Positions 1 through 26,889 of a stretch of 26,889 nucleotides of DNA are shown piece after piece. The notes under the pieces were generated by a model that was not told where the DNA came from, did not search any database, and saw only the letters and a list, made by a program, of their open reading frames with translations. The position numbers and the translations under genes were made by a program. The stretch covers positions 1-26,889 of the IMG/VR virus record IMGVR_UViG_3300037584_000110. The stretch is one strand, 5' to 3'. Numbering within the stretch: position 1 is the stretch's first letter; the number at the start of each line of letters is the position of its first letter. The DNA comes from a virus.

Positions 1-1
1 G

Positions 2-643
2 TTTATTCGAACTGAGGATGGCACAGCAAGCTTGCAAGGAAATGACAATGTAAGTCTGTTTCCTATTGCAACATCAAGTGACGATGTTCTCAGCGCAATT
101 GAGGCGCTGGCAACAGATAAACATGAGTTCAAAACTTTGGTGATCGACAGCATTACGCAGTTGGCCACAATGGTCGAGAGCGAGATTGTTGGGGCAGATC
201 CCAAGGCAAAGTCTATCAATCAAGCTGGGGGTGGCTACGGAGCTGGGTACAGCACAGCCGCTGAGAAGCATCGCCAGATCCGTGAATGGGCTGGAGCCTT
301 GGCCTATGACAATAACATGAATGTTGTGTTTATTGGTCATGCCGATACGGAGACTTTGGATCTACCAGACATGGATCCATTTGCCCGATACACTGTGCGG
401 ATGCATAAGAAGGCAATTCCGCACTACACTGATAATGTCGATCTGGTCGGACTGATTCGGCTGAAGACATTCACAAGAGGCGATGGCGAAAAGAAACGCG
501 CCATCTCAACTGGAGAACGTGAAATCCTGTGCTTTCCACAGGCGTCCAGCGTTACCAAAAATCGTTTCAACATAACTGAACCGCTGCCATTTACATTTGA
601 TGGCGGCAATCCATTCCACCAGTATTTAGCAGAAGGACAATAA
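2..643 (+). CDS. Sak4-like RecA-fold ATPase, 5'-truncated
   Basis: The reading frame is open from base 2, so the gene begins before the window and the apparent TTG start at 32 is probably not real. The visible C-terminal part has a Walker-B-like strand (TLVIDSI, about residue 46 of the visible part), then VVFIGHAD, a strand typical of phage nucleotide-binding proteins of the Sak4/AAA_24 type. The Walker A motif must lie upstream. Sak4 proteins are RecA-like ATPases that assist single-strand annealing during phage recombination and usually sit beside an SSB gene, as here: the DUF669-type gene starts 2 bases after this stop. Function is inferred from family and context. Confidence is reduced by the missing N-terminus. 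Confidence 0.8.
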   Translation, partial: FIRTEDGTASLQGNDNVSLFPIATSSDDVLSAIEALATDKHEFKTLVIDSITQLATMVESEIVGADPKAKSINQAGGGYGAGYSTAAEKHRQIREWAGALAYDNNMNVVFIGHADTETLDLPDMDPFARYTVRMHKKAIPHYTDNVDLVGLIRLKTFTRGDGEKKRAISTGEREILCFPQASSVTKNRFNITEPLPFTFDGGNPFHQYLAEGQ

Positions 644-645
644 AA

Positions 646-1128
646 ATGGATCTTAATGGCTTTAACGCAATGAACCACGAACCTGTAAACTCTTTCGATC
701 CGCTACCAGCGGATTGGTACAAGTGCGTGATAACTGACACTGAAGAACGTCAGACCAAGGCAATGGATGGCTCATACTTGCAGCTAACCATTGAGGTGAT
801 CGAAGGACCGTTTACTGGTCGTAAAGTTTTTGATCGCTTGAACTTGAACAATAAAAACCAGACTGCTGTTGAGATTGCTCAACGCGCTTTGGCATCAATT
901 TGTCGATCAGTCGAAGTTCCGAACCCGAAGAACAGCGATGAGCTGCGCGACAAACCACTAATGGTAAAAGTGTCTGTCAGACCAGCAGAGAACGGCTATG
1001 AAGCATCTAACGATGTAAAAGGCTACGATTCTGCATCAGGTGGAACTAAGCCTGTAGCGGAAACTGTAAGCGCGACAGCAGAGCCAGCAGTGGCCAACGG
1101 AGCGGCAACGCCACCTTGGAAACGCTAA
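646..1128 (+). CDS. DUF669-like protein, candidate ssDNA-binding protein
   Basis: This 160-aa protein resembles the DUF669 phage family: an N-terminal FDPLPADWYKCVI-type opening, a beta-rich core (LQLTIEVIEGPFTGRKVFDRL) and a segment with NKNQTAVEIAQRALASI. DUF669 proteins are thought to act as OB-fold-like SSBs. The tail (about 125-160) is low-complexity, Ala/Glu/Pro rich and ends PPWKR. SSBs normally end in an acidic tip, and this one does not. The ATG at 646 follows an AAGGAC ribosome site that overlaps the end of the Sak4-like gene, implying coupled expression of the annealing ATPase and its ssDNA partner. A terminator-like hairpin follows. Confidence 0.75.
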   Translation: MDLNGFNAMNHEPVNSFDPLPADWYKCVITDTEERQTKAMDGSYLQLTIEVIEGPFTGRKVFDRLNLNNKNQTAVEIAQRALASICRSVEVPNPKNSDELRDKPLMVKVSVRPAENGYEASNDVKGYDSASGGTKPVAETVSATAEPAVANGAATPPWKR

Positions 1129-1141
1129 TTTCTGTTTTGTG

Positions 1142-1166
1142 ATGGGGCGCGTGTCGCCCCATTTTA
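1142..1166 (+). terminator. Intrinsic terminator-like hairpin
   Basis: ATGGGGCG (1142-1149) pairs with CGCCCCAT (1155-1162) around a 5-base loop, followed by a short T run (TTTTAT). The stem is strong and GC-rich, but the U-tract is weak. Genes on both sides run the same way, so it may attenuate rather than end transcription of the recombination operon. Confidence 0.6.
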
Positions 1167-1185
1167 TGAACAGAAGGAGAGTAAA

Positions 1186-1335
1186 ATGAAACAACATAAA
1201 ATTAGCTTAAAGCATTACTTCGATCACAAAGATAAATCGAAGGTTGTCTATGAAAAACCATCAGATGAAATCATGGAAATTTTGGATCAAGTTTTTCAAA
1301 ACTTCAATTACAAATGGATGAAGGATGATGCTTGA
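1186..1335 (+). CDS. Small unknown protein (49 aa)
   Basis: The ATG at 1186 follows a good ribosome site (AAGGAGAG, spacing about 6). The product begins MKQHKISLKHYF, is Lys/Asp rich and looks helical in its second half (EIMEILDQVFQNF). No family is recognised. It is the first gene after the 1142-1166 hairpin. Its end overlaps a hydrophobic micro-ORF that leads into the Cas4-like nuclease gene. The strong ribosome site and tight packing argue that it is translated. Confidence 0.55.
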   Translation: MKQHKISLKHYFDHKDKSKVVYEKPSDEIMEILDQVFQNFNYKWMKDDA

Positions 1336-1396
1336 ATATATTGTCATTCACACTGGTGTCGTAATTATCTTAGCTTTGATTGGAGTAATTTCTTGA
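1328..1396 (+). CDS. Candidate 22-aa membrane micropeptide
   Basis: ATG at 1328 (AAGG just upstream) opens 22 codons ending in TGA at 1394-1396. That TGA shares its A with the ATG of the Cas4-like gene (TGATG). The peptide, beginning MLEYIVIHTG and ending ALIGVIS, is almost entirely hydrophobic and long enough for one membrane helix. It may be a leader that couples translation across the junction, or a genuine membrane peptide. The short length makes this weak. Confidence 0.3.
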   Translation: MLEYIVIHTGVVIILALIGVIS

Positions 1397-2349
1397 TGGA
1401 ACTTGAAGCATTTGTCACGCCTGAAACTATTCAGGACATTTACAAACACTATCAAGCCAAAAGAAAGAATGAACATCGACCTCATCTTGGCGGTAGTCAG
1501 ATTGGCAATGAGTGTAGTCGTGCATTGTGGTATCAGTTCAGACACGCATGGACGCCTAATTTTGATGGGCGTGTGTTGCGATTGTTTGAAACTGGTGATC
1601 GTGAAGAAAGCAGAATTGTATCAAACCTTCGAGCGGTAGGCGTAACAGTCTGGGAGAGAGATCCAGAGACTGGCAAGCAAGTCAGGTTCGAATCTTGTGG
1701 TGGTCACTTCGCCTTGTCGCTGGATGGCGTTGGAGAAGGCTTCAAGGAAAGCAGCAAGCCGCATACGCTTGAGTTCAAAACGATGAACGACAAAAATTTT
1801 AAGGCTACCAAAAACATGGGTGTCGAAAAGTCGAAGCCTGTCTACTGGGCGCAGTGTCAAGTTGGTATGATCTTATCCGGGATTGATCGATGTTACTTTT
1901 TTGCTGTGAATAAAAACACAGATGAAATGTATGGTGAGCGGATCAAGCTAAACAAAAAAGAAGCACAGGGGCTGCTGGATAAGGCGAACAAGATTGTCTT
2001 TGCCAGCACACCACCTAGTCGCATATCAGAAGACGCCAGCGATTGGCGCTGCAAGTTTTGTCCGTATTGGGCGATCTGTCATGGTTGCAAAATACCAGAA
2101 GTAAATTGTCGAACATGTTGTCACTCAACTCCAGAGGAAGATGGTACTTGGAGTTGTGTGATAAATGAAAAAAGCGATTGTTGCGATAATCATCTGTTTA
2201 TTCCACAAATGATGCCAAAGGATTTGAAAGTTACAGATGCTGGGGAAGACTGGGTGGAATATGAAGATCAAGATACTGGCGAGGTTTTTAGAAATTGTGA
2301 AAACAGCCGCGAGTTATTTGAGGGAAGGATGAAAGATGGGAATGCGTGA
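1396..2349 (+). CDS. Cas4-like PD-(D/E)XK nuclease with Fe-S cysteines
   Basis: A 317-aa protein. Nuclease motifs are D110 (SLDGVGEG), E126-F-K128 (LEFKT) and Q153/Q155 (YWAQCQ), the order expected for PD-(D/E)XK exonucleases of the Cas4/RecB type. C40 (NECSRALWY) plus C219, C222 and C228 (CKFCPYWAIC) match the four-cysteine [4Fe-4S] arrangement of Cas4 and AddB. A further Cys-rich segment follows (C238, C241, C242, C254, C262, C263, H266), suggesting an additional metal site. The likely role is end resection for phage recombination. The start is ATG 1396, overlapping the preceding TGA; an upstream TTG at 1393 is less likely. It overlaps the next gene by 14 bases. Confidence 0.85.
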   Translation: MELEAFVTPETIQDIYKHYQAKRKNEHRPHLGGSQIGNECSRALWYQFRHAWTPNFDGRVLRLFETGDREESRIVSNLRAVGVTVWERDPETGKQVRFESCGGHFALSLDGVGEGFKESSKPHTLEFKTMNDKNFKATKNMGVEKSKPVYWAQCQVGMILSGIDRCYFFAVNKNTDEMYGERIKLNKKEAQGLLDKANKIVFASTPPSRISEDASDWRCKFCPYWAICHGCKIPEVNCRTCCHSTPEEDGTWSCVINEKSDCCDNHLFIPQMMPKDLKVTDAGEDWVEYEDQDTGEVFRNCENSRELFEGRMKDGNA

Positions 2350-2605
2350 AGAGTTGATGAAAGACGCTTTAGAAGAATTTGTCGATAGGTTGCCAGATCA
2401 TATCAACAATACTGAAGCTGCTTGGATAATTTTCAACATTCTTTTGTCGCGTGAAAAGTTAGATAACTGGGGAAAAATAAACAGACTGACAATTGCTAAC
2501 ATTGCAGAGTTTTTTATTGAACAGGCATTTTCAGCAGAAGAGTTAGCTCAAACAGAAGCAAAGATGTTTTTGGAAAAAATAGTGAAGGAGCATAAAGCAA
2601 AATGA
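2336..2605 (+). CDS. Small helical unknown protein (89 aa)
   Basis: This acidic, probably all-helical protein opens MGMREELMKDALEEF. The ATG at 2336 lies within the end of the nuclease gene and follows GGAAGG; ATG 2342 is an alternative start. It overlaps the helicase gene by ATGA (2602-2605). No family is recognised. Its place between nuclease and helicase suggests an accessory role in the same DNA-processing pathway, which is inference from position only. Confidence 0.6.
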   Translation: MGMREELMKDALEEFVDRLPDHINNTEAAWIIFNILLSREKLDNWGKINRLTIANIAEFFIEQAFSAEELAQTEAKMFLEKIVKEHKAK

Positions 2606-4242
2606 CTTTCGAACTTCGTGATTATCAAAAAGATGCCATTGATGGGCTGTACAATTACTGGGCGCAGAAGAAAGGGGAAAACCCACTGATCGTTGCGCCG
2701 ACTGGATCTGGCAAGACAGCGATCATTGCTAAGATGGTGCAAGACGCCATGAGCTTTCCAAATACCAGAGTGCTGGTTTTAGCCCACGTTAAGGAGCTGC
2801 TGGAGCAAGGAGCTTCAGGTTTGAAAAAGTTGTATCCAGAGGCTGATTTTGGCTTCTACAGCGCGTCTTTGAAAGAGAAGGATCTGACTAAGCCAATTAC
2901 CTTTGGCGGCATCCAGAGTATATACAAACGTGCATACGAGATGGTTCCAGCTCCAGACTTGGTGATTATCGATGAGGCGCATATGCTGCCACCTAAAACG
3001 ACCACACGCTATGGTCGATTTATCGATGACTTGAAACAGTGCAATCCAGACGTAAAAATTGTTGGACTGACGGCCACGCCATATCGATTGAGTTCAGGAT
3101 ATTTGCACAAGGGCGAAGGCGCAATCTTTGATGGCATTGCTTATGATATTCCTGTTACCATGCTTATGGATCAGGGTTATCTAGCTCCAGTTATCAGTAA
3201 AGGTGGCATGAAGCAGATCGACCTGACCAATGTGAAGAAACGAGGTGGTGAGTTTGTTGAAAGCGATTTGGCTGTTGCTGCGTCTGATCCTGAACTGGTG
3301 CGTAAAACAGTTGAAGAAATTGTTACGCTTGGAGCCAATCGTAAAAGTTGGCTGATCTTTGCCAGTGGCATTGACCATGCAAATATGTTGGAGTCTGAGT
3401 TTTTTGATCACATGATCGACTGCGAAGTTTTGACTGGTGAAGACAGTCAGAAAGATCGCGCATCGAAGATCGAAAGATTTAAGAACGGTAGCCTTCGATG
3501 TTTGGTAAACGTGAATGTTTTGACTACTGGGTTCGATGCGCCGAATGTTGATTTGATTGGTCTGGTTCGAGCGACAGCATCGACAGGTTTATATGTCCAG
3601 ATCATTGGGCGTGGCACTCGAACATTTGAAGGCAAAGAAAATTGTCTGGTTTTAGATTATGGTCAGAATGTCGAGCGGCATGGGTTTATCGATAAAGTAA
3701 AACCAGAACGTGATGACCGGGGCGATGGTGATGGCGAAGCGCCGATCAAGACTTGTCCTAAGTGTCAGACTCATTTGGCTATTGCTTGTTTGATTTGTCC
3801 TGAATGTGGGCATGAGTTTCCACCACCCACGCTGAACCACGCAAGTAAGAGTTACGATGGCGCAATGATTTCGACACAAGTAAAGCCTGAATGGTTTGAC
3901 GTAGAAAGCGTGACGTACAGGCGCTGGCAGAAGGCTGGGAAGCCTGACAGTGTGAGAGTGACGTATCACTATGGCTTTTTCAAAGAGACATCTGAGTGGC
4001 TGTGTCCTGATCATGGTGGCTATGCCACGACTAAATACATGCAGCGCAAACCACAGCTTGGTGCAAAAGCAAAAACCACAAACGAAGCAATGGATGAATG
4101 CCAAAGCTGGAACAAGCCTAGCCGCATTCAAGTAAAGCCTGATGGCAAATACGAAAGAATTGTGAGGTTCGATTATGAGAAACGTGAGAAGAAGGAAAAC
4201 GTCATCCACGTTGATTTCAGTCTCGAAGAAATACCCTTCTGA
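2602..4242 (+). CDS. DEAH-box SF2 helicase with zinc ribbon
   Basis: This 546-aa protein carries the full set of SF2 helicase motifs: a Q-like LRDYQKDAI, Walker A APTGSGKT (32-39), DEAH (124-127), TAT (157-159), TTGFDAP (308-314) and motif VI QIIGRGTR (333-340). This is the RecG/UvrB/RAD25-like phage helicase type. CPKC (385-388) and CPEC (399-402) form a rubredoxin-like zinc ribbon after the motor. The C-terminal 130 residues contain a WLCPDHGGYA segment and are of unknown function. It probably unwinds or remodels DNA during phage replication or recombination. The start is coupled to the previous gene by ATGA, and the end overlaps the VRR-NUC gene by 68 bases. Confidence 0.9.
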   Translation: MTFELRDYQKDAIDGLYNYWAQKKGENPLIVAPTGSGKTAIIAKMVQDAMSFPNTRVLVLAHVKELLEQGASGLKKLYPEADFGFYSASLKEKDLTKPITFGGIQSIYKRAYEMVPAPDLVIIDEAHMLPPKTTTRYGRFIDDLKQCNPDVKIVGLTATPYRLSSGYLHKGEGAIFDGIAYDIPVTMLMDQGYLAPVISKGGMKQIDLTNVKKRGGEFVESDLAVAASDPELVRKTVEEIVTLGANRKSWLIFASGIDHANMLESEFFDHMIDCEVLTGEDSQKDRASKIERFKNGSLRCLVNVNVLTTGFDAPNVDLIGLVRATASTGLYVQIIGRGTRTFEGKENCLVLDYGQNVERHGFIDKVKPERDDRGDGDGEAPIKTCPKCQTHLAIACLICPECGHEFPPPTLNHASKSYDGAMISTQVKPEWFDVESVTYRRWQKAGKPDSVRVTYHYGFFKETSEWLCPDHGGYATTKYMQRKPQLGAKAKTTNEAMDECQSWNKPSRIQVKPDGKYERIVRFDYEKREKKENVIHVDFSLEEIPF

Positions 4243-4576
4243 GCATGATGAACAGGTTGGTTTTGTAAATTGGTTTCGAACAAGATTTCCAAAAGTTTTG
4301 ATCTTTGCCATTCCAAATGGAGGCAAGAGGTCGGTGGGCGCTGGTAAAAAATTTAAAGCTGAAGGCGTTGTGGCTGGCATTCCTGACTTGTTTATTCCTA
4401 GCTGGGATGTCTGGGTAGAAATGAAGCGTCAATCTGGTGGGCGACTTTCCCCCGATCAAAAAGAGATCATTCGATATTTGGAAGATGAAGGTTACAAAGT
4501 TATTGTGGCCAAAGGTGCGACAGATGCATCGAAACAAATAATGGAAGCAAAAGATAACTGGGGGAGAAAAAAATGA
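4175..4576 (+). CDS. VRR-NUC domain nuclease
   Basis: This 133-aa protein is nearly all VRR-NUC domain: E26 and Q27 (HDEQVGF), AIPNGGKR (45-52), AGIPDLF with D71, E82-M-K84 (WVEMKR) and SPDQ with Q95. These fit the catalytic E/D/ExK/Q pattern of this PD-(D/E)XK subgroup. Stand-alone phage VRR-NUC proteins are thought to cut branched DNA such as Holliday junctions. The ATG at 4175 lies within the helicase gene (68-base overlap) with GAGG 8 bases upstream. The conserved domain starts near residue 20, so a slightly later start cannot be excluded. The gene ends in an ATGA overlap with the next. Confidence 0.88.
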   Translation: MRNVRRRKTSSTLISVSKKYPSEHDEQVGFVNWFRTRFPKVLIFAIPNGGKRSVGAGKKFKAEGVVAGIPDLFIPSWDVWVEMKRQSGGRLSPDQKEIIRYLEDEGYKVIVAKGATDASKQIMEAKDNWGRKK

Positions 4577-4737
4577 ATTGGAAATATCACTGGACAGTAA
4601 GAGATGATGGACTGCATATTTATGAAAATGGTCAAAGAATTGCAAAGATCGATCCTGATCATTTCAAACATTTAGTTGCTGAAATGGCAGAGCATGTAAG
4701 GTGGCAAGAAACAAAAAAGGAGAAAGTTGATGGGTGA
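4573..4737 (+). CDS. Small unknown protein (54 aa)
   Basis: The ATG at 4573 overlaps the VRR-NUC stop (ATGA), with GGGGAG upstream. The product reads MNWKYHWTVRDDGLHIYENG, then QRIAKIDPDHF and a helical end. The beta-hairpin-then-helix pattern resembles small phage proteins with a DG.. I..NG.. A.I core, but no named family is assigned. It ends inside the start of the next gene (8-base overlap). The coupling on both sides supports real translation. Confidence 0.6.
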   Translation: MNWKYHWTVRDDGLHIYENGQRIAKIDPDHFKHLVAEMAEHVRWQETKKEKVDG

Positions 4738-4951
4738 CGAACAGTTAACAGGATGGCAAGCGTCACAACTAAAATGGTTAAAACGACAGGTTGATAATCT
4801 AGCAGATGAGAGTAGGCGCGATGATGCCAGACCAAGGATAGAACAGGAATTGTTTGCCGCAAGAGAAGAGTTGGATGATTATGTGGACGCCTTAAAAGAG
4901 ACAGGCATTAACATAGAACACAGAAGAAGATCATGGCATGGTGTAATATAA
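4730..4951 (+). CDS. Small charged coiled-coil-like protein (73 aa)
   Basis: The start chosen is ATG 4730 because AAGGAG lies 7 bases upstream; a TTG at 4727 is also in frame. The product opens MGDEQLTGWQ and is rich in Arg, Glu and Asp, with a heptad-like helical middle (RIEQELFAAREELDDYVDAL). No family is recognised. It is the last gene of the recombination operon. The next 37 bases are AT-rich, with no convincing terminator before the first repeated promoter. Confidence 0.55.
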   Translation: MGDEQLTGWQASQLKWLKRQVDNLADESRRDDARPRIEQELFAAREELDDYVDALKETGINIEHRRRSWHGVI

Positions 4952-4988
4952 GTAAATAAAATAATTTAAAAAAAATGCATTGCCCCCC

Positions 4989-5034
4989 TTGTAATCTATG
5001 ACAGATGTCATATATGTAAGTTATAGAGAGAGAG
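4989..5034 (+). promoter_or_regulatory. Repeated promoter/operator element, copy 1
   Basis: TTGTAATCTATGACA is followed by an inverted repeat, TATGACA-GA-TGTCATA (4997-5012), an AT-rich stretch with a possible -10 (TATGTA, 5013-5018) and a GAGAGAG leader. TTGTAA (4989-4994) could be the -35, with 18 bases to TATGTA. The palindrome lies between the two boxes, where a repressor would block polymerase. Two further copies at 5744 and 6565 support it. It precedes the 5048 gene by 59 bases (first T to ATG). Confidence 0.75.
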
Positions 5035-5047
5035 AAAGGAAACTAAA

Positions 5048-5398
5048 ATGAAAATCATCGTACAACATTCAGAGAGCAACCGCGATGGCGAAATTACTGG
5101 ATATACAAATGTAGCAGAAGTTAACGCATCACGCTTTGAAGACGTAGATCAGGCACTTGAGTATGCTTACCGTTACACAAACAACGTCATGGGTTCTTGG
5201 TCTATTAAGAAAGAATTTTTACCAATGCGTGATGGTGGCGAAATGCCAAACGGCGATTACAATGACGATGTTACCGTACTGCGTCATCGTCCAGATGGCA
5301 TGGGTCAAAGATCATCGATGATGGGTGATCGCATGATTGTTAACGAAAAAACTTATGAAGTTGCAGCGTTTGGTTTCAAAATGATGGAGGCAGTGTAA
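5048..5398 (+). CDS. Unknown phage protein (116 aa), cassette 1
   Basis: The ATG at 5048 follows AAAGGAAA about 7 bases upstream. The protein opens MKIIVQHSESNRDGE, has a strand-helix-strand look, a DVDQALEYAYRYTNN helix and an acidic/polar middle. No family is recognised and no catalytic pattern is evident. It is the first gene after the copy 1 promoter element, and its stop overlaps the next ATG (TAATG), so the two are co-translated. Position and promoter sharing suggest an early or accessory function, which is inference. Confidence 0.65.
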   Translation: MKIIVQHSESNRDGEITGYTNVAEVNASRFEDVDQALEYAYRYTNNVMGSWSIKKEFLPMRDGGEMPNGDYNDDVTVLRHRPDGMGQRSSMMGDRMIVNEKTYEVAAFGFKMMEAV

Positions 5399-5718
5399 TG
5401 AGACTATATCAAAACAGTAAAGGCCAATGGTTTGGCACACAGGCAGACGCTCGCCGCAATTCACCAAGAGACTGGCGCGAAGTTGAAGTACCGACATCGA
5501 AACAGGATCTGCTGAACTGGCTAAACGAAAACAAAGTTGGGGGCATTCAGCAGAACGCCCCAGAGCCTCACCCAGCGCCAGAGCCAAAGTCTGAGCTGCT
5601 GTCGCCCCACGCAGCAAGTTGGGTTGCATGGGCGCTCGACAAGCTCAAGCGCGGCAACAAAAAAGATGCCGAAGAAATGCTTATAAAAGGCTTAAAGATT
5701 CAAAAGGAGTGGGTATAA
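5398..5718 (+). CDS. Unknown phage protein (106 aa), cassette 1
   Basis: The gene is coupled to the preceding one by TAATG at 5396-5400. The N-terminus (MRLYQNSKGQWFGTQADAR) followed by RDWREVEVPTSKQDLLNWLN resembles a motif found in small marine phage proteins that pair a short beta region with a WREVEVPT...L..WLN helix. A proline-rich linker (about 53-65) leads to a C-terminal helical segment (WVAWALDKLKRGNKKDAEEML). Function is unknown. The stop codon is embedded in the loop of the terminator that closes cassette 1. Confidence 0.65.
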   Translation: MRLYQNSKGQWFGTQADARRNSPRDWREVEVPTSKQDLLNWLNENKVGGIQQNAPEPHPAPEPKSELLSPHAASWVAWALDKLKRGNKKDAEEMLIKGLKIQKEWV

Positions 5719-5733
5719 CACCCACTTTTTTTT
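5708..5733 (+). terminator. Intrinsic terminator overlapping a stop codon
   Basis: AGTGGGT (5708-5714) and ACCCACT (5720-5726) form a 7-bp stem around a 5-base loop that contains most of the upstream gene's TAA. Eight Ts follow (5726-5733). It cleanly separates cassette 1 from cassette 2. Confidence 0.88.
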
Positions 5734-5743
5734 CTTTGACCCC

Positions 5744-5790
5744 TTGTAATCTATGACAATCGTCATTATATAATAAGTATAGAGAGAGAG
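5744..5790 (+). promoter_or_regulatory. Repeated promoter/operator element, copy 2
   Basis: TTGTAATCTATGACA recurs, with TGAC (5754-5757) and GTCA (5762-5765) as the inverted arms, then TATATAATA (candidate -10 TATATA at 5767 or TATAAT at 5769; TTGTAA -35 at 17 or 19 bases) and TATAGAGAGAGAG. The first 15 bases are identical to copy 1, including the preceding CCCC. It lies directly after the cassette 1 terminator and drives the 5799 gene. Confidence 0.85.
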
Positions 5791-5798
5791 GAAACACT

Positions 5799-6527
5799 AT
5801 GAAAAATCTAAACATCAAACCAGTCAATCACGGCAAAACCAAAGCTGACAGAAATCGCTACTGTGGTCCAGCAGTCATCAGTTCCATCACTGGGATGGCT
5901 ACTGGTGAGGCATCACGATTGATCCGTCACGTTAGTGGACGCAAATCCATTAAAGGATCTTCAGTTCGTGAAGTCACAGACGCACTATCGATGTGTGGCA
6001 TCAAGAGCGAATACAAATCATTTGGCATGAAGCTGGGTCGCTCCACTGGCCCAACACTTGCTGGATGGCTCAAGGCCACAGTCAAAGAGCGAACTGCTGA
6101 TCGCGTGTTTCTGATCATCGCTGGTTGGCACTGGCAACTGGTTCAAGGTCGCCGCATTGTCTGTGGCATTCTTGGCAGTCCAACGTCTGTCCGTGACAAG
6201 CGTGTCAAGCGCAGAGCGCGTGTGGCAAACGTCTACGAGCTTCACTCCACTGGAGCAATCACAACGCCCACAGAGGCCAAAAAGCCTAAGAGCGTTGACA
6301 CTAACCGCAACTACCGTTCCAAGGCTCAGAGCCTTGCTAAGAAGCTGGGCATGGAGATCAGCATTGAGCCTAGTGGCTATGGAGATAATGCGTACTGGAT
6401 CGATTACGAAGGCGATTTCGACTACTCTCAAGAAGGTATAATTGACGGTCACTGCTCATACGATTGGCAAGAAGTGTTTTGGAAACTCCAAGAGATTGAA
6501 GAGTATCAGCAAAAAAAGGCAGCATAA
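5799..6527 (+). CDS. Candidate papain/C39-like cysteine peptidase fold protein
   Basis: A 242-aa protein. Near the N-terminus, NRYCGPAVISSITG puts C22 in the Cys-Gly-Pro-Ala context of C39/papain-like peptidases. About 90 residues later IIAGWHWQLVQG supplies H111 on a strand, in the position of the catalytic His. The third residue, usually Asp or Asn after the next strand, is not obvious (C122-G follows instead), so activity is uncertain. A basic linker (about 130-175) leads to an acidic, aromatic C-terminal region with IDYEGDFDYS. It stands alone between copy 2 of the promoter and a terminator. It could process a host or phage protein, or be an inactive relative. The fold call is inference from motif spacing. 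Confidence 0.6.
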   Translation: MKNLNIKPVNHGKTKADRNRYCGPAVISSITGMATGEASRLIRHVSGRKSIKGSSVREVTDALSMCGIKSEYKSFGMKLGRSTGPTLAGWLKATVKERTADRVFLIIAGWHWQLVQGRRIVCGILGSPTSVRDKRVKRRARVANVYELHSTGAITTPTEAKKPKSVDTNRNYRSKAQSLAKKLGMEISIEPSGYGDNAYWIDYEGDFDYSQEGIIDGHCSYDWQEVFWKLQEIEEYQQKKAA

Positions 6528-6532
6528 AAATT

Positions 6533-6553
6533 GAGGCTTCGGCCTCTTTTTTT
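6533..6553 (+). terminator. Intrinsic terminator with TTCG tetraloop
   Basis: GAGGC (6533-6537), TTCG loop, GCCTC (6542-6546), then seven Ts (6547-6553). It begins 5 bases after the stop of the 5799 gene and closes cassette 2. Confidence 0.9.
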
Positions 6554-6564
6554 ATTTCTTGCTA

Positions 6565-6609
6565 TTGTAATCTGTGACAACTGTCATTATATAATAGGTA
6601 TAGAGAGAG
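6565..6609 (+). promoter_or_regulatory. Repeated promoter/operator element, copy 3
   Basis: TTGTAATCTGTGACA with inverted arms TGACA (6575-6579) and TGTCA (6582-6586), then TATATAATA and GGTATAGAGAGAGG. From GTCATT through TATAGAGAGAG it matches copy 2 with one base change. First T to ATG is 54 bases, against 55 in copy 2. Confidence 0.85.
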
Positions 6610-6618
6610 GAAATTAAC

Positions 6619-7188
6619 ATGGCATATAACCCAACACACGAATATGAGCATAACTACTACCCTTCAATTGAAGCTCGCAAAATAGCTAACGCTGCCAATA
6701 CCAAGCGCAAAAACTGGATTGCTACTGATGATCGCGCAGAAGAAATCATCGAATTTGTTTCTGATTACGATTCAGATGGCGAAGGTTTTTTTTCAGCTTG
6801 TGCAAAAGGTATTGAGAAGTTTGGATCGCTTACACCTAACATGCGTAACGCTATGGTTAAGGTGTTGGACAAACGTGCCGCACAAGCCGCTGAGTGGGCT
6901 ACCAGAGATGGCAAGTGCGAGTTTGTTGGCACAGTGGGCGAGCGTCAAGCTTTCGCAGTCACAGTGAAGCATATCGTGGAGCTAGAAGGCATGTATGGCA
7001 TCTCATACCTTCACATCTGCCGTGACGCTGATGACAACGTAATCATCTACAAAGGCACACAATACTGGGATAAAGGCGCTCAAGTGACTTTCATGGCCAA
7101 AGTAAAAGATCATGGCGTCCGTGATGGTGTAAAGCAAACTATCATCCAGCGCCCCACAAAAGTAAAAGTAAATGGGGAGGATTACTGA
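6619..7188 (+). CDS. Unknown phage protein (189 aa), cassette 3
   Basis: The ATG at 6619 follows GAGAGAGG. The N-terminal half is mixed and acidic (YDSDGEGFF) with a helix around ALDKRAAQAAEWA-like sequence. From about residue 103 there is a beta-rich run: FVGTVGERQAF, YGISYLHICRDADDN, IYKGTQYWDKGAQVTFMAKVKDHG, QTIIQRP. This pattern recurs in phage proteins of unknown role and could be an OB-like or other small beta domain (inference). It is the only clear gene of cassette 3 and is followed within 9 bases by the end of the opposing transcription unit, with no visible terminator. Confidence 0.7.
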   Translation: MAYNPTHEYEHNYYPSIEARKIANAANTKRKNWIATDDRAEEIIEFVSDYDSDGEGFFSACAKGIEKFGSLTPNMRNAMVKVLDKRAAQAAEWATRDGKCEFVGTVGERQAFAVTVKHIVELEGMYGISYLHICRDADDNVIIYKGTQYWDKGAQVTFMAKVKDHGVRDGVKQTIIQRPTKVKVNGEDY

Positions 7189-7253
7189 TGAAGTATCCTA
7201 CTGAGGATAACTTTCCAATATTTTTTGGCGAGTTTCCTCATCAATGCTATTAA
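7188..7253 (+). CDS. Candidate 21-aa micro-ORF at the convergent junction
   Basis: The ATG at 7188 overlaps the preceding stop (TGATG) and has an exceptionally strong ribosome site, GGGGAGG, 7 bases upstream. It reads only 21 codons (MKYPTEDNFPIFFGEFPHQC + Y) before TAA, antisense to the end of the gene at 7198. It may be the stub of a gene lost when the two arms were joined. Translation is possible but unproven. Confidence 0.25.
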   Translation: MKYPTEDNFPIFFGEFPHQCY

Positions 7254-9450
7254 GTATAGAAGACGCACTAGGAGATTGATCTGTACTTACAGTCTCTACA
7301 ATTTCTGGTCTTGTTGCTGCTTGAGAAATTGAAGAGAATAATGGCGCACCTGATCTTGCAACATATTGTCTAATTACATTTGATGCCTGAGATCTTTGCT
7401 GCGCTCCCTCGACTGCTCCAACAATATCAGCACCAACAATAGGTATGCCTCTAGCAAAGTTCATTAATCCTGAACGTGTCATAGCACTTAGCAATGTATA
7501 GCCAGACCCAGAAGGATTCAGTTTAATCTCAGCCCAAAGTGTTGGCATTACATCTTCTCTAAACTTTGACACTCTAGAAATTTCTTCTGGAGAAAACAAT
7601 TTATTAATTATTGCTTTATTTTTTACAAAAATATCATCGTAATTGTTTACAATGTTACTCCTTGTTACACCTGATCTACCAGCACCTGAAAAGGCTTTTT
7701 CAAGTATAGCATCTTTTAACAATCCAACAACTTCTTCATATTGTTCTTCTGGTAAGTTTGATTTCAATCGATCAATTACTAAAGGCATAGATTGATTGGG
7801 AGCAAATTTACTATGACCAAAAATTGCATTGGCTACTTGTCTAGGTGTGTAATCTGGATTGGTGATTTTTTCCAAAATAGAGTTTGCTGCTCTTTGCGCT
7901 GAGTTTGCGGCTTTACCTTTACCTGTTAGGCCAATGTAAGTTTTGTATAGTTCAGTTGCGTCTTTTAATTGATTTAACACAAGTTCATCGCCATACATAA
8001 AACCATCTTCAATTCCATCAAAGACGGCCTTATCAAATACTTTTTTTATTTCACCTAAAGCTAATTGCTCTGGAGATCCTTGCTCTGCCGATCTGACGGT
8101 TCTGTTTAATCTTTTTTGGTAACCATGAATTTGTTTTAAAGGTTGATCTTTAAAACCTTCTTTGCCTGTCAATTTGTATAGCTTTTGCAAAAATTGTAAT
8201 TCTCTTTTCAGAAGAGGCATCGAAACAAGTTCTGCGTTTGTTATTCCTATTTCTTGTCTGACTGCATTCAATGCAGATTCAACATTTGTCCTAATACCAT
8301 CAACTGTCATTTTTGGTGGCATTTTTGCGTTTCTGACATCTGTATATGCTTTACTTGCGCGTTCTTTTACATCGCCTGCTTGTCTCCCAACAATGTCTTT
8401 TACTTCTTCTGCTGCAACTCCAGATATATCTGTCTGATCTAAATTTGTAAGCGGAGATCCAGAGCCAAATTCACTTTGTAATGTTTGTGCCTCTGATCTA
8501 ATTTGATCAAGCTGCTGCTCATCAAATCCTCTTATAACCATAGATGCTTCAGCATCTGTTGAAGACGCTCTTCTTAAAACATCTTCTTGCTCAAGTTCTG
8601 GAGTGGTTTTTGGAGTCGGTCCAGCTTTAGAGTCTGGTAATGGAGATGTACGTTGTCCTTGAGTTAAAGGAAACTGTGATGACTGAGGATTAAATCTAGG
8701 GAAAACTCTTCCACCGCTCACTACTCTTGCGCCAGCTTTTATAGGCGTTGAAATTGCTCTGGCAGCAGGGGGTAATAATAAATCTGCGCCAACACCAATT
8801 GAAGTGGCCGTTCCAACTTCTGAAGCAAGATCTGACAAATCCCTGTCTTTTGATGCTGTTGTTTTAGGAGTCATTTGACCTTCTAAAGCCTGAGATCCAG
8901 TCTCAGTAGCTCCGTATGTTGGAACTCCCAACCCAATAGTTTGTTTTATATTTTTGGCTCTTTTCATAATTTTCATAGCAGGAAGATATTTGTATATTTC
9001 CCCTACGAATGTTCCAAAATCTTGAGCAGACGCCCCCGGCTTATTTACATAGTAAGGCTTGTTATTCCAAATCATCATTGGATTACCATACTTATCTTGG
9101 AAGCCTCCCCCCCAACGTGGATCATCTTTAAATGAATTTTCAAAAATTTCTAATTTTCCAACGTCATCTCTAGCCATCATAGCTTTAAAATTAGGAATTA
9201 TACCTTCTACAAATCCGGGTGCATCACCACCCATGTCAGTTGCTTCTGGAACTTCTGGAAATTCAATTTCTTGACCTTCACCAGTATATGCATCTTTCAA
9301 AGCTGATGGTATTGAAGCCAGACGCTCAAGGAGTGATTTCTCTTCTTCTTGATTAATTTCAGAAGTATTAACTTCATTAGATTGATTAGCGTCTGGATCT
9401 CCACTTTGAGCATCAATTTCAGAAAGCTCTTCTAAAGAAAAATTAGCCAT
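7198..9450 (-). CDS. Large internal/ejected virion protein (750 aa)
   Basis: This is the last gene of the virion block. ATG at 9450 is chosen because GGGGAGG lies about 7 bases upstream; a TTG at 9465 is in frame but lies inside that signal. The protein starts MANFSLEELSE. It has an acidic N-terminus, Gly/Ala-rich hydrophobic patches (TATSIGVGADLLLPPAAR, FARGIPIVGADIVGAVEGAQ) and long helical stretches. No enzymatic motif is seen. Large, helical, Ala/Gln-rich proteins at the end of a podovirus structural operon are usually internal core or ejection proteins. That is the best reading, made from context and composition. Confidence 0.6.
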   Translation of the reverse strand: MANFSLEELSEIDAQSGDPDANQSNEVNTSEINQEEEKSLLERLASIPSALKDAYTGEGQEIEFPEVPEATDMGGDAPGFVEGIIPNFKAMMARDDVGKLEIFENSFKDDPRWGGGFQDKYGNPMMIWNNKPYYVNKPGASAQDFGTFVGEIYKYLPAMKIMKRAKNIKQTIGLGVPTYGATETGSQALEGQMTPKTTASKDRDLSDLASEVGTATSIGVGADLLLPPAARAISTPIKAGARVVSGGRVFPRFNPQSSQFPLTQGQRTSPLPDSKAGPTPKTTPELEQEDVLRRASSTDAEASMVIRGFDEQQLDQIRSEAQTLQSEFGSGSPLTNLDQTDISGVAAEEVKDIVGRQAGDVKERASKAYTDVRNAKMPPKMTVDGIRTNVESALNAVRQEIGITNAELVSMPLLKRELQFLQKLYKLTGKEGFKDQPLKQIHGYQKRLNRTVRSAEQGSPEQLALGEIKKVFDKAVFDGIEDGFMYGDELVLNQLKDATELYKTYIGLTGKGKAANSAQRAANSILEKITNPDYTPRQVANAIFGHSKFAPNQSMPLVIDRLKSNLPEEQYEEVVGLLKDAILEKAFSGAGRSGVTRSNIVNNYDDIFVKNKAIINKLFSPEEISRVSKFREDVMPTLWAEIKLNPSGSGYTLLSAMTRSGLMNFARGIPIVGADIVGAVEGAQQRSQASNVIRQYVARSGAPLFSSISQAATRPEIVETVSTDQSPSASSILNSIDEETRQKILESYPQ

Positions 9451-9452
9451 TA

Positions 9453-11054
9453 TTAACCTCCCCAACCTTTAATAATAAAAGTTCCTGAATTTGGATAAAT
9501 TTTATTTCCAGAAGAATCTTTGTTTAAGATCACAGCGCCGTTAGGAAGAGATGCTTTCCATGCATTTCTTGCTGCTATATATTCATTAGCAGTATTATAT
9601 TTTGCGTTACCATTTTCATCTACAGCATCAATCCCATCAAACTTTTCATAAATTCCTTTATCAAGCTCTAAAACTTTATTCTCAATGTATTCTATTGATT
9701 TATTTTGAGTAAGAAGCTGACGCCTTAACTGAATTTCTTTTTGAGCATTTCTAGTCGTTTTATCTAAACTATAAAGCGTTAGATAATTTGATACGGCTGG
9801 ATTTTCCATAGTTAGAATTGCAGATTTATACGCTCTAAATTCCATGTCAGATGTAGCACCAGAACCAACTGGACGCATTTGAGGAGCAAGTTTATTAGAT
9901 ATTGCTTCTAAATATCTTTGAGATTCTAGCTCACTATCTGAAAAGCCAAACGCAGAAGACATAAAGCTACGAATTGGCATTGTATAGCTTTGGAATGCAC
10001 CAGTTAAATCTTGATTTTGAAGTAATACGGTCATCGCACTATCAAGCGTTGGTAGTAGGTCGTTCATAACTTGATTTTGTTTTATAGCAATTTTACTAAG
10101 ACCTTTGAGTATTTCATTTCTATCTATCACTTCAGCAGGAACTGGAGAGCCACCGGGTGTTCTTGTAATTACGTTAAATTCAGAGTCTTCACCAGCTCTT
10201 GGTATATAATAATTTATATATGAATCTGCTTGTATAACTGGTCTACCAATAAGGTTAGGATCGTCAGTAGTAATTAAACTAAATAAATCTGCATATTCGG
10301 TATCGCCTTCATTAACACCAAGAGCCGCAAGTTTTGCCTTTGCATTTTCATCAGACAAATACAAAACACGATCTTGTTGAAGATATTTTTCTACACCTTG
10401 TTTTGGAACAGCTTGCTTCGGACCAACCAAACCTTGATTAGATGCCGTAATAATATTAGCGTTTGATAAAACAACATTGTTATTTTCATCTGGAGTAAGA
10501 TTAGGAAGACTAAGAAGAGTTCTTAAATTTTCCAAGTTTTCTGGATTGACACTAACTGTTGATGTTGAAGCAGTTCTATTAGTTTTACTCAAATCATAAA
10601 ACTTACCATCACTGCCCATCTGCCCAGAAGTTGCATTATAGTCTTTTAGCTCTTCTGCTGTCGCTGGTCGGTATGTAACTTTTCCAGCGCCCGGCTTCAG
10701 ACTAGGCGCAAGAGACAAAGCAGTCTGCATTCTTGCCTGATCTGTTTCTTTCTTTTCTTTTTTCTTGGCAGCAAGATAATCGGCTGGTGCTTGCATAGCG
10801 CCTACAGCAGATCCTAATACAGTAGCTCCGGGCTTTGATGCTCCTTGACCCATAGCTAAGAAGAATTGCAGAGCAGCCTCATAAGGATCGGCCTTTTCAA
10901 CTGCTGGATATAGCTGCTGGGCAAAATCAATAGCCATTTGTCCACGATCTTCGTTATCAGCCAATTGACCAAGAATTGGCCTAAGAGCGCCCATATTACC
11001 TAAATCATTTGGGCTGCTTCCTGTGGCTCCAAGTCGTGTTTTGTTTACTACCAT
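9453..11054 (-). CDS. Probable internal virion protein (533 aa)
   Basis: The N-terminal part carries helical segments (MAIDFAQQLYPAVEKADPYE, ALQFFLAMGQGASKP) and a basic KKKEKKETDQAR stretch. Around residue 127 comes a VTYRPATAEELKDYN.. SGQMGSDGKFYD segment of a type often seen in large marine phage structural proteins. The C-terminus is glycine-rich (FIIKGWGG). No enzymatic motif was found. The stop lies 2 bases before the next gene's ATG. By position it belongs with the proteins encoded on either side as part of an internal core or ejection set. Confidence 0.6.
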   Translation of the reverse strand: MVVNKTRLGATGSSPNDLGNMGALRPILGQLADNEDRGQMAIDFAQQLYPAVEKADPYEAALQFFLAMGQGASKPGATVLGSAVGAMQAPADYLAAKKKEKKETDQARMQTALSLAPSLKPGAGKVTYRPATAEELKDYNATSGQMGSDGKFYDLSKTNRTASTSTVSVNPENLENLRTLLSLPNLTPDENNNVVLSNANIITASNQGLVGPKQAVPKQGVEKYLQQDRVLYLSDENAKAKLAALGVNEGDTEYADLFSLITTDDPNLIGRPVIQADSYINYYIPRAGEDSEFNVITRTPGGSPVPAEVIDRNEILKGLSKIAIKQNQVMNDLLPTLDSAMTVLLQNQDLTGAFQSYTMPIRSFMSSAFGFSDSELESQRYLEAISNKLAPQMRPVGSGATSDMEFRAYKSAILTMENPAVSNYLTLYSLDKTTRNAQKEIQLRRQLLTQNKSIEYIENKVLELDKGIYEKFDGIDAVDENGNAKYNTANEYIAARNAWKASLPNGAVILNKDSSGNKIYPNSGTFIIKGWGG

Positions 11055-11064
11055 AACCTACCCT

Positions 11065-12267
11065 TTAATCGTTTGCCATTTTGTAGGCACTGTAGCCAGC
11101 ACCAATGCCACCAATAAGCTGTCCATAAACTGATGGGTTAGCAGTAAAGCTAGATCCTAGCTCATAGCTACGGCTTCTTGTGCTGTATGGTGTACCAGAC
11201 AATGCACCAAGTGCGAAGTTGACCATTTCCATTGGATACTGCTTTTGATCCATGTAATCTGCGTATGCCAAGTCGAGCGCACGTTGATCCAAGACACGCT
11301 GTGCCTCTCCAGAAGAAATAAGACCAGCCGCTGCACGATTTTGCAGATCCATAACCATCGGACCTAAGTTTTGATAAGCGTTCATTTGCGCTATGCGAGC
11401 TGCTTCATCTGTCTCAAAACCAGTTCGAAGCGCATCTTCTGCACCAAAACGAGCTGCACGTTGATCGCCATAACGACCATATCTAGCATCTTCTAGGCCA
11501 AATCTACCAGCACGATCTTCCATAAACTGACCACGCATGACATCTTCTGCGCCGAACCTAGCTTCACGATCACGCTCTGATCGTGCAACATCTTGATCGT
11601 ACCTACTAGCCGCAAACTGTAAACCTTCACGTCCTGCTCTTGCGCGGAGATCGCCAGCCGCTTCTGCGCCTTCTCCAATCGCTGTTGCTTCCAGAAGCCC
11701 CAGACGTGAGCCAAAAGCGCCACCGCCCATTGCAGCTCGACTTCTAGCCTCGTTTTGATTGCGAGTAATTTGCTCTTCTATTTCTCGAATGGCTGGATCC
11801 ATAGATCGCTGATAAATATCCATATATTCTTGAGCATTTTCCACTGAAAATGGATCTACACCTTGCCCAAGAAGTTCTTCTCGCGTTGCACCTTCATATT
11901 GACCCATAAGACCAGCATCTGATGTTGCTTGAAATTCATCTCCAAGAAGTTCTTGACGGCTCATAGAATCGTAACCACCGCCTAATGTATTAGCTACATC
12001 CGCTGCACGATTGATATAAGGAAGATAGTCACCGCGACCCTCACGCAACATTTGCATACCAAGACGTTCATCTTCTGTTAAATTGCTGCCATCAAAAGTT
12101 GCTGTTCTTTCGCCTTGGTAAATTGGATATTCAGAACCAGCAATACCTGTGGCAGAAGTGAACAATTCTCGACCAGCAGCAGCAACCCATTCTGGAATTT
12201 CTGTACCTTCTACAACATTCGTTGCATCAGGTAGCTCAGTGTATGATGGTGTGCAAAAACCGCCCAT
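11065..12267 (-). CDS. Helical virion protein with 18-residue tandem repeat (400 aa)
   Basis: The middle of the protein is strongly helical and rich in Arg, Glu and Ala. Residues 233-286 are three tandem 18-residue units of the form DR.ARFG.ED, likely an extended amphipathic helix. The region before it (ARSRAAMGGGAFGSRLGL) is a Gly/Ala-rich patch of a kind common in marine phage internal proteins. The C-terminus again has glycine patches (GGIGAGYSAYKMAND). Role unknown, presumably virion core, adaptor or ejection. The ATG is directly adjacent to the TAA of the GNAT gene (TAAATG). Confidence 0.6.
   Translation of the reverse strand: MGGFCTPSYTELPDATNVVEGTEIPEWVAAAGRELFTSATGIAGSEYPIYQGERTATFDGSNLTEDERLGMQMLREGRGDYLPYINRAADVANTLGGGYDSMSRQELLGDEFQATSDAGLMGQYEGATREELLGQGVDPFSVENAQEYMDIYQRSMDPAIREIEEQITRNQNEARSRAAMGGGAFGSRLGLLEATAIGEGAEAAGDLRARAGREGLQFAASRYDQDVARSERDREARFGAEDVMRGQFMEDRAGRFGLEDARYGRYGDQRAARFGAEDALRTGFETDEAARIAQMNAYQNLGPMVMDLQNRAAAGLISSGEAQRVLDQRALDLAYADYMDQKQYPMEMVNFALGALSGTPYSTRSRSYELGSSFTANPSVYGQLIGGIGAGYSAYKMAND
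11410..11571 (-). repeat. Three 54-base (18-codon) tandem repeats
   Basis: The units are residues 233-250, 251-268 and 269-286 of the 400-aa protein, aligned on ARFGAED, GRFGLED and ARFGAED. Spacing is exactly 18 residues in both steps. Confidence 0.8.
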
Positions 12268-12702
12268 TTACGCCTCCATATAGAGCGAACCAACTTTGGA
12301 TAATCCAAGGCGCTCATAAAATTTATCTTTTCGCTCACCATCTCCCGAATAGACATGGCCTAATTTAATTTTAATTTTTGCTTCTCTTGCGATTTGCATA
12401 AAACTTTTTATCAACTTTGCCGCGATATTTGACTTTCTATGTTCTTTATAGACAAAAAACCACATATCAGCCAAATATTTTTCACTAGACCACCAGTCAG
12501 TGCTTTCTACACCAGCTATAGATCCAGCTATTTTACCGTTTACATCAAACACTATAACAACACCTCTATGCAAAGCATTGCTGATTTCTGACGTTAGTTT
12601 CTCAGAATCAATTGGAGAAGTACAGTCGATGGTTTCTGAATGCATGACATTTAACATCATAAATATTTCAGAAAGATCTTCGACTGTCGCCAATCTTAGC
12701 AT
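12268..12702 (-). CDS. GNAT-family N-acetyltransferase (144 aa)
   Basis: The fold pattern is that of GNAT enzymes: MLRLATVEDLSEIFMML (strand 1, helix), a VVIVFDVNGKIAGSIAG hairpin, MWFFVYKEHRKSNIAAKLIK (strand 4 with the acetyl-CoA binding loop, here H-R-K-S-N-I-A) and a terminal YERLGLSKVG motif. The length is typical. It probably acetylates a small molecule or protein, but the substrate cannot be told. Its ATG shares a base with the previous stop (TAATG) and its stop abuts the next gene, so it is expressed with structural proteins, an odd position for an enzyme. Confidence 0.85.
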   Translation of the reverse strand: MLRLATVEDLSEIFMMLNVMHSETIDCTSPIDSEKLTSEISNALHRGVVIVFDVNGKIAGSIAGVESTDWWSSEKYLADMWFFVYKEHRKSNIAAKLIKSFMQIAREAKIKIKLGHVYSGDGERKDKFYERLGLSKVGSLYMEA

Positions 12703-13079
12703 TATGACATACCGCCTAACGCACCCATTTGTGGGTTAGATTGTGTTTGTGCTGTTTTCGGTGGCTGTGTTGGTGGCGGTCCTGCTTGACCAGAACCAGC
12801 AATTGCTTCCATTAATGCTCCCAGTTCAGGCAACAACATAAGAAGTGCCTTTGCCGCCTCTGGGGTAATTGCACGATCTAACTGTGCTAATTGCTCTTCT
12901 GTCATCGCTCCAAGGCGTGAAACTAAAACTGCTGCCAACTGTGAAGATGGCCGCATAATGTTTTGCCTTGCCTGATTAACTGTTTTATCATTAGGTGCGC
13001 CTCGCTGTTCGCTTGGCATATTTGCCCCAGTCATGTCTGGCATTTCTGGGCGTTGGTTCATTTGTGGTTGTCGTGCCAT
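12702..13079 (-). CDS. Small Pro/Gln-rich virion-operon protein (125 aa)
   Basis: Both ends are disordered: an N-terminal segment full of Met, Pro, Gln and Asn (MARQPQMNQRPEMPDM) and a proline-rich tail (PPPTQPPKTAQTQ). The middle is helical (LAAVLVSRLGAMTEEQLAQL, then AKALLMLLPELGALMEAI). This architecture suits a scaffold-like or linker virion protein, but no family is recognised. Stop/start coupled to the acetyltransferase gene. Confidence 0.55.
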   Translation of the reverse strand: MARQPQMNQRPEMPDMTGANMPSEQRGAPNDKTVNQARQNIMRPSSQLAAVLVSRLGAMTEEQLAQLDRAITPEAAKALLMLLPELGALMEAIAGSGQAGPPPTQPPKTAQTQSNPQMGALGGMS

Positions 13080-13092
13080 TTTTTATTTCCTT

Positions 13093-13947
13093 TTAAAAGA
13101 ATTTAGACAAGAACCCGACAATCGGACCAGAGCCGGGAATAATTGCGTTTGCGACATATGAAAGAACAGCAGTTTTACCAGCGTCTTTAGCAGCATCCAT
13201 TGGATCTGCTCCCATAGCCACCTGAGTAATAAAGTCAGCACCAGCAGCATATCCAGTGACTTTAAGATTGGCTGCGCCAGCTTCTGTGCCAAAATTAAGA
13301 CGGTTCATAACTCTGCCGCCGTAATTTGCAGCAGTCGCTCCATCAATTCCAGCACCAGTAGCAATTAAGCCTCTGCCAGTTTGCACAGCTTGCTGTGGTA
13401 CATTATCTTTATTTAAAAAGTTAAGTGGGTTTACTGCTCCAAAACCAGCTTTTGCTGCATTTTCCACAGTAGCTTTTCCAGCTAAAGCAGCACCAAATGC
13501 ACCACCAGCCGCTGCTCCTGTTGCCCCTGCTATTTTTTGAGATGCACGTTCCATCTGTGCTTGCAAAGCAGATTCTGGGCTTACTCCAAACTCTTCTCCA
13601 AATTCTTCTCGAATCTTGTCCATTTCTTCAGCAGTCATGTTCAAGTCTTCAGAAGGATCATAAGTCATTGTTCCTGTTTGTTGGGCTTCAATAAACTGAA
13701 ACATTGGCATGTATTTTGTGCCATAAATCTTTTGCATCACACCCATATCAAGGCCGGGATCTCTTGATGCTAATTCAATAGTTGGCAAGGTGATTGTGCC
13801 GTCTTCATTGGTAACTGGTTTATCGACTACTGAAGTACCTACATTAGCTAAAGCCCCAATATTTGGCGATAGATTAGGTATTAGTCCTGAATTAAGTATA
13901 TTTGACGTAGCAATAAGTCGCCCATCATCCCCTACAACTACAGCCAT
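13093..13947 (-). CDS. Putative virion protein with glycine/alanine-rich hydrophobic stretches (284 aa)
   Basis: The N-terminal third is mixed beta/coil (MAVVVGDDGRLIATSNI). A TAEEMDKIREEFGEEFG helix follows at about 104-121. The second half alternates Ala/Gly-rich amphipathic helices (GAAAGGAFGAALAGKATVEN, IPGSGPIVGFLSKFF). Such segments are typical of phage ejection proteins that contact membranes. No known enzyme motif is present. It sits between small tail/structural proteins and the internal-protein genes. Membrane contact during DNA entry is inference. Confidence 0.55.
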   Translation of the reverse strand: MAVVVGDDGRLIATSNILNSGLIPNLSPNIGALANVGTSVVDKPVTNEDGTITLPTIELASRDPGLDMGVMQKIYGTKYMPMFQFIEAQQTGTMTYDPSEDLNMTAEEMDKIREEFGEEFGVSPESALQAQMERASQKIAGATGAAAGGAFGAALAGKATVENAAKAGFGAVNPLNFLNKDNVPQQAVQTGRGLIATGAGIDGATAANYGGRVMNRLNFGTEAGAANLKVTGYAAGADFITQVAMGADPMDAAKDAGKTAVLSYVANAIIPGSGPIVGFLSKFF

Positions 13948-14271
13948 TTAGGTTACCTCCAAAAAACTTGCCACAACGTGCAACCGATCTGCTGTTGCTG
14001 CTGTAACTTTTATAATTTCGTTCTCTTGTATAACAAGAGGATTAGTTAAAAGCTCATCTGTAGCATTAGCAGATATTGCTTTAGTTTTAAAGACACTAAA
14101 AATTGAGCTACTAGAATCTGTTATTGTGACTGTAATAGTATCTGCATTTCCACTGTCTTCAGATACTAAAAAAGATTTAAAAATAGCAGTTGTAGCGCCC
14201 GGACAAGTGTACAAAGTTGTGGCATCTGTACTTGTTAAATCTACTTTTGCATTTTTATAATTGTTTGCCAT
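13948..14271 (-). CDS. Small beta-rich virion protein (107 aa)
   Basis: The start is the ATG at 14271, which overlaps the previous TAA (TAATG); a GTG at 14286 gives five more residues but ignores this coupling. The chain opens MANNYKNAKVDLTSTDATTL and is built of short beta strands (TLYTCPGATTAIFKSFLVS, ADTITVTITDSS, RLHVVASFLEVT). This pattern is common for small phage structural or decoration proteins. The exact role is unknown. Confidence 0.65.
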   Translation of the reverse strand: MANNYKNAKVDLTSTDATTLYTCPGATTAIFKSFLVSEDSGNADTITVTITDSSSSIFSVFKTKAISANATDELLTNPLVIQENEIIKVTAATADRLHVVASFLEVT

Positions 14272-14459
14272 TATGCCATAAACCACGCTGTAGCTTCAGC
14301 TTGTTCAACTGCATTTGTAAGGCCAATCGATGCAGCAAAATAAGTAGATTGCTTTTCAAGTTCAAGCGTATTGGTTAAGCGAGCCATGTATCCCTGATTA
14401 TAATCTTCAGGTGGACTTGGTAATCTTAAAACGCCTAAACCAGTTCCTGTTGTACTCAT
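14271..14459 (-). CDS. Small structural protein (62 aa)
   Basis: A short protein whose ATG overlaps the end of the 707-aa gene (ATGA), while its stop overlaps the next ATG. It begins MSTTGTGLGVLRLPSPPEDY and continues with a helix (RLTNTLELEKQSTYF). No family is assigned. It is always-coupled and lies between two virion genes, so a structural or assembly role is likely. Confidence 0.6.
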   Translation of the reverse strand: MSTTGTGLGVLRLPSPPEDYNQGYMARLTNTLELEKQSTYFAASIGLTNAVEQAEATAWFMA

Positions 14460-16579
14460 CGCATACCATCCGCTCTTGTATTTATTCTAAAATCACCAAG
14501 TGACCAATCATCTTCTGTTCCTGTTGTTTCAAACTTAACGCTGATTTGTCTGCCTTTTGCTCTTACACTAAGTTTTTCTGTAGAGCTGGTCATAGCAAAC
14601 GGACCTTTGACAGTTTCAGGAGCAGATGGATATTTGCGTGTGTTTAGATAAAGATCCATAGATGTATTGGTAGACATTGTGACGTTTGGCACGATTTTAT
14701 CGATCATGTACAAGTTTTCGCCTTCAGCCGTTAGTTCGCGTGGCGAGCCTTCTATGAAGCAATTCATTGCTGCGCCTGCTGCACTTGTGCCTATTTCATG
14801 GTCATATAGATTGCCATTTGGATCAAATGCGAATGGTTCATTACGAGATCCAAATGTATCATGCCAAGTTGTTCTGTCCATTGTGCCTATCGACCATGCA
14901 CCTTCGACATAGTTATATGTAACGTAACTATCATTTTCTGGATTTAATGTGCCTGCTGTATTGTCGTTGCTAACATACCACCAAGTAATTTCTTTAAATT
15001 TTTTGTTGTGACCAACAACAACCTTATCAATATATCGATTTTGCATTCTATCAAATACATAATACTTAACAGGACAAGGTAGTTCTTTTACAATACCGTC
15101 ATATGAGAAGAAATTTCGTTTACCCATCCAAAAGACATTACCATCTATACTGATCATTGTATTTAAACCAGCCGCTCCAGCGTCTGTGGCAAGCAATCGA
15201 AATGAAAAGATAAACGGCGCACCAACAAATGTCATGCCATATATGGCTTCATCTGTAGATATGATAGTTTCTTCACGCGCTGAAACCATTGCAACGATTT
15301 TTGTTCCAACTTGCAAACGCTGGTCGCCAGCAGTATTTAAAGAAGTCGGACCGAACTTGGTAAAATCTTCCTGTGTTGACCATCGCACAAGCATGTCATC
15401 AACATCACCACCTCCACTAGCAGAATATGCTTGACAGCCGCCAGCAATGAAATGCCGATCTGGAAATGATACTGTGGTTACACGCGCAACAGATGGAACG
15501 CTATCAGCTCCAGTTATAGAAGACACAAGAACAGCGCGGTTTACAACGCCTCCTGACGTATCCCAATAATAAATTCCACCATTACGAACTGTAGCTATGA
15601 GATCTTCGCCCCATAGGTTTAAATTCCATGAGCTACTGTCGAGAGCAACATCTGCTGCTGTAATTGATCTTGGTGTATTCCAAGCCTCTGCACCCCAACC
15701 ACCAACGCCCCAACCAAGTGCTGGATCTGAGCTTTGCGATCCAAGTCCATCCGCTATGCCAATTAAATATGCGATTGCTGCACTTGTGCCACCGCCTGCT
15801 GAAACTGTTGATGTCGCTTCTGTTGATACGGTTATTGTGTAAGTATCAGTCGTTAAAACTGTTATTTGATAACCATAATAATCATTAATTTCATCTGCTG
15901 GTATGCCACCAGTTGCTGTAGCTCCGCTTATTGCTACCCAATCACCAGTTGATGCACCATGCGCTGCGTCTGTAATTGTAATTACTTTACTACCAGATGT
16001 TGTGGCTATTGGGTTTATTAAAACTTCAGTTACAACAGCGCCATCTGCGTGTGTTGCAGCAGAAGTGCTATTTGTTCCTCTTGTGCATCCTGTTAAAATT
16101 AAACCGCTAATTCCTGTGTAAGTTATAATTTCACTGTCTATTTTTATAGTTCCAGCAGTTTTAAATCCTGTGACACTTACAAGATCTATTTCAGTTTCAC
16201 TGGCGTCTAAAGCCTCATTAGTTGTAGTTGCATCATTAGATTTGTCTCTAAGAGGTGTAATGTCATACAGCGCACCATTTAATAAAATATACAAATGATT
16301 ATGAGTGCCGATTGCCATGTAATCTTCACCGTCTGTCAATGCCCTCCAAAACGCTGTTTTTCTCGCTATACCTGTGATAGTAGTAGAAGTTGCCGTAACA
16401 TTTGAACTAGCGTCTAGCCTTAAAATTGTTTCTTCTTGCCATCCTCCTATTTTAGTTGGATAGCCATTACGAAAACGAACCAGATCACCATCTACCCAAA
16501 ACGGTCCGTTTTTTCCAGCAGCATATTCTGTTATATCTTTAACAATACCGGGATCATATTTAAGAAGCTGCAAAGGCAT
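14456..16579 (-). CDS. P22 gp10-like packaged-DNA stabilisation / tail protein (707 aa)
   Basis: The N-terminus (DITEYAAGKNGPFWVDGDLVRFRNG then PTKIGGWQEE) is characteristic of the phage stabilisation family related to P22 gp10, which closes the tail tube so that packaged DNA is retained. Here the family is read loosely: the resemblance is in this opening and in repeated beta-propeller-like strands (for example YMAIGTHNHLYIL, VFWMGKRNFFSYDG, KKFKEITWWYVSND). Residues about 125-260 look like an inserted beta domain (ITYTGISGLILTGCTRG). The C-terminus is beta-rich. It lies directly after the endolysin gene and before the internal proteins. Confidence 0.72.
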   Translation of the reverse strand: MPLQLLKYDPGIVKDITEYAAGKNGPFWVDGDLVRFRNGYPTKIGGWQEETILRLDASSNVTATSTTITGIARKTAFWRALTDGEDYMAIGTHNHLYILLNGALYDITPLRDKSNDATTTNEALDASETEIDLVSVTGFKTAGTIKIDSEIITYTGISGLILTGCTRGTNSTSAATHADGAVVTEVLINPIATTSGSKVITITDAAHGASTGDWVAISGATATGGIPADEINDYYGYQITVLTTDTYTITVSTEATSTVSAGGGTSAAIAYLIGIADGLGSQSSDPALGWGVGGWGAEAWNTPRSITAADVALDSSSWNLNLWGEDLIATVRNGGIYYWDTSGGVVNRAVLVSSITGADSVPSVARVTTVSFPDRHFIAGGCQAYSASGGGDVDDMLVRWSTQEDFTKFGPTSLNTAGDQRLQVGTKIVAMVSAREETIISTDEAIYGMTFVGAPFIFSFRLLATDAGAAGLNTMISIDGNVFWMGKRNFFSYDGIVKELPCPVKYYVFDRMQNRYIDKVVVGHNKKFKEITWWYVSNDNTAGTLNPENDSYVTYNYVEGAWSIGTMDRTTWHDTFGSRNEPFAFDPNGNLYDHEIGTSAAGAAMNCFIEGSPRELTAEGENLYMIDKIVPNVTMSTNTSMDLYLNTRKYPSAPETVKGPFAMTSSTEKLSVRAKGRQISVKFETTGTEDDWSLGDFRINTRADGMR

Positions 16580-16582
16580 TTG

Positions 16583-17194
16583 TTATTTTACCCACTCATA
16601 TACTTTTTTAGTTTCTTTTATGCGATGATCTAAACCTGTATAACCACCGTTAATTTTGCGTGTCAGGCGCTTTACTACATCATCATTAACACCTTCGTCA
16701 CATATTTTCCATAAATTGTTTTTTCTAAAGAACCATATGGCTGTATCCATAGCATAATCTTCTTCTAACAATGTTGGATTGTTTAAAACATCTGGAAGTC
16801 GCATATCTGACGCAAACGATCTGACGTTGTTATACCCGGTCAATTGTAAAAAACCCCTGCCTATCCATTTGTGGCCTTCGCCTTCTTTATTACCCATGCG
16901 CCCCGAATAAACCTTATCAGCTAATGCCTTTGGATTTCTAGAATATGGTTTTGCGCTTTCTTCTGTTGGAAATCTTTTTGGCCAAACACGCATCATTGCT
17001 TCTACAGAGTAGTTTAAGTTTTCGCGTGTAAGTTTAAAAGATCCACTTTCATGGATAACTTGGCCTATCAAATGTGCGCCACGTTCTGGCGACAGTTCGT
17101 AGTGTTTTACGATTCCGCGAGCCGTGTTAGGGCCGAATGAACCATCTGGCGTACATCCACATTTTTCTTGAAGAATTTTTAAAGCATTACTCAT
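16583..17194 (-). CDS. GH19 endolysin with peptidoglycan-binding N-terminus (203 aa)
   Basis: The protein has a short N-terminal peptidoglycan-binding-like segment (EKCGCTPDGSFGPNTARGI, about 10-28), then a GH19 chitinase/lysozyme-like domain with IGQVIHESGSF (E49, likely catalytic acid), FKLTRENLNYS, YSGRMGNKEGEGH and the hallmark KWIGRGFLQLTGYNN. Phage GH19 enzymes cut peptidoglycan to lyse the host. No signal peptide is seen, so it depends on the holin-like proteins encoded just upstream. ATG overlaps the previous TGA (ATGA). Confidence 0.9.
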   Translation of the reverse strand: MSNALKILQEKCGCTPDGSFGPNTARGIVKHYELSPERGAHLIGQVIHESGSFKLTRENLNYSVEAMMRVWPKRFPTEESAKPYSRNPKALADKVYSGRMGNKEGEGHKWIGRGFLQLTGYNNVRSFASDMRLPDVLNNPTLLEEDYAMDTAIWFFRKNNLWKICDEGVNDDVVKRLTRKINGGYTGLDHRIKETKKVYEWVK

Positions 17195-17382
17195 TTTATT
17201 TTCGCTTTCATGTAAAGAATTAAACCGTAAACAACTAAGCCAAACACAGTAGCAGCACCTATATCTACTAAATGCTCTCGCATGTGATAGATAAACTCTA
17301 TGCCTGCTTGTAAGTCTCCTTGAGTAGCAGTGTTGATTTCTACGTTTTTAGTACCGTTAAAGGTTTCAATAGTCTGTTCCAT
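17191..17382 (-). CDS. Small single-TM protein of the lysis cassette (63 aa)
   Basis: Polar N-terminal half (MEQTIETFNGTKNVEINTAT), then a hydrophobic helix (VDIGAATVFGLVVYGLILYM, about 39-58) ending in KAKIK, so the basic C-terminus would face the cytoplasm. Coupled by TAATG to the gene before it and by ATGA to the endolysin. It could be a pinholin-like, antiholin or accessory lysis protein. Function is inferred from position only. Confidence 0.65.
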   Translation of the reverse strand: MEQTIETFNGTKNVEINTATQGDLQAGIEFIYHMREHLVDIGAATVFGLVVYGLILYMKAKIK

Positions 17383-17792
17383 TATCGTGCATCCGAATGT
17401 ATGGGAGATCGCGTAAGATATTCTAGAGTGCTTTCTAAGGTTTTAATACGCGCCTGAATTTTAATTATTTCCATCATATGAGAAGCCATGCCGCCTACAT
17501 CTTCCCAGATCATTTCAGTTTCATCCCAAATTTCGTTGTCTGCGTCTTCCATATCCTCATAAAATTCTGAAAGTATTTTTGTTATTTCAGCAAGTTTTTC
17601 AGTATTTTGTTCTACATCCCTGATCAAATTGGTGCGGTCAGTCGCATTGTTCTCAACAGTCAAAACGCTCACAGTCTCTTCAAGGTTAGATATTGTACTA
17701 GCTTGCTGCGCCGTCCACCAAATGAAGCCTCCGATCTGAGCGATCACTATTCCAACAACCGCAATTGACACCTTTGGTAACTTGTCAGACAT
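17382..17792 (-). CDS. N-terminal TM plus coiled-coil protein, Rz/i-spanin-like (136 aa)
   Basis: MSDKLPKVSI is followed by a membrane helix (AVVGIVIAQIGGFIWWTAQQ, about 10-30) and then long acidic heptad-like helices (residues 32-130). This is the layout of inner-membrane spanins, and it sits between holin and endolysin. However, no lipoprotein partner was found in another frame, and similar TM/coiled-coil proteins occur widely in marine phages. Best called spanin-like. Confidence 0.6.
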   Translation of the reverse strand: MSDKLPKVSIAVVGIVIAQIGGFIWWTAQQASTISNLEETVSVLTVENNATDRTNLIRDVEQNTEKLAEITKILSEFYEDMEDADNEIWDETEMIWEDVGGMASHMMEIIKIQARIKTLESTLEYLTRSPIHSDAR

Positions 17793-18183
17793 CTTTTTTT
17801 CTCTTTGCTAAAAGATCATCAAGGTTCTTTTCTTTAGTTCCTCCATCGTAAGACCAAGCATAACCTTCGTTAACCATAATCTCATTTATAGACATTTCAT
17901 CTTCTTCTGTTTTATATAACCAACCAAGCATACGGCCATACTTGCCGTCTTTCTCAGTTTTTACAGTAAGCTTTGATGCTTTCATAAGATGTATTTCAAG
18001 AAATTCTTTGGCTTCATAACCTAATTTTTTCTCTTCAAGGTTTTTAGTTCTGCTTTCTGGTGTATCTATACCAGCAAGTCTAACGCGCTCTTTCTTCGTA
18101 AGATCAAAACCAAGATCAATGCTTATGTCTACAGTGTCACCGTCAACAACTCTGTCCACTGATTTTACAAAGTAAGTATACAT
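17785..18183 (-). CDS. Thermonuclease-family (SNase-like) nuclease (132 aa)
   Basis: Staphylococcal nuclease-fold signatures: VDGDTVDISIDLGF (metal-binding D18/D21 region), KERVRLAGIDTPES (catalytic Arg and Glu), then KDGKYGRMLG (second catalytic Arg) and SINEIMVNEGYAW. Length covers the bare domain. There is no signal peptide or TM helix, so it is cytoplasmic or packaged. It hydrolyses DNA or RNA. It lies between the holin and spanin-like genes, coupled on both sides (TAATG and an 8-base overlap). It may digest host nucleic acid at lysis or aid entry. Confidence 0.87.
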   Translation of the reverse strand: MYTYFVKSVDRVVDGDTVDISIDLGFDLTKKERVRLAGIDTPESRTKNLEEKKLGYEAKEFLEIHLMKASKLTVKTEKDGKYGRMLGWLYKTEEDEMSINEIMVNEGYAWSYDGGTKEKNLDDLLAKRKKDV

Positions 18184-18578
18184 TACTTTTTACCCATAAA
18201 TTGTTTACCGCCCCTTATTCCTATGGCGGCGCTGCATACGGCGAAAACTAACCAAGTATACCACTCTGGCAATTCGGCCAATCGATCAAAGCCATTTTTT
18301 ACAACATCTTCTAGACCCGGAATAAAACATAAAATAACTGGAATCATTACGACAATAGTTATAAATTCGTCTTTCCACGAATTTTTTGTACTTTCTGCCA
18401 TGATCCTTTCCCAATCAGCAGTAGAGGTTTCTTTTGACATCAAAATGGCAGCTTTGCTTTCTGCCTCAACAAGCTTTAACTTTGCGTTAGCTGCTGTCTT
18501 ATCGGCCTTTCCTTGTATCCAGCTTCCAGCAAGATTTGCTATTGGACCGATAGCATTTCCCAATAACTGCCCTATCAT
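18183..18578 (-). CDS. 3TM-type holin (131 aa)
   Basis: Starts MIGQLLGNAIGPIANLAGSW, followed by an Ala/Lys-rich helix (KADKTAANAKLKLVEAESKAA) and a membrane segment (FITIVVMIPVILCFIPGL, about 72-89) and a second one (WYTWLVFAVCSAAIGIRGG). This is the pattern of the phage_holin_3TM / GTA holin family, whose first weak TM is the N-terminal segment. It forms the membrane lesion that lets the endolysin reach the wall. It overlaps the EF-hand gene by ATGA. Confidence 0.82.
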   Translation of the reverse strand: MIGQLLGNAIGPIANLAGSWIQGKADKTAANAKLKLVEAESKAAILMSKETSTADWERIMAESTKNSWKDEFITIVVMIPVILCFIPGLEDVVKNGFDRLAELPEWYTWLVFAVCSAAIGIRGGKQFMGKK

Positions 18579-18880
18579 TTGTTACCCCCCATATTGGTAA
18601 ACCCGAAGTACGCTGCCGTTACTCCTGACACGGCGACAACGTAAACTGCTGCTATGTCTGCAAGTAAGTTTGAGGCTTGTTCTAAGCCCATCCAAGAGGC
18701 AAGAACGATAGCAAATGGGTACAAAACCATTCCACTAAGCGCGAACCAAGTCATGCGAAGCTGTGCGTCACGCTTGGCGTCAGCGTCTTCCATCATTCTA
18801 CGGCGATCTTCGAGCATGATGTCACGCTCATCTGGATCAATTTTGCCGTTGTCGTTTAAATCGTAATTTTTCTTGTTCAT
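18575..18880 (-). CDS. EF-hand, two-TM holin-like protein (101 aa)
   Basis: ATG 18880 is chosen because AAAGG lies about 7 bases upstream; TTG 18898 is in frame. Residues 6-17 (DLNDNGKIDPDE) fit the canonical 12-residue EF-hand loop (D1, N3, N5, G6, I8, D9, E12). A charged helix leads to two membrane segments (TWFALSGMVLYPFAIVLASW and AAVYVVAVSGVTAAYFGF). The mix is known among marine phage holin-like proteins. Calcium-sensed hole formation is inference. Its first 44 bases overlap the previous gene. Confidence 0.78.
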   Translation of the reverse strand: MNKKNYDLNDNGKIDPDERDIMLEDRRRMMEDADAKRDAQLRMTWFALSGMVLYPFAIVLASWMGLEQASNLLADIAAVYVVAVSGVTAAYFGFTNMGGNK

Positions 18881-19058
18881 AGGCGTACCTTTCAACAATC
18901 TTTCTATTGTATCCTATTATAAGTAACTTACCATTTTTATTATAAGCTGCAAACTTTTTACCTTTTTCGACTATTATTGGTTTGTAAGCTGGAGGCAAGT
19001 CACCGTCATTGACGAATGTGTTACCATTATTTTTGCCTTTTCTGCTTCTACTTGGCAT
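18837..19058 (-). CDS. Small basic protein (73 aa) in overlapping frames
   Basis: Very basic (MPSRSRKGKNNGNTFVNDGD ... KPIIVEKGKKFAAYNKNGKL, LLIIGYNRKIVERYAYEQ). The middle reads as a compact beta-turn-beta-helix unit. It overlaps the 56-aa ORF upstream by 85 bases and the EF-hand gene downstream by 44, so 129 of its 222 bases are shared with other frames. The GAGGA upstream of ATG 19058 is closer than ideal, and a TTG at codon 21 is an alternative start. Function unknown. Confidence 0.5.
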   Translation of the reverse strand: MPSRSRKGKNNGNTFVNDGDLPPAYKPIIVEKGKKFAAYNKNGKLLIIGYNRKIVERYAYEQEKLRFKRQRQN

Positions 19059-19144
19059 TCCTCATAATCCGAAAACGTCTTTAATTGATAGTATTTTAAA
19101 TGATCCGTATTAACAAAATGTAGAAATACTAAAATATAAACCAT
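18974..19144 (-). CDS. Small unknown protein (56 aa) in overlapping frames
   Basis: An ATG at 19144 overlaps the previous TAA (TAATG) and opens a 56-codon frame ending TAA at 18974. The product opens MVYILVFLHFVNTDHLKYYQ and continues LKTFSDYEECQVEAEKAKIM, ending in a Thr/Ser-rich VTHSSMTVTCLQL. It has the look of a compact beta-helix-beta protein with two Cys, of a type I recall from small marine phage proteins. It is the only candidate that fills the 19059-19143 gap. Confidence 0.6.
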   Translation of the reverse strand: MVYILVFLHFVNTDHLKYYQLKTFSDYEECQVEAEKAKIMVTHSSMTVTCLQLTNQ

Positions 19145-19620
19145 TACCACTGACCTCTAGCTTTGCCGATAAAGTATATCATTGAGCCAAATAAAACAAA
19201 TCCCCCTAAAATAATGATACCGCCAACGATCCAGTTTATGAGATTATCTATTTTTTCTTGTCTTTTATATACCGCTTCTTTTTGAAGTTTTCTCTGTTCA
19301 GCCTCTATAGCCACAATGCTTTTCCATGCCGAAGGCCCGTAATATAGACTAATATAGGACTTTAATTCCTCCCTCATTTCTTTTGCTTTTTGCTGTGCCG
19401 CCCAAATTTCCACGGCTGATGTGTCAAATCCGGGCTTGACCCTTCGCCATAATGGAGGATCTTTAGCTTTATTACCAAGATAATCTAAATCAGAAACAGC
19501 TCTTCCAAACTTAGAAAGATCATTTCCAAGTTCACTTATTTCCTTACCAACGGAAACCGCTTTTTTTATGCCATTAAAAGCGAGAGTACAGGCTGCGATT
19601 GCGCTTGCTGGATCGATCAT
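19144..19620 (-). CDS. Membrane-anchored helical phage protein (158 aa)
   Basis: Helical N-terminus (MIDPASAIAACTLAFNGIKK), a helical core with PPLWRRVKPGFDTSAVEIWA, and a C-terminal membrane helix (INWIVGGIIILGGFVLFGSM, about 128-150) ending in basic KARGQW. Similar tail-anchored proteins recur in marine podovirus sequences, but no function is established to my knowledge. Follows a 50-base spacer that holds no gene and starts the densely overlapping lysis cluster. Confidence 0.65.
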   Translation of the reverse strand: MIDPASAIAACTLAFNGIKKAVSVGKEISELGNDLSKFGRAVSDLDYLGNKAKDPPLWRRVKPGFDTSAVEIWAAQQKAKEMREELKSYISLYYGPSAWKSIVAIEAEQRKLQKEAVYKRQEKIDNLINWIVGGIIILGGFVLFGSMIYFIGKARGQW

Positions 19621-19670
19621 GTTTCACGAAATCTCCTTAGACAATAAGAGTCAGGATCAACTCGACAACA

Positions 19671-19904
19671 TTATCGCTCCATTAGACGATCTATTTTTTC
19701 TTCAATTCTATCAAATCTCGCAACAATTTGATTCATAACTGTAGAGCTATCAGTTTTAGTGACATACTCTTTTGCCATCTCTTCTCTTGTTTTATTTAAG
19801 AGAATTTGAACACGCCTAAGTTCACTGTGTTGAGATTTTAACCACCAACCCAAACCGCCTATTGCAGCAGTTAATCCTATGTTTATAAGCGCGTTCATTT
19901 CCAT
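19671..19904 (-). CDS. Small N-terminal TM plus coiled-coil protein (77 aa)
   Basis: A hydrophobic helix at about 5-22 (ALINIGLTAAIGGLGWWL), then long charged heptads (HSELRRVQILLNKTREEM ... RFDRIEEKIDRLMER). The layout resembles i-spanin or DUF2730-like phage membrane proteins. ATG at 19904 shares a base with the previous TAA; ATG 19898 is an alternative. Likely inner-membrane with helical soluble part. Function is not assignable. Confidence 0.65.
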   Translation of the reverse strand: MEMNALINIGLTAAIGGLGWWLKSQHSELRRVQILLNKTREEMAKEYVTKTDSSTVMNQIVARFDRIEEKIDRLMER

Positions 19905-20134
19905 TAAGATGCTTTTTCTTCTTGTTCTGTTTTTTCGACAACTTCTTTAAAAGATTCTAAAAGGTCTTTTTGAAAACTATCTGCTGCTCGTTGTACTTGA
20001 TCTAAGTCAGCCCGCAACTTACTAGTTTTAACAGACAAATCTTTTAACTGTGCGATCAGATACTTTTGTTGATTATTAAGATCAGCTTCAGCATAACCTT
20101 TGCCATCAATATTTATTACATTTTTATCTTCCAT
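19904..20134 (-). CDS. Small helical protein with INIDGKGY motif (76 aa)
   Basis: Starts at ATG 20134 (TAATG with the preceding gene) rather than TTG 20140. It opens MEDKNVINIDGKGYAEADLN, then QQKYLIAQLKDL and a coiled-coil-like end (KTSKLRADLDQVQRAADSF). The beta-hairpin-then-helix plan resembles the DUF6447 family of small phage proteins. Role unknown. Coupled upstream and downstream to genes that lie between the tail fibre and lysis genes. Confidence 0.6.
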   Translation of the reverse strand: MEDKNVINIDGKGYAEADLNNQQKYLIAQLKDLSVKTSKLRADLDQVQRAADSFQKDLLESFKEVVEKTEQEEKAS

Positions 20135-20481
20135 TACCAAGGAACTCCCGAAGAGTTAGCCGCAGCACGATCTATTTGACCTTGAACTTTTGCTGTACGT
20201 TCATTTTCCATGCGCTTCTTAGCTTGAGCGGCAGTTTCCTTTACTTTATCCGTTGTTTCTCTTAGGCTGTCATACACCCAACCGAGAACATCAGTCTCTT
20301 TTAAATCAGCGTATGGAATAAAATCTGAGGAAGAAGGGTCAGCAGTGCAATTTAATTTGTCACTCGATATTGCTTGGTATGTTCCATCAGTTGCGGTTAA
20401 TGACCAACGGACAAGAAATACCCCTCCATCTGAGTCTTTGCGCGTCATATCATCAACGCTCCATTTAGTTGTTATTGCCAT
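20134..20481 (-). CDS. Small tail-fibre-adjacent protein (115 aa)
   Basis: Opens MAITTKWSVDDMTRKDSDGG and has a short beta domain (VFLVRWSLTATDGTYQ, DLKETDVLGWVYD) followed by a charged helix and GVPW end. This pattern is common for small phage proteins of unknown role located beside tail fibre genes. It is coupled to the next gene by TAATG. A tail or fibre-assembly role is inference. Confidence 0.62.
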   Translation of the reverse strand: MAITTKWSVDDMTRKDSDGGVFLVRWSLTATDGTYQAISSDKLNCTADPSSSDFIPYADLKETDVLGWVYDSLRETTDKVKETAAQAKKRMENERTAKVQGQIDRAAANSSGVPW

Positions 20482-20508
20482 TGTTTATTTCTCCTTTATG
20501 GCTGTGGG

Positions 20509-23112
20509 TTATCCGCAATACATGACGCAAGATACAAGTTTTACACCTGTATTGCTATCGCCGATTGTTACTTTTCCGATTGTTTTACTTCTGATGATGT
20601 CATCTGATTGTACTTTAGCAGTACCGTCACCATTACTTTCAAGAAGATCGCCCTTGCTACAGGCTCCTGTAACGAGAATAGAACCAATGCCAACAGATAC
20701 TACATTTACTGATCCATCATCTGTAAAGTCACCTACAACACCATAAACACAAGCATCACCTTCACTATCAGACACTTTTACTTTAGCGTGGTCGGCACGA
20801 GCCTGTCCTTGTTTTGGACCTGAGAAATATACATCTAATTCATCTATTGTTGAAACAACTGTGCCTTTTGCTGTTGTTGTAGGTATTCCTGAACTTTCAT
20901 GTCTTCCTGCAAATCCATTATAACTTACAGTTGATCCGCTAACAGATATGTTTCCTTCATTAGAAGCTGCACTTCTAAATCTAATCATCTCTCCATCGCT
21001 AGTTATGTTAAGATCATGGTGACTAGCGGTTGTACAAAATATTCTTCCAGTAACAGTGATATTAACACCTGTCTCTGAATTTTGTGTAGCTAAAGAGGTG
21101 TTACTAGTGCCAAAACAAGTGACTTCATCATTTGCATCTAATAAAATTGCATTATCATTGGAGTCGCTTCTTACGCGAAAATCTATCCCACCACTTGCAG
21201 TGGGATTAATATCAACATTCCCCCCAAGCTCCAGAAAGCTTGTGTGTGAACCACCCCTTATTACTTTAAACTGCATTTGACCGTCTTCAGTACCATCAGA
21301 TACATCTGTAGTATGATTTCTTATTTCGCAATAAGTTGTTTGTTCTGCCGCACTGTTTCTTCCTAAGAAAGCCATAGAGCCAATGGTGTCGCCATCTGCT
21401 GCGCTTCCTGTTCTTCTATCAAAACCTAGCCACGGTCCTGCGTTGGAATCATCATCAGTACAGCTTAACATTACGGTGTAATTGTTGTCAGAAGATTCTA
21501 CATTTAAAACACCTCCACGATCAGAGCCTGTGCCAATACTTACATGATCATCCCCCCCATCCACGAACAGCATATTAGCGTTGTTGTTACTCTCAACACG
21601 GAAGTCGCAGTCTTTGCTTGATTCATTGAAAACAAAAGGATAACCATTTTGTCCCGGACTAATAACTAATCCTGAACCGTGGGTAAGTTCCATGTTACCA
21701 CTGCCAGAAATAAACTTAATGTTTGCCTGATCACTGTTTGTGTCGTTCTGAATTAAAGACCAGTTGTTGTTGTTGCCATTTAGGTCATTTTTAAGACTAA
21801 GACCCCTTCCTAGCAGATTTAAATCTGCTGTAGTATTGTAACCAGTGTTTGCAATACCAATCCGATTATTTCCAGCATCAACGTATAGCATATTAGCGTT
21901 GCTGTCACTTTCAACACGGAAGTCTATGTCTATAGAGTTTTCGTTAAGCACTGTTTCAGCAGGCATTAACTTTATACGACTTCTTGAAGTACCTGCAACC
22001 ATTGTATCAATATGAAGTTGACCATCTTCAGTACCATCAGACACATCAGGAGTCGTAATATAAAATTCTGAGTATGTAACATCTTGAGAATTATCATTAC
22101 GGGAAATAAATTTTATTTTACCCGCGTTGTCATTATCAGCAGGACTAGCAGAGTTACGGTATAAATCTAACTGTGGACCACTGCTTGCATCTGCATCTGT
22201 AGAAACAAGTTCTAATTGTTTTCCATTGCCACCGTGAGTTATGGTGACAACTTGATTTGTCATGGTGATAGTGTCATTAGCAGCATCAATAACAAAAGCA
22301 CTAGCTTGAGCATCTGTTTCAATGCGGAAATTTATGTCCTGACCGTCATCATTAAAAACAGTTTCTGTCGCATTTGAAATCATACGACTTCTGTTACTAC
22401 CTGCTAACCGTACATCTAATTCAAAAGAACCATCTTCACCACCATCGGTTGGGTCTATAAGTTGAGCAAACATACTGACATAACTCAAAGAATTATCAGC
22501 AGCATCCTCGCCCATAAATCTTATTTGACCTAAAACATCATTTGCCGCAGGACTTGCTGAGTTTCTGGTTAAATCAACTCTTGGCCCAGTATCTGCATCA
22601 GCGTCTGTACTTACAATATTCAACGCCGTGCTGTTATCAGCAACAGTTATTGTAGAAGAACCATTAGACGTAAAAGCACCAACATTTAATGAGGCAAAAG
22701 CATCAACCATTCCACCGCCAGATCCTGCGCCATCAGAATAAATAGCTTTAGTATCGCCCGATGGAATAGTAACTGTAGTGCCAGAGCCTTGTTTGATAAT
22801 TATGTCTTGAGATCCAGAAGTTCCGTTTTCAATAAACCACAGCTTGCTTACCGTGTTTGGTCCGATTGTAATTGTGCAAGTAGAATCTAATGTTCCTGTG
22901 TATTTTAAGTACATTGATCGTCCGGGATCAGTTGCACCATCTGCTATTGTGGTTGTATGCGTGTCGGCGTTTGTAGTTATTCCTTCTGTACTAAAAGAAA
23001 AAGCCTCTGCAATTAATTCAAGATTTGTATTGGTCTTCGTACCCCAAGAGCCAGCGTTTTCGCCAGTGGCCATTTCTTCGAGACGAAGGTCATTTATAAA
23101 GGTACTAGCCAT
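20509..23112 (-). CDS. Tail fibre protein with internal repeats (867 aa)
   Basis: The N-terminal attachment domain (about 1-130) opens MASTFINDLRLEEMATGENA and GSWGTKTNTNLELIAEAF, a motif usual in marine phage fibres. The central shaft repeats: residues about 166-282, 299-419 and 548-667 align around STDADA-GP-LDL-RNSASPA, DGTEDG and (IDIDFRVESDSNANMLYVDA), plus a partial copy near 494-527. The C-terminal domain (about 733-867) is beta-rich and ends in SCVMYCG, as in other marine fibres, and may be a trimerisation or chaperone-like domain. It should recognise the host surface. The start is ATG 23112 with GGATA upstream. Confidence 0.85.
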   Translation of the reverse strand: MASTFINDLRLEEMATGENAGSWGTKTNTNLELIAEAFSFSTEGITTNADTHTTTIADGATDPGRSMYLKYTGTLDSTCTITIGPNTVSKLWFIENGTSGSQDIIIKQGSGTTVTIPSGDTKAIYSDGAGSGGGMVDAFASLNVGAFTSNGSSTITVADNSTALNIVSTDADADTGPRVDLTRNSASPAANDVLGQIRFMGEDAADNSLSYVSMFAQLIDPTDGGEDGSFELDVRLAGSNRSRMISNATETVFNDDGQDINFRIETDAQASAFVIDAANDTITMTNQVVTITHGGNGKQLELVSTDADASSGPQLDLYRNSASPADNDNAGKIKFISRNDNSQDVTYSEFYITTPDVSDGTEDGQLHIDTMVAGTSRSRIKLMPAETVLNENSIDIDFRVESDSNANMLYVDAGNNRIGIANTGYNTTADLNLLGRGLSLKNDLNGNNNNWSLIQNDTNSDQANIKFISGSGNMELTHGSGLVISPGQNGYPFVFNESSKDCDFRVESNNNANMLFVDGGDDHVSIGTGSDRGGVLNVESSDNNYTVMLSCTDDDSNAGPWLGFDRRTGSAADGDTIGSMAFLGRNSAAEQTTYCEIRNHTTDVSDGTEDGQMQFKVIRGGSHTSFLELGGNVDINPTASGGIDFRVRSDSNDNAILLDANDEVTCFGTSNTSLATQNSETGVNITVTGRIFCTTASHHDLNITSDGEMIRFRSAASNEGNISVSGSTVSYNGFAGRHESSGIPTTTAKGTVVSTIDELDVYFSGPKQGQARADHAKVKVSDSEGDACVYGVVGDFTDDGSVNVVSVGIGSILVTGACSKGDLLESNGDGTAKVQSDDIIRSKTIGKVTIGDSNTGVKLVSCVMYCG
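21112..22617 (-). repeat. Three diverged ~120-residue repeats in the tail fibre shaft
   Basis: Copies are at about 22617-22266, 22218-21856 and 21471-21112. Shared marks are a DADA/DDDS-GP opening, RNSASPA or RTGSAAD, a SDGTEDG turn and FRVESDSNAN or FRVRSDSNDN. A partial copy near 21630 has FRVESNNNANMLFVDG. Confidence 0.75.
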
Positions 23113-23129
23113 ACTTTTTTATCCTTATA

Positions 23130-23552
23130 TTAATCAATGCGGATCAATCCAGAAGCTCCAGCGGCTGGAAATACAATTCTGAATGTACCTGAAGTTACTG
23201 TAAAATCACCGCCAAAACTCAACACTGCAATTGCATTGTTGCCTGCTGTTGTGTCGTTATAGATCAAAGCGCCAGCAGTTGTGAATGTTGCTGATGTCCA
23301 TTCTGGATTTGCAAAATCAACGTGTGCTGTTGTTCCTGTTGTTCCGATGACTGGACTGGTAAGTGTTTCACCACCTGTTGTATATCCATTGCCAGAAGCG
23401 ACTTCGCCACTGGTAGTATAAGCAGTTGTTGCTGCACCTAATGACGCTGATGAAGTATACAGCGCAATCTTGATAGTATCTGAGTCTAGATCCTGTTCTT
23501 TTTGAAACAAGTCTTCTTTAAAACTTGTACACATTGCTTGAGTAATAGCCAT
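23130..23552 (-). CDS. Beta-rich virion protein (140 aa)
   Basis: The opening (MAITQAMCTSFKEDLFQKEQ, then DTIKIALYTSSASLGAATTA) and the central turn-rich region (NGYTTGGETLTSP) are typical of a small phage structural family found near tail genes; GALIYNDT also fits. It probably decorates or joins a tail or head component. No catalytic motif. Coupled by TAATG to the adaptor gene before it and followed by the tail fibre gene after 17 bases. Confidence 0.7.
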   Translation of the reverse strand: MAITQAMCTSFKEDLFQKEQDLDSDTIKIALYTSSASLGAATTAYTTSGEVASGNGYTTGGETLTSPVIGTTGTTAHVDFANPEWTSATFTTAGALIYNDTTAGNNAIAVLSFGGDFTVTSGTFRIVFPAAGASGLIRID

Positions 23553-24178
23553 TATAAGCCTCCGTTATATTCTGCTGCGTAGTCTCGCTGCATCTCTTGT
23601 ACAAATAATTGTACTGCTTCGTCAAATTGTGTCTTATAAAGCGTCAAAGTTTCTCCAGCTTTTAAAAAGGCTGATGCTTCGTAAAGACACGCTGCTAATA
23701 ACACATTTTCTGCGTTATCTCCAACCCAAGTATTTGCATTACTTGAACTCAAGCCTGTTTCTGGTGCGATAAAATCGACCTGATAAGTTGATGTTGTAGC
23801 ATCTGGAGTTGGCGCAACAGTAATAGTTGTTCCTCCAATAGCTGCTGTTTTAGTGCTATACATTTCTGGAACGCCTTGAGTTGTGGCGTTTGGTGCGTAA
23901 TCACGCAAATAAGAATCAACTCTGTGATTTAAATAAGATACTACGTTTGATGTAATAATTGAAACTTGTCTAATCATTCTTGCAGATGGCACAACATAAT
24001 CTGATGTGCCTTGCACAAGGCTTGCTGATGTTGTTTTTCTAAAGCATGGCAAATTTGGCAAACGCTGAAATATCATTTCTTCAGCTTGTCCTATAATTTG
24101 ATCAATAGATGCCGAAAGCTCTGTGCTATCGTCTTCTAAGAAGTTTTGAATATTACTTACTAATTGTGTGTAATTCAT
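23552..24178 (-). CDS. SU10-type head-tail adaptor protein (208 aa)
   Basis: Opens MNYTQLVSNIQNFLEDDSTE, with helix IDQIIGQAEEMIFQRLPNLP near residue 26-46, then a beta section (SYLNHRVDSYLRDY, TTITVAPTP) and a terminal helix. This matches the head-tail connector / SU10 adaptor-like family that links the portal to the tail. Length is normal for the family. ATG overlaps the previous stop (TAATG). In order it follows the gp4-like and 20-residue-repeat proteins, which is typical of neck assembly genes. Confidence 0.75.
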   Translation of the reverse strand: MNYTQLVSNIQNFLEDDSTELSASIDQIIGQAEEMIFQRLPNLPCFRKTTSASLVQGTSDYVVPSARMIRQVSIITSNVVSYLNHRVDSYLRDYAPNATTQGVPEMYSTKTAAIGGTTITVAPTPDATTSTYQVDFIAPETGLSSSNANTWVGDNAENVLLAACLYEASAFLKAGETLTLYKTQFDEAVQLFVQEMQRDYAAEYNGGL

Positions 24179-25113
24179 TAACCATTACCCCACGATCCAC
24201 TATTCCACGCATTATTACCAAATCCAACTGCTGGCTGAACAACACTTCCATCACCAATTGCACCTGTACCAGCCAAGCCTGTTTCGGATATTTCAGATTC
24301 TGCAACTTCAGTTCCTGTTGCACCAACACCACCAAGACCAGTAACTGGATCAACAATTACATTAAAATCACTTCCAGCGCCAGAACCAATAATATGAACA
24401 GCTCCAGTGCCAGCTACACCTGATATTTCTAAGTCTTGTTCAGGCGTTGATGATCCAATAGCGCCAGTTCCAGCCACGCCTGTGATGGGTTGTTCTTGTT
24501 CAGGCGCTAATGTTCCAATAGCCCCAGTACCAGCTACGCCTGATACATCAAAGTCTTGTTCAACTGTTGATGATCCAATAGCACCTGTGCCAGCCAATCC
24601 TGTTACTGGTGTGGCAAAGATCAGATCGCCAAGTGCGCCAGTTCCAGCAACGCCTGTGACATTTATATCAAAAGAAATAACAACTGAAGAAGATCCAATT
24701 GCCCCTGTGCCAGTTGCTGGATTTATTGCTGGATTTGGAAAGGATGTGCCTACAGCGCCTGTACCAGCCACTCCAGTAACTGAAACTTCCATTTCTATAA
24801 AAAGACCAGTTGAGCCAACAGTTCCAAGGCCATGTATACCCACTGGAGGGCGCTGACGAGGATCTAAAAAAATGTCATAATTATAACCTACAAAAAACTC
24901 TACGTTTTCTGGATCATTGTCTGGGCGTGGATTAAATAGTGCAGTTGCGTCTACAACATTTTTAGCTGGCGTTAACTGTGGTTGCTTTGGCTCCCAATCA
25001 TCTGGAGCGACACGCAATCCATCCCAAGTTGTTTTTAGGTCAGTGTATTTGACCCTCAAACCACTTCTGTCACTTATTGCTAGAGATTTTTTTCCTCTTG
25101 CAAATTTACCCAT
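24178..25113 (-). CDS. Structural protein with nine 20-residue GTGA repeats (311 aa)
   Basis: N-terminal domain (about 1-85) opens MGKFARGKKSLAISDRSGLR and contains KQPQLTPAKN, as in many marine phage proteins of the neck region. Residues about 111-290 are nine repeats of the form V(T/S)G(V/L)AGTGA(I/V)G plus a 9-10-residue variable stretch, spacing about 20. The C-terminus is W/G/N-rich (NNAWNSGSWGNG). The repeats should form a beta-roll or fibrous stalk. Coupled to flanking genes by TAATG at both ends. Confidence 0.75.
   Translation of the reverse strand: MGKFARGKKSLAISDRSGLRVKYTDLKTTWDGLRVAPDDWEPKQPQLTPAKNVVDATALFNPRPDNDPENVEFFVGYNYDIFLDPRQRPPVGIHGLGTVGSTGLFIEMEVSVTGVAGTGAVGTSFPNPAINPATGTGAIGSSSVVISFDINVTGVAGTGALGDLIFATPVTGLAGTGAIGSSTVEQDFDVSGVAGTGAIGTLAPEQEQPITGVAGTGAIGSSTPEQDLEISGVAGTGAVHIIGSGAGSDFNVIVDPVTGLGGVGATGTEVAESEISETGLAGTGAIGDGSVVQPAVGFGNNAWNSGSWGNG
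24244..24783 (-). repeat. Nine tandem ~60-base repeats (20-residue GTGA modules)
   Basis: The module core is TGVAGTGAIGSS with variable tails; copies with near-identical tails (EQDFD, EQEQP, EQDLE) are the middle ones, suggesting recent expansion by unequal exchange. Confidence 0.85.
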
Positions 25114-25793
25114 TAATATAAATTCAGCGCAGTTGGCTGAACCCTCAAAGAAACGCCGTCATTGTCAGATGCCGCTGCAAAATTAAATGCGCGTTCATAC
25201 ATTTCGTTTAGAATTGAAAATTTTTCAGGCGCAAACTTCATAGCTAGTTTACTAGCTAGTCCAGCACAAATGCATTCGTTCCATCGATATGGTATATCTG
25301 CGTCTTGGTTTGATGCTGAAACATCTTCAAGCTGTCTAATTGCCCAATAGACCATACTATATGTTGTGGTATCTGGAACTTGCCAAAAATAGATGACAGG
25401 CGTAAATTGCTTATCTAACATGTATTGACTTGGCTTGCCTCCAGATGTTTTGTTTGGAAGCTGATTATAATCTGCAATCGACACACGATTGATAAGTTGA
25501 TCAGAATTTGTACCAGTTGCACTATCCCGAATAACTGCACTTAGAATGTCAATTGTTCCTACTGGCAGTGTGTAAGCCTCTGTGCCGTTCACTAGCGTTA
25601 GTGTTTGCTGATCTACAGCCCAGTAATTAATACCTCTATTTGCCCACTCAGAGAAGAGTAGGTTAAGGCTACGCCTAGCAGAAACTGCTTTGTCGCCTGT
25701 TTGAGTTTGCGTATCTATATTACAGCGTTCAAATGCTTCGGTAATAATTTCTTCTACATTTGGTCGAAACGCCACTGTTCCTGAAGTAGCCAT
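25113..25793 (-). CDS. P22 gp4-like tail adaptor protein (226 aa)
   Basis: Recognisable features: FRPNVEEIITEAFERCNI near the N-terminus, ARRSLNLLFSEWANRGINYW, TEAYTLPVGTIDILSAVIRD, YNQLPNKTSGGKP and a C-terminal region (PYRWNECICAGLASKLAMKF). This layout is that of marine phage tail adaptor/connector proteins related to P22 gp4, which bind the portal ring. Begins after a hairpin (25812-25832) and an AGGAGTG ribosome site. Next gene is coupled by TAATG. Confidence 0.75.
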   Translation of the reverse strand: MATSGTVAFRPNVEEIITEAFERCNIDTQTQTGDKAVSARRSLNLLFSEWANRGINYWAVDQQTLTLVNGTEAYTLPVGTIDILSAVIRDSATGTNSDQLINRVSIADYNQLPNKTSGGKPSQYMLDKQFTPVIYFWQVPDTTTYSMVYWAIRQLEDVSASNQDADIPYRWNECICAGLASKLAMKFAPEKFSILNEMYERAFNFAAASDNDGVSLRVQPTALNLY

Positions 25794-25811
25794 AAATCAC
25801 TCCTAATTTTG

Positions 25812-25832
25812 AAAAGGTGGCCGAAGCCACCT
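25812..25832 (-). terminator. Intercistronic hairpin, terminator-like
   Basis: On the minus strand AGGTGGC, TTCG, GCCACCT forms a 7-bp stem and tetraloop followed by TTTTC. It lies between the 137-aa and 226-aa genes. The U-tract is short, so it may be a partial terminator or an RNA processing/stability element that lowers expression of the downstream genes relative to those upstream. Confidence 0.6.
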
Positions 25833-25835
25833 AAT

Positions 25836-26249
25836 CTAATATTTTTTAGCTACGCGCAAAATTACCTGATATGCATCTCCAACTGCGCCAGCTCCTGTTG
25901 TGGTAAACTTAATGTCACCAGTTGGAGATGTGCCATATGAAGAGCTTGAAGGAAGCCCACCAAATTTTTCAAAACTATGATAGCCTTGTTGGTTTTCAGC
26001 TAAATGCATAATAATAATATCAGCACTTGCATCTGCAAGCACTTCTACTGTCATGCCTTGAATAATCCACCAACACTCTAGAATTCTCACGCCTGTACAT
26101 GTTTCTCCATTTGAGTTTTTAACAAGTGAAGAGACATCAATTTTACTAACTGCGCTTTCGTCACCAGTATCGACATATTGATACTGAAAAGCAAACACAG
26201 CTTCGCGTGGGTTATCTTCTATCGTAGTTGTTGTTACGATATCAGCCAT
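25836..26249 (-). CDS. Small virion protein (137 aa)
   Basis: Opens MADIVTTTTIEDNPREAVFA and FQYQYVDTGDESAVSKID, then a beta-rich region with ILECWWIIQGMTVEVLADAS and DIIIMHLAEN, and a glycine-rich PSSSSYGTSPTGDIK loop. It resembles a small virion-associated protein of marine phages located just before tail adaptor genes. It probably contributes to the head, neck or tail. Coupled to the 54-aa gene by TGATG. No catalytic motif. Confidence 0.68.
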   Translation of the reverse strand: MADIVTTTTIEDNPREAVFAFQYQYVDTGDESAVSKIDVSSLVKNSNGETCTGVRILECWWIIQGMTVEVLADASADIIIMHLAENQQGYHSFEKFGGLPSSSSYGTSPTGDIKFTTTGAGAVGDAYQVILRVAKKY

Positions 26250-26413
26250 CAGCTATCCTTTTTTTTTGATGGACGGCCACGTTTATTTTTTACAGGCTTT
26301 TCTTCCCACGCTTCATTTACATTAGGCGTGGATGGATCATCTGCTTTTAACGTGCCATCTTTATTTCTAGCTCGAACCTTCTTTCGAGGGTTCATCATGT
26401 TTAGCTTACCCAT
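26249..26413 (-). CDS. Small basic protein with RGRP motif (54 aa)
   Basis: ATG 26413 to TGA at 26249; the TGA overlaps the next ATG. The protein opens MGKLNMMNPRKKVRARNKDG and ends in KNKRGRPSKKKDS, where RGRP is the core of AT-hook minor-groove binders. High Lys/Arg with an acidic middle. It fills the gap between the two larger genes and has AGGTGA upstream. It may bind packaged DNA or interact with acidic partners. Confidence 0.65.
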   Translation of the reverse strand: MGKLNMMNPRKKVRARNKDGTLKADDPSTPNVNEAWEEKPVKNKRGRPSKKKDS

Positions 26414-26420
26414 GCGTCAC

Positions 26421-26889
26421 CTATGAAACGGCTGCGCTAAATGGAGTTGCTTCTGTTCCAGTAGCTGCTTGATTGATTAAAACGCGAAACTTGTTTGAAG
26501 CAACATCTTGGATTTCAATGTGACCGCCAAGAATACCGCCAGTTGTAGTACCATCTAATGTAATGGTGTCACTGTCTGCTGCTGTTTCAAAAATAGAAGC
26601 TGTAGCACCACCATCATTTGCAACCACTGCAACACCAGACATTGTGTCATCGCCATTAGCTACCTGAATAACATAGTTATTTGAAGTAATTGTAGTTTGG
26701 ACAAAGAAACGATATGTATTGCCAGTTCCAGCCGCTGCTGGAAGTGTTAAAGTTGCGCCTGACGCTACGTTGAGGTTCATTGTGCGTCCTGCATGAGATG
26801 CAGATGTAATTGTTGCGTCTGCTGTAATAGAAACCAGAGAGTCTGAACCGCTAATAAAACCAGCAGTAGAAGTCACTGGACCTGAAAAA
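26421..26889 (-). CDS. Beta-rich virion protein, 5'-truncated
   Basis: The frame is open to the window edge (codons before the GTG at 26876 read FSGP), so the gene probably starts outside. The visible 156 residues are beta-rich: a GFISGSDSLVSITADATIT opening, SGATLTLPAAAGTGNTYRFF, NNYVIQVANGDDTMSGVAVV and ILGGHIEIQDVASNKFRVLI. This is a familiar marine phage virion protein fold, perhaps a head decoration or fibre component. The first gene seen of the right-arm virion operon. Confidence 0.65.
   Translation of the reverse strand, partial: FSGPVTSTAGFISGSDSLVSITADATITSASHAGRTMNLNVASGATLTLPAAAGTGNTYRFFVQTTITSNNYVIQVANGDDTMSGVAVVANDGGATASIFETAADSDTITLDGTTTGGILGGHIEIQDVASNKFRVLINQAATGTEATPFSAAVS

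Follow-up and report, generated by a model that had tools for sequence, protein, structure and literature searches.

Sigma70-type promoters with a palindromic spacer, and a candidate MarR-like reader, in CRP-901-type roseophages

Three neighbouring gene cassettes of a phage of Roseobacter open with nearly the same sequence, which raises the question of what this shared element is, which protein might read it and how it came to stand before unrelated genes. The window, i.e. the whole stretch of DNA analysed here (26,889 nucleotides), is a 26.9 kb IMG/VR fragment of a CRP-901/CRP-902-type phage (Roseobacter CHAB-I-5 hosts), beginning 3' of the ATPase gene and finishing within the structural genes. 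One structural protein (24178-25113) carries many (V/I)TG(V/L)AGTGAIG unit repeats. The nearest described relatives are the Roseobacter phages CRP-901 and CRP-902, host FZCC0083, which match the window at 82-84% over the matched half of its first 12 kb. Phages of this type are described as globally distributed and abundant at sea; their genome paper reports MarR and helix-turn-helix genes, and promoters go unmentioned (PMC10149686). Phage contigs of CRP-901 type were also found inside the bacterial assemblies Rhodobacteraceae SB2 and UBA12010 (L104, L075), a hint as to the host.

The promoter-operator element and the cassettes behind it

The features of the three copies are as follows.
4989-4994, +: copy 1, -35 TTGTAA (TTG invariant in 79 distinct elements)
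4999-5010, +: copy 1, palindrome TGACA-GA-TGTCA, candidate operator
5011-5016, +: copy 1, -10 TATATG, abutting the palindrome
5024-5047, +: copy 1, leader TAGAGAGAGAG with Shine-Dalgarno sequence; predicted +1 at A5025/G5026
5048-5398, +: cassette 1, first gene (116 aa, family F10)
5398-5718, +: cassette 1, second gene (106 aa, homologue of CRP-902 gp27)
5708-5734, +: intrinsic terminator, hairpin then T8, overlapping the end of cassette 1
5744-5749, +: copy 2, -35 TTGTAA
5754-5765, +: copy 2, palindrome TGACA-AT-CGTCA, one mismatch
5767-5772, +: copy 2, -10 TATATA
5780-5798, +: copy 2, leader TAGAGAGAGAGG
5799-6527, +: cassette 2, single gene (242 aa, family F2)
6533-6553, +: intrinsic terminator GAGGCTTCGGCCTC then T7
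6565-6570, +: copy 3, -35 TTGTAA
6575-6586, +: copy 3, palindrome TGACA-AC-TGTCA
6588-6593, +: copy 3, -10 TATATA
6601-6618, +: copy 3, leader TAGAGAGAGG
6619-7188, +: cassette 3, single gene (189 aa, family F0), last before the opposing structural block

The preliminary description, made from the letters of the window, had placed three such elements here, and its account of them held: all three copies were present, the palindromes of copies 1 and 3 were perfect and that of copy 2 carried one mismatch, TTG and ATG lay 59, 55 and 54 bases apart, intrinsic terminators stood directly before copies 2 and 3 (5708-5726 then T8; 6533-6546 then T7), and the genes that followed belonged to three separate protein families. 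The terminator at 5708-5726 was read from the sequence, the scanner giving a stem on the minus strand only, and no hairpin-plus-T-run terminator was found ahead of copy 1. TTGTAATCTRTGACANNNGTCAT occurred exactly three times in the record and its reversed control pattern not at all; a 45-base version of the element matched copies 2 and 3 exactly and was found in none of 100 shuffles. The earlier reading had missed that the palindrome sits exactly between the -35 and the -10, abutting the latter, and that the leader begins at the expected +1.

Related phages carried the same element. Pattern scans of viral contigs, joined by loci collected later, gave 107 sites and at least 79 distinct elements (as 44-mers), the window copies being members of the same family. 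Their consensus is TTGYAATCT-N-TGMCA-NN-TGKCA-TATAT followed by the TAGAGAGAGAGG leader, with TTG 53-59 bases from the start codon at 103/107 sites. Across the 79 elements TTG, A5 and C14 were invariant and A6, T7, T9 and A15 nearly so; positions 1-9 and 11-15 were nearly fixed, save for T/C at 4, A/C at 13 and a few C8/G12 variants, and positions 10, 16 and 17 varied freely. Both arms (TGMCA/TGKCA) were conserved, the second less strictly, and arm positions 13/20 shifted jointly: 58 elements have A-T there and 9 have C-G. With the leader as anchor, the -10 columns read T72 A76 T74 A57 T78 of 79, and the leader itself was near-fixed from the T of TAG onward (consensus TAGAGAGAGAGGAA). TTG and TAG were 35 or 36 bases apart in 76/79 elements, with a full spread of 34-38. 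CRP-901 and CRP-902 each possessed four near-exact copies between the VRR-nuclease gene and the opposing structural block, plus one or two more divergent copies on the opposite strand of the left arm. In one left-arm copy, TTGCAATCTTTGCCAGATGGCATATATGTTAGTTATAGAGAGAGAG, both palindrome arms had changed together (TGCCA-GA-TGGCA).

This is the layout of a sigma70-type promoter: a -35 TTGYAA, a spacer of 16-17 bp and a -10 TATAT, with the palindrome filling the spacer. The -10 deviates from TATAAT and the copies were not reported by a consensus promoter scanner. The element is very probably a family of sigma70-type promoters, from which transcription should start at TAGAG. By its position and conservation, the palindrome is likely to be an operator, and a DNA-binding protein is its expected reader because the conserved dyad sits upstream of the predicted start. 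A search of the window against Rfam gave no match, and an RNA element is unlikely given this result, the position of the palindrome upstream of the predicted start and its loop of only 2 bases.

Twenty-two protein families followed the element at the 107 sites, in many orders, including F3>F5>F7>F0, F3>F2>F0, F6>F2>F0 and F2>F6>F15, as well as F10>F2 at a locus whose end cuts off the remainder. The order in the window is F10>F2>F0, and F0, where present, was nearly always last. A hairpin plus T-run preceded 20/107 sites, against 0.7 expected from shuffles. The idea of promoter-operator units set before unrelated, exchangeable genes was thereby borne out, but the proposed one-by-one addition oversimplifies their history: the promoter stays, and the cassettes behind it are shuffled, lost or exchanged for others. 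Relatives of the F0 protein of the window (6619-7188) occurred in 78 phage records, including 253 kb Vibrio phages and Rhizobium, Agrobacterium and Burkholderia phages. F2 proteins, such as that of the window (5799-6527), share a CGP/CGVxA motif and, further along, a W/SH motif, and in these resemble papain-like or C39-like cysteine peptidases; the window protein had no Pfam and no PHROG match.

A MarR-like candidate reader in the left arm

That no regulator gene was visible in the window proved to be an artefact of the fragment. In complete relatives, a MarR-like protein (gp02) and a Cro-like protein (gp12) are encoded at the other end of the genome; the leftward early operon of CRP-901/902, from the primase-polymerase gene to gp01, lies with its regulators outside the window. 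gp02 is a 109-aa MarR-fold protein of CRP-901/902, and the element copies at the opposite genome end head its gene group.

Left arms were gathered with the primase-polymerase as query, giving 80 loci with left arms of varied length. Among records whose left arm is complete, gp02 was present in 12/12 that have the element and in 0/17 sister records, a co-occurrence that counts as one event because the gp02 phages form a single clade, with one change on the tree. A whole-record search of 16 sister records gave no gp02 match. When the search was started from gp02 and restricted to loci with 1.8 kb or more of upstream sequence, the element was found on the same strand, 0.5-1.6 kb ahead of gp02, in 22/22 loci, the arrangement to be expected if the gene group regulates itself. 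The structural model of gp02 (pLDDT 85.5) best matched MarR structures, with a Z of 11.0 to MarR 3bpx, and its putative recognition helix was conserved (S54, N57, R58, L60, H61). gp02 matched PHROG 9665, 'transcriptional regulator', at 2e-13 and scored at most 20.4 bits against Pfam PF01047, below the cut-off of 24.6. Z-DNA-binding ADAR domains, also matched in a search of the sequences of solved structures, were set aside as a generic winged-helix match. On these comparisons, gp02 is on balance the probable reader of the palindrome, and its position and family make repression likelier than activation. We infer that the phage of the window carries gp02 too, in a left arm outside the window.

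Distant MarR homologues (30-34% identity) were found without the element in T7-like roseophages, and the early regions of four phages with such homologues (CRP-113, -125, -227 and -361) were found to lack both the element and any similar operator in repeated copies; at this distance, they speak neither for nor against gp02. In the T7-like roseophage loci L418-L421, the distant gp02 homologue lies beside the integrase gene and before that of the RNA polymerase, and these phages have their own polymerase-type promoters, TTAGGTTGCACC. A stand-alone NrdR-like zinc ribbon (~61-66 aa, without the ATP cone) adjoins gp01/gp02 in most lineages (L302:10107-10292, L261:7834-8034) and is present, unannotated, in CRP-902 (601-798).

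Sister lineages and alternative readers

The preliminary description held that the shared-regulator idea would fail if relatives kept the genes and lacked the motif. Such relatives occur: upstream of orthologues of the 6619 gene, found by protein at 47 loci, the TGACA element was present in this clade and other sequences stood in its place elsewhere. The idea survives nonetheless, because several of the lineages without the motif repeat another spacer motif within their genomes, the replacing sequence being found two or three times per genome in some. In G001-G004, up to three places had TTGMTATACTAYATWYAGTATGCTAYATAATGTATGTAGAGAG-like promoters, whose dyad is ATACT-N6-AGTAT, G006/G021 had two copies with TTGCATTATKTGCWGGGG in common, and TTTACTCYCTATGCTACATACYATAT was shared between two copies in L351. 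No repeated element was found in the other sister records, so that in-genome spacer repeats are not universal. The skeleton of TTG, TATA and TAGAGAG was more or less retained in the sister promoters, with a differing spacer. Pairs of like promoter regions, each pair with its own spacer sequence, were also observed at L351:6045-6825 and at L369:5987 and 7157 (record G019).

Near gp01, other lineages encode different DNA-binding-like proteins, namely sigma4/alpha-CTD-like ones (L340, L317) and a D5-like helix-turn-helix protein (G001). Those at L340:11048-11629 and L317:9763-10227 combine a sigma-70 region 4-like HTH and a domain resembling the C-terminal one of RNA polymerase alpha, at the place of gp02, and may be the RNA polymerase genes counted in four metagenomic genomes by the CRP-901 paper. 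Tentatively, sister lineages may have swapped regulator and operators as a set, the regulon being rewired in concert by recombination. The gene near gp01 would then change between gp02, the sigma4/alpha-CTD-like protein and the D5-like HTH protein, and the spacer motif of the lineage would change with it; the -35, the -10, the leader and many of the driven genes would be retained. With like genes and unlike operators, these lineages offer a natural experiment on the joint change of a regulator and its sites.

Instead of gp02, another phage protein might read the palindrome (Cro-like gp12, gp09 or an unrecognised one), with gp02 acting elsewhere. Two further left-arm genes, gp09 and gp10 (L004:2242-2499, 2554-3108), are distributed like gp02 across the sampled phages, and gp12 matches HTH_3 above the cut-off. 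However, gp10 is a DNA methyltransferase, gp09 matched nothing in Pfam or PHROG, and gp12, counted over the complete left arms, was present in 12/12 records of the gp02 group and in 16/17 sister records; found in nearly all records of both groups, including lineages without the TGACA motif, it does not track the motif. The gp12-gp13 intergenic region moreover has a different inverted repeat, TTTACAG-N13-CTGTAAA. Another reader of this kind is unlikely. That repeat is conserved in the divergent gp12/gp13 region (L004:5591-5700, L005:5731-5852) and is the likely operator of gp12. Equally, strong host-polymerase promoters could have been duplicated and homogenised by recombination with no dedicated regulator behind them, a view favoured by copies that can be near-identical inside one genome and by a leader and -10 that are conserved as well as the palindrome. 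Yet conservation breaks at single positions (10, 16 and 17 are free between fixed arms), changes at arm positions 13/20 are often matched, and left-arm and right-arm copies are unlike in sequence with the dyad retained; homogenisation alone is improbable.

A host regulator might also bind the palindrome, the phage cassettes being plugged into a host regulon. The bare TGACANNTGTCA could be a host site, the known hosts are all Roseobacter relatives, and partly different hosts are predicted for members of the type (PMC10149686). Against this, the motif tracks the phage lineage and gp02, and a loose 18-base pattern run against bacterial genomes gave essentially chance hits, save for two phage contigs. 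In the SB2 genome, which we take to be that of a CHAB-I-5 strain, three perfect elements were found, all on one 6.6 kb phage contig; the remainder had 3-mismatch hits only, and use of the whole element by the host was not found there. We consider a host reader quite unlikely. By far the least probable reading is that the elements are T7-like promoters of a phage single-subunit RNA polymerase, suggested by a conserved initial sequence, TATAGAGAG, that resembles the start of T7/SP6 promoters. The spacing of the blocks varies (TTG-to-TAG 34-38) where a rigid block of ~23 bp would be expected, the promoters of T7-like roseophages are quite unlike these, and CRP-901/902 have no RNA polymerase gene (PMC10149686). 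A profile search for RNA polymerase (PF00940) gave no match, and its controls were silent too, so it adds nothing.

A probable coordinated early promoter set and its known parallels

The element copies probably form a coordinately regulated set of early promoters, repressed by gp02, which would also regulate itself. For the system overall, we lean towards sigma70-type promoters with an operator in the spacer that gp02 shuts jointly. Host RNA polymerase would read these promoters early, yielding the small cassette proteins; a gp02 dimer would then bind TGMCA-NN-TGKCA next to the -10 and turn off the whole set together, and would silence its own gene group, headed by a copy of the element. This reading rests on comparison: the anatomy of the promoter and its conservation, the gene shuffling behind it, a gp02 that has the MarR fold and occurs in the same phages as the element, and an element copy that lies upstream of the gp02 gene. 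The element maps co-regulated, mostly uncharacterised early genes, together with a 109-aa candidate switch protein, and the motif can serve as a marker of such cassettes in metagenomes.

gp02 shares its fold and winged helix with MarR-family repressors (MarR, SlyA, MepR), and many MarR systems likewise have a palindrome over the promoter and a copy of the site in front of the genes that include the regulator's own; unlike the solved members, gp02 is ~30 residues shorter and phage-borne. Among the papers searched, none on MarR-controlled phage promoter sets was found. The immediate-early promoters of T4 are many alike, strong sigma70 promoters before small, dispensable host-takeover genes and in this resemble the present set. 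They have no shared spacer operator and are shut off via changes to the host polymerase, whereas here a predicted spacer operator is common to the copies. Lambdoid morons are genes with their own promoter and terminator that are gained and lost among related phages. Their promoters are individual, whereas one promoter-operator is common to unrelated cassettes here; of the moron traits, an own promoter and gain and loss were seen, with an upstream terminator at 20/107 sites. Stoperators are asymmetric 13 bp stops along the transcription units of temperate phages, whereas the present sites are palindromes inside promoters, in a phage without an annotated integrase. In Cluster A mycobacteriophages, they are short sites dispersed over one genome with a role in transcription regulation (PMC3203893).

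The nearest published parallel is the SAS/ESAS of Cluster K mycobacteriophages (PMC3203893). There, as here, each genome has many copies, placed in its non-structural part ahead of genes from different families, with inverted repeats beside the gene start that are absent from the host, and the regulator is not proven (PMC3203893). An SAS is a sequence of 13 bp at the ribosome site, GGGATAGGAGCCC, and is preceded by two repeats of 17 bp (PMC3203893), whereas the present element has a 12 bp palindrome within the -35/-10 spacer, the leader described above and a candidate regulator; the 13 bp sequence was not found in it, and multi-copy inverted repeats before different gene families were. The repeat consensus varies among Cluster K subclusters (PMC3203893), whereas the spacer motifs of the sister lineages here are unrelated instead of differing at a few positions. 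The spacer-operator promoter set of CRP-901-type phages is a variant on the SAS/ESAS-type theme, to be compared with that of Cluster K.
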